Shown: positions 1 through 64,000 of the stretch, one piece after another
How the letters are laid out: the number at the start of each line of letters is the position of its first letter
Numbering within the stretch: position 1 is the stretch's first letter
DNA from: a virus
IMG/VR virus record: IMGVR_UViG_3300047297_000301
Location: 35,691-99,690 of that record
Reading direction: 5' to 3' (one strand)
DNA: 64,000 nt
The notes under the pieces: model-generated
Told to the model about the DNA's origin: nothing
The model's database searches: none
The model's input: only the letters and a program-made list of their open reading frames with translations
Position numbers and translations under genes: made by a program

Positions 1-2
1 CT

Positions 3-662
3 ATTCAATTTTGGAATATGTTAATGGGCGACGGGTATAGTAACGCTAGTGCTACCACTGAGCGTATGCAAGGAGCTGACTCAGAAAATGAGTTACCCCG
101 TAGATTACAATTTGCAAGCGGTAATCGTGTAGGGTATATGCGCGACGTATTTCACTATGATAATAGTCAAGGCGAACCAGGACATACTCTTAGATGTCTG
201 CCCATTCGTAATACTAATTCAGGTAGTGTTTCGGTAAGTGTAAGTGGTGTTGTATCTAATTATTGGAGTAGTGGCCAAGAGGGTGCTCAAATAGCTTACT
301 TTACTCCTAATGCTGGTAAATATAGTACAGTTACTGCTGTAACTGGAACAAGTGTGGCTAACTTAACTAGTAATAATATTAGAGCAAAAGAACTAACAGG
401 ATCAGTAACTATTCCTGGAAATACAACCGTACTAGTTACCTTAACTAGTACTGACTGGTATGAAACTACGTATCGATTTAAAGACTGCAACTATTTTTAT
501 AAGTTACACGAAACTTTTACGGGAACTAATGGAGTAATTTGTGATATGCGTATGTTATCACATTTAGCTCGCGGAAGACCTTATTTACCATATACAGGAA
601 GTTTAGCTACTGCTTTAGCTCCATTATGGACAACTTGCGCAACGCAGTATGGAGATAGATAA
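3..662 (+). CDS. virion/tail-associated protein, 5' end cut by window edge
   Basis: The reading frame is open to the first base of the window, with in-frame codons before the first Met at 18, so the gene most likely starts upstream and only its last ~220 residues are seen. The visible part is rich in Ser, Thr, Asn and Gly with beta-prone stretches, typical of a phage fibre or decoration domain. It overlaps the next gene by TAATG. No specific family recognised; the role is inferred from composition and from its place before fibre genes. Confidence 0.6.
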   Translation: MQFWNMLMGDGYSNASATTERMQGADSENELPRRLQFASGNRVGYMRDVFHYDNSQGEPGHTLRCLPIRNTNSGSVSVSVSGVVSNYWSSGQEGAQIAYFTPNAGKYSTVTAVTGTSVANLTSNNIRAKELTGSVTIPGNTTVLVTLTSTDWYETTYRFKDCNYFYKLHETFTGTNGVICDMRMLSHLARGRPYLPYTGSLATALAPLWTTCATQYGDR

Positions 663-1039
663 TGAGTGCAAATATAATTGAAAACTTAACAGTATGTGAA
701 ATAAAGGAGATCATTAGTACTCCTACATTTCAAACAAATACTTTTTCACTAACAGATTCTTGTACTTTTTACATAACTAGTAATCCTGGTAGTACTGTAA
801 ATCTAACTAATGTTAGCTTAACTTCAAATGGTGTAATAACAGTTACTTTTATTAGCCCTAATGGAAGTATGGTAATACCTAGTACACTAACTGTTAACGG
901 TACTGGAGTAAGTATTAAATGGCAAGGCGGCACCGCTCCTAGCCAAAGCAGTAATCAAATTCAACTAGTAGTATTTTCTATAATTACTTTGAATAATGCT
1001 GTAGCACATGTAATTGGTGCAAAATCAAACTATAATTAA
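662..1039 (+). CDS. hypothetical beta-rich virion protein
   Basis: 125 residues. The start overlaps the previous stop (TAATG), implying translational coupling. The sequence is Thr/Ser/Asn/Val-rich without charged helices, compatible with a small beta-sandwich head or tail accessory protein. No family recognised. Its position between two fibre-like genes supports a tail-end structural role, as inference only. Confidence 0.55.
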   Translation: MSANIIENLTVCEIKEIISTPTFQTNTFSLTDSCTFYITSNPGSTVNLTNVSLTSNGVITVTFISPNGSMVIPSTLTVNGTGVSIKWQGGTAPSQSSNQIQLVVFSIITLNNAVAHVIGAKSNYN

Positions 1040-1047
1040 GGTATAAC

Positions 1048-1983
1048 ATGACAATTCTAAACAGAGTTTCTTCTGGAGTTATACTAAGCTCTGCTGCTGG
1101 AGGGGCTGCTGCTGCTGAAGTAGTAGCAGCCCCTGGACAAGCCTTGTTTGGCACTAATGTTGGTCCTGGTACTTATAGCTGGACGGTTCCCGCTAATGTT
1201 AAAACAATTAGCGCAGTGGCCGTAGGCGGTGGAGGCGGTGGTCCATATATTTGGGACAATGGCGGTGGCGGTGGAGGGGGCTTAGGGTGGAAAAATAGTA
1301 TTCCAGTTCAACCTGGTCAATCAATTACCGTTGAAGTAGGTAGTGGAGGCGGCTGGTGGAGTTTTGGGGCTAGTCCAGGTACCTTAAGTTATGTACTAAG
1401 TAGTTCTGTCGTACGAGGCGGTCCTGGTCAGCCAGGGCGTAGCGGTGCAGGTGGTAGCTACACAGGCGATGGTGGTGGCAATGGCGGTGCTGGAGGCAAC
1501 TTTGGTGGAGACAATAGCGGTGGCGGCGCTGGTGGTTACACTGCTCAAGGCGGTAATTACAACCAACCTAGTTTTGGTTGGGGCGGCGGTGGTGGTGGTT
1601 ATTACTCAAGTTTTGGTGGTACAGCTGCAGGCGGAGGCGTTGGTTTACGTGGCACTCAAGTACTTCCTAATGGATTCGGCAGTGCTACTGTTTATTGTTA
1701 TAGCCCTTGGCAAGGATACAATACTACTTTTAGCTTTGGTGCTGGTGGTGGTGGTGGTGCTGGTGGTGGAGGCAATGGTGACTATGGTCAAACACCCTGG
1801 ACTAGTTTTGGACCATGGAATGGTATTAGTGCCAAAGGCGGTACTTATGGTGGTGGCGGAGGTGGTAGTGGTACTCACGGATTTAATGGTTATACTGGCG
1901 GCCCAGGTGCTCAAGGCGGTTGCCGTATTATTTGGGGCAAAGGCAGAGAATTTCCAGGTACCTTAACAGACGATGTATTATAA
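1048..1983 (+). CDS. glycine-rich tail fibre / adhesin-like protein
   Basis: 311 residues. After a short Ala-rich N-terminus comes a beta segment of the kind GTYSWTVPANVKTISAVAVG, then about 200 residues dominated by runs of 4-8 glycines broken by aromatic residues and Asn. This pattern is known from phage distal fibre adhesins and caps, where Gly-rich segments pack as polyglycine II helices and the loops between them bind the receptor. The Gly codons create GGN-rich DNA and spurious long frames on both strands. A tail-assembly chaperone-like gene follows directly. Receptor binding is inferred. Confidence 0.7.
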   Translation: MTILNRVSSGVILSSAAGGAAAAEVVAAPGQALFGTNVGPGTYSWTVPANVKTISAVAVGGGGGGPYIWDNGGGGGGGLGWKNSIPVQPGQSITVEVGSGGGWWSFGASPGTLSYVLSSSVVRGGPGQPGRSGAGGSYTGDGGGNGGAGGNFGGDNSGGGAGGYTAQGGNYNQPSFGWGGGGGGYYSSFGGTAAGGGVGLRGTQVLPNGFGSATVYCYSPWQGYNTTFSFGAGGGGGAGGGGNGDYGQTPWTSFGPWNGISAKGGTYGGGGGGSGTHGFNGYTGGPGAQGGCRIIWGKGREFPGTLTDDVL

Positions 1984-2003
1984 CATTGGTTAACTAATAA
2001 AAT

Positions 2004-2489
2004 ATGAAATTATATATAAAAATAGACGGACAAGGTGGCACTATAGATCACCCTATGCAATTTGATTCTGCGCAAGTTACTATAAGTTTTCTATTAAACA
2101 AAGAAGCTGAATCAGTTAGCGAACAAGAAATATTAGCAAATGGTTTTGCAATTTTTGAAAATTTTCAAGTTGGTATTGCTGAGCAGATTATATCTGATAA
2201 TGGGTATAAACAATTACCAAACGGTAATTGGACTAGAAATTATGTGCTAAAAGAATTAACTCAGGAAGAAAAATTAGATAAATGGATACGCGGACGCAGA
2301 GACAAAATGCTTTTTATGAGTGATTGGTCACAGTTAACAGATAATGAATTAACTGATGCAGAACGTGCAAAATGGTTAGAGCACAGGCGGTATTTAAGAA
2401 AAATGCCAGAAATATATGCAAATATAACACATCCTGAAGAAGCTGTGTGGCCCGAACCTCCATTGCGAAAACCGTTACCCAAAGTTTAA
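2004..2489 (+). CDS. tail fibre assembly / tail assembly chaperone-like protein
   Basis: 161 residues. The C-terminal half holds the pattern RxxMLxxSDWSQL...LTxxxRAxWxxxRxxLR...P....WPEPP, characteristic of the phage tail assembly chaperone domain found in fibre assembly proteins. Such proteins help the fibre fold and trimerise and are usually encoded just after the fibre, as here. The N-terminal ~90 residues are not recognised. Confidence 0.7.
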   Translation: MKLYIKIDGQGGTIDHPMQFDSAQVTISFLLNKEAESVSEQEILANGFAIFENFQVGIAEQIISDNGYKQLPNGNWTRNYVLKELTQEEKLDKWIRGRRDKMLFMSDWSQLTDNELTDAERAKWLEHRRYLRKMPEIYANITHPEEAVWPEPPLRKPLPKV

Positions 2490-2490
2490 A

Positions 2491-3027
2491 ATGACTACAT
2501 TAAAAGAGTTAACTCATGAAATTCATGAACAAGCAGAATTCCATCCATTTACTAAACTAGTTTTATCAAAAAATATTACTAATCAGATATACGGGGATTT
2601 TTTATATAATCAGCACGCAGTATACCATACACTGGAAACAGTAGCTGGTATACGTGGATTATTAACAGACTTGCCAGGATTATGTCGAGCTGACTTAATA
2701 CGTGAAGATTTAGACGACCTAAGTATAACAACCGTCAAACTATATACTAGCACTCACAAGTATACTCACTATGTGGCATGCAATCTAACAGATGATCAAT
2801 TACTAGCGCACCTATACGTACGACATATGGGCGATATGTATGGCGGTCAAATGATTAAAAAATGTGTTCCTGGCAATGGCCGTATGTATAAGTTTGAAAA
2901 TCGCAAAGAATTAATTCAAGCTTTGCGAAACAAATTAGATACCTCAATGGCTTCTGAAGCCATTCATTGTTTTGGTTATGCTATTCAACTATTTACAGAG
3001 TTAGCCAATGAGCACAATATTCAGTAA
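2491..3027 (+). CDS. ho: heme oxygenase (biliverdin-producing)
   Basis: 178 residues. Family knowledge: heme oxygenase opens heme to biliverdin, releasing CO and ferrous iron, with electrons from ferredoxin or another reductase. Seen here: the N-terminal helix LKELTHEIHEQAEFHPF places His12 where the proximal heme ligand lies, and residues 107-120 (HLYVRHMGDMYGGQ) match the family signature HxYxRYLGDLSGGQ, including the catalytic Asp (Asp115) and the flexible Gly-Gly. It is shorter than cyanobacterial HO1 (~240 residues). The stop lies 20 bases inside the next gene, a bilin reductase, so the two are probably translated together as one pathway. It sits just after tail-fibre genes, not beside photosynthesis genes. 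Confidence 0.88.
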   Translation: MTTLKELTHEIHEQAEFHPFTKLVLSKNITNQIYGDFLYNQHAVYHTLETVAGIRGLLTDLPGLCRADLIREDLDDLSITTVKLYTSTHKYTHYVACNLTDDQLLAHLYVRHMGDMYGGQMIKKCVPGNGRMYKFENRKELIQALRNKLDTSMASEAIHCFGYAIQLFTELANEHNIQ

Positions 3028-3694
3028 ACTAAAAGCTCATGCAGCGGAATTGGAAACAATTCTTGCTGCACGAGCTTTTCCTTTGCCAACAGAGTACGAT
3101 TCTGGTTGGTACACTAAGAATTTTTCTAGTGCTTGGATCCGACGTGGTAACTTAGATGTTATTGACGTGTCAGAATCCAAAAAACTTTATATGATGCACT
3201 TGTGTATATTCCCGCACGTTTACGATGCAGCCCCTATTTACGGCTTTGACATTGTAGCAGGAACAAATAAAATCACAGGAGCGTTTTTAGATTTTTCACC
3301 TACAGGCGACCCTGAGCACCCAATGTGCAAATGGTTTCAAGAGTTTGTAGAACCTACTTCGTGGGCAAAACCACGAGAGCTGCCTGAATGGGCACGAAAT
3401 ATATTTTCAAACCGCATGGTTGCAGCAGGTAATATTAATACTGATTTTGAACTTGCAGTTATACTAGAGATTTCAAAGAAGTCGTTAATTTACTACTTGG
3501 ACAGTATATCAAAATATCGTCCAGCACTAAAATACGAAGATATGGTAGCACAACATAATTTTACTGAAAAGCAAAATTATTACTGTCAGCAACAAAAATG
3601 TAACCCACATACTCCACGAGTATTGAAAACACTAGGATTTAACGATGATCAAGTACATGAGTACATACATAAAGAACTATTTCCTGAAGTATGA
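3008..3694 (+). CDS. ferredoxin-dependent bilin reductase (PebS/PcyX/PcyA family)
   Basis: 228 residues. The core HLCIFPHVYDAAPIYGFD then IVAGTNKITGAFLDFSPTG is the diagnostic central sheet of ferredoxin-dependent bilin reductases (pattern FP...PIxGxDxV....xxDxSP). Asp95 occupies the conserved substrate-protonating Asp position. The family reduces biliverdin to phycoerythrobilin, phycocyanobilin or related bilins. Product class cannot be told by eye; viral four-electron enzymes (PebS, and PcyX from uncultured marine viruses) are the nearest precedent. The start ATG lies inside the end of the heme oxygenase gene, so substrate supply and use are coupled. No phycobiliprotein, bilin lyase or ferredoxin gene is in the window, so electrons and any acceptor protein would come from the host or from elsewhere in the phage. 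Confidence 0.85.
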   Translation: MSTIFSKLKAHAAELETILAARAFPLPTEYDSGWYTKNFSSAWIRRGNLDVIDVSESKKLYMMHLCIFPHVYDAAPIYGFDIVAGTNKITGAFLDFSPTGDPEHPMCKWFQEFVEPTSWAKPRELPEWARNIFSNRMVAAGNINTDFELAVILEISKKSLIYYLDSISKYRPALKYEDMVAQHNFTEKQNYYCQQQKCNPHTPRVLKTLGFNDDQVHEYIHKELFPEV

Positions 3695-3739
3695 ACAACA
3701 ATGGATAGATTATTGGTATCATTACGGAGGACCTAAATA

Positions 3740-4156
3740 ATGTGGATACTACAATTTTTACCCAACTGGATATTTTACTTAGCATTAATAGCAGGCATAG
3801 CCGCCCTTTTAATCACACATTTTGTTAAAGTATTACCTAACGCGCAGTTAATTAAATTAGCAAGCGTTGCAGTAGTTTTGTTTAGCATTTTTATGATAGG
3901 TGCTATATCAAATAATGATGCTTGGCTAGCCAAAATCAAAGACTTAGAAGTTAAGGTTGCACAAGCAGAAGCTAAGTCAGCTGCAACAAATACTGATATT
4001 GTAGAAAAAACTGTTGTAAAAACGCAAATTGTTAAACAACGTGGTCAAGACATTGTTAAGTATGTAGACCGCGAAGTTGTTAAGTATGACACAACTTGTG
4101 TTATTCCCAAAGAATTTGTACTTGTACACAACCGTGCAGCAGAGGCACCAAAATGA
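3740..4156 (+). CDS. inner-membrane spanin-like protein (i-spanin)
   Basis: 138 residues. Two hydrophobic segments (about 9-27 and 38-56) are followed by a heptad-like Lys/Glu/Ala-rich region (about 63-110) that would lie in the periplasm. Its stop overlaps the start of a small lipoprotein by ATGA, the classical Rz/Rz1 arrangement. i-Spanin and o-spanin bridge the envelope and fuse the two membranes at the last step of lysis. Two membrane segments rather than one is a little unusual. Confidence 0.65.
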   Translation: MWILQFLPNWIFYLALIAGIAALLITHFVKVLPNAQLIKLASVAVVLFSIFMIGAISNNDAWLAKIKDLEVKVAQAEAKSAATNTDIVEKTVVKTQIVKQRGQDIVKYVDREVVKYDTTCVIPKEFVLVHNRAAEAPK

Positions 4157-4416
4157 AATTGTTAATATTATCATTAGTTTTGTTACTTAGTGCCTGCACA
4201 ACTGTTCCAGTGGTCGCAAAGTTTCCACAAGCACCAGGTGCACTAGTACAAGAGCCTTGCCCTAACTTGCAAAAACTGCAAGACGAAGCCAAATTATCAG
4301 ATGTTGCAAAAATTGTAACGGTTAATTATACCGAATACTATATGTGCGCTGTGAAATTAGAAGCCTGGCAGCGTTGGTATCGTGAACAAAAAACCATTTA
4401 TGAAAGCGTGAAGTAA
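4153..4416 (+). CDS. outer-membrane lipoprotein, o-spanin candidate
   Basis: 87 residues. The start at 4153 is chosen because it gives a textbook lipoprotein signal: MKLLILSLVLLLSAC with lipobox LLSAC, cleavage before Cys15. An upstream in-frame Met (4096) would bury this signal. The gene overlaps the i-spanin stop by 4 bases and the endolysin start by TAATG. The mature part is Pro-rich near its N-terminus, then helical. Confidence 0.7.
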   Translation: MKLLILSLVLLLSACTTVPVVAKFPQAPGALVQEPCPNLQKLQDEAKLSDVAKIVTVNYTEYYMCAVKLEAWQRWYREQKTIYESVK

Positions 4417-5030
4417 TGGAATTAACACTTGCTCAACTAAAACAAATTGTTGATAAAAATCCACATATAGAGTACTGGCATCGTGCATTAGTACAACTAT
4501 TACCAGAATACGAAATTAACACTCCACAACGCATGGCAGCTTTTTTAGCGCAATGCGCACACGAGTCAGGCGGGTTTCGTGCAATCAAAGAAAACTTAAA
4601 CTATCGTGCAGTTACGCTCAGGAAGATTTTTGGCAAATACTTTCCCACTGATGAAATGGCTCAACAATATGCAAACAAACCAGAAAAAATTGCTAACTTA
4701 GTTTATGCTAATAGGATGGGTAATGGCGGACCTGAAACAGGCGATGGCTATCGTTATTCGGGTCGTGGACTGATTCAGCTAACTGGCAAAGACAATTACT
4801 TTTGGTTTGCCGCTTCAATAAACTTAACAGCTGAAGCTGCTAGTGAATATATGGAAACCTTTGAAGGTGCAGCACAATCGGCGTGCTGGTTCTGGGAAAC
4901 AAACAACTTAAATCAGTGGGCAGATAAAGACGATATCTTAACACTAACTAAACGTATCAATGGCGGTACTATTGGCCTAGAAGATCGTATAAAACATTAT
5001 GAACATGCCAAGCATGTACTAGGAGCCTAA
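4416..5030 (+). CDS. endolysin, glycoside hydrolase family 19 (chitinase-like muramidase)
   Basis: 204 residues. The motifs AHESGGF (catalytic Glu50), RMGN...GYRYSGRGLIQLTGKDNY and the Trp-rich C-terminal segment SACWFWETNNLNQWAD are those of phage GH19 endolysins that cut peptidoglycan glycan strands. There is no signal peptide, so release through a holin is expected. It lies directly behind the spanin pair and completes the lysis cassette. Confidence 0.9.
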   Translation: MELTLAQLKQIVDKNPHIEYWHRALVQLLPEYEINTPQRMAAFLAQCAHESGGFRAIKENLNYRAVTLRKIFGKYFPTDEMAQQYANKPEKIANLVYANRMGNGGPETGDGYRYSGRGLIQLTGKDNYFWFAASINLTAEAASEYMETFEGAAQSACWFWETNNLNQWADKDDILTLTKRINGGTIGLEDRIKHYEHAKHVLGA

Positions 5031-5033
5031 GCG

Positions 5034-5171
5034 GTGCTTGCCGCTTGGTTAGTTTCATTAACATTAAGTTATGCCAAACCTGAAGAATATGAATGTGTTA
5101 GGTGGGCATGGACTGGAGACGTATATAATCGAAAAGTAATTTGTTTAGAATGGCGTAAAAAACGCCGATAG
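5034..5171 (+). CDS. small conserved-looking membrane-anchored protein
   Basis: 45 residues from a GTG start, placed between endolysin and the next gene. A short hydrophobic N-terminus (about residues 2-13) is followed by YECVRWAWTGDVYNRKVICL and a basic tail WRKKRR. Gene packing (3 bases after the endolysin stop, next RBS directly behind) supports it as real. The function is unknown. Confidence 0.5.
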   Translation: MLAAWLVSLTLSYAKPEEYECVRWAWTGDVYNRKVICLEWRKKRR

Positions 5172-5180
5172 GGGGTAAGT

Positions 5181-5678
5181 ATGATAGATCCAATGACCGC
5201 ACTAGCGGGGATACAAACGGCCATTTCTATGGTTAAAAAAGCCAGCGCAGTTGCTAACGATTTAGGGTCGTTAGCACCAATGATTGGCAAAATGTTTGAT
5301 GCTAAAAGCACGGCAACTAAAGCTTTAATGGAAGCAAAGAAGTCTGGCAAAGGCAACAACATGGGCACTGCCTTACAAATTGAGATGGCCCTAGAACAAG
5401 CCAGAGCATTTGAAGAAGAACTAAAAATGTTGTTTATGCAAACAGGCAAAATTGATGTTTGGAACAAGATTAAAGCACGTCAGGCTGAAATGGATGCCAA
5501 TGATGCTAATGAACTAAGACTTTTTAATGCTCAAGAACGAGCACGTAAACAAAAAGAAGAAGAATTAAACGAATGGGCTATGATACTTGGTGGAGCTGCT
5601 TTTGTTTTATTTATAATGTTTATTGGCGGATACGAACTAATGCAATACTGCCAAACAGGTAATAGGTGTGGCCGATGA
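5181..5678 (+). CDS. C-terminally membrane-anchored helical protein
   Basis: 165 residues: a hydrophobic or amphipathic N-terminus, a long charged helical middle (about 85-130), then one strong transmembrane segment (about 134-152) and a short Cys-containing tail. An RBS (GGGGG) precedes the ATG. The stop overlaps the next start (ATGA). It sits in the lysis region. Family not recognised. Confidence 0.6.
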   Translation: MIDPMTALAGIQTAISMVKKASAVANDLGSLAPMIGKMFDAKSTATKALMEAKKSGKGNNMGTALQIEMALEQARAFEEELKMLFMQTGKIDVWNKIKARQAEMDANDANELRLFNAQERARKQKEEELNEWAMILGGAAFVLFIMFIGGYELMQYCQTGNRCGR

Positions 5679-5824
5679 ATGAGTACCAAAAAACAGCGGA
5701 TTTGTGTTTTAAAATATTCACTTACGGATGTGTAGCACTTTATGCTTTAGGGTTTTTAAAATTTTTACCAGACGATCTATCAGATAAAATTGTTAATTTA
5801 TTATTAGGAAAAATAGGGCTATAA
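5675..5824 (+). CDS. small membrane protein
   Basis: 49 residues starting in the ATGA overlap with the upstream gene; one transmembrane segment (about 13-31), then an acidic PDDLSDK stretch. It lies in an unbroken chain of overlapping small membrane-protein genes, which is the main support. Confidence 0.6.
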   Translation: MNEYQKTADLCFKIFTYGCVALYALGFLKFLPDDLSDKIVNLLLGKIGL

Positions 5825-6130
5825 ATGCACAATGATTTAAAACTATTTAAATGGGCAATACTTTTGTTATCAATACCTTTAGCTTTAGCATTTTTTGGTA
5901 AAGACAGCTATCGCTACCCATGTCAAGACCCTGCAAACTGGGAAAAAGATTACTGTAAAGTACCTATCTGTGACGTTAACAGAACTTGCCCAGAGCATAT
6001 TTTCAAAGGCCAACGCGATCCAAGACTAGGACCTCCCAAAGATGGACAAACTCAAACAACTAATCAGTCATTTGCAGCAACAACTGCGTGCACACCTCAG
6101 CAAACACAAGGAGCTACCCGTGGAAAGTAA
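5825..6130 (+). CDS. secreted or anchored Cys-containing small protein
   Basis: 101 residues. The N-terminal hydrophobic segment (about 8-23) looks like a signal anchor. The exported part carries six Cys (for example YPCQDPANW, DYCKVPICD, RTCPEH) and the stretch FKGQRDPRLGPPKDGQ. Its 3' end overlaps the next gene by 89 bases in another frame. Function unknown; a lysis or envelope role is inferred from position. Confidence 0.55.
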   Translation: MHNDLKLFKWAILLLSIPLALAFFGKDSYRYPCQDPANWEKDYCKVPICDVNRTCPEHIFKGQRDPRLGPPKDGQTQTTNQSFAATTACTPQQTQGATRGK

Positions 6131-6578
6131 CCCAATTATTTATACTGAAGATCAGCTAATGGCGCGCCTAAAATTCTTTATTGGGATTTGTTTGGCCCTT
6201 ACATTAACTGGCATTGTGTTTGTAGTTTTGTACTCCATTATTTTTATTACTCAACCGCTAAACGCTATTAGCCCGATTGACCAAAAGTTCTTTGAGATGA
6301 TTATTCCTATTGCTACCTTTTTAACAGGTACATTATCAGGAATTATGTTAGCAGGTGGTAGCAAAGAAGAAATGGAAATGAAACGTGACATGATTAAACA
6401 AGCGCAAGAAAATTCAAATACTTATGCTAAAGCTAATCCTGTAAAGATTGAACCAACCTTTTCGCCAGGATTCTCAACAACTGCAGGGTTTAATGGAACT
6501 AGTGCTGCTCCTGTTACTAATATTACTTATATTAACGGAAAGCCCGCTCCACAACAAGCACCACATCCAGAGATTTAA
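6042..6578 (+). CDS. membrane protein with two transmembrane segments
   Basis: 178 residues. A hydrophilic helical N-terminus (~45 residues) precedes two transmembrane helices (about 47-71 and 86-105), then a charged helix and a Pro/Thr-rich tail. The first 89 bases overlap the upstream gene; a later start such as Met39 would remove most of that overlap, so the start is uncertain. Possibly a holin or antiholin component. Confidence 0.55.
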   Translation: MDKLKQLISHLQQQLRAHLSKHKELPVESNPIIYTEDQLMARLKFFIGICLALTLTGIVFVVLYSIIFITQPLNAISPIDQKFFEMIIPIATFLTGTLSGIMLAGGSKEEMEMKRDMIKQAQENSNTYAKANPVKIEPTFSPGFSTTAGFNGTSAAPVTNITYINGKPAPQQAPHPEI

Positions 6579-6797
6579 ATGGATAACGTAAAAATTATGT
6601 TATCAGAAGACTCAGCCGTTAGTAGTAAACGAGTAATTACTTTTTTAGCTTTTTTACTATGTGCTGGTGCTTTTATAGCTATGATACTTGGTTATCCCAT
6701 AGACGCAAAACTATTTGATTCTATGATGTTTATTGTAATTGCAGGATTAGGATTTACAGCAAGCGAAAAGTTTGCATCAACTAAGGAAAAGAAATGA
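6579..6797 (+). CDS. holin candidate
   Basis: 72 residues with two transmembrane helices (about 19-37 and 46-62) and a Lys-rich C-terminus (STKEKK), the size and layout of class II phage holins. Immediately follows the previous stop and overlaps the next gene by 4 bases. Membrane topology plus position near spanins and endolysin is the only evidence. Confidence 0.55.
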   Translation: MDNVKIMLSEDSAVSSKRVITFLAFLLCAGAFIAMILGYPIDAKLFDSMMFIVIAGLGFTASEKFASTKEKK

Positions 6798-7009
6798 AAA
6801 AATTTATTGTAGCTGTTATTGCTAGTTTCGCACTTGTGTCAGCATTAGCTTGCGAAGCCGCAGAAACCAAAAAAGTCTGTAAAGAAAAAACAGATAAAGC
6901 TGGAAAGCCTGTACTAGACAAAGCAGGCAAACCTCAAGAAGAATGCAAAACTATTAAAGTACACCAAAAACTTGAAGGTACTAAAGTTGAAGACGCTAAG
7001 AAGAAGTAA
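6794..7009 (+). CDS. small secreted Lys-rich protein
   Basis: 71 residues. A clear N-terminal signal peptide (MKKFIVAVIASFALVSALA) is followed by a short hydrophilic chain with the repeated unit KAGKP and three Cys. Last gene of the lysis/membrane cluster; a sigma-70 promoter follows at 7018. Function unknown. Confidence 0.55.
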   Translation: MKKFIVAVIASFALVSALACEAAETKKVCKEKTDKAGKPVLDKAGKPQEECKTIKVHQKLEGTKVEDAKKK

Positions 7010-7017
7010 ATTTATAT

Positions 7018-7046
7018 TTGACAGACACATCTAGGTCTGCTATAAT
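7018..7046 (+). promoter_or_regulatory. sigma-70 promoter for phoH operon
   Basis: TTGACA at 7018-7023, 17-bp spacer, TATAAT at 7041-7046: an exact consensus promoter, 43 bases before the phoH start and directly after the lysis cluster. Confidence 0.88.
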
Positions 7047-7088
7047 ATAAATAGGCAGATCAATTTTATCAACCTTACAAGGAAGTTT

Positions 7089-7775
7089 ATGGCAAGTGGT
7101 AAAAGAGCAAGACGCGACAATGTAATTCAATTGGAACGTAACCCAGTAGAGTATGGATTTACAGATGTAAAACCTTTAAACTTTATACAAGCAGAATATC
7201 TAAGAGCAATTCAATCTAATCAAATAGTATTTGGTGTAGGAAGTGCTGGAACAGGTAAGACGTATGTAGCAGCAACATATGCTGCGGGAGAACTCTTTCA
7301 TAGACGTATTCAGAAGATAGTTCTGACTAGACCCAACGTAGAAACAGGTCGTGGGCTAGGATTTTTACCAGGTACACTAGAGGAGAAATACGCTCCCTAT
7401 CTAGAACCTTTTGATAATGTGTTTGCTCGTAGCCTTGGCAAAGGTTTTTATGAGTATGCACTAAAAGCAAAAACAATTGAGCCTAAACCACTGGGTTTTA
7501 TGCGGGGTGCAACTTTTGACAATTGCATCGTTCTCTTAGATGAAGCACAAAATGCTACAAAAGAAGAGATGAAAATGCTGTTATCACGTATTGGTAAAAA
7601 TTGTAAAATGATTATCTCAGGAGATGTAGATCAATCTGATATTCCTGATTCAGGACTATCAGACGCAATTCATCGTTTAGACTGTATTCCAGATATTGAA
7701 GTTGTCAGATTCATGGATGATGATATTGTACGATCTAAAATGTGTAAACAAATTATATTAGCTTATAGAGATTAA
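7089..7775 (+). CDS. phoH: PhoH-like ATPase
   Basis: 228 residues. Walker A GSAGTGKT at 51-58 and Walker B IVLLDEAQN, in the usual PhoH P-loop NTPase order. The host PhoH N-terminal extension is lacking, as in most phage copies. PhoH proteins are widespread in aquatic phages; an RNA or stress-related role is proposed for the family but its job in infection is unknown. RBS AAGGAAG precedes the ATG. It is first behind the consensus promoter at 7018. Confidence 0.9.
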   Translation: MASGKRARRDNVIQLERNPVEYGFTDVKPLNFIQAEYLRAIQSNQIVFGVGSAGTGKTYVAATYAAGELFHRRIQKIVLTRPNVETGRGLGFLPGTLEEKYAPYLEPFDNVFARSLGKGFYEYALKAKTIEPKPLGFMRGATFDNCIVLLDEAQNATKEEMKMLLSRIGKNCKMIISGDVDQSDIPDSGLSDAIHRLDCIPDIEVVRFMDDDIVRSKMCKQIILAYRD

Positions 7776-7778
7776 ATT

Positions 7779-8417
7779 ATGGCAACAACTTATAAGCCTA
7801 CATCAGGCATGGCAAGCGCAGCCAAACGCGCACTAAAATGGCGAGCGGATGGTAAGCCGGGAGGTACACTGGTAGGATTAGCACGGGCAAATCAACTAAA
7901 AGATCGTGATCCTCTTACAGCTTCAACTGTGCTCAGAATGTTCTCCTTTTTTAGCCGACACGAAGTAGACAAACGTGCTACTGGATTTAACAGTGGTGAA
8001 GAAGGTTTTCCAAGCAAAGGTCGAGTAGCCTGGGACTTGTGGGGCGGAGATGGTGGATACTCTTGGAGTACTGCTAAACGCAATCAAATTATGCGTGCAC
8101 GAGAAGGCAAAGCACTTCACCTAGTAAAACTAAGTGAAAAAGGTATTGTACCTAAAATGGCACGTATGGTAGCTGCTCAGGTACTTGAAAACTACGCAAA
8201 TGAGTATATCAGCGAAGAGCTGGAAGCATTTGGTCAGTTTATGTATCACGCAGAACTCTTACGAAATGATCATTTAGACGTTTACCTAGTAGACTTACAC
8301 ATGGTAGACCAACCTTATCGTGATATGCTTGTTAACGTATTTGGTAATTTACACAGTATGCATGACGAAGATGAGACTGTTGATGACGAAGATTCAGACG
8401 AAGATACTCCCACTTAA
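7779..8417 (+). CDS. conserved phage protein with N-terminal ARANQL/HEVDK domain, acidic tail
   Basis: 212 residues. The N-terminal ~100 residues (motifs GLARANQL, FFSRHEVDK, GRVAWDLWGGDGG) resemble a domain repeatedly found in tailed-phage proteins, whose function is not established. The C-terminus ends in a strongly acidic tail (DEDETVDDEDSDED). Co-transcribed with phoH (3-base gap). Confidence 0.6.
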   Translation: MATTYKPTSGMASAAKRALKWRADGKPGGTLVGLARANQLKDRDPLTASTVLRMFSFFSRHEVDKRATGFNSGEEGFPSKGRVAWDLWGGDGGYSWSTAKRNQIMRAREGKALHLVKLSEKGIVPKMARMVAAQVLENYANEYISEELEAFGQFMYHAELLRNDHLDVYLVDLHMVDQPYRDMLVNVFGNLHSMHDEDETVDDEDSDEDTPT

Positions 8418-8437
8418 CAATTATATAGAAAGCGATT

Positions 8438-8509
8438 ATGGCAACTAAACCCAAAACTCCTCCAAAAATGCCAAAAGTTCCTGGTAAGAAACCAAAACCT
8501 GCGTACTAA
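8438..8509 (+). CDS. 23-residue Lys/Pro-rich peptide
   Basis: A tiny frame (MATKPKTPPKMPKVPGKKPK...) with RBS AGAAAG. It fills the space between the previous gene and the terminator. Such short basic peptides occur at this kind of place in related phages, but without comparison it is a weak call. Confidence 0.4.
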   Translation: MATKPKTPPKMPKVPGKKPKPAY

Positions 8510-8511
8510 AT

Positions 8512-8549
8512 AAAAAAGCCCCTATAGAGCAATCTATAGGGGCTTTTTT
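8512..8549. terminator. bidirectional intrinsic terminator
   Basis: 12-bp perfect stem AGCCCCTATAGA / TCTATAGGGGCT with GCAA loop, A-run before and T-run after, between convergent genes. An identical hairpin occurs at 11991-12018. Confidence 0.9.
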
Positions 8550-8986
8550 CATTCTTGCAATGTCGAGTATAATTTCCAACCGTGTTCACGGTGTTCTTCT
8601 ATACGTTCACTTAAAAATGCACATAAGTCTGGCATTTTATACATTTCAGCTAATTGATATGCTGTTAGTAGTGTTTCATGTACTTTGACGTTATCTATAT
8701 ACAATGTGCGTACCATCTCTTTTGGAGGAAGAATTTCTAGTGTATCTTGTATATCGGACATTTCTTTTAAGTGTTGAAAACTTGCATGCACATAAATGTT
8801 TTGACCACGTAAAGTTTCAGCAAAGTCGTCTAACTCGTCTTGAACTTCGTCGTATATATCTCCAAACAACTTATGGTACTGTACAAAGTTAACACCAGTT
8901 ACATTCCAGTGAAAGTTTTCTGCTTTTACTAAAAACGCATAGGTTGTTGCAAAAGCCCGTTTAAGGGCCATGTGTAGTTCTTCCAT
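8549..8986 (-). CDS. dps: Dps-like ferritin (DNA-binding/iron-storing mini-ferritin)
   Basis: 145 residues. The Dps inter-subunit ferroxidase site is complete: His26 (NFHWNVTG), His38, Asp53 and Glu57 with canonical spacing. Dps dodecamers oxidise and store ferrous iron and protect DNA from Fenton damage. There is no long basic N-terminal DNA-binding tail. First in the leftward block after the bidirectional terminator, near virion-type genes. Iron freed by the phage heme oxygenase would be one substrate; that link is inference. Confidence 0.85.
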   Translation of the reverse strand: MEELHMALKRAFATTYAFLVKAENFHWNVTGVNFVQYHKLFGDIYDEVQDELDDFAETLRGQNIYVHASFQHLKEMSDIQDTLEILPPKEMVRTLYIDNVKVHETLLTAYQLAEMYKMPDLCAFLSERIEEHREHGWKLYSTLQE

Positions 8987-9390
8987 TATACAACATTCCA
9001 GTTAGTGCCGCTAAATATTAGTGTAACTGCACCATCTGTTGCGGCTAAAACGGTATAGCTTGCTGCATTTTCAACAGTTTCTGCTCCGTTTGGAGTAATT
9101 GTAAAATCACTGGTTTGACCAGCTTCTGATTTTACTACTACTACACGACCTTCTGTGCCTGCTGTTAATAATATACTAATTGCAGCACCTGTGCCAACTA
9201 CTCCAAGATAGTAGTTAGGTGTTGCGCCAGCGCTATCAAGAGTATAAGGACTTGCTGCATTGTTTACTAATTTAGTGTTAACTGTGCCGTTGCCAACAAC
9301 AGAAATAACGCCGTTGGTTACGTTTACACCGCTTCCAACTTTAACTACACCATAGTTGGTGGTTGAACTTAAGGGGCTATTAAATGCCAT
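8986..9390 (-). CDS. modular virion-type protein (N-module + WNVV C-module)
   Basis: 134 residues. The N-terminal ~30 residues (SPLSSTTNYGVVKVGSGVNV) match the N-terminus of the protein at 9403-9954, and the C-terminal ~90 residues ending in GTNWNVV match the C-terminus of the collagen-like protein at 9951-10445. The middle/C-module is beta-rich. The family is typical of decoration or fibre-attachment proteins; exact role unknown. RBS AAGGAAAAATC precedes the ATG. Confidence 0.6.
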   Translation of the reverse strand: MAFNSPLSSTTNYGVVKVGSGVNVTNGVISVVGNGTVNTKLVNNAASPYTLDSAGATPNYYLGVVGTGAAISILLTAGTEGRVVVVKSEAGQTSDFTITPNGAETVENAASYTVLAATDGAVTLIFSGTNWNVV

Positions 9391-9402
9391 GATTTTTCCT
9401 TT

Positions 9403-9954
9403 TTAACTAATTCTAGTCATTGTAACTTTTAAACTACTGCCTGTGGGTCGCGTAGGCGTAACTCCAGCAGGTAGTGCACTGAGATTTACTGTTGTGTCTG
9501 CACTAGACCAACAAAACTGTAGATCGCTGTTAGCAGCCATTGGCAGAGTAAAGTTGCCGCTGGTAAATATTATTGAAAGTGTGTTTATTAACTCTAAGTC
9601 TTGTCGTGAGCCAGGTACGTCAACACCATTATATCGCAACCAAATACTCATTGAGCTAGTACCTCCACTGGTTTTTGCCATTGTGGTAGTAAATAGCACT
9701 GTGTACACACCAGCATTGGTTACTCGCAAAATGTCACTACCTATTAGTGTAACACCATTGTTAGGCCCTGCAGTGCTAAATGTACCTATGTTAACTTGAT
9801 TTGCAACTGGATTGGTTTGTGTTCCGTTGCTGTAGAATCCGTAATTTAACAGACCACTTCCTGCACTAACTACTCCATCTGTAACACTTAAGCCACCTCC
9901 AACTTTCATTACTCCATAGTCTGCGGTAGAGGCTAGGGGTTGATTATAACTCAT
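9403..9954 (-). CDS. modular virion-type protein with jelly-roll-like C-domain
   Basis: 183 residues. Start at 9954 chosen because its ATG overlaps the upstream stop by ATGA; the in-frame Met four codons earlier would overlap more. The N-module (NQPLASTADYGVMKVGGGLS) is shared with 8986-9390. The remaining ~140 residues have the beta-strand pattern of C1q/TNF-like heads (for example VTNAGVYTVLFTT, SLKVTMTRIS), common at tips of phage fibres. Confidence 0.6.
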   Translation of the reverse strand: MSYNQPLASTADYGVMKVGGGLSVTDGVVSAGSGLLNYGFYSNGTQTNPVANQVNIGTFSTAGPNNGVTLIGSDILRVTNAGVYTVLFTTTMAKTSGGTSSMSIWLRYNGVDVPGSRQDLELINTLSIIFTSGNFTLPMAANSDLQFCWSSADTTVNLSALPAGVTPTRPTGSSLKVTMTRIS

Positions 9955-10445
9955 ACTACATTCCATTCTATGCCGTTATAGATTAGGCTAATTGAGCCCC
10001 AGTCTGTGTTTAGTAGGTAGTTTGGTTGTGAGTCAATTGTTGACCCAGTAGTTACCACAGTAATCGGATTCGTGTTAGCGTCTCCAACAGCATCCTTGAT
10101 AACATAAACTTTGCCCACAGTACCCGCAGGTAAAGTAATCGTAACTGAGCCATCATAAATAACACCTAAAAAATATTCTGTTGTTGTTGCCGCATAAGCA
10201 GTTTCATCTATTAATGTAACAGGTACGTCCGCTAGGCTACCTGGCTCACCTTGTGGTCCTTGTGGACCAGGTGGACCTGGTGGACCAGGTGGACCTGGTG
10301 GACCTATAACATTACTGTTTATAACTAGGTCAAGATCGTCGAATTTAGGAGGACAAAAAGGTACTATAGGAGCAGGTAATATTGGTGGTATAAATCCAAC
10401 CATAGGCCAACCAAAAGGCATACTCTGCTTTTGTCGTTGATCCAT
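9951..10445 (-). CDS. collagen-like virion protein
   Basis: 164 residues. Residues ~52-70 form a Gly-X-Y collagen repeat (GPPGPPGPPGPPGPQGPQGE) that should trimerise. The C-terminal ~90 residues, ending in GIEWNVV, share a module with the 8986-9390 protein. The DNA of the repeat is a 9-bp tandem repeat. Collagen-like phage proteins are usually fibre or head-fibre parts. RBS AAGGAATAAAT. An intrinsic terminator lies directly upstream, so a promoter not clearly visible, or read-through, is needed. Confidence 0.65.
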   Translation of the reverse strand: MDQRQKQSMPFGWPMVGFIPPILPAPIVPFCPPKFDDLDLVINSNVIGPPGPPGPPGPPGPQGPQGEPGSLADVPVTLIDETAYAATTTEYFLGVIYDGSVTITLPAGTVGKVYVIKDAVGDANTNPITVVTTGSTIDSQPNYLLNTDWGSISLIYNGIEWNVV

Positions 10446-10458
10446 ATTTATTCCTTAT

Positions 10459-10491
10459 AAAAAAGCCCCACAACTTGTGGCTGCGGGGCTT
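10459..10491 (-). terminator. intrinsic terminator (minus strand)
   Basis: AAGCCCC / GGGGCTT stem around a 15-base loop that can pair further (CAGCCACAAGTTGTG on the minus strand), followed on the minus strand by TTTTTT. It ends transcription of the 10509 gene. Confidence 0.8.
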
Positions 10492-10508
10492 GTTAAACAC
10501 ATTAAATA

Positions 10509-11426
10509 TTAACGGATGCTAGTATTTGTGTTAGTTGGGTTAGCAGTCAATGTGCCGCTTCCAACATTAATTGCACCATTTGTGATGTTTTGGCCTAATC
10601 CATAGATTAAGTTTGCCAAGTGTGCATACTGAGCTTGTTGTTGTGATTGTTGTTGCATTTGATTGATGTTATTGGTATTTGTAAGAGTAATACCGCTAGT
10701 AGCACTATCTAAAGCTGCACGATTTTTTAGTGCAATAATTTCTGCATTTGCATCGCCAAGTTGACGATTTAATGTAGCTTCGTATTGTGCAACAATTAAA
10801 GCACGAGTCTTTTCACCATCAGCTGCAATGTCTTTGCTTAACTCATAGCGATTTTCCATGATGTTTTGGTTAATTGCAGCTTGCCCTTGCATTAAGGAAA
10901 CTGCATTTTGGTTAACCACATCTTTTAAACCACTAATGTTATTTGTAAGCGAACTAGCTACACTTGCTAATTGGGTTGTAATGCCCAATGATTGTGTAGC
11001 TTGTGATGCTTCAAATGCTGCTGTTGAAACAGCAACTGACTTATCAACAGCACCAATTGCTGCCATTAAACTCATATTAGCTTGAGTTTGTTCTGGAGGA
11101 CTACGAAGAACTGCACCTGCTGCTGCACCGCCACCATCTCCGCCTAAAAGGTTACCGTTGTTGCGAAGCAAACTTCCCAAGATCAATCCACCGATTAAAC
11201 CGCCACCGCCACCGCCGCCAAATAACCCATCACCACCGCTACCGCCGCCCATAATCATACCTGGAGTCATAATTTCTGCCATGTTTTTATCCTTTAGTTT
11301 TGTAATCTCACCCATAACTTTTGAATAGTAGTTATTAGCTTGATCAATTTTAGTTTGAAGCGCACTCATATCATATCCAACGTTATTTGTTGAATTTAAT
11401 TCTGGTACGCCAGTTTCATCCGCCAT
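10509..11426 (-). CDS. Gly-rich/helical phage protein, possible virion component
   Basis: 305 residues from the ATG at 11426, which has the RBS AAAGGAATTTCT; the longer frame upstream lacks one. Residues ~55-100 are a Gly-rich, hydrophobic linker (GGGG runs), followed by a long Ala/Gln/Asn-rich helical region (about 110-270). No family recognised. Driven by the promoter at 11498-11526 and closed by its own terminator, so it forms a single-gene unit. Confidence 0.6.
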   Translation of the reverse strand: MADETGVPELNSTNNVGYDMSALQTKIDQANNYYSKVMGEITKLKDKNMAEIMTPGMIMGGGSGGDGLFGGGGGGGLIGGLILGSLLRNNGNLLGGDGGGAAAGAVLRSPPEQTQANMSLMAAIGAVDKSVAVSTAAFEASQATQSLGITTQLASVASSLTNNISGLKDVVNQNAVSLMQGQAAINQNIMENRYELSKDIAADGEKTRALIVAQYEATLNRQLGDANAEIIALKNRAALDSATSGITLTNTNNINQMQQQSQQQAQYAHLANLIYGLGQNITNGAINVGSGTLTANPTNTNTSIR

Positions 11427-11497
11427 AGAAATTCCTTTTAGAGCAGAAATGATACTGCGTATCACGCGCAGTTACCAAAACCTTGGCAACTGCAGTA

Positions 11498-11526
11498 ATT
11501 ATAACATGATTGATATATGAGAGCAA
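11498..11526 (-). promoter_or_regulatory. minus-strand promoter, copy 1 of a duplicated promoter
   Basis: On the minus strand TTGCTC, 17-bp spacer, TATAAT. It lies within an ~85-bp imperfect repeat whose second copy starts exactly 400 bp further on (11898). Confidence 0.7.
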
Positions 11527-11609
11527 CCTTAATTTTCTGGCTACAGGAGTAGAAATGCAAGTTACTAAGAAATTATGTTCCGCTAACAACAATCCACTAA
11601 ACCAAAAAA

Positions 11610-11864
11610 TCAATATAGCTCTTTTTTACTACGTTGTTTTGATTGCATATACTCTGATACACTAACCAGCATTGACTTAGTTACAGCAATTTTTTCTTGT
11701 ACCCATTCAGGCACATTGTCTTTGTCGTTGATTACCTCATCTATATTTTCTATAGCACGTCTCATGGTTCTTAGATTACTTTCAACCATAGTAGCTTCAT
11801 CATTGTATTCTTTACTATTACTATAAGGCGTTTCATTGTACTTATATACCCAGTATGTTCTCAT
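11610..11864 (-). CDS. small conserved-looking phage protein
   Basis: 84 residues, mostly helical and charged. The segment VPEWVQEKIAVTKSMLVSV plus EYM resembles a short motif (EWVQ-K-x-A..) that recurs in several phage structural or scaffold proteins; this is a loose resemblance. RBS AAAGGAATAAATT. Transcribed from the promoter at 11898-11926. Confidence 0.5.
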   Translation of the reverse strand: MRTYWVYKYNETPYSNSKEYNDEATMVESNLRTMRRAIENIDEVINDKDNVPEWVQEKIAVTKSMLVSVSEYMQSKQRSKKELY

Positions 11865-11897
11865 AATTTATTCCTTTAAAGTTTATTAACCGTAAGT

Positions 11898-11926
11898 ATT
11901 ATAACATGATTGATATGTCACAACAA
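11898..11926 (-). promoter_or_regulatory. minus-strand promoter, copy 2
   Basis: On the minus strand TTGTTG, 17-bp spacer, TATAAT, 34 bases before the 11864 start; same repeat family as 11498-11526. Confidence 0.7.
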
Positions 11927-11990
11927 CCTTAATTTTCTGGTTACAGGAGTCAAAATGCACGTTACTATAAAATTCTGTTCCAAAAGAAAA

Positions 11991-12023
11991 AGCCCCTATA
12001 GAGCAATCTATAGGGGCTTTTTT
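11991..12023. terminator. bidirectional intrinsic terminator (second copy)
   Basis: The same AGCCCCTATAGA-GCAA-TCTATAGGGGCT hairpin as at 8517-8544, with A- and T-runs. It closes the leftward replication operon two bases beyond the 12025 stop. Confidence 0.9.
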
Positions 12024-12024
12024 G

Positions 12025-12768
12025 TTAGCTAAATAGTTTCTTTTTCAGAAGTCTATATCGGCCGTGAAATTTACTAGAATAAGCAAATTTATTGGCCATA
12101 TCCTTAAACTCTTTTGGGTCAATTAAATGAGTTTTTAATATAACTTTTCGCTCAGTTAAGGGTAAGATATTAAGCAAAGGTTCTCCTGCATATAAGTTAA
12201 TGTCTGCATTAACTTTTTTAGGTAGCCACATATTACAATTTGCACCACATTGGTATTTATAATTTAAAACACCACCAGGGATTCTAAACTTAAACATATC
12301 ACTAGGCTTGTTCCAGTCGGAATAAAATAATTGAAAATTTATTCCTGATTTTTCTTGTAATTGCCAAGGTACTGTAATTTTCATATGTATTAAATCATTA
12401 AACTCTTCGTGTTCAAACTGAGCAGAAGGATGATGACCAATCTTTGTGTCTTCAGCGGAACTTTTCCACGCAAAATTGCCGTGCTCATCATACTTTAGTA
12501 TTAAATCAGTCCACAGCGGTATAGTAAACATATTTTTATACATGTCTAATAAACCTTCGCATACTTTAGCAGTAGCCATTGGTGTAATGATTGGGCTATT
12601 TTCAGTAGCTACTTCGCAGTGAGATTTTAAAGATTTCCACCAGTTAGGGTATATTTCGGTAGCCTTTACAACAGGGTTATGATGATATACTCCTGCATGA
12701 TCAGTAAATGCATCTAAAGTAATAGGACGCAATCGTGAAATAATATCAAACATTTTTAGTTTCTTCAA
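12025..12768 (-). CDS. conserved phage protein of unknown function
   Basis: 247 residues. Features such as EIYPNWWKSLKSH, ITPMATAKVCEGLLDMYK and FTIPLWTDL recall a widespread family of viral proteins with a P-x-W-[WY]-K motif and no known function (DUF6065-like; weak recollection). No enzyme motif is obvious. It overlaps the 12746 gene by 23 bases and is last in the leftward operon. Confidence 0.5.
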   Translation of the reverse strand: MKKLKMFDIISRLRPITLDAFTDHAGVYHHNPVVKATEIYPNWWKSLKSHCEVATENSPIITPMATAKVCEGLLDMYKNMFTIPLWTDLILKYDEHGNFAWKSSAEDTKIGHHPSAQFEHEEFNDLIHMKITVPWQLQEKSGINFQLFYSDWNKPSDMFKFRIPGGVLNYKYQCGANCNMWLPKKVNADINLYAGEPLLNILPLTERKVILKTHLIDPKEFKDMANKFAYSSKFHGRYRLLKKKLFS

Positions 12769-12931
12769 CAGCGGGTTCTTTTATAGAAAGTTGCTCTTGG
12801 GCTTGTCTTACTAACTTATTAGTTAGTGGGTTAGAAACTTTAGCAGGTAATTCTTGTAGTCCTGCTAAAATTGTATTTGCTTCTTCCACCGTAAGTTTTA
12901 GTGTTATAAGTGTATCTTTTTCTTGTTCCAT
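12746..12931 (-). CDS. small conserved phage protein
   Basis: 61 residues. The core TVEEANTILAGLQELPAKVS matches a short helical pattern (eeaN.ILagL.elPak...pL..kl) seen in many tailed phages, function unknown. It lies 3 bases behind the ribonucleotide reductase stop, in the same operon. Confidence 0.6.
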   Translation of the reverse strand: MEQEKDTLITLKLTVEEANTILAGLQELPAKVSNPLTNKLVRQAQEQLSIKEPAVEETKNV

Positions 12932-12934
12932 ATA

Positions 12935-14899
12935 TTACCTAATTGGGCAGGCTCCTGTAGCACAATCTTCGCCCATAATTTCATCAAAACTATTGGCATT
13001 TTCTAGCGATACTGGAGTAAGTTGTTGCACATAATTTCGGAATGTGTGCTCATCCACAACTTCTTGTGGTAAGTACAAATATCCTAAATCTTTTGCTGTT
13101 TTAGTTGGATCGGTGCGGTAGATGAATGAAACACCTACATAACAATCCCAGTTGTCTAACAACCAATCAATGATTGCTGGAACTTCTGTAGGATCATAAC
13201 TAATTGTTACTGAAGTATTTTGCTGCGTCCAACTGGTCTGAATTAATTTATATTTTTCGAGTTGTTCGATTGCTGTGTCAAGGTTAACTTCTTTTCCATT
13301 AGTTTTGTGGAAAGGTACATCAATCCACTCAACAGGGAATGTAATAAGTACACCACTATCATCAGTGGGGTGATTAACAACGTTATAATTAGCATCGCGC
13401 AGTACTTCAACAATAGGGTCAAATTTACTAAATTGAACATTATTAAATATATACTTTCCTAGAGGCTTATGAATTCCTTCTGTGGTATCCATAATTTTGG
13501 ATAGCGTTCCTGAAGGTTTAACACAAGTAATATTTTTAGGACTAGGTAAATCAAGTTCTTGAGCCATACCAATAGCAGCACCAGTTGCAGTACGCTTTAG
13601 ATACTCATAGTCATAACCATTCATATCAGGGCGTTTAGCAATACCTGTTAAACCAACTCCGCATAATCGCATAAAATAGTTGTTTAAATGCCAGGACTCT
13701 TGTAAAATACCGTCTTGTAAGTTTACACAAGTTTGGCGATAGTTAGCGCGAGCTGCAAGCCTAATGGCGTTGTGAAGTCCGGCGGTATCGCCTTTAAATT
13801 TAGCAATGTCTGTTTCGGTAAGATTACAAAATGATTTATTACCGAGTAAGATTTCCACGCAAGGGTTTGCACCTTTGAACCATGGAGCGCGACGGAGAGC
13901 TTCAACTTCATTGATAAATCCTGGTTCTGATCCACCAGCTTCTAGCATTAGATCAAAAATCTTTTGCAAGTCAGCTTTTAAGGGTTTTTCTTTAAATACT
14001 AGTGAATTGTTTGATTGTTGACGATGTGAATTGTTATACAACCACCAATCTTTCTTTGCTACGGCAAATTCTTCCCATTCGGGTTGCCCATAATCAAACA
14101 AAGCAATTTCTGCACTACGGCGGCTGCTAAGAATAGTGCCAAGATGATTAATAATGTCGAGAATATCCATCCTAGTAAGTAAACTATCAGCACGGCCATT
14201 GAGGATGTTTGCAATAGCCACATATGCAGTTGATATAGCGCTATCGCCACTTGAGATCCATCCATAGCCTTTTAACCTTTCCCCAGCAGGGCGTAACTGA
14301 CTAAAGTCGAGTACGAGAGTATCAGCAGCGTACTTACCAGCAATAAGCTTACCGATAGATTTTGCCCAGGCTTCCGCAGAATCCCCAACTTGAATAGTCC
14401 AAGTCTTAGTTTCTTGATCAAATGTTTCAACATTATGCTCCAATCCACCTTTAGCTGTACGGGTCGATCTTACTACTCGAATATTTTTAATTGGCTTTGA
14501 AAAGCCATTTAGTGTACCAACAATTGGTTTAAATCCTACTCCGCATCCTTGTAGTAAAAGCCATAAGCAGTCTACTACATCATATACAGTTTCTACGTGT
14601 GTAAATGAGCAGTTAAATTGTGAAGCCTCGCGAGTTTTAGCTACATCTGTACCGCCTAACCATAATGTACGACCACTCATGGCAACTTTACGATCCAGCA
14701 TTAGCTGTTCAAGATCATACAGTTCTCCGTATTCTACATCTGTTAGATCACGTTTAGCTGCACGTTGCCACAGCCATTCTTGGTGATCAATAACTCGGGC
14801 TACTGTTTCTTGCCACGTTTCAAATTGTTTTCCGTCGTCTGAAGTGGGCCTATTATATGTACGACGTGTTATTACTTGTGCTCTAGTGCTTACTGCCAT
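12935..14899 (-). CDS. nrdJ: ribonucleoside-triphosphate reductase, adenosylcobalamin-dependent (class II)
   Basis: 654 residues from the ATG at 14899, preceded by RBS AAAGGAAATC; an earlier in-frame Met lies in the dUTPase gene. Class II hallmarks: SGRTLWLGGTDVAK, FNCSF (first redox Cys), LLQGCGVGFKP, NPCVEILLGNKSFCNLTE (active-site Cys region) and a C-terminal Cys pair CATGACPIR. It makes dNTPs from NTPs using B12, independent of oxygen. Reductant is probably the phage glutaredoxin (19123) or host thioredoxin. The operon also carries dUTPase. Confidence 0.88.
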   Translation of the reverse strand: MAVSTRAQVITRRTYNRPTSDDGKQFETWQETVARVIDHQEWLWQRAAKRDLTDVEYGELYDLEQLMLDRKVAMSGRTLWLGGTDVAKTREASQFNCSFTHVETVYDVVDCLWLLLQGCGVGFKPIVGTLNGFSKPIKNIRVVRSTRTAKGGLEHNVETFDQETKTWTIQVGDSAEAWAKSIGKLIAGKYAADTLVLDFSQLRPAGERLKGYGWISSGDSAISTAYVAIANILNGRADSLLTRMDILDIINHLGTILSSRRSAEIALFDYGQPEWEEFAVAKKDWWLYNNSHRQQSNNSLVFKEKPLKADLQKIFDLMLEAGGSEPGFINEVEALRRAPWFKGANPCVEILLGNKSFCNLTETDIAKFKGDTAGLHNAIRLAARANYRQTCVNLQDGILQESWHLNNYFMRLCGVGLTGIAKRPDMNGYDYEYLKRTATGAAIGMAQELDLPSPKNITCVKPSGTLSKIMDTTEGIHKPLGKYIFNNVQFSKFDPIVEVLRDANYNVVNHPTDDSGVLITFPVEWIDVPFHKTNGKEVNLDTAIEQLEKYKLIQTSWTQQNTSVTISYDPTEVPAIIDWLLDNWDCYVGVSFIYRTDPTKTAKDLGYLYLPQEVVDEHTFRNYVQQLTPVSLENANSFDEIMGEDCATGACPIR

Positions 14900-14907
14900 G
14901 ATTTCCT

Positions 14908-15384
14908 TTATGTTCCTGTTGAACCGAAGCCTCCTGTGCCTCGGGTAGAGTCGTTCCAAATATCTTTAAAGCCTACTAGTTCAACCTTCTGAATAACCAA
15001 CTGAGCAATTCTATCACCAGCCGTAATTTTATAAGGGTCATCACCGATATTTTTTAACAAAACTTTAATTGTGTCACGATAACCACTATCTATCACGCCT
15101 ACGCTGTGAGGGATAGTAATTCCCTTTTTTCCTTGAGAGCTTCTATTATACACAAAGCCTGCAAAGCCTTGTGAAATTTTAATTGCTATACCCGTATCAA
15201 CAAGTTTTTGCTCATTTGGATAAATTTCCAAACTTTCGTACGCAAATAAATCTGCTCCAGCATCGCTATGATGTGCACGTTCAGGAAGTTTAGCTCCTGG
15301 CTTTAACATACATTCTAATACTGAACCGTATGTCATAGTATTTGCATTATAAGCGCCTGCTGTAATAAGTGTTGTTCCGTTCAT
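14908..15384 (-). CDS. dut: dUTPase
   Basis: 158 residues. The five trimeric-dUTPase motifs are visible: DAGADL, NRSSQGKKG (variant of PRSG..), GVIDSGYRDTIKV, GDRIAQLVI and the C-terminal RGTGGFGSTG that closes over the substrate. It hydrolyses dUTP to dUMP, feeding ThyX and keeping uracil out of DNA. The start overlaps the upstream exonuclease stop (ATGA). Confidence 0.92.
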   Translation of the reverse strand: MNGTTLITAGAYNANTMTYGSVLECMLKPGAKLPERAHHSDAGADLFAYESLEIYPNEQKLVDTGIAIKISQGFAGFVYNRSSQGKKGITIPHSVGVIDSGYRDTIKVLLKNIGDDPYKITAGDRIAQLVIQKVELVGFKDIWNDSTRGTGGFGSTGT

Positions 15385-16226
15385 TTTAAATATAACTCTA
15401 AGGTTTCATCAATTTGTTTACAATTTTCAGTACCAATTGCTTCTTCGCAAAAGGTAACTAAATCCATTAATTTATAGTTTAAAGCCAATGTATCTTTACA
15501 TTCGTTTAGGGCTTGGATGTATTTATATTTACCGCTAAGAGGGATGCTTGCAATAATGTCATAGGTACTGCCATATTCATTAACCAAGCCAACTGCTCTT
15601 TTAGGTCCAATGCCTGGCACACCAAAAACATTATCGCCAGTATCGCCAGTAAGACACTTAATACTAATGTAATCTTCGGGATTAAAGTCATAATGGTCAT
15701 TCCAGTTATCGACTGTAACTTCTTTGCGTGTAACATATGAGAATCTTGATACGTTAGGTTGAACTAATAAGTCCCAATCTTTATCTGAGCTAACAAGCCA
15801 AATATCATCAACTGGGAGTTTTGATTTTTTTGATACAATATATGCTGCAATATCGTCGGCTTCAACGCCTTGAAAACGTAAAATTGGAAATTCGGTATTT
15901 TCAGCAATATGTTCTAGTGTTTTTGTAAAATCTTCAAAGAACAATTCAAATGCTGCTTTTTCAGCGTCAGTTTGTTCAGCGAATTTATCTTTACGATTTT
16001 GTTTATACTCAGGATAAATAGCTTTACGATAAGAACTAGAGCCCATATCGCCAGCAATAATTACATGAGATGCTTTATATGATTTTTTAAGACTTTGAAC
16101 TGTGCGTAAGTAATCTTCGGCAAAATCTGTAGCACCGCTATGTTTATAGCGAAATGCAAGATTAAGTGAGTCAACAACTAACAGAGTATTGTTTGTTTCG
16201 GTAATTTTTGAGAATGTTTTTGACAT
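15381..16226 (-). CDS. 5'-3' exonuclease / flap endonuclease
   Basis: 281 residues. PIN/FEN nuclease motifs: LLVVDSLNLAFR near the N-terminus, HVIIAGDMG, YRKAIYPEYKQNRKDK (arched region), GVEADDIAAY, SSDKDWDLL and GDTGDNVFGVPGIGPKRA (helix-3-turn-helix DNA-binding loop). Related to the Pol I 5' nuclease domain and T5 D15; it complements the phage family A polymerase, which lacks this domain. Transcribed from the consensus promoter at 16249-16277. Confidence 0.9.
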   Translation of the reverse strand: MSKTFSKITETNNTLLVVDSLNLAFRYKHSGATDFAEDYLRTVQSLKKSYKASHVIIAGDMGSSSYRKAIYPEYKQNRKDKFAEQTDAEKAAFELFFEDFTKTLEHIAENTEFPILRFQGVEADDIAAYIVSKKSKLPVDDIWLVSSDKDWDLLVQPNVSRFSYVTRKEVTVDNWNDHYDFNPEDYISIKCLTGDTGDNVFGVPGIGPKRAVGLVNEYGSTYDIIASIPLSGKYKYIQALNECKDTLALNYKLMDLVTFCEEAIGTENCKQIDETLELYLK

Positions 16227-16248
16227 ATTATTTGTGTGTTAATCTGTT

Positions 16249-16277
16249 ATTATACCACTGTTAAGTTGTTTTGTCAA
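16249..16277 (-). promoter_or_regulatory. consensus sigma-70 promoter (minus strand)
   Basis: Minus strand TTGACA (16272-16277), 17-bp spacer, TATAAT (16249-16254). It lies at the 3' edge of the resolvase-like gene and 23 bases before the exonuclease start. Confidence 0.88.
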
Positions 16278-16732
16278 GTTACAAATACTGGCTGCTCCCA
16301 CTTTAACCAATCTTCTAGCAGTGCTGCATAGAATTCATGATCTTCGTGGTTATAGTAAAGGCAACGATAGTTTTGTGAATTAGGCATTTCATCAAAAGCA
16401 ACAAATACTTTGCTGCGATCAAATTTAAAAATCAGTAAAGGTTTTTTGCCTACTTGCTTACCCTGACGAGTAGTCTGTTGCCAGAATTCTACTAGTTGCG
16501 GAGTCTTGGATGTTAGTAAGTGTGAAGTAAGGTGGTCTTCCGCATAGCCTTTAACTTCTACACACCAAAGGTTGGTTCGCCCAGGAACGTATAAATCGCC
16601 CTTAAGCTGATGTTTAGGGTCAAGAGCACCTGATCCAGGTACTCTTTCCCAAGCTAGACCAGTGTGCTTTTTGAGTAGATCACGAACTGTGGTCTCTGTT
16701 CTAGCACCTTTGGCTCTAGGATCCACTGCCAT
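16274..16732 (-). CDS. PD-(D/E)XK nuclease, Holliday-junction-resolvase-like
   Basis: 152 residues from the ATG at 16732, which overlaps the upstream stop by TAATG. The order KGARTETTVRDLL, WERVPGSGAL, KGDLYV, CVEVKGY matches archaeal Hjc/phage resolvase-type endonucleases (E...GSG...D...ExK). It probably cuts branched recombination or packaging intermediates. The neighbouring gp46/gp47 pair fits a recombination role. Substrate is inferred. Confidence 0.65.
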   Translation of the reverse strand: MAVDPRAKGARTETTVRDLLKKHTGLAWERVPGSGALDPKHQLKGDLYVPGRTNLWCVEVKGYAEDHLTSHLLTSKTPQLVEFWQQTTRQGKQVGKKPLLIFKFDRSKVFVAFDEMPNSQNYRCLYYNHEDHEFYAALLEDWLKWEQPVFVT

Positions 16733-17058
16733 TAATTGGTAATCCAAGGTAGTGGAGTTGGTATTAACCCACCCTGAGCTATTTGTTTATCTAACATAAA
16801 CTCTACGTGTGTTTTTGTTCCTTCTAAATTATCATAGTTAGCAGTAATCCAATTAATAACGTCTGTTTCAACTACACTGGAAAGTGCTTTAAACGTATCT
16901 GGTGCAGGATTTGCTAAACTCACACTTTCTGGTATTTCATATACGTGATTTTCTTTTGTTCCACGAACTACAAAATCAACACGCTTTATTACTCCATCCA
17001 GTCCGTTAATTGTACTTGTAGCAATAGCTGTTACTTTTATTTCATATTCTGTTGTCAT
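16732..17058 (-). CDS. small conserved phage protein
   Basis: 108 residues, beta-rich (IKVTAIATSTINGLDGVIKR), resembling a small family of phage proteins that start with a short beta-sandwich followed by a helix ending in W-x-x-A. No function known. Sits between gp46-side genes and the resolvase-like nuclease in one operon. Confidence 0.5.
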   Translation of the reverse strand: MTTEYEIKVTAIATSTINGLDGVIKRVDFVVRGTKENHVYEIPESVSLANPAPDTFKALSSVVETDVINWITANYDNLEGTKTHVEFMLDKQIAQGGLIPTPLPWITN

Positions 17059-17059
17059 A

Positions 17060-17356
17060 TTATGCCTCTGGCGGAGTAGGCTCTTTTACAGCTTCTGGTG
17101 TTGGAGCTGGTGTTGGAGCTGGAGCTGGTGCAGGAATAGGTGCAGGAATAGGTGCAGGAATAGGTGCAGCTTCTGAATAACTCTCACCTTCTACGCCTTT
17201 AACTTCAAATGTAGAACTAGGGTCTACACGAAAAATTGCTTTACCCGCACCTACTACAAATACGCCCTTACTATAATCATCAGCAGAATCACCTACAGAC
17301 AATACTTTTCCAGCATACATAATACGTACACTACCTTCAATTTCTTCTAAAATCAT
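17060..17356 (-). CDS. hypothetical protein with Pro-Ala repeat tail
   Basis: 98 residues: a ~60-residue beta-type N-terminal part, then (PIPA)n/(PAPA)n and PTPA repeats. The repeat is encoded by a 12-bp tandem repeat at about 17131-17170, which could expand or contract by slippage. Function unknown. Confidence 0.5.
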   Translation of the reverse strand: MILEEIEGSVRIMYAGKVLSVGDSADDYSKGVFVVGAGKAIFRVDPSSTFEVKGVEGESYSEAAPIPAPIPAPIPAPAPAPTPAPTPEAVKEPTPPEA

Positions 17357-17357
17357 A

Positions 17358-19154
17358 TTATACCTCTATTTGGGATATGTTGTTACGTTTAATAACATTA
17401 ATCTTTTCTAGTAATGGGTGGCTAAAGCCATGGCTTACTAGAAAAGTATTTAAATGTTCTTCTTGCAGTAACACTTCTACTAATTTTTCTTTACCATCAG
17501 TATCAAGTGTTTCTACAGTTTCATCCAGTATTAATAGATTGATTCTAGAACTGGACAATGTTTGCATTAGTTTTCTAATAGCTAATAATGTAGCTACATT
17601 AACTCTTGCTTTCTCGCCACCACTAAGAGCCAGTATTTCAATATCTCTGCCATTATCAGTAATAACAACATTTAATTTGTCGCTAGCACTTATTTTAAAA
17701 CCGATTTGAAATCTGCCATCACTTAGATCAACCAAATATTTATTTGTAATCTCTTCTAAGTCTTTTACTAAACTCTCAATTTTATATGCTACTAAACCTG
17801 TTGTACTAAACGTTTTTGTTAAAACATTTAAAATACTCATTCTTTCGCTTAATTCATGTAATTTACCACTATAAGTTTCCAATTCTTGGTTCATTTCAAC
17901 CAATTGTTTAGATACTAAATCTACTTTAGTGTTGTGTGCAGTTACTTCTTTGTTGTGTTGCTCTGCTTCAACAATTTTACGTTTAGTGGCTGCAATTGAG
18001 TTTTGCAACTCTGTAAATTGTTGCTGTAATGTTTGTTTATCTAGTAAAGTTTCAGGTAATTCCGTATCAATTAAAGCATGATACTTTTCCCAGTCTTCTT
18101 GCGCTTTTTGAGCTTCTTGCCAAGCAGTTCTTTGCTGTTTAATTTGAACTATTTGTTGAGTATAACCCATAGTTTCTATAGCAGCTATTTCAGCTTCTTC
18201 AGTTTTTTGATTAATTAATTCAGATACTTTTTCTTCGTCAATATCACTTAAACAAGTAGGGCAAGTTCCATGTAACGCTTTCATTTTTAAAACAAAACTT
18301 TGAGCATCACTTACTGTTTTAGATAGTTTTGCTACTTCTGCTTGATACCCTTCTACACCTTCTTCAGGTTTTTCAGGAATCGGCAATAGTTTAATTTTGG
18401 ACTGTAGCTGCTTATAAGTATTATTTTGAAAAATCTTTTTATTAGTAGACTCAATAGTATTTATACTAGATTCAAGTGTAGACGCTGTAGTTATTAGATT
18501 TGTATCTAGCTCAGGAGTTGGGACAGCTTCTTTTAGTGTTAAATCAGTCTTTTCGTACTTGTTTAACCAACTAGAAACAGTATTTACTTGAGACTGTACT
18601 GCTGCAATGTCTTTGGTAAGCAGAGTACTTACTTCTTTGAATACTTCAGCAGCTTTGGTATATTTACCTAAATTAAGAATCTCAATAAGAAACTTTTTAC
18701 GAGCAGTATCAGGAGCTGTTAAAAACTCTAGGCTTGAAGCATTTGATTGGTAAACAATTTGAGCAAAACTTTTGTGATCAAAGCCTAATATATCTTCAAT
18801 CATTTTATAAGTTGCGGTAGCAGTATGAGCACTTATGTCTACACCCGACTTAAATAATTTAACAGTTTGAGCAGTACCACGACTAGATTTAATTGTATAA
18901 TCTACATCATCACGATTAAAGTCTAGTTCAATCGTATAAGTTTTATCTTTGATATGGCGATTAAGAATATCTGCTTTCTTAATACCTTTTGAGTTCTTAT
19001 TAAATAATACTTCTTCTAAGATAAGGGCAATAGAACTTTTACCATGCCCATTACGGCCTACTAATTGTGTAAGCGGAGCTGCTATAAAATCAATGCTGTT
19101 ATCTTTTCCGTAACTAAAGGCGTTAGCCCATCGTAGTTGTTTTATAGTTATCAT
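17358..19154 (-). CDS. recombination endonuclease subunit, gp46/SbcC/Rad50-like ATPase
   Basis: 598 residues. Walker A GRNGHGKSS at 33-41, long coiled coils on both sides of a zinc-hook CPTC (TCPTCLSDIDEEKV), ABC signature LSGGEKARVNVA and Walker B LLILDETVETLD. With gp47 it forms the Mre11-Rad50-type complex that resects DNA ends for recombination-dependent replication. The start overlaps the glutaredoxin gene by 32 bases. Confidence 0.92.
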   Translation of the reverse strand: MITIKQLRWANAFSYGKDNSIDFIAAPLTQLVGRNGHGKSSIALILEEVLFNKNSKGIKKADILNRHIKDKTYTIELDFNRDDVDYTIKSSRGTAQTVKLFKSGVDISAHTATATYKMIEDILGFDHKSFAQIVYQSNASSLEFLTAPDTARKKFLIEILNLGKYTKAAEVFKEVSTLLTKDIAAVQSQVNTVSSWLNKYEKTDLTLKEAVPTPELDTNLITTASTLESSINTIESTNKKIFQNNTYKQLQSKIKLLPIPEKPEEGVEGYQAEVAKLSKTVSDAQSFVLKMKALHGTCPTCLSDIDEEKVSELINQKTEEAEIAAIETMGYTQQIVQIKQQRTAWQEAQKAQEDWEKYHALIDTELPETLLDKQTLQQQFTELQNSIAATKRKIVEAEQHNKEVTAHNTKVDLVSKQLVEMNQELETYSGKLHELSERMSILNVLTKTFSTTGLVAYKIESLVKDLEEITNKYLVDLSDGRFQIGFKISASDKLNVVITDNGRDIEILALSGGEKARVNVATLLAIRKLMQTLSSSRINLLILDETVETLDTDGKEKLVEVLLQEEHLNTFLVSHGFSHPLLEKINVIKRNNISQIEV

Positions 19155-19401
19155 GTACGGCTAGTCTCTTTTTTAGTTCTTGTAAGCCACCAACATATTC
19201 ACCATCAAGGAAAATTTGTGGAACGCTGCGAGCGTTAGGCACTTTTTCAATTAAATCTTTTTTTGTATATGTACCAACACCAATCATACATTCTGTATAC
19301 TCAATAGCGTATGATGTTAGTAAACGTTTGGCTTCTTGGCAAGCAGGACAATTAGTTTGTGACCAAACTTCTGCTTTATTCCGATTCAATTTTGTCTGCA
19401 T
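19123..19401 (-). CDS. glutaredoxin
   Basis: 92 residues. Redox motif CPAC at ~19-22 (VWSQTNCPACQEAKRLL), the cis-Pro segment ARSVPQIFLDGEYVGG and C-terminal helix are those of glutaredoxins. It likely reduces the phage class II ribonucleotide reductase. It is wedged between gp47 and gp46, overlapping both. Confidence 0.88.
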   Translation of the reverse strand: MQTKLNRNKAEVWSQTNCPACQEAKRLLTSYAIEYTECMIGVGTYTKKDLIEKVPNARSVPQIFLDGEYVGGLQELKKRLAVHDNYKTTTMG

Positions 19402-20332
19402 GATTTTGAAATTCCTTTAATACGTTTTCAATAGTATCTTCTGGCAACTCTAGGATATATGCAAGATACTCACGAATTTCTTCACTCATAGACATTTCTT
19501 TGTCTAAGATTAGTGCGCTATCTGTATCACGCTTAATTACTTTGCGATCAATTAACTCTGAATCCTCGAGTTCGCCAAGTTCTTGCATATCGCCTTCAAC
19601 TTGATAGATTGTATGATCGTAGTCAGTTTGAGGTTTAGGGTCGTGTACAGCTACTGTCTTACGAATAAGTTGTGGTAATTGTAGTTTACGCCACTCGTGA
19701 GTTAAAGACTCGGTATCCAGTATAACTACACCAGTATCCACATTATGACGATGAAAACTAGTAGTAACGGGACTGCCAGGATAAATGATATTTTTCTGAC
19801 AGTTTTCATAGCTGTGTAAGTCACCTGCTAAAACAACATCATAACTAGCAAATAACTCTAGATCCATTTCAGGTTTTACGTGTGGAGGGATCTCTCCTCG
19901 AACGTGTGTAAAGCAAATGTTTCCACGAATTTGGAAAGGATTCTTTTCAAATTCTTTTAATTTATTATATGGTATAAAATCCATATTTTCCACTTTACAG
20001 TAGTCATCAATAATTTCTACTTGTGGATTTAGGCGATTGGTTACTTGTTTTAGGTTAGTAAGGAAAGTTGTATCCTTTTTAACTGCTTCATGATTTCCTG
20101 CATAAATAATAGTAGGAATCTTGCATGAATTAACCAAATCAAAATATGTTTCTAATTCTTCCATGTTAGGAAGCTTGTCAAAAACATCTCCGCCAATAAC
20201 AAAAAGATCACATTCTGTTTGCATATCTTCTAGTTGTTGCCAAAGCATATTAAACCTATTTTTAGCCCATTCAATAGGTACGTTCTTCTGACCCAATTTA
20301 ATATGGACGTCAGCTGTAAATAATACTTTCAT
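19376..20332 (-). CDS. recombination nuclease subunit, gp47/SbcD/Mre11-like phosphoesterase
   Basis: 318 residues. Calcineurin-like metal motifs: FTADVHIKLG, FVIGGDVFDK, IYAGNHEA, ICFTHVRGE and VLAGDLHSY. Forms the nuclease half of the gp46/gp47 complex. First gene behind the SSB terminator; the RBS is weak and no promoter stands out between the terminator and the ATG at 20332. Confidence 0.9.
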   Translation of the reverse strand: MKVLFTADVHIKLGQKNVPIEWAKNRFNMLWQQLEDMQTECDLFVIGGDVFDKLPNMEELETYFDLVNSCKIPTIIYAGNHEAVKKDTTFLTNLKQVTNRLNPQVEIIDDYCKVENMDFIPYNKLKEFEKNPFQIRGNICFTHVRGEIPPHVKPEMDLELFASYDVVLAGDLHSYENCQKNIIYPGSPVTTSFHRHNVDTGVVILDTESLTHEWRKLQLPQLIRKTVAVHDPKPQTDYDHTIYQVEGDMQELGELEDSELIDRKVIKRDTDSALILDKEMSMSEEIREYLAYILELPEDTIENVLKEFQNHADKIESE

Positions 20333-20350
20333 AGTGCCTTATGAGACAGA

Positions 20351-20386
20351 AAAGCCCGCTAAGCATTTCGTTTAGCGGGCTTAAGT
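20351..20386 (-). terminator. intrinsic terminator after ssDNA-binding protein gene
   Basis: 11-bp stem AAGCCCGCTAA / TTAGCGGGCTT around a 9-base loop, followed on the minus strand by TTTTC. It lies between the ssDNA-binding protein and gp47, allowing the abundant SSB message to be separate. Confidence 0.8.
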
Positions 20387-20389
20387 TTT

Positions 20390-21028
20390 TTAACCAAGTT
20401 CTTTGACTGCTTCTTGCTCAGAAGTTTCGGCTTCGCCGTCTTCTGCGTTGGTAGTAATTTTCTCCAACAAGGCTTTTACATCTGCTTCTGTAGGACGAGG
20501 AAATTTCTCATCAATGTTTTTAGCAGCATCTGCCAAGGCACGCTCTTCAGTAGTTAGTGGGCGGGCTTTGCAACGCAAAACTTGTAGGGTATATTCAACA
20601 TTAAAAGGCAGAGGGCCTGTCTTTACACGCTTGAATACAACATCCCAACCTGTATCATGGTCAGTGGGGTCTCCTAAATCTTCAGCCGCTGTAACAATTT
20701 GCTCAAACAACTTCTTTTTCAAGTTAAGTGCAACAACTTTTTGCGACTTAGGGTCAATACAATTTACAGAATAACTCCAAGAGCATTTTGCTTCTGGAAA
20801 GTATTCGTTAACATGATCTTTCTCAATGTTGTCAAACTTCTCCTTTTCACGACTAAACGCTAAACATTCAACTGGAATATCTTTGTTATTAGTGCCTTTC
20901 AGCCAATAAATGTATCGTGGAAGAACTCCGCCAATTAAGCGGACTGTATTTTCGCCGTCTTTGTATTCGTAAGATTCGACTTTGTTTGATTGTGCTTTAC
21001 CTTTGGTATTTTTAAAACTAAGTGCCAT
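20390..21028 (-). CDS. single-stranded DNA-binding protein (gp32-like)
   Basis: 212 residues. The layout fits phage gp32/gp2.5-type ssDNA-binding proteins: a basic N-terminus, an OB-type core with NTVRLIGGVLPRYIYW, GWDVVFKRVKTGPLPFNVEY, and a long acidic C-terminus (AEDGEAETSEQEA). Coats ssDNA during replication and recombination. Own terminator downstream. Confidence 0.75.
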   Translation of the reverse strand: MALSFKNTKGKAQSNKVESYEYKDGENTVRLIGGVLPRYIYWLKGTNNKDIPVECLAFSREKEKFDNIEKDHVNEYFPEAKCSWSYSVNCIDPKSQKVVALNLKKKLFEQIVTAAEDLGDPTDHDTGWDVVFKRVKTGPLPFNVEYTLQVLRCKARPLTTEERALADAAKNIDEKFPRPTEADVKALLEKITTNAEDGEAETSEQEAVKELG

Positions 21029-21032
21029 TTTT

Positions 21033-21416
21033 TTATTTTTCCTCGTATTTGAAGTGAATTTTGTTTTCTGTTATTTTTAGTAGCGGATTTGATTTTAGTG
21101 CGTTTAAGTCAATATCTGAATAAAAAGATAGGTCTAGATATGTGTAACCGTAATGCTTATATATGGCGTAATTTCTACGCCCCGCTAATCTTATGTATTG
21201 TGCTTTATGTACAATATCTGTGCTGGTATCAGTAAATAAACGAGCAGGGTTTATTAGAAAACTATTACCCTTTAAGTTAAAAATCGGTTTGATTTTACTG
21301 TATTGGTTTTTAGGAATAGATTTTCTAATAAAATGCAATCTTAAAATTTCAACTAATTTTGTAGAGTCACATTGTGTTTCGGACTCAAGCAATCCAAGGT
21401 TGAAGAAAAGGGTCAT
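21033..21416 (-). CDS. hypothetical protein
   Basis: 127 residues, Ile/Lys/Asn-rich and more AT-rich than neighbours, with no motif recognised. The promoter at 21436-21464 lies just upstream and the SSB gene 4 bases downstream, so it leads the SSB transcript. The RBS is weak. Confidence 0.5.
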   Translation of the reverse strand: MTLFFNLGLLESETQCDSTKLVEILRLHFIRKSIPKNQYSKIKPIFNLKGNSFLINPARLFTDTSTDIVHKAQYIRLAGRRNYAIYKHYGYTYLDLSFYSDIDLNALKSNPLLKITENKIHFKYEEK

Positions 21417-21435
21417 ATACTGAAACTTAATAAAT

Positions 21436-21464
21436 ATTATACCATTTTAGATATCATTTGACAA
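21436..21464 (-). promoter_or_regulatory. sigma-70 promoter (minus strand)
   Basis: Minus strand TTGTCA (21459-21464), 17-bp spacer, TATAAT (21436-21441); drives 21416 and the SSB gene. Confidence 0.82.
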
Positions 21465-21476
21465 GTGAAATTTTAT

Positions 21477-22784
21477 CTACGCTAATACTTTCCAGCCTTT
21501 GCGGAGATAAAGCCCTAACCTATCTGTATTTTGCTTCTTATCAGCGTATCCAGCAAATTGAATGTCTACTATAATTGGGTCTAGTTTACCGTCATGCATT
21601 CGCATAATCCTACCAGCAATTTGTTCTAGTAAACTATCGTTTGACATAGGAACTGCTAAAATTACGCAACTTAGGATGTTGATTGAAATTCCCTCTGAAA
21701 ATATTTGCCTACTACCAGCAATGCACATTTTTTCTTTGGCAAGGATTTGCTCTTTTGCTCGTTGTCTATCTTCAAAACTGGTTCCCCCAGTAACCAACAA
21801 ACACGTTTCACCGACATACTCTTTTACCTTTTCTAAGAATTCTACTCGATCAGCAATAACTAATACACTATGCCCATCAGCAATGTGCATTTTAGCTATA
21901 TCTGAAATAAACTGTCTGTATTTGTCATCTTGAGTAAGATCAGTAATCTTATCTACCCAAGTAGCATTTGGTTTAAGTGTAATTCCACTTTTAACCATGT
22001 GTATAGTAGGTGGTATAGTATTAGAAGCAGGTGGCTTTAGTACTGTTGTACCAAAATAATCTTTGAATAAGATATGTTTACCGTCTTTTCTGATCATAGT
22101 ACCACTAAGAGCTATTCTATAACGTGCATGAAAAGCATCAATTGTTGCTGCAAATGTAGTCGCAGGACAGTGATGTGCTTCGTCTAAGATAACTGTTCCA
22201 AACTCTTTGGAAAGTTCAACAGTATGCTTAACTAAAGTCTGTATATTTGCAACTGTAATAAAATGATCTTCATAGTCTAAATCACCGCCGCCTATAATCC
22301 CGCACTCACAACCAAATAGAGTTTCAACTTCCTCAACCCACTGATCTCGTAAGGCAGCAGTGTGAGTAATAACCAAGGTCTTCTGTCCAAACTTTCTAGC
22401 AAGATGTAATGCCGTAAAAGTCTTTCCCCAACCTGGTAAAGCATTAATAAAACAAGTACCCTCTACTTCATTGTAGATTGTTTGTTGATCTTCATATAAC
22501 TCAAATTTAGGGACAGGAAAAGGAGCAGGAACTAAAACTCGTTTATCTATTACTTCGTAATCTTTAGGAATTAAATCTAATCGACCTTGTGGAATAGAAA
22601 GAATACCCTTGATTAGCGACTTATAATTTTTTATTGTTTCGATACTAGCAAATTTCTTTGAGCCAGTATCTTTGTGTATTTTGTAGGTAAGAGACTTAAT
22701 TACGTGTTTTGTATGTTCTACGCCTGGATTATCTAAGTATATTCTATTTGATATAACTGCTTTTGCCACTATACTAATCTCCAA
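21477..22784 (-). CDS. UvsW-like superfamily 2 DNA helicase
   Basis: 435 residues. Helicase motifs in order: LPGWGKTFTA (I), VITHTAALRDQW (Ia), DEAHHC (II), ALSGT (III), then the second RecA domain with SVLVIADR, GSRQIFSEGIS and EQIAGRIMR (VI). UvsW-type enzymes unwind R-loops and branched DNA and help switch origin to recombination-dependent replication. The start overlaps the upstream gene by 16 bases. Confidence 0.85.
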   Translation of the reverse strand: MEISIVAKAVISNRIYLDNPGVEHTKHVIKSLTYKIHKDTGSKKFASIETIKNYKSLIKGILSIPQGRLDLIPKDYEVIDKRVLVPAPFPVPKFELYEDQQTIYNEVEGTCFINALPGWGKTFTALHLARKFGQKTLVITHTAALRDQWVEEVETLFGCECGIIGGGDLDYEDHFITVANIQTLVKHTVELSKEFGTVILDEAHHCPATTFAATIDAFHARYRIALSGTMIRKDGKHILFKDYFGTTVLKPPASNTIPPTIHMVKSGITLKPNATWVDKITDLTQDDKYRQFISDIAKMHIADGHSVLVIADRVEFLEKVKEYVGETCLLVTGGTSFEDRQRAKEQILAKEKMCIAGSRQIFSEGISINILSCVILAVPMSNDSLLEQIAGRIMRMHDGKLDPIIVDIQFAGYADKKQNTDRLGLYLRKGWKVLA

Positions 22785-23299
22785 GTATCTTTTTGTGGAT
22801 ACTCATAGTATCCGTAGAATAGATAGCTATTATCCATATATAAAACTCCTGCATATTGATGGTAGCTTTCAGGCTGTATCATAGTTTTGAATCGGTGACT
22901 TACACCTTCTAATTCTAATACACACCCTATGCCATCCGCAGGTAAAACTTTAATAATCTTCTTTGTTGTTAGTTTGGCGCGCGTAGATTTTTTATGTTGA
23001 AAAACCTGTCCGTGGCTATCAATAAACCATGTTGTTGATTTTGCTAACTTAATAATATCTACAAGAAAGTATACTGCTGAACTTATAGGAAACAACGTTG
23101 CTTTACCTTGTAAAGCGAGTCTTCGTAAACCTAATGTGGGCTTATTGATGGACTTATCGTCTACAAACCTATAGTTTGTTGTGTGTTCAGCAGTATCCTT
23201 ATCACTATATTCTGATTTATAGTATACTATGCCATTATCTTGTTCAGGTTGTTTCTCACCCAGCCTGAACACGGGAAATACGATCTCCTGCAACTTCAT
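22769..23299 (-). CDS. conserved phage protein next to DNA polymerase
   Basis: 176 residues from the ATG at 23299, preceded by GGAAG. The longer frame starts deep inside the polymerase gene and adds a spurious hydrophobic N-terminus. It begins MKLQEIVFPVFRLGE and is otherwise beta/alpha mixed with no motif. It overlaps the 3' end of the polymerase gene by 44 bases in another frame. Confidence 0.5.
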   Translation of the reverse strand: MKLQEIVFPVFRLGEKQPEQDNGIVYYKSEYSDKDTAEHTTNYRFVDDKSINKPTLGLRRLALQGKATLFPISSAVYFLVDIIKLAKSTTWFIDSHGQVFQHKKSTRAKLTTKKIIKVLPADGIGCVLELEGVSHRFKTMIQPESYHQYAGVLYMDNSYLFYGYYEYPQKDTWRLV

Positions 23300-25547
23300 A
23301 GTAATCTTCCCAATCGCCAAAACTATAATCACTACCAATATCTTGGTCAACGCCAATAGGGAATCCAGGTATACCGCAACCCCAATCGTGCTGAGTATTA
23401 CGCTTTAGTATTTCACAATATTGATCTACGTGCTCTTCTTTAACCAATGCCACGATTGAGTCGTGGACAAGCATGAAGATTTTTGCGTCAATGTTTTTTG
23501 TTGCAATTTCGTTTGCAGTTCGCATAGCTCCAAGTAAGTTAACGTCACTTGCAAGCGACTGCACTTCTGCATTAATACCACTTCGTACTTCGTGGGCGGC
23601 AATTCCTTTGTCGCTGGAAAATACATTAGGAAGGCGTCTTTTTCTTCCAAAAAAGCTGTAAGTATATCCATTTTGTTCAATAAATGATTTTCTGGTATCT
23701 AACCACTGCTTTAGTTTGCTAAATTTCTTAAAGTATTGCTTAATATCTTCTCTGGCTCTGTCAACTGGATATTCTTCACCAGTAGCTTTAGATACAGTCT
23801 GAGATACTTTGTTAGCGCCTGAACCATACAAGATACCGAATGAAATAGCTTTAGCACTTTGACGCTTGCCGCCATACTTCTTTTTAACTTCTTCTACAGG
23901 ACAGGTCAAATCAAACACCATTTTAGCAATAGTTGAGTGAAAATCTCCGCCACTAGAGAATACTTCTTGTAAGTTCTTGTCGCCTGACAACACAGCTGCA
24001 TAATACATTTCAGCTGTGGTCAAGTCTTGCGAAACGATCTTAAAACCCTCTGGAGCCTTGATGCAACCTTTGATAATAGGATTGTCGCGAGGTATTTGCT
24101 GAGCGTTGAACTTCCCAGAACTACTAAGCCTACCGCTAGTAGTAAATATAAGATTAAAATTTGTACGTATGCGACCATCACGGTCAAGCTCTGGTAAAAT
24201 CTTTGAAATATAGGTGTTTTGGATTTTTCCAAGTTGTCGAACCTTTAAAATCGCCGCAGGGAGTGGGTGCTCTTCTGACAACTGGTCGAGTACCTCAGCA
24301 TCTGTTGAGATTGCACCTGTAGCAGTTTTCTTTCCAGTGGGGGATAAACCAAGATAGTCAAAAAGAACAACGCGTAACTGCATAACACTGTTGGGATTAA
24401 ATATCTTTCCTGTATCCTGTTCAAAACGCTTAACAGCTTCAAAACCATATACCACCTGCTTAGCTTTCTCAATTTCTTCGTCAAGATACAAATTAGCTGC
24501 TGCCATTCGTTCTTGACTAATAGGGATTCCTACTTCTTCCATGTCCATTAAGAACAGTGTACCAGGAACAAGTATAGTTTCGTATACAAAACGTAATTTA
24601 TCATTAGCCTGTACTATAGGCCAAAATTTCATAAATAAGTCGTATGTTACGGCAGTATCAATACTAGCATAACGACTAATAGTGTTAAAAGGAATAAGGT
24701 CATAAGTAAAGTCATCTTGCAAGACGCCATTCTTAGCACAGTATTCTTTTTTGAAGTCGTCTAACTCTGAGTCATAGTCACCATAGTCTGTATATTTAAG
24801 TGCAAGTGACTTTAGACCATGTGAGTCAGTTTCGTCTAATACATAATGCATAACCATTGTATCATGTACTCGGCTACGATTAAATGTTAAACCTAAGTGA
24901 TAGGCTAGCATTTTATAGTCAAATTTCATGTTATGGAATACAATATAAAAAGTATTACAAATCTTTTGCAGTAATTCTATGCACTCTTCATCCATAGCAT
25001 CACATAAAATGTATCTGCCATGTTTAGATTTATAACTAATGGAAACACCAAGCACATATCCATCACGAGGATAAAGCCCAGTTGTTTCTGTGTCTAGTGC
25101 AACATAGCCTTGAGCATTTTCAAGAACTTCCAATAAGAACTCACGGGCTTCTTGAGTATTATCAATACCTTTGAAGTCACCTTCAGTTGCTGGACGTAGT
25201 GTGCCTTCCATATATTTATGGATACGATCACAAGCACGTTGAAAGTCTGGTTTACCTTCTGGCTTAAAAGCTAACATTGCAGGATTTGAAATAGCAATAA
25301 ACTTATCTGCAACTAATTGGCCAGCCATATTAGTTACTGATGTAATTTTAGCATATTCTTTAGCAGCTTCTGCACCTACAAGAATAACGTAGTCATAAGG
25401 CTCTAAGTCTACTTCTAAGTCTACATCTTTTTTAAGTAGTTTAGTAATAGGAACTGAACTCATGTGGTAATGGTCAAAATCAAAGTTAAAGTATTCACGA
25501 TACTTTGTACGATTTGGGGCTTTGTCAATTAATGCAATTTTTTTCAT
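23256..25547 (-). CDS. polA: DNA polymerase I (family A) with 3'-5' exonuclease
   Basis: 763 residues. Exonuclease motifs YVALDTETTGLYPRDG, FHNMKFDYKML and YASIDTAVTYDLF are followed by polymerase motif A (QDLTTAEMYYAA, where Asp replaces the usual DYSQIELR context), motif B RQSAKAISFGILYGSG and motif C MLVHDSIVA. The O-helix position equivalent to E. coli 762 is Phe. It has no 5' nuclease domain; that activity is the separate gene at 15381. Main replicative polymerase. Starts behind a short gap after the primase gene. Confidence 0.93.
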   Translation of the reverse strand: MKKIALIDKAPNRTKYREYFNFDFDHYHMSSVPITKLLKKDVDLEVDLEPYDYVILVGAEAAKEYAKITSVTNMAGQLVADKFIAISNPAMLAFKPEGKPDFQRACDRIHKYMEGTLRPATEGDFKGIDNTQEAREFLLEVLENAQGYVALDTETTGLYPRDGYVLGVSISYKSKHGRYILCDAMDEECIELLQKICNTFYIVFHNMKFDYKMLAYHLGLTFNRSRVHDTMVMHYVLDETDSHGLKSLALKYTDYGDYDSELDDFKKEYCAKNGVLQDDFTYDLIPFNTISRYASIDTAVTYDLFMKFWPIVQANDKLRFVYETILVPGTLFLMDMEEVGIPISQERMAAANLYLDEEIEKAKQVVYGFEAVKRFEQDTGKIFNPNSVMQLRVVLFDYLGLSPTGKKTATGAISTDAEVLDQLSEEHPLPAAILKVRQLGKIQNTYISKILPELDRDGRIRTNFNLIFTTSGRLSSSGKFNAQQIPRDNPIIKGCIKAPEGFKIVSQDLTTAEMYYAAVLSGDKNLQEVFSSGGDFHSTIAKMVFDLTCPVEEVKKKYGGKRQSAKAISFGILYGSGANKVSQTVSKATGEEYPVDRAREDIKQYFKKFSKLKQWLDTRKSFIEQNGYTYSFFGRKRRLPNVFSSDKGIAAHEVRSGINAEVQSLASDVNLLGAMRTANEIATKNIDAKIFMLVHDSIVALVKEEHVDQYCEILKRNTQHDWGCGIPGFPIGVDQDIGSDYSFGDWEDYYEVAGDRISRVQAG

Positions 25548-25575
25548 TTTAATACTTTCTTATAGCGTATTGTGG

Positions 25576-26430
25576 CTATTTGGTTATATATTCGGCAATC
25601 GAACGAACTTTAAATACATCAAGCTCACCTGGATCTTTGTCATCAGGTAGTTTGATAATTTCTACAATAAAGTTCTCTGCTTCAATTAGAGGTTTTAGGG
25701 CTTTGGCAGCTTTATCGCCTGCCTCGTCACCATCAAATAAAAGATATATATGAGTAATACCTTGTGCTTTAAACGGCAAAAGTTTTTGTTTTGTGTCATT
25801 TTGTAATGTGTTTGTGCCAAAAGCACATACTACGTTTTCTAAACCTTTATCATAAAGATTTAGCATATCAAACACCCCTTCTACAATTACCATTGATTGA
25901 TAACCGCTTGGAAGATGTGCAGGAAATACTGGCATACGAACACCGCTAGGGTAGTTAATATATCTTGGATTTCCGTTTGACAGAGTATGTCTACCAACAA
26001 ACACTACTATTTTACCAGTAATGTCTTTAACAGGAAATATAATTCTGTCTTGTAGTTTTTCAACTACGTTTGTGTAAAATGCTCCAAAGTATTTTAAAGT
26101 TTGGGGACTCACTCCACGGAACTGCTTTAGGTAAGGAGTGTGCCCGTTAGGTAACTCTAGTCCTAAGTGGCTTGTTTTTAGCTCATTTAATTTTTCCTTG
26201 AGAGCCGCAATCTTCATAGGTACAGGATTAGTAAAAACCCCATAATATTTAAATAAGTTTGTTTTAAAGCCACAACTAAAGCAATGAGCAACACCAGTAA
26301 CTCGATCAACACGAAAACTAGGATTGGAATCCTCGTGATCTGGGTTTAAGCATTTAATAAGGTAGTCGCGGCCCGACACGCTAAATGTTAAACTGTTTTT
26401 ATTAATTAGTTCTAGTACTGGATCGCTCAT
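25576..26430 (-). CDS. DNA primase (zinc-binding + TOPRIM)
   Basis: 284 residues. N-terminal CHC2-type zinc site (Cys27, His32, Cys50, Cys53) is followed by a TOPRIM domain with VIVEGVFDML (catalytic Glu) and LLFDGDEAG (DxD). The size matches the primase half of T7 gp4 without helicase. The helicase is the next gene upstream, 1 base away. Confidence 0.9.
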   Translation of the reverse strand: MSDPVLELINKNSLTFSVSGRDYLIKCLNPDHEDSNPSFRVDRVTGVAHCFSCGFKTNLFKYYGVFTNPVPMKIAALKEKLNELKTSHLGLELPNGHTPYLKQFRGVSPQTLKYFGAFYTNVVEKLQDRIIFPVKDITGKIVVFVGRHTLSNGNPRYINYPSGVRMPVFPAHLPSGYQSMVIVEGVFDMLNLYDKGLENVVCAFGTNTLQNDTKQKLLPFKAQGITHIYLLFDGDEAGDKAAKALKPLIEAENFIVEIIKLPDDKDPGELDVFKVRSIAEYITK

Positions 26431-26431
26431 T

Positions 26432-27820
26432 TTAATTCCATGGTAAGTCAGCGTTTGTGTCGTCTTGTTTTAGATCTTGAGATTGTGTTTTCTTGCCAGC
26501 TTTTTTAACAACTTCCTTAGCGGCAGGTTTATCCACTGACTGTGGGCTAATGCGTAAGGTATCCCAGTCGATCGGGCACGTAAATGCCATTTCCTTGCCC
26601 CCGCGAATCTTAGTGGTCTCAAACGAGATTGCATTAGTTTCTTTGTCATGCGCTTCCATTGTAAGGGCGATATCTGCTGCGTCCAAGATGCCCTTGGCAA
26701 ATCGCGCCTCACCACTTGCGTCGATTTGGTACGGAGATACAAGGACGATCTCGTACTTTCGCGCAAGGTTTTTGAGCTTTTTGGATATTTCAATTTGAGG
26801 TTTCCAGTCATATTGATCCGTGCCTTCTAGTACAATTTGGTTAATGTAATCTACAACTACAACTTTTAGTTTATCGCCAAACTTTGCTTTGGCTTTACCA
26901 ATATGCAGGTCAATACTGCTTAGGGTAAGATCACGATCGTCAACAATAATCATTTGATTATCTACTTTAAGTGTATGATTTCGTACTAGATGTTCTTCAA
27001 ATTTAAATCTATCTCTGTGACGCATAAATTCTGTAATAGTAGGATCAGCATCTTGGAACATTCCTGCTCGGGCTTTTACTACTCGAAGAACTTCATCGTC
27101 AGTTAGTTTGTGTTGTTTGAGATTCTGCAGGTTCACATTGGCTAAAATAGCCATGTTACGCTCCATTGTCTCTTGAGCCGTCATTTCTATTGAGAAGTAA
27201 ATGCTGCTATTACCAGATTCATACTGATTAACAAAGATATTACTACTAGTAATAGATTTGCCAGATCCACGCTTTCCTCCGACGAGGATGAGTTCCTGGC
27301 GAGCCACTCCGCCAAGCACAGCGTCAAAAGTATTATTAAGACCCAAATAAACACGTTCTTTCTCCAAATCATCAGGATGACGAAACATCATCATGTCAGC
27401 CATTGTAAATACTTTCTCACTGGTGTGAGTCTTTTCTTCGATTGTTAATGCTAGGCTTGCTAAGTTATCTTTTATTTCGTTTGAATCGTAAAGCGGTAGT
27501 TTGTCTACAAATTTGTCTAATAATTTTACTGTTTCATTTTGTGTATACTGATCTATTAGCGCATCTAGCGCTACTTCAGCTGAAACGTCAGGCACCTCGG
27601 TTAACCGAAGGGTTGCTAACGTCTTGGACGCTGGACCCTCCCTTAAGGTTAGCTCAAGATCGTCAAATGACGGAACGGCACTGTATTTCTCGTAATACTT
27701 ATTTATAGCACCGTACAAGGAAGAGTACGCAGCGTCCAAAAATACTAACTTAAGTTTAGCCCAGATATCTAGGTTTCGCTCAGTTAGCAATTTATTTAAG
27801 ACTACTGCTGATGTATCCAA
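26432..27820 (-). CDS. dnaB: replicative DNA helicase (DnaB-like)
   Basis: 462 residues. The RecA-fold core carries Walker A VGGKRGSGKS, IYFSIEMTAQETMERN (H1a), VVVDYINQI (Walker B/H2) and a C-terminal PYQIDASGEARFAKG (H3/H4). Shorter than bacterial DnaB at the N-terminus. It ends in a Pro/Trp acidic tail NADLPWN, also seen at the end of the replication-type protein at 49726-50739. Confidence 0.88.
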   Translation of the reverse strand: MDTSAVVLNKLLTERNLDIWAKLKLVFLDAAYSSLYGAINKYYEKYSAVPSFDDLELTLREGPASKTLATLRLTEVPDVSAEVALDALIDQYTQNETVKLLDKFVDKLPLYDSNEIKDNLASLALTIEEKTHTSEKVFTMADMMMFRHPDDLEKERVYLGLNNTFDAVLGGVARQELILVGGKRGSGKSITSSNIFVNQYESGNSSIYFSIEMTAQETMERNMAILANVNLQNLKQHKLTDDEVLRVVKARAGMFQDADPTITEFMRHRDRFKFEEHLVRNHTLKVDNQMIIVDDRDLTLSSIDLHIGKAKAKFGDKLKVVVVDYINQIVLEGTDQYDWKPQIEISKKLKNLARKYEIVLVSPYQIDASGEARFAKGILDAADIALTMEAHDKETNAISFETTKIRGGKEMAFTCPIDWDTLRISPQSVDKPAAKEVVKKAGKKTQSQDLKQDDTNADLPWN

Positions 27821-27822
27821 GA

Positions 27823-28122
27823 TTACCCTACTTTCGATTCGTTATCAATAATAACTTGGTCAATAATTTCTGTGACTTTATAGAGAACAGACTCTCTTAA
27901 TTTTTTAATATCTTGTTGATAAGCAGTATCTTTGTCATATAGTAGACTCAACTGCTCATGCGTAATTAGTTGTTGTAATCCAAAATAGATATGGTCATAT
28001 GCCATAGTCGATTCAGGCATAATTTCTATTTGTACAGCTTTGCCATAGTTGTGAACGGCTTGTTTGACAACTTCTTCTATTGTAAAGGAGTCGTTGTCAT
28101 GATATGTAAGTTTAACTTTCAT
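27823..28122 (-). CDS. small hypothetical protein in replication operon
   Basis: 99 residues from the ATG at 28122; the longer frame reads back through the terminator hairpin and is unlikely. Mostly helical, acidic and Ile/Gln-rich. No motif. It directly precedes the helicase gene (2-base gap). Confidence 0.5.
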   Translation of the reverse strand: MKVKLTYHDNDSFTIEEVVKQAVHNYGKAVQIEIMPESTMAYDHIYFGLQQLITHEQLSLLYDKDTAYQQDIKKLRESVLYKVTEIIDQVIIDNESKVG

Positions 28123-28139
28123 ACTCGACTCTCTAAAGT

Positions 28140-28174
28140 AAAAAAGGTCGGGAGCTCTTTGAAAACTCCCGACC
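28140..28174 (-). terminator. intrinsic terminator after multi-HTH gene
   Basis: 9-bp stem GGTCGGGAG / CTCCCGACC followed on the minus strand by TTTTTTA; 21 bases past the 28195 stop. Confidence 0.88.
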
Positions 28175-28194
28175 AATCGTTTTATAAAACTAGA

Positions 28195-28941
28195 TTAAGC
28201 AGCAGCTTTGGCTTCTGCTTTGGCTTTCTTAGCAGCACCATCATAGTCAGCAACTTTGATGCCACGACGTGTCAACAATGTACGAAGACCACGTTCTGTT
28301 TTGTCAACAGCTTTAGCAATGTCAGCAACAGTCATACCAGTAATGCGATCACCTAAAGCGGTAACAGGATCAACTGTCTCTTTTGCATGAGAAACACGCT
28401 GTGCGGGAATCTTAGCAATTTGACCTTTGCGTGTCAGACTCAAAGCCTTACCACGGACAGAAGCAACTGTCTTGTTCAATGCACTAGCGATATCTTCGAT
28501 GAAGCTACCTGCATCAGCCATAGCGATAAACTTAGCTTCTTCAGCTTCAGTATATGTACGAGCCACTTCAACTTTTTCAGCAGGCTTAACAGAACCTGTC
28601 AATTCCAAAGCCAAGAGTTTACCTTGAATTTGTTTTGCGGAAAAAGAGCCACCAGCAAATGCTTCGGCGATTTCTTTGTAAGTCAGATTACCAGCGTTGT
28701 TAACAACGAAGTCTGACAAGTCAGCGCTTTGTTCAGGTGTAAATGCGCTAGTCTTTTCTTTAGCCATAGAAGCTACTTCAAAATCCATTTGACGGAGTTT
28801 AGAAGCAACAGAACGAGTTGTGAAACCAAGGGCTTCAGCGGCTTGTTCAACAGTGTTAACGCTAACGGGGGATTGTCCACCAACCATGTTGGTTAATTGA
28901 GCAACGGCTTCGTCAGACCACTTTTTTGTTTTTTCAGTCAT
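28195..28941 (-). CDS. tandem helix-turn-helix DNA-binding protein
   Basis: 248 residues that read as four successive small HTH-like units, each with an Ala/Ile-rich helix then [ST]-x-[RK]-[SG]-[VL]-x-x-[KR]-L: EAAEALGFTTRSVASKLRQM, IAEAFAG...AKQIQGKLLAL, IASALNKTVASVRGKALSL and IAKAVDKTERGLRTLLTRRG. It ends in a Lys/Ala-rich basic tail. Units resemble the single-HTH family at 50741, 52421, 53251 and 57033. Probably a DNA-binding regulator or nucleoid protein; own terminator. Confidence 0.65.
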   Translation of the reverse strand: MTEKTKKWSDEAVAQLTNMVGGQSPVSVNTVEQAAEALGFTTRSVASKLRQMDFEVASMAKEKTSAFTPEQSADLSDFVVNNAGNLTYKEIAEAFAGGSFSAKQIQGKLLALELTGSVKPAEKVEVARTYTEAEEAKFIAMADAGSFIEDIASALNKTVASVRGKALSLTRKGQIAKIPAQRVSHAKETVDPVTALGDRITGMTVADIAKAVDKTERGLRTLLTRRGIKVADYDGAAKKAKAEAKAAA

Positions 28942-29695
28942 TTTTTATTTCTTTCAAGAAATTATTTAAGTTTGTGATAATTGTAATACCGAGAGACTCG
29001 GCTTTTTTGCGTTTTGAACTACCTTTATCTTCTTCATCAACTAAATAATCTGTGGCTTTCGTCACAGACTCTACTGGTGTGTAGCCTGCCTCTTCTAATG
29101 CTTTGTAGGCTTCTGCTTTAGTTTTATAAGAAGATAATTTTCCTGTGATACAAATAGTTTTTTGATTAGTATTTGTACTGGAATTCTTTTGAGATTTAAA
29201 CGAGAAAGGCAAAAACTCTCTCATCTCTTGGAAATCAGTTTCAAGCCAAGCAACTAAGTTTTGTGTAACTTTGTCGCCAAGTCCAGCTTGCTTGCAAGTA
29301 GTGTAACTGATCTCGTCTACAGATGTAACTACTTCACACAATTTCTTACTTGCGGTCGAACCAACTAATGGAATAGAAAAACTTGCAATAACTGTTGCTA
29401 GGTCAGCAGATTTACTGCGTTCAATTTCGTCTAACAGTTTTAGTGCTACTTTTTCACTTCCGAGTGATTCAACAACTTGTTCTGAATCAAGATAAAACAA
29501 TTCAGTAATATCTGACAAGCCAAGTTTTTCAACTGTGCGAGAACCCATACCTTTAATACCAAGAGTCTTACAGAAGTGTTCGACCTTTTTATTTAACTGA
29601 GCACCACAAGCCGTGTTTCTACAAAAGAGCTGATCGTTGACCAGTTCTAAAGGATAATTACAGCAGGGGCATTCGGTTGGTATTTCGATTCTCAT
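28934..29695 (-). CDS. NAD+-dependent DNA ligase, C-terminal subunit (Zn finger, HhH, BRCT)
   Basis: 253 residues corresponding only to the back half of bacterial LigA: four-Cys zinc finger (CPCC...FCRNTACG), helix-hairpin-helix repeats (IKGMGSRTVEKLG), and a C-terminal BRCT domain (ICITGKLSSYKTKAEAYKAL). The adenylation half is the separate gene 29782-30738. The 86-bp gap between them holds a promoter, so this is a true split, not a simple frameshift. T5-like phages also have two-subunit NAD ligases. Confidence 0.88.
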   Translation of the reverse strand: MRIEIPTECPCCNYPLELVNDQLFCRNTACGAQLNKKVEHFCKTLGIKGMGSRTVEKLGLSDITELFYLDSEQVVESLGSEKVALKLLDEIERSKSADLATVIASFSIPLVGSTASKKLCEVVTSVDEISYTTCKQAGLGDKVTQNLVAWLETDFQEMREFLPFSFKSQKNSSTNTNQKTICITGKLSSYKTKAEAYKALEEAGYTPVESVTKATDYLVDEEDKGSSKRKKAESLGITIITNLNNFLKEIKND

Positions 29696-29720
29696 AGTTT
29701 ATTTATCAATTTAAGTATCT

Positions 29721-29749
29721 ATTATACTAGATTAAGTCGCCTAGGACAA
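29721..29749 (-). promoter_or_regulatory. promoter between ligase subunit genes (minus strand)
   Basis: Minus strand TTGTCC, 17-bp spacer, TATAAT (29721-29726), 26 bases before the C-terminal ligase subunit start. Confidence 0.75.
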
Positions 29750-29781
29750 GTGAAAATTTCTTTTGCCCTAAGCCAAAAATT

Positions 29782-30738
29782 TTAAGCATCTACTTTGTGT
29801 AGTATGCAAGGGATAATTTCACCCGATCTAATTATGGCTACGGTGTCTCCTATTTGGAGATCCAGCATTTCAATAAAACCAGGATTATTAAGAGTAGCCC
29901 TACTGACTAGAGCATCACCAATATAAACAGGCTCAAGAATAGCAACTGGAGTAACCTTACCACTTTTGCCAACTTGCCATTCAACATCAAGGAGTTTTGT
30001 TTCAACATGAGCCTGTCGTTCTTTTTTAGCATATGCACCACGGGGATGTTTGCTAGTATACCCTAAGTCTTGGAATACTTGTGTGTCGTTTACACGAAAC
30101 ACAACACCATCGCAAGGGTATACTTTGTCTAAGTCAGGCTCACTGATTACATTGAAACCATACTGTTTTAATATGTTCAGCTCTGCTCGATACGTTGTTG
30201 TAATACTAGGCTGAGCACCATATGCAAAGAAACTTACTGCACGGGTACTAAACTCTGTTGAATCTTTTAAGTTAAGAGAACCTGCTGCATAATTACGAGC
30301 ATTTTCAATATAACTTGGAGCAACAATCTCACCAGTAACTTGATAGATTCCTGTTAGTGGAATTGTGTGCGGTACTAAACCAGTATGACTAAGAATCTTG
30401 TCAGTAATAATTTGACCTTCAACACCATCACCACGAGTTAACGCACGTACAAGGTTGCCATCCACATACAATAAGCTAATAGCAGCACCATCGAGCTTGG
30501 CAGTAGTAACAATATCGCTGATACCATCCAAAGGACGCTTTTGATTTTCATCTTCATAATACTTTTGCAGTGAATACATTTGATAAACATGACGCTCGAC
30601 ATTGCCGTGTTGCTTAGCACCTATGGCATTATATCCGATAGACTCTGCAAGTCTATCGAACTGGTCGTCAGTAATGATCGGAGCACCACTATAGTAGGCT
30701 CGTGAAGCTAGATTTAAATATTGTTCAAGTTTGTTCAT
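29782..30738 (-). CDS. NAD+-dependent DNA ligase, adenylation/OB subunit
   Basis: 318 residues covering the nucleotidyltransferase and OB domains of LigA. AMP-accepting Lys81 lies in TTAKLDGAAISLLY (KxDG); other motifs: TRGDGVEGQ, VTGEIV, DGVVFRVN, WQVGKSGKVTPVA and the OB segment GDTVAIIRSGEIIP. It lacks zinc, HhH and BRCT parts, supplied by 28934-29695. The pair should form the functional ligase. Confidence 0.9.
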   Translation of the reverse strand: MNKLEQYLNLASRAYYSGAPIITDDQFDRLAESIGYNAIGAKQHGNVERHVYQMYSLQKYYEDENQKRPLDGISDIVTTAKLDGAAISLLYVDGNLVRALTRGDGVEGQIITDKILSHTGLVPHTIPLTGIYQVTGEIVAPSYIENARNYAAGSLNLKDSTEFSTRAVSFFAYGAQPSITTTYRAELNILKQYGFNVISEPDLDKVYPCDGVVFRVNDTQVFQDLGYTSKHPRGAYAKKERQAHVETKLLDVEWQVGKSGKVTPVAILEPVYIGDALVSRATLNNPGFIEMLDLQIGDTVAIIRSGEIIPCILHKVDA

Positions 30739-30745
30739 AAGTATT

Positions 30746-30774
30746 ATTATAACATTTTAAACTAAGCGTTTCAA
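30746..30774 (-). promoter_or_regulatory. promoter for ligase adenylation subunit (minus strand)
   Basis: Minus strand TTGAAA, 17-bp spacer, TATAAT (30746-30751), 8 bases before the ATG at 30738, so the leader would be nearly absent. Confidence 0.75.
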
Positions 30775-30776
30775 GT

Positions 30777-31058
30777 TTATTTTTCTTTTATCTTGTCTGA
30801 GAAGTATTCAATAACTTCTTTGCCTTCGGCTTGAGCACAAATGTCAAACAGTCCGTAAAGTAGCGAATGAATATTTTCAATAGATGCTGGAATTGAAATA
30901 CCTTCGCGTGAAGGAACCCAGTCACCTTCATAACTTAAAAAGTACTTGCGTAGCTGAACATAAATTACATCTCGGAACTCATTGACTACTAACTTTACCT
31001 GAAAGCCTTTTTCCATGTTTTCTTCGATTAATCGTTCATATAGGATATTAGCATCCAT
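30777..31058 (-). CDS. PC4-like ssDNA-binding domain protein (possible)
   Basis: 93 residues. The segment VVNEFRDVIYVQLRKYFLSY then GDWVPSREGISIP follows the PC4/p15 transcription-coactivator fold pattern (eFrG..yl.iRkyy..dge..PtrkGisl). Such small proteins bind ssDNA. The match is by pattern only. One base overlap with the upstream gene. Confidence 0.5.
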   Translation of the reverse strand: MDANILYERLIEENMEKGFQVKLVVNEFRDVIYVQLRKYFLSYEGDWVPSREGISIPASIENIHSLLYGLFDICAQAEGKEVIEYFSDKIKEK

Positions 31059-31684
31059 TATATTCTAACTCCCATTTGTCGTAAATGCTCAAGACTGGCT
31101 AGTTCAGCTGCTTCTTGATATGCGTTTTGTTGCCAACGTTCAGCAAGCAACCAAATTCTGTAAACAAAACCATGCTTGTCTGTTTTTTGTTCTGCATCAA
31201 TGCGTGCAGTAGAGTCATAGCGCGAACTATAAACTACTTCACCAACTTTAAACCTGTCACGAACTGCGCCGTCTGGAATCATTTCAGGAGTAAAATAGCT
31301 TGATCCAGGTACACGAATTGGTACTGAATTACCTTCTAGGATATCTTTAATAAAACGGCTACTGCGATATGTCATTTTTGAAATAGCATCCACAGTTTCG
31401 CCATTTAAGTATTCTGAAATAATATAAACTTTTTCTTCTTGCGTTGCAGGTTTACCACGCAGTTGTGACTTGCGTTCTGAAATACGAGATTGTTTTTGTT
31501 TATATTCATCAATAATAGTACCTAGTCTGGTAGTATTATAAGCCATGCCTAAAATAGCACACGCGTCTTTTTTGGTAATTGGTTTCTTACCTTCTTCAAC
31601 AGGATCAAGTAGTTTAATGACTCGTGCAATATTTACATCAGTCATCAATTCTGTTTCTAGTTGGGGACGTTTACGTGTTGCCAT
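31058..31684 (-). CDS. conserved phage protein with HTH segments
   Basis: 208 residues. Contains two HTH-like stretches (ITKKDACAILGMAYNTTRL; EYLNGETVDAISKMTYRSSR) followed by a beta-rich C-terminal region (VGEVVYSSRYDSTARI, GFVYRIWLLAE). Probably DNA-binding. RBS AAAGGAATAAAATGG. It follows the small HTH gene's terminator. Confidence 0.55.
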   Translation of the reverse strand: MATRKRPQLETELMTDVNIARVIKLLDPVEEGKKPITKKDACAILGMAYNTTRLGTIIDEYKQKQSRISERKSQLRGKPATQEEKVYIISEYLNGETVDAISKMTYRSSRFIKDILEGNSVPIRVPGSSYFTPEMIPDGAVRDRFKVGEVVYSSRYDSTARIDAEQKTDKHGFVYRIWLLAERWQQNAYQEAAELASLEHLRQMGVRI

Positions 31685-31707
31685 TTTATTCCTTTGTTAT
31701 TAAAACG

Positions 31708-31732
31708 AAAAAAGGCGGCACAGAGCCGCCTT
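31708..31732 (-). terminator. intrinsic terminator
   Basis: 8-bp stem AAGGCGGC / GCCGCCTT followed on the minus strand by TTTTTTCG, 4 bases past the 31736 stop. Confidence 0.85.
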
Positions 31733-31735
31733 GAA

Positions 31736-32092
31736 TTACTTCAATATTGATAAGAAGTACACTGCTGCTTTACCAGTCAGTTTGCTAAGAATGTCTTCGT
31801 CAACTTCTTTGCCTGCTGCCTCAATAGCTGTGCGAAGTTCAGCGATTGAAGAATCTTTTGACACACGTTTTGTGCCTTCACCGCTAGGTGCTTTTGTTTT
31901 TGTTGTGGAAGCACCCGCTTCTTTTTTCACATAAACACCAGCTTGTACTAGTACCATGCGAACGCCATTAGGCGACATTTCAATTTCTTCTGCAATATCT
32001 TTGATAATTTCAGTAGAGGATTCAGGTGTTGGGCCTGCACCTTCGTATTTAGCAATTACTTCTGCTTTGAGTTCTTCTGTCCAAGTTGCCAT
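31736..32092 (-). CDS. small HTH protein, divergent member of the phage HTH family
   Basis: 118 residues: N-terminal HTH (DIAEEIEMSPNGVRMVLVQA, then GVYVKKEAGAS), linker with GTKRVSKD, then a C-terminal helical part. The layout (HTH, K-rich linker, helix pair) is the same as in the proteins at 50741, 52421, 53251 and 57033, although identity is low. Regulator by inference. Confidence 0.6.
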   Translation of the reverse strand: MATWTEELKAEVIAKYEGAGPTPESSTEIIKDIAEEIEMSPNGVRMVLVQAGVYVKKEAGASTTKTKAPSGEGTKRVSKDSSIAELRTAIEAAGKEVDEDILSKLTGKAAVYFLSILK

Positions 32093-32104
32093 TGTTTTCT
32101 TTCT

Positions 32105-32353
32105 TTAGTGTATATTTTTATCTGTTTTTAGATTACCTGTTTTAATCAGGTCGTTTTCAATTAACGCATTATAAGCTGCTTCATACGCACAAACTAAACT
32201 GTACAAATTGTCTGTTGGGATTAGACTATTTGGTAAGCCGTCAGGAGAAGTATGTGTGGCTACACACATTTCTTCAATTTTAGTACGAATCTGTAAACTT
32301 ATTTTAACTGCATCTGTTAATATTTCGCTATCCCATGTTCTAAACTTAGACAT
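32105..32353 (-). CDS. small hypothetical protein
   Basis: 82 residues from the ATG at 32353 that overlaps the upstream stop; the longer frame would run through the upstream gene. Helical, no motif seen. Confidence 0.45.
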   Translation of the reverse strand: MSKFRTWDSEILTDAVKISLQIRTKIEEMCVATHTSPDGLPNSLIPTDNLYSLVCAYEAAYNALIENDLIKTGNLKTDKNIH

Positions 32354-32618
32354 AATCTGTGGTAATGTCTGACATTTGCTCAGGGTTAAACTTACGATAG
32401 TTATGCTTAAGATCAAACTGTTCAAGCATTGTCATAGTTTGCTCATGCTGTGCTGACTTCAATGCCGAGAATTCACGACAAAAAACTGCAAACTCATCTT
32501 CAGGCATTTGTGAAACATCAATGGCTTCAACAAATTTAGTTGGACCAAACAAAGGAATTGCAGCACGCTTTGATTCTGTGCCGTCTGCTTTTGTATAAGT
32601 GAATTCTAAAAAGTTCAT
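32346..32618 (-). CDS. small hypothetical protein
   Basis: 90 residues starting MNFLEFTYTKADGTESKRAAI with a beta N-terminus and helical remainder. First gene behind the promoter at 32650-32678; RBS GAAAGAAACGC is weak. Not recognised. Confidence 0.5.
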   Translation of the reverse strand: MNFLEFTYTKADGTESKRAAIPLFGPTKFVEAIDVSQMPEDEFAVFCREFSALKSAQHEQTMTMLEQFDLKHNYRKFNPEQMSDITTDYV

Positions 32619-32649
32619 AGTATGCGTTTCTTTCGTAAATTAAGTATAT

Positions 32650-32678
32650 ATTATACCCGTTTTGCAGTTTAGGGTCAA
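32650..32678 (-). promoter_or_regulatory. promoter overlapping a 14-bp repeat motif (minus strand)
   Basis: Minus strand TTGACC (32673-32678), 17-bp spacer, TATAAT (32650-32655). The -35 box and upstream spacer coincide with an exact copy (32664-32677) of the motif GCAGTTTAGGGTCA that clusters at 49.6-52.4 kb. Confidence 0.78.
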
Positions 32679-32688
32679 ATGTAAAATT

Positions 32689-32952
32689 TTAAGTTTGACT
32701 TTCCATTACCGAGCGTTCCAGACCAGCTTTGAAACGTTCAGCAAAACTTGGTATAAGAATCGGTAAAACACTAAAAGGGGCGGTAATAGTAGTTATAGTT
32801 ATGTAGATTAAGTAGCTTAGCCAAGTACTTTCTGTAAAACTGTTGCGTATCCCTTGATCTCTAGCAAGTGATACAGCAGGAGATAAGAAAACATAACAGC
32901 TTGTAATACCTGTTGTTAGTGCAAATAAAAGATAGATTTCAATTACTTCCAT
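32689..32952 (-). CDS. small membrane protein, two transmembrane segments
   Basis: 87 residues with transmembrane segments at about 3-26 and 45-69 and a charged C-terminus. Overlaps the upstream gene by 10 bases. Small two-helix membrane proteins like this are common in phage early regions; no function assigned. Confidence 0.55.
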   Translation of the reverse strand: MEVIEIYLLFALTTGITSCYVFLSPAVSLARDQGIRNSFTESTWLSYLIYITITTITAPFSVLPILIPSFAERFKAGLERSVMESQT

Positions 32953-33338
32953 ATTAAGTTACCTTTAGAATCGTGTGCTCTAGCACCCAAACTAAAGTTA
33001 ACTCTGCCTTCGATAACCTTTACTTTATCCCAATCACGTCGGTAAGCAAGTGCTCCTGACTGAACTTTAGGATTACTGCTAAATAAATCTGCACTAGCAC
33101 GACCTGTAAACTCTTTGAATAGTTTTGCAATCCTAATATTATCATGTGACCATACTGTTTTAGTAGTAGGTGTATGACGACGATATTTAATATTTGCTAA
33201 TGCGTCTTTAATCTGTTCGTTATTAGGTTGTTGTTTTAATAGTCGTGTTAACTTAATTTTGCGATTGGTAGCCCAACGTGTGCTGGATTTATACAATGCT
33301 GCGTATGCTTGTTTAGCTTTACTTCCTGAAGATGCCAT
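32943..33338 (-). CDS. basic hypothetical protein
   Basis: 131 residues, rich in Lys/Arg (SSTRWATNRKIKLTRLLK; KYRRHTP), possibly nucleic-acid-binding. No family recognised. Overlaps the downstream membrane-protein gene. Confidence 0.5.
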   Translation of the reverse strand: MASSGSKAKQAYAALYKSSTRWATNRKIKLTRLLKQQPNNEQIKDALANIKYRRHTPTTKTVWSHDNIRIAKLFKEFTGRASADLFSSNPKVQSGALAYRRDWDKVKVIEGRVNFSLGARAHDSKGNLIWK

Positions 33339-33341
33339 TAA

Positions 33342-33671
33342 TTACTCCGTGTCAAAATCTACTTCAAATTCATCGTTCCAAGAACTGTATACATAACCTT
33401 CAATGTCAGTTTCAGCACGCTCTGTCATTTCTTGCGCTTGCTTAACTGCTTGTTGAATTTTTTGAATTTCTTGCAAAGCTGCAATCAACTCAGGAATGGC
33501 TTCAACATGAACAGGTAAATAGCGATTGCAACCATCAAACAAACGAACTTCGTCTAAACCACCAGGACCTGTGCCGTGTTCTACGCCATAATAGTACTGG
33601 TTATCGTTTACTTCAAATAGACCATCGCCAAACATATCGTCGTTGGCATTACCAAAATAAATTTTCATTGT
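33342..33671 (-). CDS. acidic hypothetical protein
   Basis: 109 residues from the ATG at 33671, which has a good RBS (AAGGAAACACA); the longer frame starts upstream of the promoter's -10. Begins MKIYFGNANDDMFGDGLFEV, with a central helix and acidic C-terminus. Function unknown. Confidence 0.55.
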   Translation of the reverse strand, partial: TMKIYFGNANDDMFGDGLFEVNDNQYYYGVEHGTGPGGLDEVRLFDGCNRYLPVHVEAIPELIAALQEIQKIQQAVKQAQEMTERAETDIEGYVYSSWNDEFEVDFDTE

Positions 33672-33705
33672 GTTTCCTTGTGTTAAAGTTTTCTTCAGAA
33701 CTTGT

Positions 33706-33734
33706 ATTATAACAAAAATAGTACAATAGTTCAA
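33706..33734 (-). promoter_or_regulatory. promoter (minus strand)
   Basis: Minus strand TTGAAC, 17-bp spacer, TATAAT (33706-33711), reading into the 33671 gene directly after the tRNA-operon terminator. Confidence 0.78.
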
Positions 33735-33751
33735 GTATGTTTTTTACAAAC

Positions 33752-33776
33752 AAAAAACCCAGCTTAGCGCTGGGTT
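33752..33776 (-). terminator. intrinsic terminator of the tRNA region
   Basis: 8-bp stem AACCCAGC / GCTGGGTT followed on the minus strand by TTTTTTG. The stop codon of the 33764 gene lies inside it. Confidence 0.85.
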
Positions 33777-33927
33777 AGTTGTTTTGAGTTTAATAGTTTA
33801 TCAGAAATAAACTTAGGTCTATTTTCTGGAGGGTAGTCTGGAACAAATTTTGTAATTGTTCCACTATGTTTCTGTTCAGGCTTTAAACCTTTGTGTTTTA
33901 AAAACCAATCAGAATAATCATATTTCA
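33764..33927 (-). CDS. small hypothetical protein abutting tRNA-Met
   Basis: 54 residues from the ATG at 33927, whose first base follows the CCA end of the tRNA directly. Begins MKYDYSDWFLKHKGLKPEQK. No proper RBS is visible because the tRNA occupies the space, so translation is doubtful. Confidence 0.35.
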
Positions 33928-34003
<76 letters not shown>

Positions 34004-34013
34004 GACTCGTTTG

Positions 34014-34087
34014 TGGAGCGGGATATCAGGCTCGAACTGATCTCTCTAGTTTGGAAGACTAGGGCACAACCCCTATACCAATCCCGC
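34014..34087 (-). tRNA. tRNA-Gly (TCC)
   Basis: 74 nt. Acceptor GCGGGAT / ATCCCGC, anticodon loop CTTCCAA in stem CTAGT/ACTAG, T-loop TTCGAGC, encoded TCCA end. Reads GGA. Confidence 0.88.
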
Positions 34088-34192
34088 TTATACTTCTAGT
34101 GGTAGTACTTTTACTTGTACAAACCCGTATTCATCAATTTTCCATACTAATACTTCATAAATATTAGCTGTGGAATATTTAAAAGGGGACAT
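34088..34192 (-). CDS. 34-residue hypothetical peptide
   Basis: Short frame MSPFKYSTANIYEVLVWKID... with RBS GGGAGAG; it overlaps the upstream gene end by 14 bases and stops at the tRNA-Gly start. The tight fit supports it weakly. Confidence 0.4.
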   Translation of the reverse strand: MSPFKYSTANIYEVLVWKIDEYGFVQVKVLPLEV

Positions 34193-34439
34193 CTTTGCTC
34201 TCCCAAGGTTCGACTTCGTTTTTGTAATGTTCTTCGACTTCTTTAAATCCTGCACGAGATAATAAATCAGTCATAACAGGAGTTGTAAAATTTACAAACC
34301 CTTGTTTGTTAAGCCAAATAAGATATTCAAAATCATCTGCTATAATATCACATACTCTACAACCAGCAAATTTGCCCATTGTTAGCTTATCTAACATATC
34401 TAGCTTATTAGATTTTAAATTACCAAATGTTTTTGCCAT
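34179..34439 (-). CDS. small conserved phage protein with LTMGKFAG motif and SSB-like C-tip
   Basis: 86 residues from the ATG at 34439, which overlaps the upstream stop by TAATG. The core LTMGKFAGCRVCDIIADD then FEYLIWLNKQG matches a small domain (LtfGkhkG....vi..Dp.YLiWl) found in exodeoxyribonuclease-X-like and many phage proteins. It ends in WESKDVPF, like the SSB tail DDDIPF that recruits replication partners; the tail's role here is inference. Confidence 0.6.
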   Translation of the reverse strand: MAKTFGNLKSNKLDMLDKLTMGKFAGCRVCDIIADDFEYLIWLNKQGFVNFTTPVMTDLLSRAGFKEVEEHYKNEVEPWESKDVPF

Positions 34440-34597
34440 TACCAATGCCTTATAACGCCTGCTACAATAAACAAGTTTGTTACTATGTAAGTAAGTACAA
34501 TTATAGTACGAACTATGGCTACTTTATCTGCTTCACAGTCCGTGTTACCAGATTTTTCGCCTAGTGCTTTACTCCACAACCGCCACAGATTCTTCAT
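34439..34597 (-). CDS. small membrane protein (52 residues)
   Basis: MKNLWRLWSKALGEKSGNTD... with a basic N-terminal helix and one transmembrane segment near residues 28-48 (TIIVLTYIVTNLFIVAGVI). Start lies inside the end of the ClpP-like gene; stop overlaps the next start (TAATG). The layout fits a small membrane protein seen in several phages. Confidence 0.6.
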   Translation of the reverse strand: MKNLWRLWSKALGEKSGNTDCEADKVAIVRTIIVLTYIVTNLFIVAGVIRHW

Positions 34598-35159
34598 CTA
34601 ATTCCTGCTGTGCAGCCGCTTTAGCTAATAGTAAATCAATTCGTGCCATAACTTGTTCTGAAGTCATCCAAATATCTTTGTTGTGCAACATAGATTGAAT
34701 TTCATCTGGTGTTAAAAAGTCTTTGTATACTTCGCTTAAGAAGTTCTCACTCCAAGCACGTTCGAACTGAAGTTGGTCAAACATTTCTCCGCCTTTGCCG
34801 AACACACCTGCTGAATAATTGTGAAACATAAATAGTGAATGAGGGGTTACTTCAAACTCATCTCCGTGTAAAAATACCATTGTTGCAGCACTCATACAAG
34901 CACCCTCTACCGAAGTAATTACATGAGCATCTGTTTCTGACATAACGCGTAAAAATTGTAGTGCAGTATATAAATCACCGCCACTACTATTAATATAGAT
35001 TTTAACTGTGTCTGTGCTACGAGCATTACGAATAGTGTCAAACCACTCTGTATACTCACTAGCTTCTTCAATTTCGCCAGACAGATAGAATTCATAAATG
35101 TTACCAGTATTTTTAGTAAAATACTGTTTACCTAATGTAATTTTTGCTTCATCTATCAT
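34569..35159 (-). CDS. ClpP-like serine protease
   Basis: 196 residues. ClpP/crotonase-fold features: YINSSGGDLYTALQ (oxyanion loop), EGACMSAATMVFLHG with the nucleophile Ser, and HSLFMFHNYSAG with catalytic His. Host ClpP works with ClpA/ClpX; phage copies may process head proteins or modify host proteolysis. It lies in the tRNA/early region, not the head module (a separate prohead protease is at 63457). Confidence 0.75.
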   Translation of the reverse strand: MIDEAKITLGKQYFTKNTGNIYEFYLSGEIEEASEYTEWFDTIRNARSTDTVKIYINSSGGDLYTALQFLRVMSETDAHVITSVEGACMSAATMVFLHGDEFEVTPHSLFMFHNYSAGVFGKGGEMFDQLQFERAWSENFLSEVYKDFLTPDEIQSMLHNKDIWMTSEQVMARIDLLLAKAAAQQELDEESVAVVE

Positions 35160-35170
35160 TTATATTCTCT

Positions 35171-35710
35171 TTAATTTGTTGTAACAGTATTAAATACTAT
35201 TACTGTTTTTCTATTATCACTAATATTTAGTGGTGACCTATGCCATAATATTGAAGGCATAGTAAGTATTGATCCTTCATAAATGTCTGGTATCAGTATT
35301 GAATTGTCTTCATTTAATATTTCGGTTTTAGTATCGTTATTAGGTAGTTCTAGATAATATATATTAGTCCAATTTACTTCACCATGAATATGCCAGGTAT
35401 GGTAGTCATTTTTATAATATTGCTGAAACCATGAATTATGGTACTTGAATTCAGTAATATTTAATTTCTTATAAACCTTAGACATAGTTTTTGTTAAACT
35501 AGGCTCTAATATTGACCAGTACTTTCTTGCAATATGTCTTGGTAAGTTCCAATCAGTTTTAGATATTACTTCACTACCATTATTATTTTGGTGACTATTA
35601 GGCATTTTGTCGATACTGTCTAATAAAGAACCTTTAATACTGCTGTGCTGTTCAAATCTAGTAACAGCATAAGGGCAATAAATATAACTAACTTTAATGT
35701 CTTCTATCAT
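35171..35710 (-). CDS. 2OG-Fe(II) oxygenase-like protein
   Basis: 179 residues. The double-stranded beta-helix pattern YHTWHIHGEVNWTNIYYLEL ... EGSILTMPSILWHRSP ... RKTVIVFN gives the facial metal site (H-x-H/E plus distal His) and the 2-oxoglutarate-binding Arg. Such genes are frequent in aquatic phages, substrates mostly unknown. A second, distant member is at 40709. Confidence 0.7.
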   Translation of the reverse strand: MIEDIKVSYIYCPYAVTRFEQHSSIKGSLLDSIDKMPNSHQNNNGSEVISKTDWNLPRHIARKYWSILEPSLTKTMSKVYKKLNITEFKYHNSWFQQYYKNDYHTWHIHGEVNWTNIYYLELPNNDTKTEILNEDNSILIPDIYEGSILTMPSILWHRSPLNISDNRKTVIVFNTVTTN

Positions 35711-35716
35711 ATATTT

Positions 35717-35857
35717 TTAGTTAAGTGATTTTAGATATTCTTGGCAAGCTGCGACCCAAGCGACAACAGTCATGTTGTCTGTAACTTGTTCGTAGTTTTG
35801 GATAACCCAATGGCAAATATCTGTAGTTTTGGCATGATAGCCAGGAATTAAGTCCAT
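35717..35857 (-). CDS. 46-residue hypothetical protein
   Basis: Starts at the ATG at 35857 behind RBS AAAGGTAACT, just after tRNA-Cys; longer frames run back through the tRNA and are not credible. Sequence MDLIPGYHAKTTDICHWVIQ..., helical. Confidence 0.5.
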   Translation of the reverse strand: MDLIPGYHAKTTDICHWVIQNYEQVTDNMTVVAWVAACQEYLKSLN

Positions 35858-35871
35858 AGTTACCTTTATAT

Positions 35872-35949
35872 TGGAAGTGCGAGTCAGATTTGAACTGACG
35901 ACTTTCAGGATTTGCAATCCCGTGCATTTGACCACTCTGCCATCGCACT
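35872..35949 (-). tRNA. tRNA-Cys (GCA)
   Basis: 78 nt. Acceptor AGTGCGA / TCGCACT, anticodon loop TTGCAAA, T-arm GTCAG/CTGAC with TTCAAAT loop, encoded TCCA end. The D-loop is rather long. Confidence 0.85.
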
Positions 35950-35955
35950 ATAATT

Positions 35956-36031
35956 TGGGCAGAAGTATGGGAATCGAACCCATATTAACGGAATCACAAT
36001 CCGTGGTGTTAACCGTTACACTAACAACTGC
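35956..36031 (-). tRNA. tRNA-His (GTG)
   Basis: 76 nt including the encoded extra G(-1) opposite discriminator C73, the histidyl-tRNA identity mark. Anticodon loop TTGTGAT in stem ACGGA/TCCGT; D-stem GTGT/ACAC; CCA encoded. The acceptor stem has two U-U mismatches. Confidence 0.8.
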
Positions 36032-36036
36032 GTAAT

Positions 36037-36111
36037 TGGCGGTCTTATGGGGTAACGATCCCCATCTACAGCAGTGACAGTGCTGTGTGCGTCCGTGAAC
36101 ACTTTAAGACC
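36037..36111 (-). tRNA. tRNA-Asp (GTC)
   Basis: 75 nt. Acceptor GGTCTTA / TAAGACC, anticodon loop CTGTCAC in stem CAGCA/TGCTG, T-stem TGGGG/CCCCA with loop ATCGTTA (first T replaced), GCCA end. The 5' end is shared with the inverted repeat at 36110-36213. Confidence 0.78.
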
Positions 36112-36213
36112 ATTTTTTAGTAGCGCCTGGTCGCTAATTCCAGGTCGCCTCAGCGTCAGGGAGGAGAATAACGCTTACATGCAATAGCCAATGAATTCGC
36201 TACTAAAAAATGG
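36110..36213 (-). repeat. 16-bp perfect inverted repeat closing the tRNA-Glu/tRNA-Asp spacer
   Basis: CCATTTTTTAGTAGCG (36110-36125) pairs perfectly with 36198-36213. Between them are smaller hairpins (CCTGG/CCAGG; AGCGT/ACGCT). The arms include the first bases of tRNA-Asp and the CCA end of tRNA-Glu, so the spacer RNA would fold into one long stem joining the two tRNAs. A processing element, structured RNA or MITE-like insertion are all possible. Confidence 0.75.
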
Positions 36214-36286
36214 TGTCCCGTACCAGATTCGAACTGGTGTGCTCGCCGTGAAAGGGCGGTATCCTAGGCCTCTAGATGAACGGGAC
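36211..36286 (-). tRNA. tRNA-Glu (TTC)
   Basis: 76 nt. Acceptor GTCCCGT / ACGGGAC, anticodon loop CTTTCAC in a GC-rich stem with one mismatch, T-arm ACCAG/CTGGT with TTCGAAT loop, encoded ACCA end. Reads GAA/GAG. Confidence 0.87.
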
Positions 36287-36292
36287 TTGTTT

Positions 36293-36376
36293 TGGTACGA
36301 GTAATCGGAGTCGAACCGATACGCTTTACACGGCAGATTTTAAGTCTGCTGGGTCTACCAATTCCCCCATACTCGC
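36293..36376 (-). tRNA. tRNA-Leu (TAA)
   Basis: 84 nt with the longer variable arm typical of class II tRNAs. Acceptor GCGAGTA / TACTCGT, anticodon loop CTTAAAA in stem GCAGA/TCTGC, T-loop TTCGACT, ACCA end encoded. Reads UUA, frequent in this AT-rich genome. Confidence 0.88.
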
Positions 36377-36381
36377 GTGTT

Positions 36382-36585
36382 TTATACTAATCTAACTACG
36401 ACTGTGATTAAGTCAAGCCATACTGAACTGTGATTGTCTTTAAGATAATCTATGTTTCGGATTGAAAGGTATGGTCCACATACAACTTTAAAATCTTTTC
36501 CAGCGTTCCAGTCTGCTTTAGCTTCTTCAGTAGTTTTATATTGTCTGCCGTAAGCAGGCATAATCATTAACGGATTAGCTTTCAT
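36382..36585 (-). CDS. small conserved phage protein
   Basis: 67 residues. The core MPAYGRQYKTTEEAKADWNA then GKDFKV..GPYLSIRN matches a short protein seen in many tailed phages (AYGRdYkt..aa..DW..GkDF). Function unknown. It lies immediately before tRNA-Leu on the leftward transcript. Confidence 0.6.
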   Translation of the reverse strand: MKANPLMIMPAYGRQYKTTEEAKADWNAGKDFKVVCGPYLSIRNIDYLKDNHSSVWLDLITVVVRLV

Positions 36586-36611
36586 AGATTATCCTTGTCG
36601 TTAAAGAATAA

Positions 36612-36794
36612 TTATAACAAACTTTTACCAGAATTGTCAACTTTGAATTCTTGCACTTGTTGAGTTTCTTGATTGTTGCGAGTAGGCTTATCAGTTTCGC
36701 TATCGGTAGCAAATATTGCATCCCAGCGAGTTGCGTACTCTTGGTCACTTACACTTAAGGGTCTTGGTTTAGAACCTTTTCCACCATCTGACAT
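36612..36794 (-). CDS. small conserved phage protein (DGGKGS family)
   Basis: 60 residues from the ATG at 36794 with RBS GGAG; the alternative upstream start is TTG and overlaps that RBS. The N-terminus MSDGGKGSKPRPLSVSDQEY then ATRWDAIF is a common short phage protein of unknown role. Confidence 0.65.
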   Translation of the reverse strand: MSDGGKGSKPRPLSVSDQEYATRWDAIFATDSETDKPTRNNQETQQVQEFKVDNSGKSLL

Positions 36795-36812
36795 TTGTTT
36801 CTCCAATTAAAT

Positions 36813-36854
36813 AAGGTTTAGGTTTGCATATGTTTGTACACAAACCTAAACCTT
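36813..36854 (-). other. 14-bp perfect hairpin in 5' leader of 36794 gene
   Basis: AAGGTTTAGGTTTG / CAAACCTAAACCTT with 14-base loop, between the initiator-like tRNA and the 36794 RBS. A second smaller structure (ACAGG/CCTGT) lies at 36862-36880. There is no T-run, so it is more likely a leader or processing structure than a terminator. Confidence 0.6.
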
Positions 36855-36897
36855 AGTTTAGGACAGGCTTCTCACCTGTTTGGGACGGAGTCCTGTT

Positions 36898-36968
36898 TGG
36901 TTGCGGCGGAAGGACTCGAACCTTCTAAGCGGAGCTTATGAGACTTGCTTTTACCCTGACTCACCGCG
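36898..36968 (-). tRNA. initiator tRNA-fMet-like (CAT), shortened
   Basis: 71 nt. The acceptor CGCGGTG / CGCCGCA has the C1-A72 mismatch that marks bacterial initiator tRNAs, followed by encoded ACCA. T-arm GAAGG/CCTTC with TTCGAGT is perfect, and the loop CTCATAA gives anticodon CAT. The D-arm is missing or degenerate and the anticodon stem only 3 bp, so it may be a decayed or specialised tRNA-like RNA. Confidence 0.55.
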
Positions 36969-36972
36969 GTTT

Positions 36973-37119
36973 TTAATAACAAGTATTAAACAATTTCTTG
37001 CTTTGATAATCTTCCCAGATGCGCTCTAATCGTTGAACATCGGCGTGATCTTGTGGATTACCATCAGCAATAAATTCATCTAGCGTATAAGGCTTGAATA
37101 TGTCCTGTAAACGCTGCAT
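36973..37119 (-). CDS. 48-residue conserved-looking protein
   Basis: MQRLQDIFKPYTLDEFIADG..., helical, with the pattern KPY...FI..gNPqdhADVqrLer, similar to small proteins of unknown function (DUF3563-like, loose). The alternative start at 37134 overlaps the upstream gene. Directly upstream of the initiator-like tRNA. Confidence 0.5.
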   Translation of the reverse strand: MQRLQDIFKPYTLDEFIADGNPQDHADVQRLERIWEDYQSKKLFNTCY

Positions 37120-37123
37120 TAGA

Positions 37124-37351
37124 TTACTTAACATCTTTAACAAAGCCATATAACTTGTTGGCTTCTTTAACTACATCTTCTAATGAGTGCATTTTAGGAG
37201 CATAACTCTGCCAGTCTTCAGCAACTTTTTTACCTTCTTTGACAAGTTGTTCAAAAGTATACTGAGCAAATTCCAAGTTAATCTCTTGTTGTTTTGTCAA
37301 ATAGTCTTGTGCCATTTTCAGCATTTCTGCACGAATTTCAAAAGGATTCAT
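37124..37351 (-). CDS. small helical protein, phasin-like
   Basis: 75 residues: MNPFEIRAEMLKMAQDYLTK..., an amphipathic helix-rich sequence resembling phage proteins annotated as phasin-like. The start overlaps the upstream stop by ATGA; the two neighbours look like diverged relatives. Function unknown. Confidence 0.5.
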   Translation of the reverse strand: MNPFEIRAEMLKMAQDYLTKQQEINLEFAQYTFEQLVKEGKKVAEDWQSYAPKMHSLEDVVKEANKLYGFVKDVK

Positions 37352-37566
37352 TTTGAATCCTTTGTACTCTGCAAAATGTTTGATTGTTTGTCAAAGTAGT
37401 GTTTTGCAACAGTTGTTGTGTTATCTACTACCATTTTAGCCCAGGCTGTTTGAGCATCAATAAAGTCATTGGCTGCTTTATTTAAAATTGGATCAGTAAT
37501 GACTTTATTAGTAAAGTCGTGTTTAAGACTCTGAAAAGAGTTAATATAAAATTGAGGTGTAAACAT
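37348..37566 (-). CDS. small helical protein, phasin-like
   Basis: 72 residues (MFTPQFYINSFQSLKHDFTN...), helical with spaced aromatic residues, same style as the following gene. RBS CAAGGAACTTT. Phasin resemblance is compositional only. Confidence 0.5.
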   Translation of the reverse strand: MFTPQFYINSFQSLKHDFTNKVITDPILNKAANDFIDAQTAWAKMVVDNTTTVAKHYFDKQSNILQSTKDSK

Positions 37567-37587
37567 AAAGTTCCTTGTGTTGTGTGT

Positions 37588-37626
37588 GAAAAGTCCGAGA
37601 AATATTTACACAGCCTTGCTCGGACT
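37588..37626 (-). terminator. possible intrinsic terminator
   Basis: 8-bp stem AGTCCGAG / CTCGGACT with a 19-base loop, followed on the minus strand by TTTTC only; between the 37671 and 37566 genes. Weak U-run. Confidence 0.5.
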
Positions 37627-37670
37627 GCTGTAAGGATAGTTTTCTTGGTTTCCTTAAACCTGAGGGGTTA

Positions 37671-38003
37671 TTAGAGTGCTGGAATCTTAGTTAAAGTGCT
37701 AACTTTATGTCCAACAATAGTATCTGTTGCTTCGTATTTGCCGTCTGCATCGGGTCGGTAAACTCTGATAAGTGCGCCTGGGTCTTCGGGCGTACCAGTA
37801 ATTTTAAAACTACTACCAGGAACTTGTTCACTGCCATTAGTAATTACTTTAGTTACTTTTCCACGAGCAGTGCCGCCACTGCTGCCCCAGCTAACTGAGT
37901 CTCCAGTTTTGACTTGTTTGGCTTTTTCTACTTGTTGCTGTATGTTATCTACATACGTATCTAATAGCTTGATAACTCTGCTATTAAAATCTGCTGTAGT
38001 CAT
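37671..38003 (-). CDS. Tudor-like hypervirulence-associated (HVA1) domain protein
   Basis: 110 residues. GDSVSWGSSGGTARGKVTKV ... DPGALIRVY ... VGHKVSTLTKI matches the small HVA1/Tudor domain (GD.V.W.tsgG.a.G.V......dP...v......g....k....l) found in bacteria and phages, function unknown. The N-terminal ~35 residues are helical. Overlaps the upstream gene by 4 bases. Confidence 0.65.
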   Translation of the reverse strand: MTTADFNSRVIKLLDTYVDNIQQQVEKAKQVKTGDSVSWGSSGGTARGKVTKVITNGSEQVPGSSFKITGTPEDPGALIRVYRPDADGKYEATDTIVGHKVSTLTKIPAL

Positions 38004-38194
38004 TCTGACTTGCCAAGACGACCCATGTCGCCTTCATGTGTAGTTCCAGGGGCAACAGTGATATTTACTGGCATTAGCTCAACGCTTCCCATAGCTAAAC
38101 CACTAGTGTCTACACCAGTTTTAGGGTTTTTTACTTCGGCGTAACCTTCGGTATAGGGTAAACCTTCGGGTGTTTGCATAGATTTGATTTTCAT
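38000..38194 (-). CDS. small conserved phage protein
   Basis: 64 residues, MKIKSMQTPEGLPYTEGYAE..., a mostly extended sequence. RBS AAGGAATCTT. Function unknown; co-transcribed with the HVA1-type gene. Confidence 0.5.
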   Translation of the reverse strand: MKIKSMQTPEGLPYTEGYAEVKNPKTGVDTSGLAMGSVELMPVNITVAPGTTHEGDMGRLGKSE

Positions 38195-38202
38195 AAGATT
38201 CC

Positions 38203-38412
38203 TTACTTATATTTAGGGTACATACTTTTGCAGCTTGCACATTCGCAAGTAGCACAATGATATGGGTTTGTAGGTTGTACTGGATACATATCTTTTCCTT
38301 CTTGAATATGTATAGCTGCTTCAGCAGCGTGGCAAGCTTCTAAGGTGTCAAACTGGCAATTACCGTTTGCGCCATACTTCCACTTACCATTTGAACACTT
38401 CATACATGGCAT
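38203..38412 (-). CDS. Cys-rich small protein
   Basis: 69 residues. MPCMKCSNGKWKYGANGNCQ... plus a C-terminal CATCECASC cluster; nine Cys in all suggest zinc or disulfide stabilisation. It resembles short phage proteins that start with MPC.KC..GK.K.G..G.C. Function unknown. Confidence 0.55.
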   Translation of the reverse strand: MPCMKCSNGKWKYGANGNCQFDTLEACHAAEAAIHIQEGKDMYPVQPTNPYHCATCECASCKSMYPKYK

Positions 38413-38413
38413 A

Positions 38414-38542
38414 CTAATCCTCTAGTTTGCGATTTAATACGCCACGAAGTTGTTTGTGAGTCTTTGTATGCGCCCCACATTTACGCTTAATCATATGCAC
38501 AACCACTAGGTTACGCATTTTTGGTAATTTTTTCTTTTTCAT
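38414..38542 (-). CDS. 42-residue very basic peptide
   Basis: MKKKKLPKMRNLVVVHMIKR... then a His/Lys-rich tail. The core MRNLV..HM resembles a recurrent small phage protein. RBS is a short GGA 5 bases before the ATG, located in the end of the structured element at 38549-38734. Confidence 0.5.
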   Translation of the reverse strand: MKKKKLPKMRNLVVVHMIKRKCGAHTKTHKQLRGVLNRKLED

Positions 38543-38548
38543 AAAAAT

Positions 38549-38734
38549 CCATTATTGTGTTTATTGTTTACTGCCACCCCCGCTAAGGGATCGATTCTGT
38601 TTTACAAAGATTAATTACTTCCCGCTATATACAGAACACAAACTATAGACTAAACCGAGCACGTGATGCTTAGCCACTTTGGTTTACAAAGCTCCAACGG
38701 TGAAGCTGGACGCGAGCAATAAACACAGCAATGG
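38549..38734 (-). repeat. 186-bp element with 18-bp terminal inverted repeats, possible structured RNA
   Basis: CCATTATTGTGTTTATTG (38549-38566) and 38717-38734 are inverted repeats with 16 of 18 matches. The interior has no frame but several hairpins (CTTTG/CAAAG, AGCA/TGCT, CCCGC-rich). It starts one base after the 38736 stop and ends at the RBS of the 38542 gene. Like 36110-36213 it begins CCATT and ends AATGG. Confidence 0.6.
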
Positions 38735-38735
38735 A

Positions 38736-38966
38736 TTATGATATCATCACTGCTTGTGTTTTAGTGTAGCTTCTGAGTTCTTCTTTTTGAAGATCATGTA
38801 CTACGAGTTCATGTTTGCCGTACCACCAGTCTAAATTGACGTCTAGTGCTACTTCATAACATCTAATAGCTGAAACAAAATCTACGCCGCCTTCGTATCC
38901 AGCACGTACAACTTGCATTTCAGGATCGTGTTGTTGTAATTCTTTGATTAAGTCTTTTATTTTCAT
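38736..38966 (-). CDS. small conserved-looking protein
   Basis: 76 residues, MKIKDLIKELQQHDPEMQVV followed by RAGYEGGVD. This kdLi..Lq..dP...V....yegGvd pattern recurs in small phage and bacterial proteins of unknown function. Overlaps upstream stop by ATGA. Confidence 0.55.
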   Translation of the reverse strand: MKIKDLIKELQQHDPEMQVVRAGYEGGVDFVSAIRCYEVALDVNLDWWYGKHELVVHDLQKEELRSYTKTQAVMIS

Positions 38967-39166
38967 ACTGTTAGTTTATTTTTATATTCACGAATAGCTT
39001 CTGCATCTAAGCAAGCGTACACACGGAAAGAGTCACGACCAACACGATCATAAAGATCGTTAGCCATGTTTTCTAATCGCTCTAATTTTTCTATTGGTAA
39101 ATGGTCGCAATTAATGTAACGACTCATAAAAGCATCAATTAAAAATTCTTTTGTATACCCAGCCAT
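38963..39166 (-). CDS. small hypothetical protein
   Basis: 67 helical residues (MAGYTKEFLIDAFMSRYINC...). First gene behind the promoter at 39188-39216, RBS TTGGAGAAAAC. Not recognised. Confidence 0.5.
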   Translation of the reverse strand: MAGYTKEFLIDAFMSRYINCDHLPIEKLERLENMANDLYDRVGRDSFRVYACLDAEAIREYKNKLTV

Positions 39167-39187
39167 GTTTTCTCCAAAGTAGTCTAT

Positions 39188-39216
39188 ATTATACTCTAAA
39201 AAGCAAACAAAGTCAA
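39188..39216 (-). promoter_or_regulatory. promoter (minus strand)
   Basis: Minus strand TTGACT, 17-bp spacer, TATAAT (39188-39193), 22 bases before the 39166 start. Confidence 0.82.
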
Positions 39217-39223
39217 GTCTAAA

Positions 39224-39664
39224 TTAATAGTAGGTTTTGCCACCAAATGCGCGAACCCAGTCGATCTGCTTTTCAAACTCTATAACCAGGTCAGGGTCGT
39301 TGTAGTTGTATTGGTCAGGTATATCAAGTACTAGTGATCTCAGTGTTAGTAGATTGTGTAACATTTGCTGGTCTTTAAACAGCTCAAGTGATTCGTGATA
39401 ATTTTCTTCGCTTACAAACACAATTTTTTCAGCCCACATAATTAAGTTAGCACTAATAGGAATTAAAGCATAGTCAACAGCACTACCACAACTGCGGGCA
39501 TTTAATCCTTTGCGAATTGCTAATGCAGCACCTGTTGGGCTACGCAATAACCCAGCGCTGCACACAAAAAGCCAGCGAGGAGCACTACCTTGATAAGGAT
39601 TACGATAAGGAGCTGTTGTTTTAAAGATTTCTGCATTTTTAGTTCCAGATTCAAATCTGTTCAT
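39224..39664 (-). CDS. low-molecular-weight protein tyrosine phosphatase-like
   Basis: 146 residues from the ATG at 39664. The loop LFVCSAGLLRSPTGA has the CX5R phosphate-binding signature with Cys nucleophile, followed by ARSCGSA as in LMW phosphatases. The C-terminal half carries acidic DIPDQYNYNDP where the general acid Asp-Pro would be. Phage versions are common but their substrates are unknown. Overlaps the UV endonuclease gene end. Confidence 0.65.
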   Translation of the reverse strand: MNRFESGTKNAEIFKTTAPYRNPYQGSAPRWLFVCSAGLLRSPTGAALAIRKGLNARSCGSAVDYALIPISANLIMWAEKIVFVSEENYHESLELFKDQQMLHNLLTLRSLVLDIPDQYNYNDPDLVIEFEKQIDWVRAFGGKTYY

Positions 39665-40649
39665 ATAGTTCCTGTGATGCTGTATTTTTTTGTTTTGATT
39701 CGCACATAATATCTGCATGAGGCTGAAAACTTAGAGCCCATTGATTTACTGCTTTGTTCCAGTAAAATTCTGAGTGAGCACGAAGTTTAGAACTAGTAAA
39801 GCCACTTGCTTTAAGCGATGCTAAATCTGGTCTAATATAAGGATCATGATCTACTAGTACATCTTCTCGTGATACTGAGTAGTGCATTGTAGGTCTTACA
39901 CCACGCCATGAATCTACTACACGTTTAAACTTGTCATCACAAGGAGTAATATACTCGCCTGAATGAATCCAATGGTGGTGAATATCTAAGACTAGTGCAC
40001 AATGGTCTACAAGTTCTAGTGAACTGTCAAGACCCCATGTAAACTCTGCATTTTCTATGGTTAAACAATTCCGTGCTTCGGGACTAAGACGTTTAAGTGC
40101 TGCAACAATACCTTTAGGACCTTGCTTGCCGCCGATGTGTACATTGCATTTAAAGTCTTGAAACTTTTTGCCATAACCCATGTAGCGGATTAAGTCGCAA
40201 TGGTACTCAAACTCTGTAATTGAGTTTTCAACTACATGAGGTTGTTCTGACGCTAAAACGCAAAACTGACCTGGATGGAATGAGAGACGAATATCCAATT
40301 CCCTAGCACGATCACCTATTTTGCTGAGGTTAGACTCTAGGAATTGGACTACGTCAGGTTGAAAGTAAAATGCCATATAATCGTCATGAGTATATGCAGT
40401 TAGCAAGTCTGATGTAATACGAAACATACGCAGCTCGTGTGGCTGCTTACCAAGCCATTCAATCTGTGCAGCAAGAGCTGCTACGTTTGAACGCATCAAA
40501 TCCCATAGCCGTTCACGAGCACGAGTAGGTGTTTGTGAGCTAAGCCATTTAATAGTTGTGCCGCTTTGATTCAGTTTAGGGTCAGCTTTTGACTCTGAAA
40601 TCTGAACTTTGCAGGCAAAGCCAATGCGTTTAATATTTTGATTGAACAT
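39651..40649 (-). CDS. uvsE: UV damage endonuclease (UvdE/UvsE)
   Basis: 332 residues. TIM-barrel motifs of the UVDE family: KRIGFACK at the N-terminus, LRMFRITSDLL, RLSFHPGQF, CNVHIGGKQG, LTIENAE and LDIHHHW, which supply the metal-binding His/Glu. It nicks 5' of UV photoproducts and fits a phage of sunlit water. Transcribed from the consensus promoter at 40678. Residues near 30 are encoded by a copy of the TTTAGGGTCA motif. Confidence 0.88.
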   Translation of the reverse strand: MFNQNIKRIGFACKVQISESKADPKLNQSGTTIKWLSSQTPTRARERLWDLMRSNVAALAAQIEWLGKQPHELRMFRITSDLLTAYTHDDYMAFYFQPDVVQFLESNLSKIGDRARELDIRLSFHPGQFCVLASEQPHVVENSITEFEYHCDLIRYMGYGKKFQDFKCNVHIGGKQGPKGIVAALKRLSPEARNCLTIENAEFTWGLDSSLELVDHCALVLDIHHHWIHSGEYITPCDDKFKRVVDSWRGVRPTMHYSVSREDVLVDHDPYIRPDLASLKASGFTSSKLRAHSEFYWNKAVNQWALSFQPHADIMCESKQKNTASQELYEQI

Positions 40650-40677
40650 TTTGTGTATATTTTGTCAGTAATTGTTT

Positions 40678-40706
40678 ATTATAGCGGTTTTAAACTGTTT
40701 TGTCAA
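40678..40706 (-). promoter_or_regulatory. consensus sigma-70 promoter (minus strand)
   Basis: Minus strand TTGACA (40701-40706), 17-bp spacer, TATAAT (40678-40683), 29 bases before uvsE. Confidence 0.88.
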
Positions 40707-40708
40707 GT

Positions 40709-41332
40709 CTATACTTTAAAAGGTATATAGTGATATAAATGCAAGTCATACATGTGCCTATTTTCATTAGGATTTGCTGATTTTATCGGTAAAATATCAA
40801 ATGCTAATGTAATACGAGGCTTTTCGCCTTGCCACTCTGTGCTAGAGTGTCTGTCGTCATCACTTTTTCCTGCTACTAATAGTCCATTAACACTAGGAAC
40901 TTCAACAATTCCTTCAATTCCTGGTATTTTATAGTTAGTAGCGCTTTCATTTTCCCCTACATTAACACAATAAAACCCGTGCCAAACTTTATATTCGGGA
41001 GCCCAATGTGCGTGCCATTTAACTTTATCGCCTTTGCGAAAAACATTCATCCAGCTTTTTAATACATAAGGCGTATCTTTGTCTAGCAGTGGTGAAATAT
41101 TTTTTACCATTTCGTGGTAAAGTTGATTTAGTTCTTTTACTGGAAAAGTAAATAAATTGTATTCTTGATTTTTAGCACTTGTAAGGTTACCGTGCCAACC
41201 TTTTTCAGTTGGAGAAGTAGTCTTAATAATTATATCTTCTATAACTAAACATTTATTAAAAAGTGCTTCATTATCAATGTTATCTAATTGAAATCCATAT
41301 AGATAGTTATCTACTATCGTTTGCATTTGCAT
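40709..41332 (-). CDS. 2OG-Fe(II) oxygenase-like protein
   Basis: 207 residues. SWMNVFRKGDKVKWHAHWAP and HGFYCVNVG, then a strand GLLVAGKSDDDRHSSTEWQG and PRITLAFDI, follow the phage 2OG-Fe(II) oxygenase pattern (H-x-H/D, distal His, Arg). Divergent from the 35171 copy. Substrate unknown. Confidence 0.6.
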   Translation of the reverse strand: MQMQTIVDNYLYGFQLDNIDNEALFNKCLVIEDIIIKTTSPTEKGWHGNLTSAKNQEYNLFTFPVKELNQLYHEMVKNISPLLDKDTPYVLKSWMNVFRKGDKVKWHAHWAPEYKVWHGFYCVNVGENESATNYKIPGIEGIVEVPSVNGLLVAGKSDDDRHSSTEWQGEKPRITLAFDILPIKSANPNENRHMYDLHLYHYIPFKV

Positions 41333-41345
41333 TTGTTTTCCTAAG

Positions 41346-41579
41346 TTACAATCCTGTTAATCTAACACAAACAGGACATACGGGGTTGTCATCTAAGTCT
41401 TTTACTAATTGTTGCGACCATATATTACAATGAGAACATTGATCAATTACTTCTACAAGTACGTGGTCTTCTATATCGTCTATATCTATTCCCAGCTCGT
41501 AGCAAGTTTGGGTCAGAGACTTGCGCGTTTTATTTAATACTTTAGCAAGTCGCTTGTAATTAGGGCTTATATCTGTCAT
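41346..41579 (-). CDS. small zinc-ribbon protein
   Basis: 77 residues. The C-terminal half has two CxxC pairs (CSHC, CPVC) 23 residues apart, a zinc ribbon; the N-terminal half is HTH-like (LAKVLNKTRKSLTQTCYELG). Likely nucleic-acid-binding. Overlaps the upstream gene by 20 bases. Confidence 0.55.
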   Translation of the reverse strand: MTDISPNYKRLAKVLNKTRKSLTQTCYELGIDIDDIEDHVLVEVIDQCSHCNIWSQQLVKDLDDNPVCPVCVRLTGL

Positions 41580-42081
41580 CTAGCTCTTTATGAGTCTTTT
41601 CAAATTCAAGCAAGAACATAATGCAACAAGCTGCGTGAGCTAAGTGCGACAGTCCTGACTCAGGGTCTTTGTCTTCTCCAGCGTTGAACGCTGTAATATG
41701 ACGCATTGCTGCGCTTAAAGGTCTACTCCACACAAATCCTTTACGCCAATTGTGTTCTGCGTATTTTTCTGCACCAAATGCTAAGACTGCTGCAGTTTGG
41801 TTCATTGCTTCAGTACTTAGTAAGTGTAGTGGTAGTTTACCATCATCAAATTTTAGTGCTGTGCCAGTAGGTGCAAGCTCTTTCATAGCATCATTAAAAA
41901 CATCTTGATTAAGCTTTTTTAATGAGTCAAGTATTTTGGCAGCTTCTTGTTCAGTAGGTTTTCGTGTATTAGAAGGTTCTCCTACAACTGCTTTTAATTC
42001 AATTTGTTCTTTGGCATGTACATACATGGTATCGCCCGTGTCAGGGTCTACTAGGGTAATTATTTCTTCTTGTTTAGGCAT
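41560..42081 (-). CDS. dATP/dGTP diphosphohydrolase-like (DUF5664/MazG-related) protein
   Basis: 173 residues from the ATG at 42081. The C-terminal domain KFDDGKLPLHLLSTEAMNQT, VLAFGAEKYAEHNWRKG, SAAMRHITAFNAGEDKDPES, GLSHLAHAACCIMFLLEF matches the phage dNTP pyrophosphohydrolase N-terminal-type family, helical with metal-binding Glu/Asp/His. Possibly degrades host-derived or surplus dNTP. A separate MazG-type protein is at 48904. Confidence 0.7.
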   Translation of the reverse strand: MPKQEEIITLVDPDTGDTMYVHAKEQIELKAVVGEPSNTRKPTEQEAAKILDSLKKLNQDVFNDAMKELAPTGTALKFDDGKLPLHLLSTEAMNQTAAVLAFGAEKYAEHNWRKGFVWSRPLSAAMRHITAFNAGEDKDPESGLSHLAHAACCIMFLLEFEKTHKELDDRYKP

Positions 42082-42085
42082 GGTT

Positions 42086-42283
42086 TTAAAAATTATCGTT
42101 GATTTTAGGCATAAATAGTCGGGGAACACTCTTTTTCTTGCGTAACTGCTTTAACAATTCTGGATTTATTTCGCTTCGTAGTGAGGCTATACCACGTTGA
42201 CGGCAATGTTGTTCATAAACGGGTAACAGCACATCTAAGATTAGCGCTTCTAGTTCTGCTGTATAATTTGGTTGAGTTGACAT
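42086..42283 (-). CDS. small hypothetical protein
   Basis: 65 residues from the ATG at 42283; earlier in-frame codons lie inside the promoter. MSTQPNYTAELEALILDVLL..., helical, basic near the end. First leftward gene from the divergent promoter region. Not recognised. Confidence 0.5.
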   Translation of the reverse strand: MSTQPNYTAELEALILDVLLPVYEQHCRQRGIASLRSEINPELLKQLRKKKSVPRLFMPKINDNF

Positions 42284-42304
42284 TAAAATTCTCCGAGTCT
42301 GTCT

Positions 42305-42333
42305 ATTATAACACTGTGGCAAATATTTTTCAA
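42305..42333 (-). promoter_or_regulatory. leftward promoter of divergent pair
   Basis: Minus strand TTGAAA, 17-bp spacer, TATAAT (42305-42310), 22 bases before the 42283 start. Confidence 0.78.
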
Positions 42334-42375
42334 GACAATTTCATTTCGTGGTTGGCGCAGACCTTAAAAACACAC

Positions 42376-42404
42376 TTGTGCAATGCTTGGTCTTGTGATA
42401 TAAT
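42376..42404 (+). promoter_or_regulatory. rightward promoter of divergent pair
   Basis: TTGTGC, 17-bp spacer, TATAAT (42399-42404). With 42305-42333 it forms the divergent switch between leftward and rightward early genes. Confidence 0.7.
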
Positions 42405-42432
42405 TAAAAATTCCTTTACACAATTCACACGC

Positions 42433-42750
42433 ATGAGCTACGATATATTAATAAACAACTTGGTTAATGGAGAGTCAGTTACAATAACCAAACCTGATGG
42501 GACTACTTACACAGAACCTAGACCACCAAATCGCACAGCATTAGCAGCAGCTAAAGCTCTTCAAAATCTACAAAATCAACTTAATTTTGGTACTAGTGCT
42601 ATTGCTCAGCTTACCAAAGAACGTAATGATTTAATGGATTCTATAAGTCGTCTTCAGGAACAGAATAAAAGGTTACAAGATGAAATTAACATTAAAACAA
42701 GCAGTAATACCAGTGCTAATGGGGGTATTGATAGCTCTACCTCTGGGTAA
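42433..42750 (+). CDS. coiled-coil protein
   Basis: 105 residues from the ATG at 42433, 29 bases downstream of the -10 box; longer frames would begin before the promoter. A coiled-coil region (about 50-90: AIAQLTKERNDLMDSISRLQ) is followed by a Ser/Thr-rich tail. The 3' end overlaps the hydrolase gene by 71 bases. Confidence 0.5.
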   Translation: MSYDILINNLVNGESVTITKPDGTTYTEPRPPNRTALAAAKALQNLQNQLNFGTSAIAQLTKERNDLMDSISRLQEQNKRLQDEINIKTSSNTSANGGIDSSTSG

Positions 42751-43159
42751 AGCTGAAAGAGCTATAAATAAAGCATACCAAACAGTAAAAGCTACTAATG
42801 CTGAACTTTTATGCTTAGCTAAAAATATTTACTATGAGGCTCGTGGCGAGCCTATGCAGGGTAAAATAGCCGTTGCACAAGTTACACTTAATCGGGTAAC
42901 ACATCGCACCGAATTTCAATCAAATATTTGTGGAGTCGTATATGCAAAACATCAATTTTCGTGGACTATGGAAAAACATCGTGAACCTGGTGGAGAAGCT
43001 TGGCGTGAAGCTCAAGCAATTGCTAAAGCCGTCGTCATAGGTACAGCACACTTACCAAACTTCAAGGCACTATACTTTCATAATTTGACAGTACAACCGC
43101 AATGGAACAAGACTAAAGAATTAGTTGCCAGAATAGGTAATCATACTTTCTACAATTAA
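42680..43159 (+). CDS. cell wall hydrolase, SleB-like (Hydrolase_2)
   Basis: 159 residues. An N-terminal signal anchor (about 9-22) precedes LLCLAKNIYYEARGEPMQGK, IAVAQVTLNRV, ICGVVYAKHQFSWT and ALYFHN, the SleB/CwlJ catalytic pattern with conserved Glu. Acts on peptidoglycan. Its place in the early region rather than the lysis cassette is unusual and suggests another use, for example late-independent wall remodelling. Confidence 0.8.
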   Translation: MKLTLKQAVIPVLMGVLIALPLGKAERAINKAYQTVKATNAELLCLAKNIYYEARGEPMQGKIAVAQVTLNRVTHRTEFQSNICGVVYAKHQFSWTMEKHREPGGEAWREAQAIAKAVVIGTAHLPNFKALYFHNLTVQPQWNKTKELVARIGNHTFYN

Positions 43160-43162
43160 GCA

Positions 43163-43206
43163 AAAGGGCAGACAGGCTAAATATTTTTGGCTTGCTGCCC
43201 TTTTTG
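43163..43206 (+). terminator. intrinsic terminator fused to next promoter
   Basis: Stem AAAGGGCAG / CTGCCCTTT with inner GGCT/GGCTT pairing, then TTTTTG. The -35 box of the next promoter (TTGCTG, 43192-43197) lies in its 3' arm. Confidence 0.8.
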
Positions 43207-43220
43207 TTTTCTGTTATAAT
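43192..43220 (+). promoter_or_regulatory. promoter embedded in terminator
   Basis: TTGCTG, 17-bp spacer containing the terminator T-run, TATAAT (43215-43220), 24 bases before the phosphoesterase gene. Confidence 0.72.
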
Positions 43221-43243
43221 AGTGCATTAACAGAGAAAATTTT

Positions 43244-43999
43244 ATGAAAATCAGACTGCTCAGCGACTTACACACCGAATTCCGTTTACCTTACAAAACT
43301 CATCCCATGAGTGAGTATCGTGGCGAAGATGTGCTTGTGCTTGCTGGTGATATTGCGTCAGGTGCTACAAATACTGCCGACGTGATTCAGCACTTTTTAG
43401 ATCAAGGTTTTCCTAAAGTTGTTTATGTACCTGGCAACCACGAATATTATGGAAGCACTTTAAAACACTTTGACGATAAATTACTAGACTTTTGTGAGCG
43501 TACTCGTGGGGCACACTTTTTACGTCCTGGTACAATTACAATTGATGGCGTAATGTTTACAGGTGCTACTTTATGGACTAACTTTGCAGATAATCCTATT
43601 TCACAAAGTGTTTGCGGTCGTATGATAAATGACTTTCGTCAGATCAAAAACTTCAAAACTCGTGATGCTTATGACCTGTACTACAAGCATTTGGACTATA
43701 TCAAACAAAGCTATGAACAGCGTGGAGATAAACCAGTTGTCGTCGTCACACACTTTTTACCTGCTCGTGAGTGTATTGCGCCACGTTGGCAAGGTACTGA
43801 ATTAATCAATGACTACTTTGCTAACGATTTAGGGTCAATGATTGCTGATATGCAAAACACTACTTGGTTGTTTGGACATACACACGATGCCGTAGACCTT
43901 ACGCTTGGCAATACTCGTTTAGTATGCAACCCACACGGCTACTACAATGCCTTAAATGATGGTGTTGGATTTGATCCATTTAAAACTATTGTGGTATGA
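43244..43999 (+). CDS. calcineurin-like metallophosphoesterase
   Basis: 251 residues. Metal-binding motifs LLSDLHTEF, LVLAGDIASG, YVPGNHEYYG, VVVTHFLPA and LFGHTHDAVD in order, the complete dimetal site. Probable nucleotide or phosphate ester hydrolase; substrate not deducible. First gene behind the terminator-embedded promoter. Confidence 0.88.
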   Translation: MKIRLLSDLHTEFRLPYKTHPMSEYRGEDVLVLAGDIASGATNTADVIQHFLDQGFPKVVYVPGNHEYYGSTLKHFDDKLLDFCERTRGAHFLRPGTITIDGVMFTGATLWTNFADNPISQSVCGRMINDFRQIKNFKTRDAYDLYYKHLDYIKQSYEQRGDKPVVVVTHFLPARECIAPRWQGTELINDYFANDLGSMIADMQNTTWLFGHTHDAVDLTLGNTRLVCNPHGYYNALNDGVGFDPFKTIVV

Positions 44000-44130
44000 T
44001 TGACAAACTACTAGACGCACTTATTGCAGCAGCTGTTTGGTTTTTCTATGTAGCTGTAGGATTACTATGGTTAATGTTAATACTTCCAATCTTTTACCAC
44101 ATAGTAAAATTTATTATGAAAGTAATATGA
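43996..44130 (+). CDS. small membrane protein
   Basis: 44 residues in an ATGA overlap with the phosphoesterase stop and another ATGA with the next start. One long hydrophobic stretch (about 8-36) with Trp/Phe. Overlapping signals at both ends support translation. Confidence 0.55.
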   Translation: MIDKLLDALIAAAVWFFYVAVGLLWLMLILPIFYHIVKFIMKVI

Positions 44131-44339
44131 AAAAATTAGAATACTACGAAATACGTAAAACCTGCAAACTAATTGAATATGATCTGAAACTTGCTGGCAA
44201 AGGTAAGTTATGGGTTGAAGTTTACAGAGACGATCAATACGAATATCGTGCACTGTTTCCAGACGTAGCAGACTGGTCTCAAGTGCCAATGACAATTTTA
44301 ACACACCCAATACATGAAACACAAATTAATCACAGCTAA
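44127..44339 (+). CDS. small hypothetical protein
   Basis: 70 residues from the overlapping ATG at 44127 (MKKLEYYEIRKTCKLIEYDL...), mixed alpha/beta. Overlaps the thyX start by 26 bases. Not recognised. Confidence 0.5.
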   Translation: MKKLEYYEIRKTCKLIEYDLKLAGKGKLWVEVYRDDQYEYRALFPDVADWSQVPMTILTHPIHETQINHS

Positions 44340-45237
44340 AGTTATTGCCGATAGCGTATGTCCTGAAGGTGTACGTATGACTACTATGGAAATTGAGTAT
44401 CCAAGGTTTATCCTAGCAGAACTTAACACACATCGTATGTTGTCAAAGAATTCAGCGTCTAGCCGTGCTATTCCTGTTAAGGCTATGCACGAGTTTATTC
44501 GTGAAAACCCCGCCATGCCAGTTAGTTGGGGTAAGAACCAACCAGGCATGAAAGCCAGTGAAGAATTAACTGGTTCGGAATCTAAAAACGCCATCCATAT
44601 CTGGAATCAAGCCAAAGACGATGCCTTACACTGGGCAGACGCCCTAGCGCACAAGCTAGCAGTACACAAACAAATTGCCAATCGCATCACAGAGCCTTGG
44701 ATGACTATGAAAACAGTTATCTCTGGCACTGAGTGGAAGAACTTCTTTCACTTACGCAATCATGCAGACGCACAGCCCGAAATCAAGGCACTAGCAGAAG
44801 CAATGACAGTAGCTTACACAACACACCTACCTGTCCCACTAAAGCCAGGCGAGTGGCATCTTCCCTATATTACAACTGCTCAATATGTACCCACTGGTGA
44901 ATTACAGTATTTTGATGAAAACTTTAACCGACTCAGCCTTGAAGATGCTAAGATCATTAGCGCTAGTTGTTGCGCTCAGGTTTCATATCGCAAGAATGAC
45001 CCTGGGTTTACCAAAGCGTTTCGTATCTGGGAACAACTAATTGAGAACGATCCTGTTCATGCTTCGCCAATCGAGCATCAAGCAACGCCTATGAACATTG
45101 ACTCAATGTCTAGGTTTGAACCTGAAACTTGGGAAGCAGGCGTCTCACACGTATCAGCTAATTCAGACCTATGGTCAGGCAACTTGCGTGGTTGGATTCA
45201 GCACCGCAAATTGATTGAAAAGGAGGCAGTATGGTAG
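44314..45237 (+). CDS. thyX: flavin-dependent thymidylate synthase
   Basis: 307 residues. The ThyX signature appears as THRMLSKNSASSRA (consensus RHRxxSxNExSxR, with two substitutions common in phage forms). Also ITEPWMTMKTVISGTEW, FFHLRNHADAQPEI and a C-terminal SPIEHQATP with the substrate-binding region. Converts dUMP to dTMP with FAD and methylene-THF; pairs with the phage dUTPase. Longer than bacterial ThyX. Confidence 0.87.
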   Translation: MKHKLITAKVIADSVCPEGVRMTTMEIEYPRFILAELNTHRMLSKNSASSRAIPVKAMHEFIRENPAMPVSWGKNQPGMKASEELTGSESKNAIHIWNQAKDDALHWADALAHKLAVHKQIANRITEPWMTMKTVISGTEWKNFFHLRNHADAQPEIKALAEAMTVAYTTHLPVPLKPGEWHLPYITTAQYVPTGELQYFDENFNRLSLEDAKIISASCCAQVSYRKNDPGFTKAFRIWEQLIENDPVHASPIEHQATPMNIDSMSRFEPETWEAGVSHVSANSDLWSGNLRGWIQHRKLIEKEAVW

Positions 45238-45419
45238 AATATCATTATGAAAGTTTTGAGGGTTGGTTTGATGAAATTGAAAACTACAGCTTTCGTTCAG
45301 AACGATTTTTTCAACACCTAGAACTACTCACCAACGAACTAGAGCGCACTGAGTTTATACAAAACTGGATGCGTGCAGCGTTTGAGTGTGGAAGATTAGA
45401 AAAGGGCAAGTACATATGA
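45231..45419 (+). CDS. small hypothetical protein
   Basis: 62 acidic/aromatic residues (MVEYHYESFEGWFDEIENYS...). Start overlaps the thyX stop by 7 bases; stop overlaps the next start by ATGA. The part ...QNWMRAAFECGRL resembles a segment of the 46404 protein (YWMREAFKAGAAS). Confidence 0.5.
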   Translation: MVEYHYESFEGWFDEIENYSFRSERFFQHLELLTNELERTEFIQNWMRAAFECGRLEKGKYI

Positions 45420-45598
45420 TAGAACCCAGCAACAACTCCTTACAACAATCTTGGATTGTTGATGTACAGGAAGACGCAGAAGGTTACTTTATTCAGTTCA
45501 CAGACGAGATGCTGGCTAAGACTGGTTGGCAAGTTGGAGACACCTTACTCTGGGAGCCAAAAGCAGGCAATGCCTGGACATTAAGGAAAAAACCATGA
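45416..45598 (+). CDS. small conserved phage protein, AbrB-like fold possible
   Basis: 60 residues from the ATG overlapping the upstream TGA. FTDEMLAKTGWQVGDTLLWE then NAWTLRKK fits a swapped-hairpin AbrB-type pattern (l..lgw..GD.l.w......w.l.k). DNA binding is possible but unproven. Confidence 0.5.
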   Translation: MIEPSNNSLQQSWIVDVQEDAEGYFIQFTDEMLAKTGWQVGDTLLWEPKAGNAWTLRKKP

Positions 45599-45966
45599 TT
45601 GTAATCTTATACACTGCGGACTTTGAACCAATCATTCCAATTGACCTGCCCTTATGGTTACTGGAGAGACTTGAGATTGAGGGTCAGATACGAGTAGCTG
45701 TTAATCGCCCCTCACAGTTTGTTGATGAGAAGATTCCTGTGGGTAACCTAGAGCCTAGCATGCCTACTGTACGCATACGCTGTGAGAAGTTACGGTGGCG
45801 TGACGGAACACTAAAAACCATCCTAGTTACCGAAGACGAAGAACTTGCGCTTAGCCTAAGCCCTGAGTGGCTGCCTGGTCAGCGTGCACCTATCTTACAG
45901 TACATTGGTGTTATGCGTAAGATGCACAGTGAATTAATCAAACAAATTCGAAAAAATCAGAGTTGA
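45595..45966 (+). CDS. hypothetical protein
   Basis: 123 residues from the ATG at 45595 (ATGA overlap). Beta-rich start MIVILYTADFEPIIPIDLPL, central acidic part, basic helical C-terminus. Similar proteins occur in phage early regions, with no known role. The next promoter's -35 overlaps its stop. Confidence 0.5.
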   Translation: MIVILYTADFEPIIPIDLPLWLLERLEIEGQIRVAVNRPSQFVDEKIPVGNLEPSMPTVRIRCEKLRWRDGTLKTILVTEDEELALSLSPEWLPGQRAPILQYIGVMRKMHSELIKQIRKNQS

Positions 45967-45991
45967 CTTGTGTTTTAATCTTTAGTATAAT
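45963..45991 (+). promoter_or_regulatory. promoter
   Basis: TTGACT, 17-bp spacer, TATAAT (45986-45991), 26 bases before the 46017 gene, whose RBS is TAGGAG. Confidence 0.83.
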
Positions 45992-46016
45992 ATATATTAC
46001 TGATTAGGAGAAAACT

Positions 46017-46217
46017 ATGTTTTATTGCGTGTGTTGTTCGGATACTGTTAACCCACTACGCTGGCGTTTAGGCAGGCATACCTGTTTGCCTTGTGGCGAG
46101 CGTGTAGCCAAGCAGCACAAGCACTGCATTGTGCCAATGCCTAAGTCAAACTATATTGTAGTTACTGATAAAAGTTTACTACTAAACTTAAACTCATCGC
46201 ATAAAGGCGGTCGCTAA
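46017..46217 (+). CDS. small zinc-finger protein
   Basis: 66 residues. CVCCSDTVNPLRWRLGRHTC followed by LPCG gives two Cys pairs about 15 residues apart, a treble-clef or zinc-ribbon type finger. The rest is basic. First gene of the operon behind the 45963 promoter. Confidence 0.6.
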   Translation: MFYCVCCSDTVNPLRWRLGRHTCLPCGERVAKQHKHCIVPMPKSNYIVVTDKSLLLNLNSSHKGGR

Positions 46218-46218
46218 T

Positions 46219-46407
46219 ATGATTGAAATTGGAACACGAGTAACTGGTAGCACTATTGCTGGCACATTTACTGGCACAGTATACGACTATAAAACTTTGC
46301 CTAATAGTAGTAAACTTTATATAGTACTACTTGATGGCTATCCAGAAAATGCACCAGTATATGTTGCAGTAGACTCAGTAACACCTATTACGGAAGCACA
46401 ACAATGA
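46219..46407 (+). CDS. small beta-barrel-like protein
   Basis: 62 residues, MIEIGTRVTGSTIAGTFTGT..., short beta strands with a GxR/V...G..xG pattern like a KOW/SH3 barrel. One base after the previous stop, 4-base overlap with the next gene. Function unknown. Confidence 0.5.
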   Translation: MIEIGTRVTGSTIAGTFTGTVYDYKTLPNSSKLYIVLLDGYPENAPVYVAVDSVTPITEAQQ

Positions 46408-46631
46408 ACACAGACCGCGAATTTATCAAATGGTTTTATGAGGAAGCATATCCTGAGCAGGGCTCAAACCGCCGTCAGGTATACTCAACCACTCAAAACT
46501 CACAAAACATCAACATTATTGACTACTGGATGCGTGAAGCCTTTAAGGCAGGTGCAGCCAGTCAACACTATCAAATTGGCACACTAACAGAACAACAAGC
46601 GTTTGACAAGAAAAGAGAATACAAACTATGA
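46404..46631 (+). CDS. small hypothetical protein
   Basis: 75 residues (MNTDREFIKWFYEEAYPEQG...), helical; the segment IDYWMREAFKAGAAS recalls the 45231 protein. Overlaps both neighbours by 4 bases. Confidence 0.5.
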   Translation: MNTDREFIKWFYEEAYPEQGSNRRQVYSTTQNSQNINIIDYWMREAFKAGAASQHYQIGTLTEQQAFDKKREYKL

Positions 46632-47314
46632 AAGTCGTAATCGGCAAATACACAACTTGGATCGGACCTTACCAGATTGCTGAAGCACTCTGTTTTTGGG
46701 CTCGTAAAGTGCCTGATGAAATCGGCATGAAGCGTAAGCCTGACTGGGTTCATGAGTTTGGCACTTGGTTGGCTGAACGCAAAGATGGTACAGATACTTG
46801 GCTTAACAAGTTCTGTCACTGGATTGAGTCTAAGCGTCATCGTCAAATCTATGTACGCATTGACAAGTACGATACCTGGGGCATGGATCATACTCTTGCA
46901 CTTATCATCCACCCAATGCTTGTACAACTTCAAGCTAGCAAGCATGGTGCACCATTTGTAGATGACGGTGATGTGCCTGAAGAACTCAAAAGCACTAGTG
47001 CTCCTGATAAAGTCAACGAGTGGGACACTGATGCCAACCACTTCTTACGTTGGGACTGGGTACTTGAAGAAATGATCTTTGCGTTTGAAGCAAAGCGTCT
47101 AGGAACATGGCAGGACAAGTACTCTAGTGGAGTACATGACTGGACTAGTGAGCCTTGCGAGTGGGATAGCAATGGCAAGCCCACTATGCACAAGATGAAA
47201 GACGGACCAAACAACACTTATAAGTGTGATTACGACGCTATGGCAGTTGAGCAAGCACGTATCTCTAACGGCTTCCGACTTTTTGGTAGATATTACGAAA
47301 ACTTATGGGATTAA
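46628..47314 (+). CDS. conserved phage protein of unknown function
   Basis: 228 residues, Trp- and Asp-rich (KYTTWIGPYQIAEALCFWAR; KYDTWGMDHTLALIIHPML; RWDWVLEEMIFAFE). Proteins of this kind are found in many T4-like and other large phages with no assigned role. Codon use is richer in GC than the leftward genes. It is the main gene of this small operon. Confidence 0.65.
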   Translation: MKVVIGKYTTWIGPYQIAEALCFWARKVPDEIGMKRKPDWVHEFGTWLAERKDGTDTWLNKFCHWIESKRHRQIYVRIDKYDTWGMDHTLALIIHPMLVQLQASKHGAPFVDDGDVPEELKSTSAPDKVNEWDTDANHFLRWDWVLEEMIFAFEAKRLGTWQDKYSSGVHDWTSEPCEWDSNGKPTMHKMKDGPNNTYKCDYDAMAVEQARISNGFRLFGRYYENLWD

Positions 47315-47317
47315 ACT

Positions 47318-47545
47318 ATGACAGTTGAAACAACGCTTATTATTGTAGGGTTTTGCTTATTTTGTTGCTGGCTTGTATATCGTTGGCAGGAGGCAGTGGT
47401 AGACAAGGCTATTCCACCAGCACCTGAACCTTATCCAGTACCAATGGATATGGCAGAACAGTGGGTTCAGGCAACTCAAGCTGAACCAGAGCCAACACCA
47501 CTAAACCCACAGGCAGCTTGGCCTTTTCCTCACTCAAAACCTTAA
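47318..47545 (+). CDS. single-pass membrane protein
   Basis: 75 residues: N-terminal transmembrane helix (about 5-21, LIIVGFCLFCCWLVY), then a Pro-rich soluble tail. Ends the operon just before the terminator at 47556. Confidence 0.5.
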   Translation: MTVETTLIIVGFCLFCCWLVYRWQEAVVDKAIPPAPEPYPVPMDMAEQWVQATQAEPEPTPLNPQAAWPFPHSKP

Positions 47546-47555
47546 CCACGAGACC

Positions 47556-47600
47556 TCAAGGGGACTTAGGCTGATAATTATCGGCTTGAGTCCCCTTTTG
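47556..47600 (+). terminator. intrinsic terminator fused to next promoter
   Basis: AAGGGGACT / AGTCCCCTT stem with inner hairpin GCTGATAATTATCGGC, then TTTTGTTTT. The next -35 box (TTGAGT, 47586-47591) is inside the 3' arm. Confidence 0.82.
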
Positions 47601-47614
47601 TTTTGTGCTATAAT
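47586..47614 (+). promoter_or_regulatory. promoter embedded in terminator
   Basis: TTGAGT, 17-bp spacer with the terminator T-run, TATAAT (47609-47614), 24 bases before the 47638 gene. Same design as at 43192. Confidence 0.75.
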
Positions 47615-47637
47615 ATTATATTAAAACAAGGAACACT

Positions 47638-47796
47638 ATGACAAAACATTGCAAAGGCTGTGTGCACCACCACTCAGCAGGACGTCGCAGCCCCACCCTG
47701 CCGCTTCGCAAATACAACGACTGGTGTTGCAAGCAGGGTAGTGTGGTTAACGTAGGCTGGTGTAAAACTCACCAAGCAAAGGAAGTTAAACCATGA
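47638..47796 (+). CDS. small Cys/His-rich protein
   Basis: 52 residues, MTKHCKGCVHHHSAGRRSPT... then CCKQGS and WCKTH; Cys/His spacing suggests a zinc-binding domain. RBS CAAGGAACACT. Overlaps the next start by ATGA. Confidence 0.6.
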   Translation: MTKHCKGCVHHHSAGRRSPTLPLRKYNDWCCKQGSVVNVGWCKTHQAKEVKP

Positions 47797-47984
47797 AAAT
47801 AACCATTGAAGACAGACTCTTAGCCAACTATCATGCCCAAAAGCTACGGCTTAGGGACAGAGAAGACGAAGAGTATCGTGCTCGTGTAGAAATCAAAAAA
47901 TTTGAGCAGATTATCCTTGACAGAGTACAACGCAACTTACGCCTTGGGTTAGACAAAGGCACTAACATAGACTTGAAAGTATAA
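47793..47984 (+). CDS. small charged helical protein
   Basis: 63 residues, mostly Arg/Glu/Leu helix (YHAQKLRLRDREDEEYRARV). No motif. In the same tight operon. Confidence 0.45.
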   Translation: MKITIEDRLLANYHAQKLRLRDREDEEYRARVEIKKFEQIILDRVQRNLRLGLDKGTNIDLKV

Positions 47985-47985
47985 C

Positions 47986-48216
47986 ATGATTACACTAGCA
48001 GACAACAGAACAGAATCAATTGAACTTGATTTAACAGATCAAGAACTCCTAGTGCTATTTAAAATGGCACATGAACAAGACTTAACCTTCAACGAGTTTG
48101 TTGAAGTAGCCTTACTAGACTTTTTAGAAAAACATCAAAATGATAACTTACTCAACAAACTGGATGGGACCAGTGTCGATGCAATGGTACCGAGACCGTG
48201 GCCTTACCCAAGTTGA
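47986..48216 (+). CDS. small ribbon-helix-helix-like protein
   Basis: 76 residues. SIELDLTDQELLVLFKMAHE and NEFVEVALLDFLEK resemble a ribbon-helix-helix strand-helix-helix layout, so DNA binding is possible. Its last 77 bases overlap the next gene in another frame. Confidence 0.5.
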   Translation: MITLADNRTESIELDLTDQELLVLFKMAHEQDLTFNEFVEVALLDFLEKHQNDNLLNKLDGTSVDAMVPRPWPYPS

Positions 48217-48496
48217 ACATAAGACAGCAACAGAAGACTCAATGCTGTACAATCACAGCGAGCGTTATACCTCAGAAACCATTACCCAAAGTTACTCTTG
48301 TGGTCGCATAGATGTTCGTGGCATACCCGACCAGCCTTATGGTGATGAAATTGGAGTACCCCCTATGCTGTCAGAAGACTGGCGAAGATTTGGCGATTGG
48401 CTAGACGATGTGCAGACCATGAGTGTATGGACATTACAAGACTTGGTTGCTGCATACCAACAACACAACCCCAAAATAACATGGGAAACTCAATGA
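48140..48496 (+). CDS. conserved phage protein of unknown function
   Basis: 118 residues. YSTNWMGPVSMQWYRDRGL, YSCGRIDVRG, YGDEIGVPPMLSEDWRRF and NPKITWE form a pattern repeated in proteins of many unrelated tailed phages; function unknown. RBS lies in the upstream gene. Confidence 0.65.
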   Translation: MITYSTNWMGPVSMQWYRDRGLTQVEHKTATEDSMLYNHSERYTSETITQSYSCGRIDVRGIPDQPYGDEIGVPPMLSEDWRRFGDWLDDVQTMSVWTLQDLVAAYQQHNPKITWETQ

Positions 48497-48693
48497 ACCA
48501 ACTACACTTAAACAAAACAGAACTCAAGGAAATCCTAGAATTTGCTAGCAAGTACTCGGATGTACACATGGTTACCCTCCATTGGGATAGTTCCAGTGGC
48601 ATTGGCAAAACACTTCAAGCTGAGTTGCGAACATACATCCACGACGACTATGTAACCATCACTAAAACAATCACGGATTACACATCATGGTAG
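48493..48693 (+). CDS. small hypothetical protein
   Basis: 66 residues from the ATG at 48493 in an ATGA overlap (MNQLHLNKTELKEILEFASK...). Helix then beta strands. Overlaps the next gene by 7 bases. Confidence 0.5.
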   Translation: MNQLHLNKTELKEILEFASKYSDVHMVTLHWDSSSGIGKTLQAELRTYIHDDYVTITKTITDYTSW

Positions 48694-48917
48694 ACATTAA
48701 ACTGTTGGTTACTCAAGCAACCACAAGCACAGGCAGGCTAGACCTACAACTTTACACAAACCTAGTATTACTAGAAGCCTGCAGGCTCGTCAAGGAGACG
48801 CCAACGACTGCAGCATTTACAACCTTTGATGAAGCGGTTGCCATATCACAACGAGCCGATTGCTTCAAGCAAATATACAATCAAATCACAGAAAGCTTTG
48901 AACATGGAAATTCCTAA
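48687..48917 (+). CDS. small hypothetical protein
   Basis: 76 helical residues (MVDIKLLVTQATTSTGRLDL...). Overlaps the MazG-like gene by 14 bases. Not recognised. Confidence 0.45.
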   Translation: MVDIKLLVTQATTSTGRLDLQLYTNLVLLEACRLVKETPTTAAFTTFDEAVAISQRADCFKQIYNQITESFEHGNS

Positions 48918-49257
48918 GTATACCCTGCCGCAATATGCAGCACTCAAATCCCCAACTCAAGAGGTACAGGCAGCAACGCCAAACCTACCACCTACAAGCC
49001 TCCGTCAAGCACAAACCAACTATCTCTTAGATAAACTGCAGGAGGAAGCAGCTGAGGTAATTCAAGCGGTTTCTAAAATCCGCAGGTTTGGTGAGAACTC
49101 CAGTCATCCTGACAGGACTACCTCCAACAAACAGGAGCTGGTTACCGAATTGGAAGATTTTCTTGCAATTCTCGCAGCCTTAGAATACTCAAAGTACCTA
49201 GACCTTAAACCGCAGCAATCAAATATCTTGGCCAAGACACAACAGCTCTTACGCTAA
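48904..49257 (+). CDS. MazG-like NTP pyrophosphohydrolase
   Basis: 117 residues from the ATG at 48904. LLDKLQEEAAEVIQAVSKIR ... LVTELEDFLAILAALE holds the EExxE...ExxD metal-binding helices of the MazG/all-alpha pyrophosphatase superfamily. It may hydrolyse ppGpp-related or non-canonical nucleotides. Last gene before the 470-bp leader of the replication-type gene. Confidence 0.7.
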   Translation: MEIPKYTLPQYAALKSPTQEVQAATPNLPPTSLRQAQTNYLLDKLQEEAAEVIQAVSKIRRFGENSSHPDRTTSNKQELVTELEDFLAILAALEYSKYLDLKPQQSNILAKTQQLLR

Positions 49258-49352
49258 ATTGCCCTTACAACTAGACCAGACCCTGATCTCCACTGTGTGC
49301 TACAAAGCAAAATCTAGTTTCCCACAACTGTGCAGCAAGATATTGAAAAAGC

Positions 49353-49381
49353 TTGCACTATTGTGCTGGAAGTAGTATAAT
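49353..49381 (+). promoter_or_regulatory. promoter P1 upstream of 49726 gene
   Basis: TTGCAC, 17-bp spacer, TATAAT (49376-49381), in the 468-bp gap after the MazG-like gene. Confidence 0.7.
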
Positions 49382-49476
49382 TAACACATACCACAAACTG
49401 TTATAATTATTATAACAAAAACACTAAAAGAAAAAAATTTTACACTCCAGAACATGAGCATTGATAAAAATACCAC

Positions 49477-49504
49477 TTGCTTTTTAAAATTTTTGTGTTA
49501 TAAT
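49477..49504 (+). promoter_or_regulatory. promoter P2 upstream of 49726 gene
   Basis: TTGCTT, 16-bp AT-rich spacer, TATAAT (49499-49504). It leaves a ~215-base leader before the gene. Confidence 0.65.
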
Positions 49505-49574
49505 ATATGTATAGATTCTAGAGAAGAGATAAATCTGGTGTGCTTGCACTGACCCAACCCCATGAGGAGTTATA

Positions 49575-49604
49575 GTGAAACCTTACACTATTACGACGAA
49601 TTGA
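49575..49604 (+). CDS. possible 9-residue leader peptide
   Basis: RBS GAGGAG, 5-base gap, then GTG and eight codons (MKPYTITTN) to TGA, inside the leader of the 49726 gene and upstream of a terminator-like hairpin. It could couple translation to attenuation. Short open frames arise easily by chance. Confidence 0.35.
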   Translation: MKPYTITTN

Positions 49605-49670
49605 TGCGGTTTAGGGTCATAGTTCAAGTGCACACATGGATAACACTGTTCAATGAGGACTACTATTTTT

Positions 49671-49697
49671 TGTTGCATGTGCAACATTTCTTTTTTT
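49671..49697 (+). terminator. terminator-like hairpin in leader (attenuator candidate)
   Basis: TGTTGCA / TGCAACA with a 2-base gap, followed by TTTCTTTTTTT, 29 bases before the ATG at 49726. Placed to stop leader transcripts unless prevented. Confidence 0.6.
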
Positions 49698-49725
49698 AAA
49701 CACTTATAAAGTGAGGTTTTTACCT

Positions 49726-50739
49726 ATGCGATATCAAACAAGAACAATTACCCGGGAACTGAAATCTGTGCCATTTGACAAGGCTTTCCGACTCTGTGAG
49801 GATGCAGCGGCCTTGGCGGTTGCAACCCAACAGCAAATCCTAGACGACCAATTTAATGCTGAAGTAGCCAGACTAGAGCAGGAGTATGCAGACTCCCACG
49901 AAGCCCCTAGTGAAACAAGCTTTGCAGATCAAGTTGCTGACCCTAAATTGGACAGACCAAAAGTAGCTAAGCAGGCACGACAAAGGGCTCTTGTAGAAGA
50001 GTTTATTCCACAGTATGGATTGGATACTACCTTGCAATTATATACCATGCCTGAAATTATTCGCTGGATTGCCAGAAACTACTCAGAACAGTGGCTATCG
50101 GAGATTTTAACAGCTGAGGGTCAGATAGATGGTAAGAAAGCAGCTAATGCTATTTTTGACTTCTCTCAAGACTGGGATAAAGGACTCTACTTCTTTTTAA
50201 TGCTAGATGCTAGAAGCAGCTACATTAAAACACAGTACAAAGGCGATGGTAGGAATTACTGTAGTTTAGTTCCCTTAATTCCTTATGCTTTTAAATTACT
50301 ACACTCTATTCCATACTCGAAGTGGGATAAGTCTACTCTTCACATGGTAGTTAATGAAAGTTTATGCAACTCTATGTTATGTGAAGTACCTGAAACAACA
50401 CGAGAAGAGTTACTTGAAATTCGAGAGTTGGGACTAGTATTTAAGACTGGTGAAAAAGCAGGCACAACAAGAAACGCAGCTTCAACATACCGACTAACTG
50501 GTGTTAATTCTACAAAAATCGGTGGATTACCTGAATTAGCACAGACTATGCTCACACAAATCTGGTGTGCTCACCCAACCAATAGAACCAAGTACATGGT
50601 TCTAGACCCACATAACTGGGACGCAATCCCATCCCCTTTAGTTGCAGAGCAGTTGTTTGCACCTATTGTAAAAGAAAAGTCAAGTCGTAAAAAGCCTGGT
50701 TCAGATGATAATAGCTACGACTTACCCTGGAATTTATAA
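49726..50739 (+). CDS. putative replication protein
   Basis: 337 residues from the ATG at 49726 (GAGG 9 bases upstream); a GTG at 49711 is possible. Helical, charged N-terminal ~110 residues, then a conserved-looking middle (DTTLQLYTMPEIIRWIARNY; SQDWDKGLYFFLMLDARSSY) and a winged-helix-like region (ELREL-type LLEIRELGLVFKTGEKAG). It ends DDNSYDLPWNL, like the helicase tail. No known family was recognised. The long regulated leader, the adjacent motif cluster and the shared tail suggest a replication or helicase-loading role, as inference. Confidence 0.5.
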   Translation: MRYQTRTITRELKSVPFDKAFRLCEDAAALAVATQQQILDDQFNAEVARLEQEYADSHEAPSETSFADQVADPKLDRPKVAKQARQRALVEEFIPQYGLDTTLQLYTMPEIIRWIARNYSEQWLSEILTAEGQIDGKKAANAIFDFSQDWDKGLYFFLMLDARSSYIKTQYKGDGRNYCSLVPLIPYAFKLLHSIPYSKWDKSTLHMVVNESLCNSMLCEVPETTREELLEIRELGLVFKTGEKAGTTRNAASTYRLTGVNSTKIGGLPELAQTMLTQIWCAHPTNRTKYMVLDPHNWDAIPSPLVAEQLFAPIVKEKSSRKKPGSDDNSYDLPWNL

Positions 50740-50740
50740 C

Positions 50741-51103
50741 ATGAAGTATACTAAAGAAATCACAGATAAATTGATCACAGACTATAGACTAGGTGTACCT
50801 GTAGCCACAATTGCTACAGAATTAGATGTACCCGAACGTAGTGTTATTGCTAAATTGAGCTCTCTGGGCGTCTACCTCAAAAAATCGTATGTCAACAAGC
50901 GTGGTGAGGTCCCAGTAAAAAAATCCGAGCACATCGAACGCATTGCACAATTGCTGGAGGTAGATGAGGAGACCTTGGAGTCCTTGGAGAAGGTCAACAA
51001 GCAGGTGCTTAAATTAATCGAGCACCGTTTGCAACACTCTGACCCTAAACCGCCCAAATCAGCACAAGCTCGCACAGAATCAGACTTATTTGCACTTAAT
51101 TGA
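50741..51103 (+). CDS. small HTH DNA-binding protein (GcrA-like HTH family)
   Basis: 120 residues from the ATG at 50741, 1 base after the previous stop. N-terminal HTH: ITDYRLGVPVATIATELDVP, then ERSVIAKLSSLGVYLKK; linker with RGEVPVKKSE; C-terminal helix pair (VDEETLESLEKVNKQVLKLI). Same three-part layout as 52421, 53251 and 57033. The HTH recalls GcrA/SANT-type [ST]R.aVigKl.rLG. Probably a repressor or activator of phage promoters. Confidence 0.7.
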   Translation: MKYTKEITDKLITDYRLGVPVATIATELDVPERSVIAKLSSLGVYLKKSYVNKRGEVPVKKSEHIERIAQLLEVDEETLESLEKVNKQVLKLIEHRLQHSDPKPPKSAQARTESDLFALN

Positions 51104-51136
51104 CCCAGAACTGCGCTAAATCGGCCTAATCGAAGA

Positions 51137-51171
51137 AAAGCCCACTTAAATTGCTTTAAGTGGGCTTTTTT
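51137..51171 (+). terminator. intrinsic terminator
   Basis: 14-bp perfect stem AAAGCCCACTTAAA / TTTAAGTGGGCTTT with TTGC loop and T-run; ends the rightward early operon. Confidence 0.92.
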
Positions 51172-51244
51172 GCGTGTGTTTCTCAGGGTGCTGAAACTGT
51201 GTGCATTTGCTGCAGCTTAGGGTCAGAGAGCTGAGAATTCACAC

Positions 51245-51274
51245 TTGACAAGTTTTTGCACTCTAGAGTATAAT
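51245..51274 (+). promoter_or_regulatory. stable-RNA-type promoter A
   Basis: TTGACA, 18-bp spacer, TATAAT (51269-51274) followed at once by GGCGCC. First of five promoters of this type (others 53013, 55369, 56339, 57592). Confidence 0.82.
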
Positions 51275-51280
51275 GGCGCC

Positions 51281-51350
51281 AGCAGCAACCGCAAAAAATT
51301 TTAAGCAAAACAAAAGCCCCTACAACTTTCGCTGTAGGGGCTTTTGAAAT
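51281..51350 (+). ncRNA. short non-coding transcript A
   Basis: From the expected start near 51281 to a perfect 14-bp terminator hairpin CAAAAGCCCCTACA / TGTAGGGGCTTTTG (51311-51346): about 65 nt with no reading frame. Promoter and terminator are only ~40 bases apart, so the product must be a small RNA or an abortive/decoy transcript. Confidence 0.65.
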
Positions 51351-51989
51351 ATCCTTCGAAGTATAGGGAACACCGATATTTTTTAACTCTAGCAGGACTA
51401 TTAAGGTAATCAACCAGCCTGACCCTAAACTGTGGCAGTTGCCACATGCAGCCTTGGGTGATGAATCCCGCGCGAAGCTGTCTAGGTGAGTGTTGCACGT
51501 TTCAGTTTTCAACTGGGAACTCCCTGTCGAAAATATCCGTGGCTAACATAGTTTTGTGTGGTTGCGCACAACTGTTTTTTCAATTATTTTTACGACCCGC
51601 CACAGTTTAGGGTCAGTGATTTCGTGCAGTTGTCTCTGACTGGATATATTTTATGCACCCTCCGCAGTTTAGGGTCATTTCGCACCATTATTTAAGCACC
51701 CGTAGCTAGGTCTTGTGCGCCTTTACAGAATGGTTTGCGCAACACCACTCAGTCGCTAGCGGGATTAGCCCGCATTACAGGATAAGTGTCCTGCTCTTTG
51801 GTTTAGATGATAGCTGTATTTATTTAAGGAGTTCTTTCTCCCCGAGTTCCTATAATATATGTTACTCTGAACCATTTCCTAGTTTAAGTAACGTACTCAT
51901 AGAGGAGTCGGCATGGGATAGAGGCGGGACATGCTGCCTAGTACTACTACTTTCCTAACACCAGCAAGTGGTACACGCTAGGGGTTTCG

Positions 51990-52088
51990 TCCTGACCCTA
52001 AGGTACAGCAGGTTGGGAGTTGGGAACTCTCCGTGACCGTGCTGTGAAGTCTTGGGTTTCGCCGAAATTACATCGGCTCATCAGAGGA
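51990..52088 (-). ncRNA. hammerhead ribozyme (type I layout)
   Basis: Minus strand shows the full conserved core: CTGATGAG (52077-52084), stem II CCGA/TCGG with 7-base loop, CGAAAC (52056-52061), a long stem III with CCCAAG pairing CTTAGGG and ACAGCA pairing TGCTGT, and cleavage triplet GTC (51994-51996). Stem I is TCCT (52085-52088) with AGGA (51990-51993). Cleavage is predicted between 51994 and 51993. Stem I is only 4 bp before an internal loop. Confidence 0.83.
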
Positions 52089-52189
52089 TTATAAAGGGCT
52101 GCAACTTAAGACCTTCAGTCGCAATTAAAAACTTATCCAGTTCTAGGAGAGCTGGTCTTGGTTTACCCATATTCTGCAATTTATAAGTA

Positions 52190-52218
52190 ATTATACACGA
52201 TTTGCACAACTACTTCAA
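52190..52218 (-). promoter_or_regulatory. promoter reading into hammerhead region
   Basis: Minus strand TTGAAG, 17-bp spacer, TATAAT (52190-52195), about 95 bases upstream of the hammerhead. Confidence 0.6.
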
Positions 52219-52360
52219 GTAAGAAATTAGACACTCGTTGCAATCAGACTACTCACAAAACAGACTATTGATAAGTTGAAGATTTGAGGTGAGATTCATT
52301 TGCAGACGGACACCAACTTGCATTGGTATTCATTAAGCCCTTCCCGACTGTCTAATATAT

Positions 52361-52389
52361 ATTATACTTGAAAAACAGTTGAAGATCAA
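52361..52389 (-). promoter_or_regulatory. promoter reading into gene-free region
   Basis: Minus strand TTGATC, 17-bp spacer, TATAAT (52361-52366), between the 52421 stop and the gene-free region; no gene lies downstream for 1.2 kb. Confidence 0.65.
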
Positions 52390-52420
52390 GTCAATATTTT
52401 TTGACCCTCAACTGCTGCAA

Positions 52421-52726
52421 TCAACGCAGGTTTTGGAGGATTGCTTCCAGTACTTCGTGGTTGGCTTTCTCTAGTGAGTCGAAAGTCTCTGGAGCAACAC
52501 CAACTCGGTTGGCGATTGCGTCAACAAGGTCAGCCTTCTTGACACGAGCAACACCAGAGGCTTTGTTCTTGGCTTGGTAAACTCCTTCTCTGGAGAGTTT
52601 TGCTACCACTGAGCGAGTGGTCTTGCCAAACATTGTTGCCAATGTTTCGACAGTAGCGCCAGCTTTGTAGTTGGCAACGAGCTGAGCGGTTTGCTCAGGG
52701 GTATAGTTTACGGGTTGGTTAGTCAT
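52421..52726 (-). CDS. small HTH DNA-binding protein (paralogue)
   Basis: 101 residues from the ATG at 52726 with RBS AAAGGA; an adjacent ATG at 52729 is equally possible. NYTPEQTAQLVANYKAGATV then ETLATMFGKTTRSVVAKLSR form the HTH, then a Lys-rich linker and a helical tail (SLEKANHEVLEAILQNLR). Clearly paralogous to 53251 and 57033, more distantly to 50741. Confidence 0.75.
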   Translation of the reverse strand: MTNQPVNYTPEQTAQLVANYKAGATVETLATMFGKTTRSVVAKLSREGVYQAKNKASGVARVKKADLVDAIANRVGVAPETFDSLEKANHEVLEAILQNLR

Positions 52727-52767
52727 CATATGTCCTTTCAAATGGTTTCTGCGCTGTTTAAGATATA

Positions 52768-52796
52768 ATTATACTATTAAAAGGGAACATCGTCAA
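52768..52796 (-). promoter_or_regulatory. promoter inside end of 52777 gene (minus strand)
   Basis: Minus strand TTGACG, 17-bp spacer, TATAAT (52768-52773); the -35 box and spacer encode the DDVPF end of the upstream protein. It drives the 52421 HTH gene. Confidence 0.75.
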
Positions 52797-52911
52797 ATTC
52801 AAAAAATTCGGGGTGTGTGTTGGTATCTACAAAAACTTCCAATAGTTCCGTGCCAGCAAATTCGCGGAAGTAGTCTTCCTGAATTTGTGCGTAAAATTCA
52901 TGTTCTGTCAT
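52777..52911 (-). CDS. 44-residue acidic protein with SSB-like C-terminal tip
   Basis: MTEHEFYAQIQEDYFREFAG..., strongly acidic, ending EFDDVPF directly before the stop. This copies the C-terminal tip of bacterial SSB (DDDIPF), which recruits many DNA-processing enzymes. Good RBS (AAGGA, 7 bases before ATG) and its own promoter at 52941. Competition with or hijack of SSB partners is inferred. Confidence 0.6.
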   Translation of the reverse strand: MTEHEFYAQIQEDYFREFAGTELLEVFVDTNTHPEFFEFDDVPF

Positions 52912-52940
52912 CTCAGAGTCCTTTCTGTCTAATATGTATT

Positions 52941-52969
52941 ATTATACAAAATTTCAAAAAATTGGACAA
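52941..52969 (-). promoter_or_regulatory. promoter (minus strand)
   Basis: Minus strand TTGTCC, 17-bp spacer, TATAAT (52941-52946), 30 bases before the 52911 start. Confidence 0.75.
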
Positions 52970-53012
52970 GTGCGAAGTTTTTGATGTGAGCTGGCCGCCG
53001 CTGAAAATACAC

Positions 53013-53200
53013 TTGACAACACAAGGTTTACCACTGTATAATCGGCGCACACGTACCACCGCGGAAAATTCCTCAAGTTTTTGCACTGGCGCAGAATTTT
53101 TCTGCGCCCAAGTAGTACGAAAGTAGTAGTCGCTTCAAGCAACCGTTGTTTTTATGCCACACCAATTTTGGCGCCGCGAAGTGAGTGCTCACTTCGCTTT
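53013..53200 (+). ncRNA. non-coding RNA unit B (promoter + hairpins)
   Basis: Promoter TTGACA, 18-bp spacer, TATAAT (53037-53042), then CGGCGCA. Downstream hairpins: GGCGCAGAATTTTTCTGCGCC (53088-53108), degenerate GTCGCTTCAAGCAAC (53129-53143) and palindrome GCGAAGTGAGTGCTCACTTCGC-type (53176-53197). No gene on the plus strand; flanking genes are on the minus strand. Confidence 0.62.
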
Positions 53201-53207
53201 GAGATAA

Positions 53208-53235
53208 TAAAAAGCCGATTATAAATAATCGGCTT
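53208..53235 (-). terminator. intrinsic terminator after 53251 gene
   Basis: 10-bp stem AAGCCGATTA / TAATCGGCTT followed on the minus strand by TTTTTATTATC. Confidence 0.8.
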
Positions 53236-53250
53236 ATAATCATTATCTGA

Positions 53251-53571
53251 TTATATTGGCTTTGAATTAGCCAATGCTTCGAAAATCACTTTTAAAGCAT
53301 TTTTATTTGCTTTAGTTAATGATTCAATATCATTTTCGGGTAATCTCAAAATCGCCCCAATAGCGTCTGCGTGAATATCTTTTTTAACCGCAGATTCTCC
53401 GTTTTTGGTTTTATATTCTTTTTTAATATAAACCTTTTCTCGAGATAATTTAGCAACAATACTCCGAACAGTTTTTCCGAGATTATCTGCGATAATCTCG
53501 ACAGATAATCCGCTCTGATAATCAGAGATAATCTGAGCAGTTTGCTCAGGGGTGTAATTAATCGTTTTCAT
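53251..53571 (-). CDS. small HTH DNA-binding protein (paralogue)
   Basis: 106 residues. INYTPEQTAQIISDYQSGLS then VEIIADNLGKTVRSIVAKLS is the HTH; linker KTKNGESAVKKD; C-terminal SLTKANKNALKVIFEAL. Closest to the 57033 copy. RBS GGAGAAAATAA. Codons lean to AT more than in the 52421 copy. Confidence 0.75.
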   Translation of the reverse strand: MKTINYTPEQTAQIISDYQSGLSVEIIADNLGKTVRSIVAKLSREKVYIKKEYKTKNGESAVKKDIHADAIGAILRLPENDIESLTKANKNALKVIFEALANSKPI

Positions 53572-53582
53572 TTATTTTCTCC

Positions 53583-53816
53583 TTAAAATGAATTATATAA
53601 ACCAAGGATATTAGCCAAAAAGAATGTGCCATTAAGGGTAACTAATGATTTATCTTTTCGATAATATCCAACCATTAACCAAGATAATGATCCTATAATA
53701 AAGAAACAATATCCTAGAAAAAATAATTTACTGGCAACAATAAATGCGCCAATAATGCTTGATATAGTCCCAATCCATGAAACTATATTTAGTAATTGAA
53801 TAATATTAAAAATCAT
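53583..53816 (-). CDS. small membrane protein, three hydrophobic segments
   Basis: 77 residues with hydrophobic segments at about 9-27, 30-50 and 57-76 and GYYRKDKSL between. The size and spacing resemble half-transporter (PQ-loop/PnuC-like) proteins, but no PQ motif is present. Overlaps the SprT-like gene by 4 bases. Confidence 0.55.
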   Translation of the reverse strand: MIFNIIQLLNIVSWIGTISSIIGAFIVASKLFFLGYCFFIIGSLSWLMVGYYRKDKSLVTLNGTFFLANILGLYNSF

Positions 53817-54190
53817 GGTTTTACTTTCATATAATGATATGGATTATCTTCTAAACCATAGTTAATCATTATCTCACGCCATTTATTACCATGACCGCAT
53901 TTTGCTTCTGATAATCCAAACAGATTATAATCGGCTTGGTGGATTATCTCATGGGGCAAGATAATATTAGTCATAGTTTTTGCATAATCGGGAGAATATG
54001 TAAAAAACAAATAACCTAATTCAACTAGATTATCTTCCTGATGGCATCTGCCAGCAGTCCGATATAATCTAGCATTAACTTTGATAATCGGAGGATTATA
54101 TTTAGTTAATCGGGGATATAATTCGCACAGATTATCCCAAATAATCAAGGTCTGATTATTTAGTTGTTTTGTAAGCTGTTTTCTGTCCAT
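53813..54190 (-). CDS. SprT-like zinc metalloprotease
   Basis: 125 residues from the ATG at 54190. HEIIHQADYNLFG supplies HExxH, followed by GHGNKWREIM with the third His, as in SprT/Spartan proteases that cut DNA-protein crosslinks. N-terminal helix-strand part fits. A second SprT-like gene is at 56496. Confidence 0.75.
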   Translation of the reverse strand: MDRKQLTKQLNNQTLIIWDNLCELYPRLTKYNPPIIKVNARLYRTAGRCHQEDNLVELGYLFFTYSPDYAKTMTNIILPHEIIHQADYNLFGLSEAKCGHGNKWREIMINYGLEDNPYHYMKVKP

Positions 54191-54250
54191 AGCCAAATTT
54201 TACACGATTTTTAGGGCAAAAACATAGGGGTTTACCCTTGTGGTTTTTTT

Positions 54251-54325
54251 ACAACGGTCGCTTTAAGCGACCGTTGTTTTTTAACAACATACTTTGGTTT
54301 TCAATTTGACTTGAAAACCAAAGTA
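54251..54325. ncRNA. hairpin unit C (no clear promoter)
   Basis: Two perfect hairpins: ACAACGGTCGCTT / AAGCGACCGTTGT (54251-54277, then TTTTTT) and TACTTTGGTTTTCAA / TTGAAAACCAAAGTA (about 54291-54325). It shares CATAGGGGTTTA upstream with units E and F but has no TATAAT box. May act as a bidirectional terminator derived from the RNA units. Confidence 0.6.
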
Positions 54326-54326
54326 T

Positions 54327-54572
54327 TCATTTTGATTTTATTTTATAATAAATAATAACTGATAAAAATAATAAATTAGCAGAATAATTAAATAATAAAG
54401 GTAAATCCATTTTAGGGAATACATATATTATTGTGAATATCTCGCCAATAAACCACATTGAAATAAATCCCCAAGTTAATCCCTCGGAGGATTTTGTTTT
54501 ATATGATTCTATTGCTTGCGGTAATCCGCAAAATGCTAATAATATTGAACCAATCCAACCTATATTTTCCAT
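54327..54572 (-). CDS. SemiSWEET-like PQ-loop membrane protein
   Basis: 81 residues, three transmembrane helices. GLPQAIESYKTKSSEGLTWG is a PQ-loop motif (PQ...s..TKS.eGlS) with following FISMWFIGEIFTIIYV, as in bacterial SemiSWEET sugar/metabolite half-transporters. Rare in phages; substrate unknown. Confidence 0.65.
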   Translation of the reverse strand: MENIGWIGSILLAFCGLPQAIESYKTKSSEGLTWGFISMWFIGEIFTIIYVFPKMDLPLLFNYSANLLFLSVIIYYKIKSK

Positions 54573-54577
54573 TTTGA

Positions 54578-55273
54578 TTATGCCTTAAAATTATCTCTTA
54601 CTTGAAACTTATTCCAATCATAAGGAATAATATTATCTTGCCAATTACGTTTTTTGATTATGTGCGTGAGAATAGGTAATTCAAAATCTCGGGCATCTTC
54701 TAATGCGGTATGAGGCTCGATAATCAAATTATTATTAATATAACCGCAAACCATTTCAGCATTAGTTTTAAATGTCATATTGCCATGCTTAGTAACATTA
54801 TTAAAACCGTGATTATCTAAACAGAATTGTTTATATTTTTTGGTTTTGCAGATATTACCAACTGAGGCTTGCCATAAGCAGAATTTATTATTAAACCCTG
54901 ATAAATCAATTCCAGTATTAGCGCATTTATTAATATCAAAAGCGAGATTATATGCAGTAAGTGTAGGATTATATTTGCCGATTGCCTGATTAATCCATTT
55001 ATTAATAGCAGAAACTGACGCAATCATTCTAATACCATTTTCTAACATGGCAATATAACCCATTTTGCGCTTAGTTAATCCCTGATAACCCCAAATATCA
55101 TTTGCATTTTTATCATGGAATAATTCCATAGTATTATAATGCCCATTAACTAATACCGCACATTGATTATATATATTACCCTCACGATCACAGATAATCA
55201 TGGCAAAATCTGCCACAGTATCGCCCATTGTAGTTTCGGTGTCTAGAATACAAAAGTATTGCTTTTTTGCCAT
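54578..55273 (-). CDS. DnaQ-like (DEDDh) 3'-5' exonuclease
   Basis: 231 residues. Exo motifs: FCILDTETTMGD (D-x-E), LTAYNLAFDINK (second Asp), PHTALEDARDFELP (His and last Asp). Related to RNase T/DnaQ-type nucleases; separate from the polymerase proofreading domain. Could trim RNA or DNA ends. Confidence 0.82.
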   Translation of the reverse strand: MAKKQYFCILDTETTMGDTVADFAMIICDREGNIYNQCAVLVNGHYNTMELFHDKNANDIWGYQGLTKRKMGYIAMLENGIRMIASVSAINKWINQAIGKYNPTLTAYNLAFDINKCANTGIDLSGFNNKFCLWQASVGNICKTKKYKQFCLDNHGFNNVTKHGNMTFKTNAEMVCGYINNNLIIEPHTALEDARDFELPILTHIIKKRNWQDNIIPYDWNKFQVRDNFKA

Positions 55274-55368
55274 ATAGCCCTTTATTGGTAGAATCCGATT
55301 ATAGCAGAAAAAATTAATAGCCCATGTTGTATTTTAATCACACACAAAAAATAAGTTATTAAAAAAAC

Positions 55369-55490
55369 TTGACACGCCCCAATTTTATGTGATAAAATTG
55401 GCGCCGACTGTGGTTTAAAAACAACAGTCGCTTTAAGCGACCAGTTAAAATTGAAAACCTGAGTATTCAATTTTTGCTGGAAACAAAAGT
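55369..55490 (+). ncRNA. non-coding RNA unit D
   Basis: Promoter TTGACA, 18-bp spacer, TAAAAT (55393-55398), then TGGCGCC. RNA from ~55405: stem GACTGTGGTTT / AAACAACAGTC, hairpin GTCGCTTTAAGCGAC (55427-55441), and a terminator-like TTGAAAAC/GTATTCAA with TTTTT (55451-55475). The -10 box lies in an inverted repeat CCAATTTTAT-GTG-ATAAAATTGG (55379-55401). Confidence 0.68.
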
Positions 55491-55492
55491 AT

Positions 55493-55645
55493 TCATTTGT
55501 CCATAATGAATCTTTTATATTCTTGCATATTATTGTGATAATCCCAAGTACCCAGCATTAATAATGGCAAGATAATAGTTACTAAAATCTTATCAGGTCT
55601 AGCAAATATAAAATGCCAGATTATCTGCGAAAATGTTTTAATCAT
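55493..55645 (-). CDS. 50-residue small membrane-associated protein
   Basis: MIKTFSQIIWHFIFARPDKI... with one hydrophobic segment (about 20-32). RBS GGAG; start overlaps the upstream stop by TAATG. The stop codon is part of the TGAATAC motif that recurs at gene ends in this island. Confidence 0.5.
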   Translation of the reverse strand: MIKTFSQIIWHFIFARPDKILVTIILPLLMLGTWDYHNNMQEYKRFIMDK

Positions 55646-55797
55646 TAATGTGTTCTCCGAGTTAATATATCTAAAATCTGTCTTAATGGTATTTGCATTA
55701 TATCTACAATATCATAAAGATTATAGCCTTCGGCTAAAAAATCTTTAATTAATGTTTCGGCATAATCAATATTAATGCCCTTGTTTACTTGGTACAT
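55645..55797 (-). CDS. 50-residue HTH-like protein
   Basis: MYQVNKGINIDYAETLIKDF..., with FLAEGYNLYDIVDIMQIPLR resembling a helix-turn-helix. Overlaps the HAD gene end by 26 bases and the next start by TAATG. Confidence 0.45.
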   Translation of the reverse strand: MYQVNKGINIDYAETLIKDFLAEGYNLYDIVDIMQIPLRQILDILTRRTH

Positions 55798-56248
55798 ATA
55801 CACCCCTTATATTAAATCTGTCACAAACCGCTTTTAGATAATCTGTATTATCTTCGTAAAATGTAAATTCAGCATCTTTAAATGTAATCAAATTAAAGAA
55901 TTTAGCCAAACCATTAATTTTTAATAAACCACCAGAGATATTAGAATTCTCAGGTCTTGAAATAATATAATCAGGTTCACCCAATATCTGATTAATAAAT
56001 GTATAATCAGGGGTATTAAGAACACGGGCAGTAGCAATAATGACATAACACGATTCATCTTTTAAATCCATTTTATATTGTTCGGCTAATGGTAACAGAG
56101 AATCATTTAATGCTAAATCCTGATTTTCTCTCCAGTAATTTAAATCTATTCTCTCGCCATTTTCATCTACGATTGTGCGGTATCTGTGCAAACTGCAAAC
56201 AATAGTTCCATCCATATCATAAATTGAAACCTTTTTAATTTTAGCCAT
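55772..56248 (-). CDS. HAD-family phosphatase
   Basis: 158 residues. VSIYDMDGTIVCSLHRYRT contains the DxDGT nucleophile motif, VIIATAR the second motif and FYEDNTDYL the acidic third motif. Similar to the phosphatase half of polynucleotide kinase/phosphatase and small phage HAD proteins. Substrate unknown. Confidence 0.75.
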   Translation of the reverse strand: MAKIKKVSIYDMDGTIVCSLHRYRTIVDENGERIDLNYWRENQDLALNDSLLPLAEQYKMDLKDESCYVIIATARVLNTPDYTFINQILGEPDYIISRPENSNISGGLLKINGLAKFFNLITFKDAEFTFYEDNTDYLKAVCDRFNIRGVYVPSKQGH

Positions 56249-56338
56249 TCTGTAATCCTTTTCTGTATTCTGTGATTATACACAAAAAACCGCCCAAAAA
56301 CCCTGCGTGCAAAAATACAACATAGGGGTTTATCCCTA

Positions 56339-56482
56339 TTGACACGGGCTCAATTATACTAGTATAATTGGCGCAAACTGTTGCTAAAAAGCAACAGTCG
56401 CTTGAAGCGACCACATTTAGCGAAGTGAGTACTTACTTCGCTGCGGCGCAGACTTGAATACCTGAGTATTCAATTTTTTCTG
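56339..56482 (+). ncRNA. non-coding RNA unit E (best-defined copy)
   Basis: Promoter TTGACA, 18-bp spacer, TATAAT (56363-56368), then TGGCGCA. RNA ~56376-56479 (~104 nt) with four hairpins: CTGTTGCT/AGCAACAG, GTCGCTTGAAGCGAC (56397-56411), GCGAAGT/ACTTCGC (56420-56441 region), and a rho-independent terminator TTGAATAC-CTGA-GTATTCAA plus TTTTTT (56454-56479). The -10 box sits in a 20-bp palindrome CAATTATACTAGTATAATTG (56351-56370). Confidence 0.72.
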
Positions 56483-56495
56483 CAAACCTTGGTAT

Positions 56496-56846
56496 TCAAA
56501 ACGAAACCAAATCAATTTGATAATTTTTGTGAAAATATTCTCGCCATTGCGTGAAACCCGATTTTTTATCGTGCGCTAAGTCTTGATTATTTTCCATTTG
56601 CCATGCGTGAACATATTCATGTGCTAGTGTGGAAAATAATTGTCTATCTGATTTTATTTCACTAGTGGAAAGCCTGATTTTGTGGTTTATCTTTTTTTCT
56701 GAAAATTTTGTTCCTTCATACATTCCCATGCACAAGTCACCATCAAAACGAATAACTTTGTTTTTTGCAAAGTTAACCCTATATTTTAGTTTAAAGGTAT
56801 CTTGCAAAATTAATTGAAACAAGCGGGTTTTATCTGATCTGATCAT
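56496..56846 (-). CDS. SprT-like metalloprotease (second copy)
   Basis: 116 residues. LAHEYVHAWQ gives HExxH, with a later His in LAHDKKSGFTQWREYF, matching a SprT-type zinc site. Not closely similar to the 53813 protein. Starts in an ATGA overlap with a 27-residue upstream peptide. Confidence 0.72.
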   Translation of the reverse strand: MIRSDKTRLFQLILQDTFKLKYRVNFAKNKVIRFDGDLCMGMYEGTKFSEKKINHKIRLSTSEIKSDRQLFSTLAHEYVHAWQMENNQDLAHDKKSGFTQWREYFHKNYQIDLVSF

Positions 56847-56926
56847 TTTGTGAACCAGTTTAATAGTACAATTTTAATTGCAACAAACGCAACAAAAGCA
56901 GATAGGTATAAAATAAATTCAAGCAT
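56843..56926 (-). CDS. 27-residue transmembrane peptide
   Basis: MLEFILYLSAFVAFVAIKIV plus LLNWFTK: one membrane helix. Its stop overlaps the SprT-like start by ATGA, the main support. Confidence 0.4.
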   Translation of the reverse strand: MLEFILYLSAFVAFVAIKIVLLNWFTK

Positions 56927-56930
56927 GGTA

Positions 56931-57032
56931 AAACAGACTAATGGTTTAAAAACAGACTAATGGTTTTTTGGTTTTCAAAATGAAATTATAACACAATTTC
57001 ATTTTGAAAAACAAGGGGCAAAGCCCCATTGT
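56931..57032. repeat. short direct repeat, 16-bp inverted repeat and terminator
   Basis: AACAGACTAATGGTTT occurs twice in tandem (56932-56966). TTTTCAAAATGAAATT / AATTTCATTTTGAAAA is a perfect 16-bp inverted repeat (56972-57010). Then AACAAGGGGC / GCCCCATTGTT forms a terminator for the 57033 gene on the minus strand (TTTTT follows). Confidence 0.7.
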
Positions 57033-57359
57033 TTACAAGGTTTTTTCAGCCTTGATAAAATCAGCAATTTTCATTAAAGCAATTTTGTTTGCTTTAGTGA
57101 GTGATTCTGTATCAGCTTCAGTCAAGCCTAATGCGTCACCGATAAAATCAGCGTGAACGTCCTTTTTAATAGGTGTTTCGCCTGATTTCGTTTTGTATGC
57201 TTTAGCAACATAAACCTTTTCACGGCTCAATTTTGCAACAACAGAACGAACAGTTTTGCCGAATGTTTCAGCAATGGTTTCAACGCTAGTGCCAGCTTGA
57301 TAGTCGGCAACCATTCGAGCAGTTTGCTCGGGCGTGTAGTTTACAGTTTTGGTAGTCAT
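57033..57359 (-). CDS. small HTH DNA-binding protein (paralogue)
   Basis: 108 residues. VNYTPEQTARMVADYQAGTS then VETIAETFGKTVRSVVAKLS is the HTH, linker KTKSGETPIKKDVHADFIG, tail SLTKANKIALMKIADFI. Nearest to 53251; both share the KTK.GE..(I/V)KKD linker. RBS AGGAGAAAATAAG. Confidence 0.77.
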   Translation of the reverse strand: MTTKTVNYTPEQTARMVADYQAGTSVETIAETFGKTVRSVVAKLSREKVYVAKAYKTKSGETPIKKDVHADFIGDALGLTEADTESLTKANKIALMKIADFIKAEKTL

Positions 57360-57392
57360 CTTATTTTCTCCTAGTAAGAATGAATTTTAACA

Positions 57393-57500
57393 TCATGGCT
57401 TCATTAATGCAAGCCATATCCACAATGGCAAAAAGGCTATAGCAACAAATAAAATAGCGCATAAAATATCTTGAATTAATTTGTTTGCATATTTAGTCAT
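57393..57500 (-). CDS. 35-residue membrane peptide
   Basis: MTKYANKLIQDILCAILFVA..., one transmembrane helix, from the ATG at 57500 behind AAAGGG. Longer frames cross the promoter of unit F and are rejected. Confidence 0.45.
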   Translation of the reverse strand: MTKYANKLIQDILCAILFVAIAFLPLWIWLALMKP

Positions 57501-57591
57501 TGTCATTTTCCCTTTCATCATGTGTTTATTATAGCAGAAAAAACCAAAAAAGTTCAAGTGTGCTAAAATACAACATAGGGGTTTATCCCTA

Positions 57592-57860
57592 TTGACAAGC
57601 CGTGGGCAGTGTGGTATAATTTTGGCGCCCCAAAACTGAGTACCTTGGTTTCTAAAAAATCCTGCAAACAAAGGTATTCATTTTTTGTAACAAAAACTGT
57701 GGCAAAAAAACAACAGTCGCTTAAAGCGACTGGTTGCGGAAACGCCCGCACGGAAAGAATTCTAACTACCACACTGGCGCACGAAATTCGTGCGCCCAAA
57801 TCGCAGAAGTGAGCGCTCACTTCGCCCAATGTTAGTGGGTACTCACTTCGCAAAGCGGAT
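57592..57860 (+). ncRNA. non-coding RNA unit F
   Basis: Promoter TTGACA, 17-bp spacer, TATAAT (57615-57620), then TTTGGCGCC; shares ACATAGGGGTTTATCCCTAT upstream with unit E. A hairpin TGAGTACCTTGGTTT / AAACAAAGGTATTCA with TTTTTT ends ~57690. Further on: GTCGCTTAAAGCGAC (57716-57730), GGCGCACGAAATTCGTGCGCC (57776-57796) and palindrome GAAGTGAGCGCTCACTTC (57806-57823). Confidence 0.68.
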
Positions 57861-57906
57861 AACCCTACTGGGATCAGGGTCTTTCCCTGATTATAAGGGT
57901 TTACCC

Positions 57907-58065
57907 TTAATCAATATCTATCCTGATTATCTTATTATTTTTGACAATAAAATACATATTCAAGTTATTAATCATAACCCAAATGCAATCATTACCCTTT
58001 GCCATACTATATAATGCAGAAGGGTATTTTCTCATCATATATTCACGAACGATTTGATAATCCAT
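57907..58065 (-). CDS. 52-residue hypothetical protein
   Basis: From the ATG at 58065 with RBS GGAGA (MDYQIVREYMMRKYPSALYS...): helix then beta strands (NNLNMYFIVKNNKIIRID). The longer frame begins inside the upstream gene. Not recognised. Confidence 0.5.
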   Translation of the reverse strand: MDYQIVREYMMRKYPSALYSMAKGNDCIWVMINNLNMYFIVKNNKIIRIDID

Positions 58066-58066
58066 T

Positions 58067-58234
58067 TTATTCTCCATTATAATATTGTGCAATAGCAGAA
58101 CGATACTCAGATATAGTATTAAAGCCAATATCATGCTTATCGCAAAATGCTTTAAATTCTATTACCTGATCGTTATTATATTTTGCATATAATACGTCAC
58201 CTAATACAAAGTTATTTAATTCGTCTTTGGTCAT
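58067..58234 (-). CDS. 55-residue hypothetical protein
   Basis: From the ATG at 58234 with RBS GGAGATAATAA (MTKDELNNFVLGDVLYAKYN...), helical, acidic. Its stop lies within the RBS of the next gene. Not recognised. Confidence 0.5.
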   Translation of the reverse strand: MTKDELNNFVLGDVLYAKYNNDQVIEFKAFCDKHDIGFNTISEYRSAIAQYYNGE

Positions 58235-58281
58235 TTTATTATCTCCGATTATATTATCTATTAAGGGAAAACCCTTTCGGG

Positions 58282-58683
58282 TTAACCCTGCCAACCTTGC
58301 TTGCTCAATAATTGCAGAGTGCTATGTGTTGCGCCCATGCGACACAGGGTAAACCATTGATCTAGGCTCATGTCACCTTTCAGCGTATTCCACTTAGTGC
58401 AAGCAAGGTGAATATTATCTAGGGTATACCCTAATGAAGGGTCGATTCTATCAATAGAAGCTACCATTGGGTTTTTATCACCATACCAATCACCGCCTCG
58501 CACCAATTCCATTTGTTGCCCAGTTAACCCACACAAACCATTTTGACCCTTGAACATACCCTCTAAAAATGTAGGGGTAATTCTAAGATCAAAACCCCGA
58601 CCATCTTTTTTTGATCTAGATTTCGCCCATTTAATAGAATCAGAAAAGAACTTTTCCATTGGGGTTTTAATAGATTTTGCCAT
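58282..58683 (-). CDS. HNH endonuclease-like protein
   Basis: 133 residues. NGLCGLTGQQMEL then VASIDRIDPSLGYTLDNIHL and ACTKWNTLKGDMS form the HNH/treble-clef pattern (C..tG, sIDRid...GY...Ni...C...N..K). Similar to solitary phage HNH proteins. N-terminal basic region (WAKSRSKKDGRGF). Last leftward gene before the terminase operon. Confidence 0.72.
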   Translation of the reverse strand: MAKSIKTPMEKFFSDSIKWAKSRSKKDGRGFDLRITPTFLEGMFKGQNGLCGLTGQQMELVRGGDWYGDKNPMVASIDRIDPSLGYTLDNIHLACTKWNTLKGDMSLDQWFTLCRMGATHSTLQLLSKQGWQG

Positions 58684-59013
58684 TTTGAGTACCTTTGTTT
58701 GCAGTTTGGGGGGGTTGCCCTTTGCTTCCCTCTTGAATGTATTTTACACGTGTTTTTTGTGAGGTCAACCCCTTTATGCAAATTTTGCATAACTATTTAC
58801 TCTATGCTATCCCGACTAGCAAGAATCGTGCCAGCTTAAATGAATACTTTTGTTTGCAGACTGGGGCGGTTATCGGACACGTATACCCCCTAGGGTATAT
58901 GGGCCCCCCGACACGGCCTATTTAAGGAAAATTTGCAAACACCCTAAGGTGCCAAAATCCAGACTTGCCTAAATCTCCCTAAACTGGTATAATCACTACA
59001 AAAGGACATAATT
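58684..59013. other. 330-bp intergenic region with TTTGTTTGCAG motif copies
   Basis: No gene seen. TGAGTACCTTTGTTTGCAG (58686-58704) and TGAATACTTTTGTTTGCAG (about 58842-58860) are inverted copies of the GCAAACAAAGGTATTCA motif found at gene ends in units D-F. TATACCC/GGGTATA (about 58882-58899) is a small hairpin. The late promoter lies at the right end. Confidence 0.6.
58965..58993 (+). promoter_or_regulatory. promoter of terminase operon
   Basis: TTGCCT, 17-bp spacer, TATAAT (58988-58993), 20 bases before the TerS ATG, whose RBS is AAAGGACA. Confidence 0.75.
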
Positions 59014-59487
59014 ATGACTACTCATTTACCTGCAGAAACAGTACGCATCTCACCCGAAGCCTTAGAAGTTGCCAATGCCTACCTGCAACTTAATGATGCC
59101 AGAGCCGTTGCCCAAGAACTAGACCTAGATCCAGAAATCGTCACCAACCTTTTAGCCCGACGCGAAGTAAAATCATATATTGATTCAGTATTCTTTGACT
59201 CAGGCTACAACAATCGTTTTTTGATGCGACGTGCTATGGATGCACTAATCAAGCAAAAGTTTTCAGAACTAGAAGAATCGCAAACAGGGTCTACCAAAGA
59301 CATTGCAGAATTGCTGCAAATGTCCCATAAAATGTCAATGGACTTGTTAGATCGCGAGATTCAGCTAGCCAAAGCGCAACAAGCTACCGGGCCACAAAAG
59401 CAAGTCAACGTTCAAATCAACGAAGGTTTAGACGGATCAAAATACTCACAGTTAGTACAAAAGCTGATCTCTGGTGAAGGCGTCTAA
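59014..59487 (+). CDS. terS: terminase small subunit (TerS)
   Basis: 157 residues. HTH-like segment DARAVAQELDLDPEIVTNLL then ARREVKSYIDS is the DNA-binding part typical of phage terminase small subunits, followed by a helical oligomerisation region (SKDIAELLQMSHKMSMDLLD-type). Recognises the packaging site. First gene of the head operon, upstream of TerL. Confidence 0.78.
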   Translation: MTTHLPAETVRISPEALEVANAYLQLNDARAVAQELDLDPEIVTNLLARREVKSYIDSVFFDSGYNNRFLMRRAMDALIKQKFSELEESQTGSTKDIAELLQMSHKMSMDLLDREIQLAKAQQATGPQKQVNVQINEGLDGSKYSQLVQKLISGEGV

Positions 59488-59494
59488 GCACACA

Positions 59495-59797
59495 ATGAAA
59501 TATATTTTACTTTTAGCTTTACTAATACCCGCTCTAGGATCAGCACAACCAATCATCGTACAAAAGCCTGTAAGTTGTGTGGACACTAAAATGTTGCTGC
59601 AGGGACTAGCGGGCAATGATTATAAGGAAACACCTATGTGGCTAGGTATTGAGCCTGGTGCGGAAGTACCAAAGTACAGCGTGTTTGTTAACCCACAAAC
59701 TCGTACGTGGACAATTATTCAATTTAATGACCAACTAGCTTGTGTACTCGGTACAGGCACAGACAGCACTCAAATATTTAGCGGACCTAAGGTATAA
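59495..59797 (+). CDS. small secreted phage protein next to terminase
   Basis: 100 residues from the ATG at 59495; signal peptide MKYILLLALLIPALGSAQ. The mature part (MLLQGLAGNDYKETPMWLG; FVNPQTRTWTIIQF; ACVLGTG) resembles periplasmic proteins found near terminase genes in aquatic phages. Function unknown. Confidence 0.6.
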   Translation: MKYILLLALLIPALGSAQPIIVQKPVSCVDTKMLLQGLAGNDYKETPMWLGIEPGAEVPKYSVFVNPQTRTWTIIQFNDQLACVLGTGTDSTQIFSGPKV

Positions 59798-59799
59798 CA

Positions 59800-60426
59800 A
59801 TGTTAGAAACAATTTGTGAAGTAATAACAGATGCTTATAAGCGCAACTGGATTACAAGTCGAGACGGCAACGCCTCAATACGTCACCAAGATCGTGACCA
59901 CTTTTACGTTACGCCTACGGGAACACGTAAACAGACCTTACAGCCTGATCAGTTTAAAAAGATGGGTCTTAGATCCACTGGCTACGGTTTATACGCAACC
60001 CCACTAAAGTATACAGACATTAGCGAAAATTTAAAGCCTTCAGGCGAGTTGCCAATGCACTTTGGACTTCAGCAGAAGATTGATACTGAAGTCAGAGTAA
60101 TTTTACACTTTCACCCAACATATACTGTAGCCGCAATGTATGCAGGTATTCAACTACCTGAACTCTTAAAAGAATTCCCAGAACTCAGCCGATATACTAG
60201 TGTAGCACCAAATGTTCCGATGCTGCCACCTATATCACAAGAACTAGCAGATTCTTGTATTAATGCACTAGGCTACAACAAAACTAGTGGTAGCGTTGAG
60301 TACAACATAGTAGGAATGGACAGACACGGAGTAATTGCTGTTGACACATCACCTTGGCGTGCTTATGAACATATTGAGCGACTAGAACACATCTGCAAGA
60401 TTGTACTTGCCTCAGGAAAATATTAA
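59800..60426 (+). CDS. class II aldolase/adducin-like protein
   Basis: 208 residues. SRDGNASIR, YVTPTG, KPSGELPMHFGLQ and VILHFHPTYTVAAM match the class II aldolase family (fuculose/ribulose-phosphate aldolases), including the zinc-binding HxH and catalytic Glu regions. Placed between TerS and TerL, so co-expressed with packaging genes; metabolic or structural role unknown. Confidence 0.75.
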   Translation: MLETICEVITDAYKRNWITSRDGNASIRHQDRDHFYVTPTGTRKQTLQPDQFKKMGLRSTGYGLYATPLKYTDISENLKPSGELPMHFGLQQKIDTEVRVILHFHPTYTVAAMYAGIQLPELLKEFPELSRYTSVAPNVPMLPPISQELADSCINALGYNKTSGSVEYNIVGMDRHGVIAVDTSPWRAYEHIERLEHICKIVLASGKY

Positions 60427-61712
60427 TGTTAGTAGTCTCACGACCAGATATCAATGTTGATGTTATACAAGAGTTTGATCCTCAACAGAGGTTTATTAAG
60501 CTACCCATAACAAACTACTTAAAGTTACTAGATGTATACGATACGATCAATCGTCCACAGATTGCTTTAATTAACGCAGTCAACGATCCCAAGTACAGGT
60601 TTATCTGTGCTGCCCTTGCCAGGCGTTTAGGCAAAACTTATATTGCCAATATTATTGGGCAACTTGTTACCTTAGTCCCAGGGTCAAATGTCTTAATCAT
60701 TTCACCAAACTATAACTTATCATCAATATCCTTTGAACTCCAACGCAAACTTATCAAGCACTTCGACCTCGAAGTCGCACGTGACAACCTCAAAGACAAA
60801 ATTATCGAACTCAGCAACGGTTCTACCATTCGTATGGGTTCTCTTAGTACCGTTGATAGTACTGTTGGTCGATCATATGACCTAATTATATTTGACGAGG
60901 CTGCCCTAGGCGAAGGCGGTGAAGCCGCCTTTAATGTTGCCCTGCGACCTACCTTAGACAAGCCTCAAGCCAAAGCCATTTTTATCTCCACACCTCGTGG
61001 TCGTAACAACTGGTTTTCACAATTTTGGAATCGTGGCTTTGATCCAGGTTTCCCCGAGTGGATTAGCTTGCAAGCTGATTACACAGAAAATACTCGCATG
61101 GCTGAGTCAGACGTTGCTGAAGCACGTCGATCAATGTCAAAGTCCGAGTTCGAACAAGAATACTTAGCCTCATTTTCCGTATTTGAGGGTCAGATTTACA
61201 CATTACAGGATACAGATGTTATTGAAATTCCAGAAGATATTAAAGGCGAAGCATTTGCTGGATGCGACCCTGGTTACCGAGACGCTACTGCTTATTGCGC
61301 TATCGTGTACGATTGGAACCGTGATTGCTTTTATATTGTCGACGAATACCTAATGTCAGAAAAGACTACTGCAGAGCATGCTCAAGCGTTTACTGAAATG
61401 AATGAGCGTCATGGTGTTGAAGTTACATTTATTGACTCGGCAGCTGCACAGTTTGCCGGTGACCTTGCCTATCTCTACAACATTTCAACTACCAAAGCCA
61501 AAAAAGATGTACTACCAGGCATCGCGTATGTGCAGACATTGTTACAGCAAGGTCGATTAAAAGTTGCCCCACATTGCACTAACGTACGGGCTATGTTTGA
61601 CCAGTACCGCTGGGATCAACGTGAGGGGCTCCAACGTGAACGACCTATGCACGACGATTATAGTCACATGGCTGATGCAGTTCGTTATGCACTGTATACC
61701 TATACTGTATAA
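60426..61712 (+). CDS. terL: terminase large subunit (TerL)
   Basis: 428 residues. ATPase: ALARRLGKTYIA (Walker A-type with R/G/K/T), LIIFDEAAL (Walker B), FISTPRGRNNWF (motif III/coupling). Nuclease: AGCDPGYRDATAYC, VTFIDSAAA and the final HMADAVRYAL. It cuts concatemers and drives DNA into the prohead. Overlaps the previous stop by 1 base. Confidence 0.9.
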   Translation: MLVVSRPDINVDVIQEFDPQQRFIKLPITNYLKLLDVYDTINRPQIALINAVNDPKYRFICAALARRLGKTYIANIIGQLVTLVPGSNVLIISPNYNLSSISFELQRKLIKHFDLEVARDNLKDKIIELSNGSTIRMGSLSTVDSTVGRSYDLIIFDEAALGEGGEAAFNVALRPTLDKPQAKAIFISTPRGRNNWFSQFWNRGFDPGFPEWISLQADYTENTRMAESDVAEARRSMSKSEFEQEYLASFSVFEGQIYTLQDTDVIEIPEDIKGEAFAGCDPGYRDATAYCAIVYDWNRDCFYIVDEYLMSEKTTAEHAQAFTEMNERHGVEVTFIDSAAAQFAGDLAYLYNISTTKAKKDVLPGIAYVQTLLQQGRLKVAPHCTNVRAMFDQYRWDQREGLQRERPMHDDYSHMADAVRYALYTYTV

Positions 61713-61732
61713 TAGCAGCAGAAATTTGTGCA

Positions 61733-61761
61733 TTGACTTTTTGTTGCTTTTAGGCTATAAT
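61733..61761 (+). promoter_or_regulatory. promoter between TerL and HNH/portal
   Basis: TTGACT, 17-bp spacer, TATAAT (61756-61761), just after the TerL stop. Confidence 0.8.
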
Positions 61762-61819
61762 ACTAGGTAATTGTGGTGCATTTTGTTCCACTTAGATGTT
61801 ATCCAGCACATTAAAAACA

Positions 61820-62260
61820 ATGGCAAAGAATACAAATAAGCGAATACCTGTAAAATGGGTTCGCGACAGGGCTAAAGCAGCCTATGAAAAGAAAGATCGG
61901 TGTTTTATATGTTCGGGTTCACAAGACTTAGAACTGCACCACCTACACTCAGTTACTATACTCCTAGATAAATGGGCCGAAGCCAAGGGCTATGATATTT
62001 CAACAGACGCAGGTATTTTAGCTGTGCGAGACGAGTTTATTCAAGAGCATAATACAGAGTTATATGAGCAAGTTTACACCCTTTGTAATCGTCATCATGT
62101 AGCGCTGCATAGTGTTTACGGTAAAGCTCCTCGTCCTGGTTCGGAACCGAAACAGGCTCATTGGATTGAGACACAGCGATCAAAACACACAGGCGAAGTT
62201 GTTGAAACAGTTGTAATACCTAAAAAGAGCTTTGGTAGTTTTTTCAGTGAGTTTACTTAA
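61820..62260 (+). CDS. HNH-type endonuclease, packaging-associated
   Basis: 146 residues from the ATG at 61820; an in-frame ATG at 61796 is the alternative. CFICSGSQDLELHHLHSV and YTLCNRHHVALHSVYG give a zinc-bound HNH fold. HNH proteins beside HK97-type terminase and portal genes are known to assist DNA cleavage in packaging, so that role is likely. Confidence 0.75.
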   Translation: MAKNTNKRIPVKWVRDRAKAAYEKKDRCFICSGSQDLELHHLHSVTILLDKWAEAKGYDISTDAGILAVRDEFIQEHNTELYEQVYTLCNRHHVALHSVYGKAPRPGSEPKQAHWIETQRSKHTGEVVETVVIPKKSFGSFFSEFT

Positions 62261-62269
62261 GGGAAAACT

Positions 62270-63445
62270 ATGTCAAGATTTACAGACTGGATTGTTGAAA
62301 AACTTAATCCAGCACAAACACGTATTGCTCAAGAAGCAGGTACACAAATTGGTTCAGAAGCTAAGGTAACATACCGTCAAGCTTTCCAAAAATTAGAGTC
62401 GGTTAATCGTTCGGTAAGTATGCTTGTTAATGCAGCTGCTTCACTTGATTACGACGTAAAAGATAAGATTTCAGAAGGCGTAGTTGCTGGAGTTCGTCAA
62501 AAGTCGCTGAACACACTTTTAAACTTTAGACCTAATCCTTATCAAAGCACGCAAGAATTTCGCCAAGCAATTTTTACAGACCTAATCCTAGAAGGTAATG
62601 TGTTCGTACACTTTGATGGTGTATTTATGTATCACTTGCCTGCAGGTTCGGTAGAAATCTTAACTGATACCAAAACGTTTATTCGTGGCTATCGTTACAA
62701 CGGCATGGTTGATTTTAAAGAATCAGAAGTATTTCACTTCCGTGATTTGAATTCACAATCGATATATCGAGGCGCTTCGCGCTTAGAAGCAGCACAACGA
62801 TCAATGGCTACCTTATACGCAATGAAAGAGTTTCAAGAGAACTTTTTCGATAATGGAGCTGTATTTGGTTTAGTTTTAACTTCAGAAAATACACTTTCAC
62901 AAGTTGCAAAAGAAAAAACAATACAATACTGGTTACAGAAATATTCAACTAAACAAGGCGGCAAGCGTCCTGTAATTTTGGATTCAGGACTGAAACCTGC
63001 TAATGTATCAAACCAAAACTTCAAAGACATGGACTTTGATCAGTCTATTAAAACACACAACGAACTAATTATGCAATGTATTGGGATACCGCCTATTTTA
63101 TTAGCTGGTGGAAACAATGCTAATATTTCGCCTAATTTACGACTATTCTATTTAGAAACAGTAATGCCAGTAGTTCGTAAGTTCGTGTCTGCACTAGAAC
63201 GATATTACGGTTATGATGTTGACGCAATTACTGCTTCGGTATCTGCACTGCAACCAGAATTAAAAGACCAAGCCGCTTACTATCAAGCATTAGTAAATGG
63301 TGGAATAATTACAGCTAATGAAGCAAGAAAAGAATTACGTTATGAACCAAAAGATGGTAGTGACGAAATAAGAATACCAGCTAATATTGCTGGTTCGGCT
63401 GCTGATCCGTCAACAGGTGGTAGGCCAACAGATAATCAGCAATAA
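62270..63445 (+). CDS. portal protein (HK97 type)
   Basis: 391 residues. Pattern of phage portal family: SRFTDWIVEKL, LLNFRPNPYQSTQEFRQAIF, DLILEGNVFVHF, VFHFRDLNSQSIYRGASRLE, EFQENFFDNGAVFGLVL, and LIMQCIGIPPILLAG. Forms the dodecameric head vertex channel for DNA. RBS AAGGGAAAACT. Confidence 0.88.
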   Translation: MSRFTDWIVEKLNPAQTRIAQEAGTQIGSEAKVTYRQAFQKLESVNRSVSMLVNAAASLDYDVKDKISEGVVAGVRQKSLNTLLNFRPNPYQSTQEFRQAIFTDLILEGNVFVHFDGVFMYHLPAGSVEILTDTKTFIRGYRYNGMVDFKESEVFHFRDLNSQSIYRGASRLEAAQRSMATLYAMKEFQENFFDNGAVFGLVLTSENTLSQVAKEKTIQYWLQKYSTKQGGKRPVILDSGLKPANVSNQNFKDMDFDQSIKTHNELIMQCIGIPPILLAGGNNANISPNLRLFYLETVMPVVRKFVSALERYYGYDVDAITASVSALQPELKDQAAYYQALVNGGIITANEARKELRYEPKDGSDEIRIPANIAGSAADPSTGGRPTDNQQ

Positions 63446-63456
63446 AAGGGGTATTT

Positions 63457-64000
63457 ATGGTAGATAAAAATAAAGTGCTGTATGTAAACAGTTCTTTTAC
63501 TAAGAGTGAACCTACTACCACAGACGAAAGCGTTGAAATGTTAACCATCAAAGGTTATGCTTCAACTACTGACGTTGATAGACAGGGCGACATTGTTCCT
63601 GTAAGCGTTTGGGAAAAAGGTATTCAAAATTATTTGAAAAATCCAGTAATTTTGGCATACCATAATCACAGCGCTCCTATCGGTAGAATGGTAGAACACA
63701 AAGTTGACGAAAGAGGACTGCTTGTAAAAGCAAGAATTTCTTCTGCAGCTGGTGATGTTTATAAACTTGTAAAAGACGGCGTATTAACAGCTTTTAGTAT
63801 CGGATTTCGCATTGTAGATGCGGAGTACAATTCAGCTGCAGAGCTGTTTGTGGTAAAGGAGTTGGAACTGCACGAAATTTCAGTAGTGTCAGTACCCGCA
63901 AATCAAAACACATTATTTAGTCTCTCTAAGTCGTTTGAAAACGACGAAGAATTTAAATCTTTCAAAATGCAGTTTGCACCCAAAAGCGAATCAGCTAAAG
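63457..64000 (+). CDS. prohead protease (HK97 type), 3' end cut by window edge
   Basis: First ~181 residues are visible with no stop before the edge. IKGYASTTDVDRQGDIVPVS, LAYHNHSAPIGRM (catalytic His), VLTAFSIGFRIVDAEYNS (catalytic Ser) and LHEISVVSVPANQNT are hallmark segments of the S78/U35 prohead protease family. It matures the capsid; the major capsid protein is expected next, outside the window. Confidence 0.9.
   Translation, partial: MVDKNKVLYVNSSFTKSEPTTTDESVEMLTIKGYASTTDVDRQGDIVPVSVWEKGIQNYLKNPVILAYHNHSAPIGRMVEHKVDERGLLVKARISSAAGDVYKLVKDGVLTAFSIGFRIVDAEYNSAAELFVVKELELHEISVVSVPANQNTLFSLSKSFENDEEFKSFKMQFAPKSESAK

Follow-up and report, generated by a model that had tools for sequence, protein, structure and literature searches.

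The phycoerythrobilin (PEB) synthase PcyX_EBK42635 (PDB 5owg), a ferredoxin-dependent bilin reductase (FDBR) from an uncultured marine phage, is phage-borne and paired with the heme oxygenase (HO) gene hemO (PMC11480375). Such hemO-pcyX pairs have been published for marine and freshwater phages of non-cyanobacterial hosts, along with a freshwater phage hemO-pcyA pair, and the contigs carrying hemO-pcyA/X clustered with myophages by gp13 (PMC11480375). For CB_2, which represents the hemO-pcyA/X-valaS cassettes (Wegner et al. 2024, PMC11480375), the conversion of heme to biliverdin IX-alpha by vHemO was demonstrated, and the formation of PCB by the phage reductase was explained by the absence of Asp55, a PcyX-specific catalytic residue (PMC11480375). 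The residue Glu76 of PcyA is absent from PcyX (PMC10151467). An isolate with a hemO-FDBR pair is Pelagibacter phage Mosig EXVC030M (MT647606), and cyanophages such as P-SSM2 and P-SSM4 carry pebS or pcyA. That heme-to-bilin genes co-occur in phages whose hosts are not cyanobacteria was called enigmatic (PMC11480375), and the role of PcyX and of these genes there is an acknowledged open question.

The pair analysed here was located in a window of 64,000 nucleotides from a viral record of 99,690 bp (Table 1). Its reductase fell into the same FDBR clade as PcyX_EBK42635 and had the same Asp/His/Asp active site, but the two proteins were distant, the N-terminus of the window FDBR was shorter, and an Asn occupied the position of PcyA His74. 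The backbone was T5-like, not T4-like or pelagimyophage as in the PcyX phages, and the insertion site was different. Mosig contained the same two genes in the same order, also overlapping, with 2OG oxygenase genes nearby, and it infects a non-cyanobacterial host; however, it is a myophage in which the pair adjoins neck genes and lies downstream of a ferrochelatase-like gene, and its proteins were 44.7% (FDBR) and 38.8% (HO) identical to those of the window. The hemO-pcyA/X-valaS cassettes also place heme-to-bilin genes in phages that are not expected to feed phycobilisomes, but no match to the AlaS family (TIGR01821) was found in the window's record or in 35 related records, many of them fragments, with positive controls. 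The CB_2 reductase, a PcyA without the PcyX Asp, differed as well. The cyanophage PebS and PcyA belong to the same protein superfamily but to different FDBR clades, and their hosts are cyanobacteria.

The first-pass annotation had pointed to the pair in a phage without photosynthesis genes. The occurrence was borne out, whereas its novelty was overrated, given the published pairs (PMC11480375) and the Mosig isolate. A search of open-access papers found none that described it in T5-like phages, and what appears to be new is the T5-like lineage, the lack of alaS, the nearby phage Dps and the exchange of His for Asn at position 74 of PcyA. In all probability the two enzymes form a functional auxiliary metabolic cassette, which a T5-like siphophage carries in its late region as exchangeable cargo and which would lead from heme to biliverdin and on to the expected PEB.

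Table 1. Features of the hemO-FDBR locus and the Dps-like gene (window coordinates)
Feature	Position	Strand	Basis
Tail-fibre assembly chaperone-like gene, left neighbour	2004..2489	+	PF16778 3.3e-10; phrog_4912 tail fiber assembly
hemO, heme oxygenase, 178 aa	2491..3027	+	Pfam, PDB sequence matches, AF2/Foldseek, conserved residues, dN/dS
hemO 3' end / FDBR start overlap, 20 nt	3008..3027	+	sequence
PcyX-type ferredoxin-dependent bilin reductase (FDBR), 228 aa	3008..3694	+	Pfam, phmmer, tree, AF2/Foldseek, dN/dS
Rz-like (inner) spanin-like membrane protein, right border of slot	3740..4156	+	phrog_2536 Rz-like spanin 6.5e-6
Outer spanin-like lipoprotein; true start probably ATG at 4153	4096..4416	+	phrog_456, phrog_812 Rz-like spanin
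Endolysin (GH19-like)	4416..5030	+	phrog_181 endolysin 3.9e-76
Dps/ferritin-like protein, complete ferroxidase ligands	8549..8986	-	PF00210 1.5e-14; H-12-H-15-D-4-E spacing

Families and active sites of the two enzymes

HMM searches assigned both proteins, above the Pfam cut-offs, to the families that the first-pass annotation had named from motifs. The hemO frame matched PF01126 with 58.5 bits (1.1e-15; cut-off 23), and a PDB sequence search with its product matched HO-2/HmuO. AlphaFold (AF2) models of both proteins were built from alignments of viral relatives. The hemO model (pLDDT 95) had the all-helical HO fold, and the best 50 Foldseek matches in the PDB were heme oxygenases only, with TM scores of 0.77-0.85 by query. 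The proximal His12 and the distal helix G114-D115-x-x-G118-G119, which read GDMYGG as annotated, were both in place and were conserved among the relatives; His12 was kept in 70 of 71 and Asp115 in all 71. The window hemO is predicted to convert heme to biliverdin IX-alpha.

The reductase frame matched PF05996 with 67.8 bits (1.5e-18; cut-off 31) and contained the annotated PIYGFD and LDFSP motifs. Its AF2 model (pLDDT 90) had the alpha/beta/alpha fold of the FDBR family, and Foldseek against the PDB retrieved PcyA, PcyX, PebB, PebA, HY2-type and PebS structures, with distant fold relatives of the RCCR/CPOX (coproporphyrinogen oxidase) type at the tail. The best PDB match by phmmer was PcyX_EBK42635 with 178 bits, compared with at most 47 bits for PcyA. 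A maximum-likelihood tree was built from cyanobacterial PcyA, cyanobacterial PebA and PebB (two neighbouring FDBR paralogues, named by adjacency), cyanophage PcyA, P-SSM2 PebS, Mosig, PcyX and the viral relatives. With the nearest sister of the PcyX clade (alpha-proteobacterial PcyA and CB_2 PcyA) left out, the tree placed the 228-residue window FDBR inside a viral/PcyX clade of 33 rows that included PcyX and Mosig, with support of 100/100, and this clade was separate from PcyA, PebA, PebB and PebS. The PcyX-like class suggested in the first-pass annotation was thereby supported.

An alignment with PcyA showed that residues D50, H64, D81 and N48 of the window FDBR were equivalent to Glu76, His88, Asp105 and His74, respectively. 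The equivalents of His88 and Asp105 were invariant, and the Glu76 column contained Asp in 33/33 viral/PcyX rows and Glu in 18/18 PcyA rows. This column probably corresponds to PcyX Asp55, if the numbering of the crystallised construct is offset by 8 residues, as was assumed in reading the alignment. A PCB-forming PcyA identity was rejected, with the catalytic Glu76 missing and the NCBIfam PcyA equivalog reaching 88 bits where its cut-off demands 206. By its sequence the window reductase belongs to the PcyX clade, which appeared to be restricted to phages. PcyX-conserved peptides gave 46 pattern matches but no relatives in 84,980 bacterial/archaeal species genomes, and a search of plasmids for PcyX-type genes returned no match. 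Broader peptide patterns in the same genomes recovered FDBRs only from cyanobacteria-titled records, plus one Chloroflexaceae and one Bifidobacterium MAG (as labelled).

Because the tree, the best PDB match and the PcyX-type Asp all place the reductase in the PcyX clade, PEB is its expected product. Assignment of a product by clade can fail, since the reductase of the CB_2 phage relative proved to be a PcyA that forms PCB and not a PcyX, although the CB_2 enzyme lacks the PcyX Asp (PMC11480375). The residue that could make the window enzyme deviate is N48 (window 3149-3151). All nine members of the inner T5-like clade, to which the window protein belongs, had Asn here, whereas His was found in the 24/24 other viral/PcyX rows and in 18/18 PcyA rows; in PcyA, His74 and the catalytic His88 share a key water (PMC9800206). 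The exchange might turn the enzyme to PCB, as in PcyA, or stop it at a two-electron product. Such an outcome is unlikely in our judgement, as every member carried the PcyX Asp in place of the Glu76 that is critical to PcyA. The route from heme to bilin is well supported by homology, from which we also infer catalysis, product identity and regiochemistry of the window enzymes.

Gene linkage, selection and the insertion slot

The coordinates of the two frames reproduced the 20-base overlap of the first-pass annotation, which suggests translational coupling. A single-protein IMG/VR search yielded 76 FDBR relatives of 43-99% identity, and an HO gene was located upstream on the same strand at 74 of the 76 loci; at the other two (L027 and L042), the contig ended there. 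Among 71 measurable pairs, the genes overlapped by 20 nt in 38 and by 17 nt in 18, and were separated by a gap in 6. Values of dN/dS against the window (Nei-Gojobori) were 0.06-0.16 for hemO and 0.04-0.10 for the FDBR, which indicates strong purifying selection on the two genes. With 76 relatives, dN/dS of 0.04-0.16 and an overlap of 17 or 20 nt in 56/71 pairs, the pair is not a chance finding. A chimeric assembly or decayed genes, which might be suspected of a pair read from one metagenomic record only, can be given practically no weight; the frames were intact and dN/dS was well below 1. This artefact was refuted by the same arrangement in the independent contigs L006-L008, and in L004 and L005 with another HO allele.

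The distances of the HO and FDBR proteins were correlated (r=0.74; 0/999 permutations as high), and in the T5-like clade the HO had diverged more, with a mean amino acid distance of 0.38 versus 0.16 for the FDBR. When the window was compared with L004, L005 and L009, identity changed abruptly near position 3000, from 63-79% in HO to >90% in FDBR. This change was read as recombination at the gene junction, in which the left side, with HO and tail-fibre genes, was probably swapped.

As annotated earlier, the pair was located between fibre and lysis genes, with a tail-fibre assembly gene on the left and two spanin-like genes and an endolysin on the right. Relatives shared the inner spanin-like gene as the right border whether or not they carried the cassette. 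In the 13 closest lysis-locus relatives, whose endolysins were 86-95% identical to that of the window, the slot was occupied by hemO-FDBR in four, by a gene for a 348-aa glycosyltransferase in seven and by neither in two. Because the content of the slot varies among these relatives, the pair is, on sequence evidence, optional late-region cargo of a T5-like lineage. The pair was present elsewhere in the record in three of the seven glycosyltransferase-slot records (L012, L018 and L024). The alternative occupant was a beta-1,4-glycosyltransferase-like gene (phrog_13126), found at 4274-5320 in both L274 and L277, at 4414-5460 in L278, and in L279-L282. In other lineages the pair was found beside head-tail adaptor genes (L038 and L067) or, in L060, in the vicinity of a different type of portal gene. 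In L045, from another phage lineage, hemO-FDBR was adjoined by sugar-nucleotide genes (3518-5481, -) for a bifunctional heptose kinase/adenylyltransferase-like protein and an NAD-dependent epimerase.

The T5-like genome and the possible roles of the cassette

The source record contained an exact repeat of 105 bp at both ends (window 63896-64000 and record start) and therefore probably represents a complete genome of 99,690 bp. Its TerL and DNA polymerase were 49.7% and 48.9% identical to those of Vibrio phages, and its major capsid protein was 30% identical to that of Klebsiella phages (Enterobacteriaceae); these best relatives are phages that we take to be T5-like. By terminase, polymerase and capsid, the record is a T5-like siphophage genome, probably related to Demerecviridae, and its terminase recurred in five other cassette carriers with 67-99% identity. 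The pair is not a peculiarity of pelagimyophages, because it was found in this second, unrelated lineage, strongly selected, in a swappable slot and with a phage Dps. Since the T5-like backbone is well studied, it could offer a tractable system for work on the cassette. An NAD-dependent DNA ligase was apparently split over 28934-29695 and 29782-30738 (-), the first ORF with BRCT and HhH domains; the ligase of T5 is reportedly split over two ORFs as well. The window also encoded an adenosylcobalamin-dependent ribonucleoside-triphosphate reductase (12935-14959, -; TIGR02505, 4.5e-186) and, immediately before the terminase, a class II aldolase/adducin-like gene (59800-60426, +).

In the proposed mechanism, HemO would open host heme to biliverdin IX-alpha, freeing Fe2+ and CO, and the co-translated PcyX-type reductase would take the biliverdin and reduce it by four electrons to PEB. 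The electrons would come from host ferredoxin; no plant-type Fer2 ferredoxin was found in the 99,690-bp record (with a positive control). The benefit to the phage is speculative, as are the host targets suggested in the first-pass annotation (a bacteriophytochrome, heme/iron metabolism or pigment/redox chemistry). The most economical role would be to force the host to turn over its heme, which would free iron for use while the reductase clears the biliverdin, and/or the bilin may act on a host protein. Among the phage's own genes are those for iron-dependent 2OG oxygenases and for a Dps with a ferroxidase site.

In cyanophages, these genes keep up the supply of phycobilins, and the host of the window phage could be a phycobilisome-bearing cyanobacterium. 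PEB is a cyanobacterial light-harvesting pigment, and introduced PcyX works in Synechococcus (PMC13197396). Such a host is nevertheless quite improbable. The terminase, polymerase and capsid were closest to those of T5-like phages of gammaproteobacteria, the PcyX clade was distinct from cyanophage PcyA/PebS, and the sole isolate with a matching pair, Mosig, infects SAR11. The first-pass annotation had seen no photosynthesis gene, and searches of the whole record for photosystem core (Photo_RC, PF00124), phycobiliprotein (PF00502), phytochrome PHY (PF00360) and CpeT lyase (PF06206) genes agreed with this, finding none while positive controls were detected. Given the T5-like backbone and the negative searches for these genes, light-harvesting support is an unlikely role for the cassette; the host probably has no phycobilisomes. 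The leading readings of its purpose are the release of heme iron with Dps as a sink, and a bilin signal. Our tentative proposal is that T5-like phages of hosts without phycobilisomes make a reduced bilin through an Asn-for-His PcyX for ends unrelated to light harvesting, either a coupled takeover in which HemO and PcyX break down heme and the phage Dps stores the iron, or signalling by the bilin to a receptor of the host.

The bilin itself may be what is selected, bound by a host bacteriophytochrome, bilin-binding globin or other regulator so that signalling or redox protection is altered during infection. The stronger constraint on the FDBR than on HO and the near-universal pairing are consistent with this; moreover, in bacteria that are not photosynthetic, pre-PcyA enzymes have been linked to bilin-binding globins (PMC10151467), and a phytochrome can be filled by CB_2 vPcyA (PMC11480375). 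However, the PHY and phycobiliprotein searches found no acceptor in the phage, and the bacterial genome collection contained no PcyX-like gene, which leaves a selected bilin somewhat doubtful.

Alternatively, salvage of heme iron or depletion of heme may be selected, with Dps storing the iron, the reductase only pulling biliverdin off HO or detoxifying it, and the bilin as a by-product. This is a possible explanation, not the expected one, and an iron-supply role has already been raised (PMC11480375). The Dps of the same genome had the complete H-H-D-E ferroxidase set, and ferritin-like genes were present in 11 of the 27 related records searched, nine of them above cut-off (for example G001, G004, G008, G009, G012, G016 and G035). 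From this co-occurrence, the phage Dps is possibly an iron sink tied to the cassette, but Dps was absent from the records of some cassette carriers and also protects DNA independently of heme. Freeing iron needs no FDBR, and the greater conservation of the FDBR than of HO in the T5-like clade suggests that the reduced bilin itself may matter. Genes for 2OG-Fe(II) oxygenase-like proteins, which would also fit selection for iron, were found in the window (35171-35710 and 40709-41332, -; the second below the Pfam cut-off) and directly upstream of hemO in L012, L038, L068, L071 and Mosig. In G004 and G008, the ferritin-like gene was located after the terminase.

Follow-up and report, generated by a model that had tools for sequence, protein, structure and literature searches.

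Does the minus strand of this phage locus, in a region free of genes, encode a self-cleaving RNA, and which transcript would such a ribozyme process? Hammerhead ribozymes are common in phages. The window, i.e., the whole stretch of 64,000 nucleotides analysed here, belongs to a 99,690-base IMG/VR record of a virus that infects freshwater bacteria. The similarity of its terminase to that of Vibrio phage D254 (49.7%) and of its DNA polymerase to that of Vibrio phage pVp-1 (49%) places the phage near the T5-like phages. At the DNA level, the 48.5-56 kb region has no similarity to the isolated phages of the collection.

The element at the centre of this region is, judged from comparison with relatives, a genuine type I hammerhead ribozyme (HHR) with predicted catalytic activity. 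The original prediction had placed on the minus strand a hammerhead with its parts in the right order, and every element that it named is present at the positions given, including the A1.1-U2.1 pair in stem I. The type I order, with stem I open and stems II and III closed, is seen both in the covariation of all three helices and in the minimum free energy (MFE) fold, as the isolated 121-nt stretch adopts the hammerhead at its MFE (-32.4 kcal/mol, z -2.07). A full type I descriptor, demanding at least four pairs in each of stems I, II, and III and a UH cut site, matches the real window at this site alone; 400 dinucleotide-shuffled versions of the complete window gave a single match between them (0.0025 expected per window). 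Stem I has four pairs in the window and three in some relatives, so that the activity of the HHR would depend on the tertiary contact proposed below.

Table 1 Features of the HHR and of the surrounding transcription unit.
Feature	Position in the window	Strand	Composition and basis
Distal promoter	52361-52389	-	TTGATC-17-TATAAT; TTGAT(C/T)-17-TATAAT in most relatives
Proximal promoter	52190-52218	-	TTGAAG-17-TATAAT; TATAAT invariant in the 13-way alignment, 17-nt spacing in almost all relatives
Proximal transcription start	near 52183	-	predicted from the promoter
5' structured module	52096-52168	-	GGG...CCC closing, UUAAU linker, covarying hairpin 52123-52100, GCC
Type I HHR	51990-52088	-	sequence; covariation (30 relatives); own covariance model, 64.9 bits; MFE fold
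HHR stem I	52088-52085/51993-51990	-	UCCU/AGGA, A1.1-U2.1 paired
HHR core CUGAUGA	52084-52078	-	sequence
HHR stem II	52077-52073/52065-52061	-	GCCGA/UCGGC, 5 bp; hairpin 52077-52061
HHR GAAA	52060-52057	-	sequence
HHR long stem III	52057-51995	-	ACCC/GGGU, then AAG/CUU and ACAGCA/UGCUGU
Predicted HHR cut site GUC^A	between C 51994 (C17) and A 51993	-	sequence
Predicted 3' cleavage product, 683 nt	51311-51993	-	starts AGGACGAAAC with 5'-OH, ends with the terminator; predicted from the positions of cut and terminator
Conserved 3' RNA core	51753-51843	-	GGAG-AAAGAA-CUCC hairpin, AAAUACAGCUAUC...UCUAA, two covarying hairpins, GCUA/UAGC closing
Long-range helix proposed within the 3' RNA	51421-51614	-	GACCCUAAACUG (51614-51603) with CAGUUUAGGGUC (51432-51421); RNAalifold, close group
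Intrinsic terminator	51311-51346	-	CAAAAGCCCC..GGGGCUUUUG-UUUU; similar terminator in most relatives long enough

Comparison with hammerhead covariance models, which the original prediction had put forward as a check, gave a divided answer: the HHR stays below the gathering thresholds of the Rfam models, and a family-specific model scores it strongly, at 64.9 bits. For the Rfam models, the computational half of what the original prediction had named as refuting it has thus come about. At gathering thresholds Rfam returns no hammerhead in the window or in the relatives, and the window HHR does not reach the gathering score of any of the hammerhead families (RF00008, RF00163 etc.). In a permissive search of 701 bases, the best match was Hammerhead_3 (RF00008) with 20.1 bits and an E value of 0.16, compared with a gathering score of 48.5. 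This match places the element in a type III register, which was rejected because stem III pairs poorly there, whereas in the type I register it pairs fully and covaries. The long insertion in stem III plausibly accounts for the sub-threshold score.

The strongest evidence comes from related phages. The neighbouring 106-aa protein (52421-52741, minus strand), which matches PHROGs of D5-like transcription regulators and DNA-binding proteins, led to 38 contigs as relatives, and in most of those extending far enough the HHR lies downstream of its gene on the same strand. Via the neighbouring protein or the motif, the HHR was traced in about 30 IMG/VR contigs of related phages. Thirty distinct copies were aligned without gaps, with the middle of stem III excised for equal row length. 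The CUGANGA...GAAA core is kept in 30/30 sequences, only the free N7 varying, and the UH rule at the cut site holds in all of them. Over the three stems, 88.1% of the cells are paired, and 14 of the 18 pairs have changed on both sides (shuffled 9.1 ± 1.1; 0/500 shuffles reach 14). The covariation score is 0.438 compared with 0.171 for shuffled alignments (0/500), and sliding the structure along the alignment leaves 24-45% paired. For stem II by itself the paired share is 98%, the alternatives being AU/UA/CG and CG/GC/UA, and the stem I pair beside the cut changes from U-A to A-U in L017, L019, and L030. In addition, an A in the stem II loop (column 25) and an A upstream of stem I (column 3) are invariant. 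Conservation and covariation in the relatives thus uphold the hammerhead identity, the type I topology, and the cut position that had been predicted.

The covariance model R1, built from the HHR relatives with the window itself among its members, finds exactly one strong copy in each of 10 of the 12 IMG/VR records searched whole, and finds none in the T5-like Vibrio phage D254. Scanning by exact pattern, with stem II as it stands in the window, matched no relative, because stem II varies. Three relatives carry variants that, from their sequences, may be weak or inactive: L033 (4811-4916, plus strand) and L042 (about 8095-7945, minus strand) have an additional U separating A9 from stem II, the latter also with an enlarged stem II loop, and L031 (7483-7585, plus strand) has U.U at the base of stem II. 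R1 also detects hammerheads of type I elsewhere: in other phages, in Legionella, and in contigs from archaea. This indicates that the form of the window HHR is the general one of type I. The same stem II loop pattern occurs in at least 120 IMG/VR stretches and in 63 bacterial and archaeal stretches, many of them Legionella, and most of the matches listed fit type I. In the phage contigs L123 and L055, up to eight type I hammerheads are arrayed within 10-12 kb, and others lie in L172, L175, L204, L207, L222, and L223, whose bins are Thaumarchaeota, Nitrosotalea, and Thermoplasmata. A further phage contig with a hammerhead, L061, holds many tRNAs as well as permuted tmRNA (RF04321, 136.8 bits) and beta_tmRNA matches at 524-867 (minus strand).

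The HHR is embedded in a transcription unit conserved along with it. Both minus-strand promoters that had been proposed upstream are found in the window and recur in the relatives: nearly all members have TTGAT/A-17-TATAAT promoters ahead of the HHR, usually two at a spacing of about 171 nt. No ORF of at least 60 aa keeps its position across the relatives' transcription unit, in agreement with the claim of a gene-free region; protein coding by the 3' RNA was rejected on the same ground. When close relatives were compared in a 13-way alignment, the stretch bounded by the proximal promoter and the terminator showed block-wise conservation and indels that do not come in threes. The expected non-coding host transcript of ~1 kb is supported by conservation and covariation in the relatives, with a predicted length of about 0.87-1.04 kb. 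By this comparison the transcript is not featureless but conserved, structured, and built of modules, and it has a terminator of its own. Rfam searches of the window and the relatives returned no family for the transcription unit, tRNA and weak hammerhead matches excepted.

The 5' structured module is present once in the window and as two different copies in many relatives, with the pattern UUAAU-stem-(C)GAA..CUCUA-stem-GCC upstream of the HHR. Among 18 sequences, 97% of its hairpin is paired, 6/6 pairs have changed on both sides, and the covariation score is 1.07 compared with 0.30 for shuffled alignments. The 5' and 3' modules covary independently of each other. The region of the 3' product is also conserved in the relatives, and the fold of the 683-nt RNA has a z score of -4.4, relative to 20 shuffles only. 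In the 3' core (92 positions), 10 of the 17 pairs have changed on both sides among 13 sequences. A model of this core (R2) scores 91.2 bits in the window, 71 bits in L041, and 42 bits in L042. R2 did not find the core in the more divergent of the HHR-bearing relatives (L021-L034, L050 and others), so the 3' RNA diverges fast or differs between lineages. A weak match of R2 in L017 (39 bits, 3255-3351) was rejected, as it lies at the end of a protein gene and over an unrelated hairpin.

In several relatives a tRNA is associated with this arrangement. In L024, L025, L027, L029, and L030 a gap of 5-7 nt separates the end of tRNA-Glu(UUC) from the HHR that follows, and in the divergent L119 the gap is 11 nt. 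A tRNA-Glu lies nearby but further off in L023, L033, L091, and L041; in divergent relatives it sits between the 5' module and the HHR. In the window no tRNA lies beside the HHR, and the 5' module adjoins it; the phage retains tRNA-Glu elsewhere, in a seven-tRNA cluster at 33928-36376 (minus strand) that includes tRNA-Glu(UUC). The relative L041, found via a 342-aa protein on the other side, contains tRNA-Glu and the 3' core, and even an unfiltered search of it found no HHR (best 7 bits). Between its tRNA-Glu and 3' core lies a promoter-like TTGACA-17-TAAACT, which is a consensus match only. This promoter may supply in L041 the 5' end that cleavage would supply elsewhere, and the combination of a 3' RNA, a promoter-like site, and no HHR suggests that it is cleavage by the HHR that defines where the 3' RNA starts.

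Three similar small proteins, all matching PHROGs of D5-like transcription regulators and DNA-binding proteins, are encoded around the non-coding RNA (50705-51103, plus strand; 52421-52741 and 53251-53571, minus strand), and a SprT-like protein (PF10263, 38.6 bits) lies at 53813-54196 (minus strand). Moreover, a motif TTTAGGGTCA, often CAGTTTAGGGTCA, is dispersed over 51040-52411 and scattered beyond it, e.g., at 16613, 32668, 40575, 43828, 49610, and 49938. It occurs at 22 places with at most one mismatch, compared with 5 expected (0/100 shuffles have as many), clusters around the non-coding RNA, and lies on both strands, within and between genes. The 3' strand of the HHR is one copy of it. 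The motif is possibly an operator or a recombination site.

Our preferred reading, to which we give a probability of roughly 0.8, is that the type I hammerhead acts in cis to process a long non-coding RNA of the phage. The sequence, the structure, the conservation, and the transcription signals are the observed parts of this reading; the cutting, the start sites, and a functional 683-nt product are the predicted ones. Transcription of the minus strand would begin at the tandem pair of promoters and stop at the terminator, so that the predicted start sites would yield primary RNAs about 1,040 and 870 nt long. During transcription the HHR would fold with its long stem III loop-closed and stem I open, and the UGNAA loop of stem II would probably dock on the conserved UAA/GACGAA flanks of stem I. 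The ribozyme would then cut once. The 5' fragment, about 190 or 360 nt long, would keep the hairpin module(s) and the ribozyme and end in a 2',3'-cyclic phosphate, and the 3' fragment would be a structured RNA beginning with 5'-OH. The most likely job of the cut would be to give the 3' RNA a defined 5' end, freed of the upstream module or tRNA. The virus thus probably makes its 3' RNA through self-cutting of the transcript. Speaking against processing in cis are the sub-threshold Rfam scores, the four-pair stem I, the 3' RNA of L041 without HHR, and the variant stem II in L033, L042, and L031.

Other explanations of the element have to be weighed against this one. A chance resemblance in a gene-free region would fit the low Rfam scores, but the rarity of descriptor matches in shuffled windows and the conservation of the HHR with covariation in relatives leave it next to no credit, and the comparative data already refute it. 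It is also very improbable that a conserved RNA fold has been retained as a structural domain that no longer cuts in vivo. The long stable stem III, and the relatives with an altered stem II base or without HHR, would suit such a fold; yet 30 diverged sequences retain the core bases and obey the UH rule, and these bases include ones that have no structural reason to persist in the absence of catalysis.

Two further proposals accept cleavage and assign it a different purpose. The HHR may detach tRNA-Glu(UUC) from the long RNA behind it, in the manner of the theta ribozymes that accompany tRNAs in gut phages and have been proposed to trim tRNA 3' trailers (PMC10879173), the tRNA having been lost in the window. 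The short distance between tRNA and HHR in the six closest cases, and the tRNA-Glu nearby in four more relatives, speak for this proposal, but the type I topology would leave the whole ribozyme, ~90-100 nt, on the tRNA 3' end, so that the cut neither makes a CCA end nor, at this distance, could make the tRNA end directly. The window and many relatives have no tRNA at that place, and L041 has the tRNA and no HHR; we therefore regard tRNA processing as unlikely. Alternatively, the ribozyme may be regulated or act in trans, with downstream GACCCUAAACYG copies pairing with the HHR 3' strand and switching it off, or with CAGUUUAGGGUCAGG copies being cut in trans. In line with this, UUAGGGUCAGG is common to the HHR 3' strand and a downstream strand (51432-51418), and complementary copies lie between them. 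However, in L017 and L119 the HHR strand has changed with compensation and the motif match is gone, the trans helices would be short, and beyond the transcript the motif turns up here and there, within genes and on either strand, a pattern suggestive of some other role at the DNA level. Regulation or cleavage in trans is accordingly quite unlikely, and processing of the long RNA in cis remains the reading that we prefer.

Hammerheads are already known in phages and bacteria (PMC3088659, PMC6155905), and the HHR as a ribozyme is an ordinary type I form and a further member of this class. With the type I hammerheads described before from bacteria, phages, and metagenomes (PMC3088659; review PMC6155905) it shares the core, the UH cut site, the open stem I, and the phage location, and with the phage and bacterial matches found here a 5-bp stem II and a UGNAA-type loop. 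Its stem III of ~60 nt differs from the short hairpin of many other matches. In addition, the ribozymes of Perreault et al. 2011 flank prophage genes (PMC3088659), whereas the window HHR lies within a long structured non-coding RNA. Rfam RF00008 and RF00163 represent the same ribozyme class, although the window stays below gathering and has only the wrong-register RF00008 match.

The surroundings of the HHR are the more novel part. Across the phage lineage the HHR occupies the same place in one conserved non-coding transcript, with promoters, a terminator, and a ribozyme-less relative, which makes a role in RNA maturation directly testable. We found no precedent in Rfam or the open literature searched for a ribozyme combined with a long structured RNA and, in relatives, tRNA-Glu, and the open-licence literature yielded no hammerhead in T5-like phages or in a comparable RNA. 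Theta (HDV-like) ribozymes (PMC10879173) are alike in that a self-cleaving ribozyme, predicted here, lies beside a phage tRNA in many relatives. They are, however, of a different class: the theta ribozyme-tRNA unit has an HDV-like fold that cuts at the tRNA 3' end, whereas the fold here is a hammerhead cutting ~90-100 nt from the tRNA end, and the window copy has no adjoining tRNA. GOLLD and ROOL (PMC12286853) are alike in being large structured phage RNAs near tRNAs, but the window and the relatives searched match neither Rfam model, and we found no hammerhead described in GOLLD or ROOL. In its features the host transcript resembles a large, structured phage RNA that has a link to tRNA-Glu and is not yet catalogued. 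We lean slightly towards a new class of phage RNAs that are structured, modular, and large (about 0.9-1 kb), similar to GOLLD and ROOL, in which a built-in hammerhead would mature the RNA off the upstream tRNA-Glu or hairpin module.
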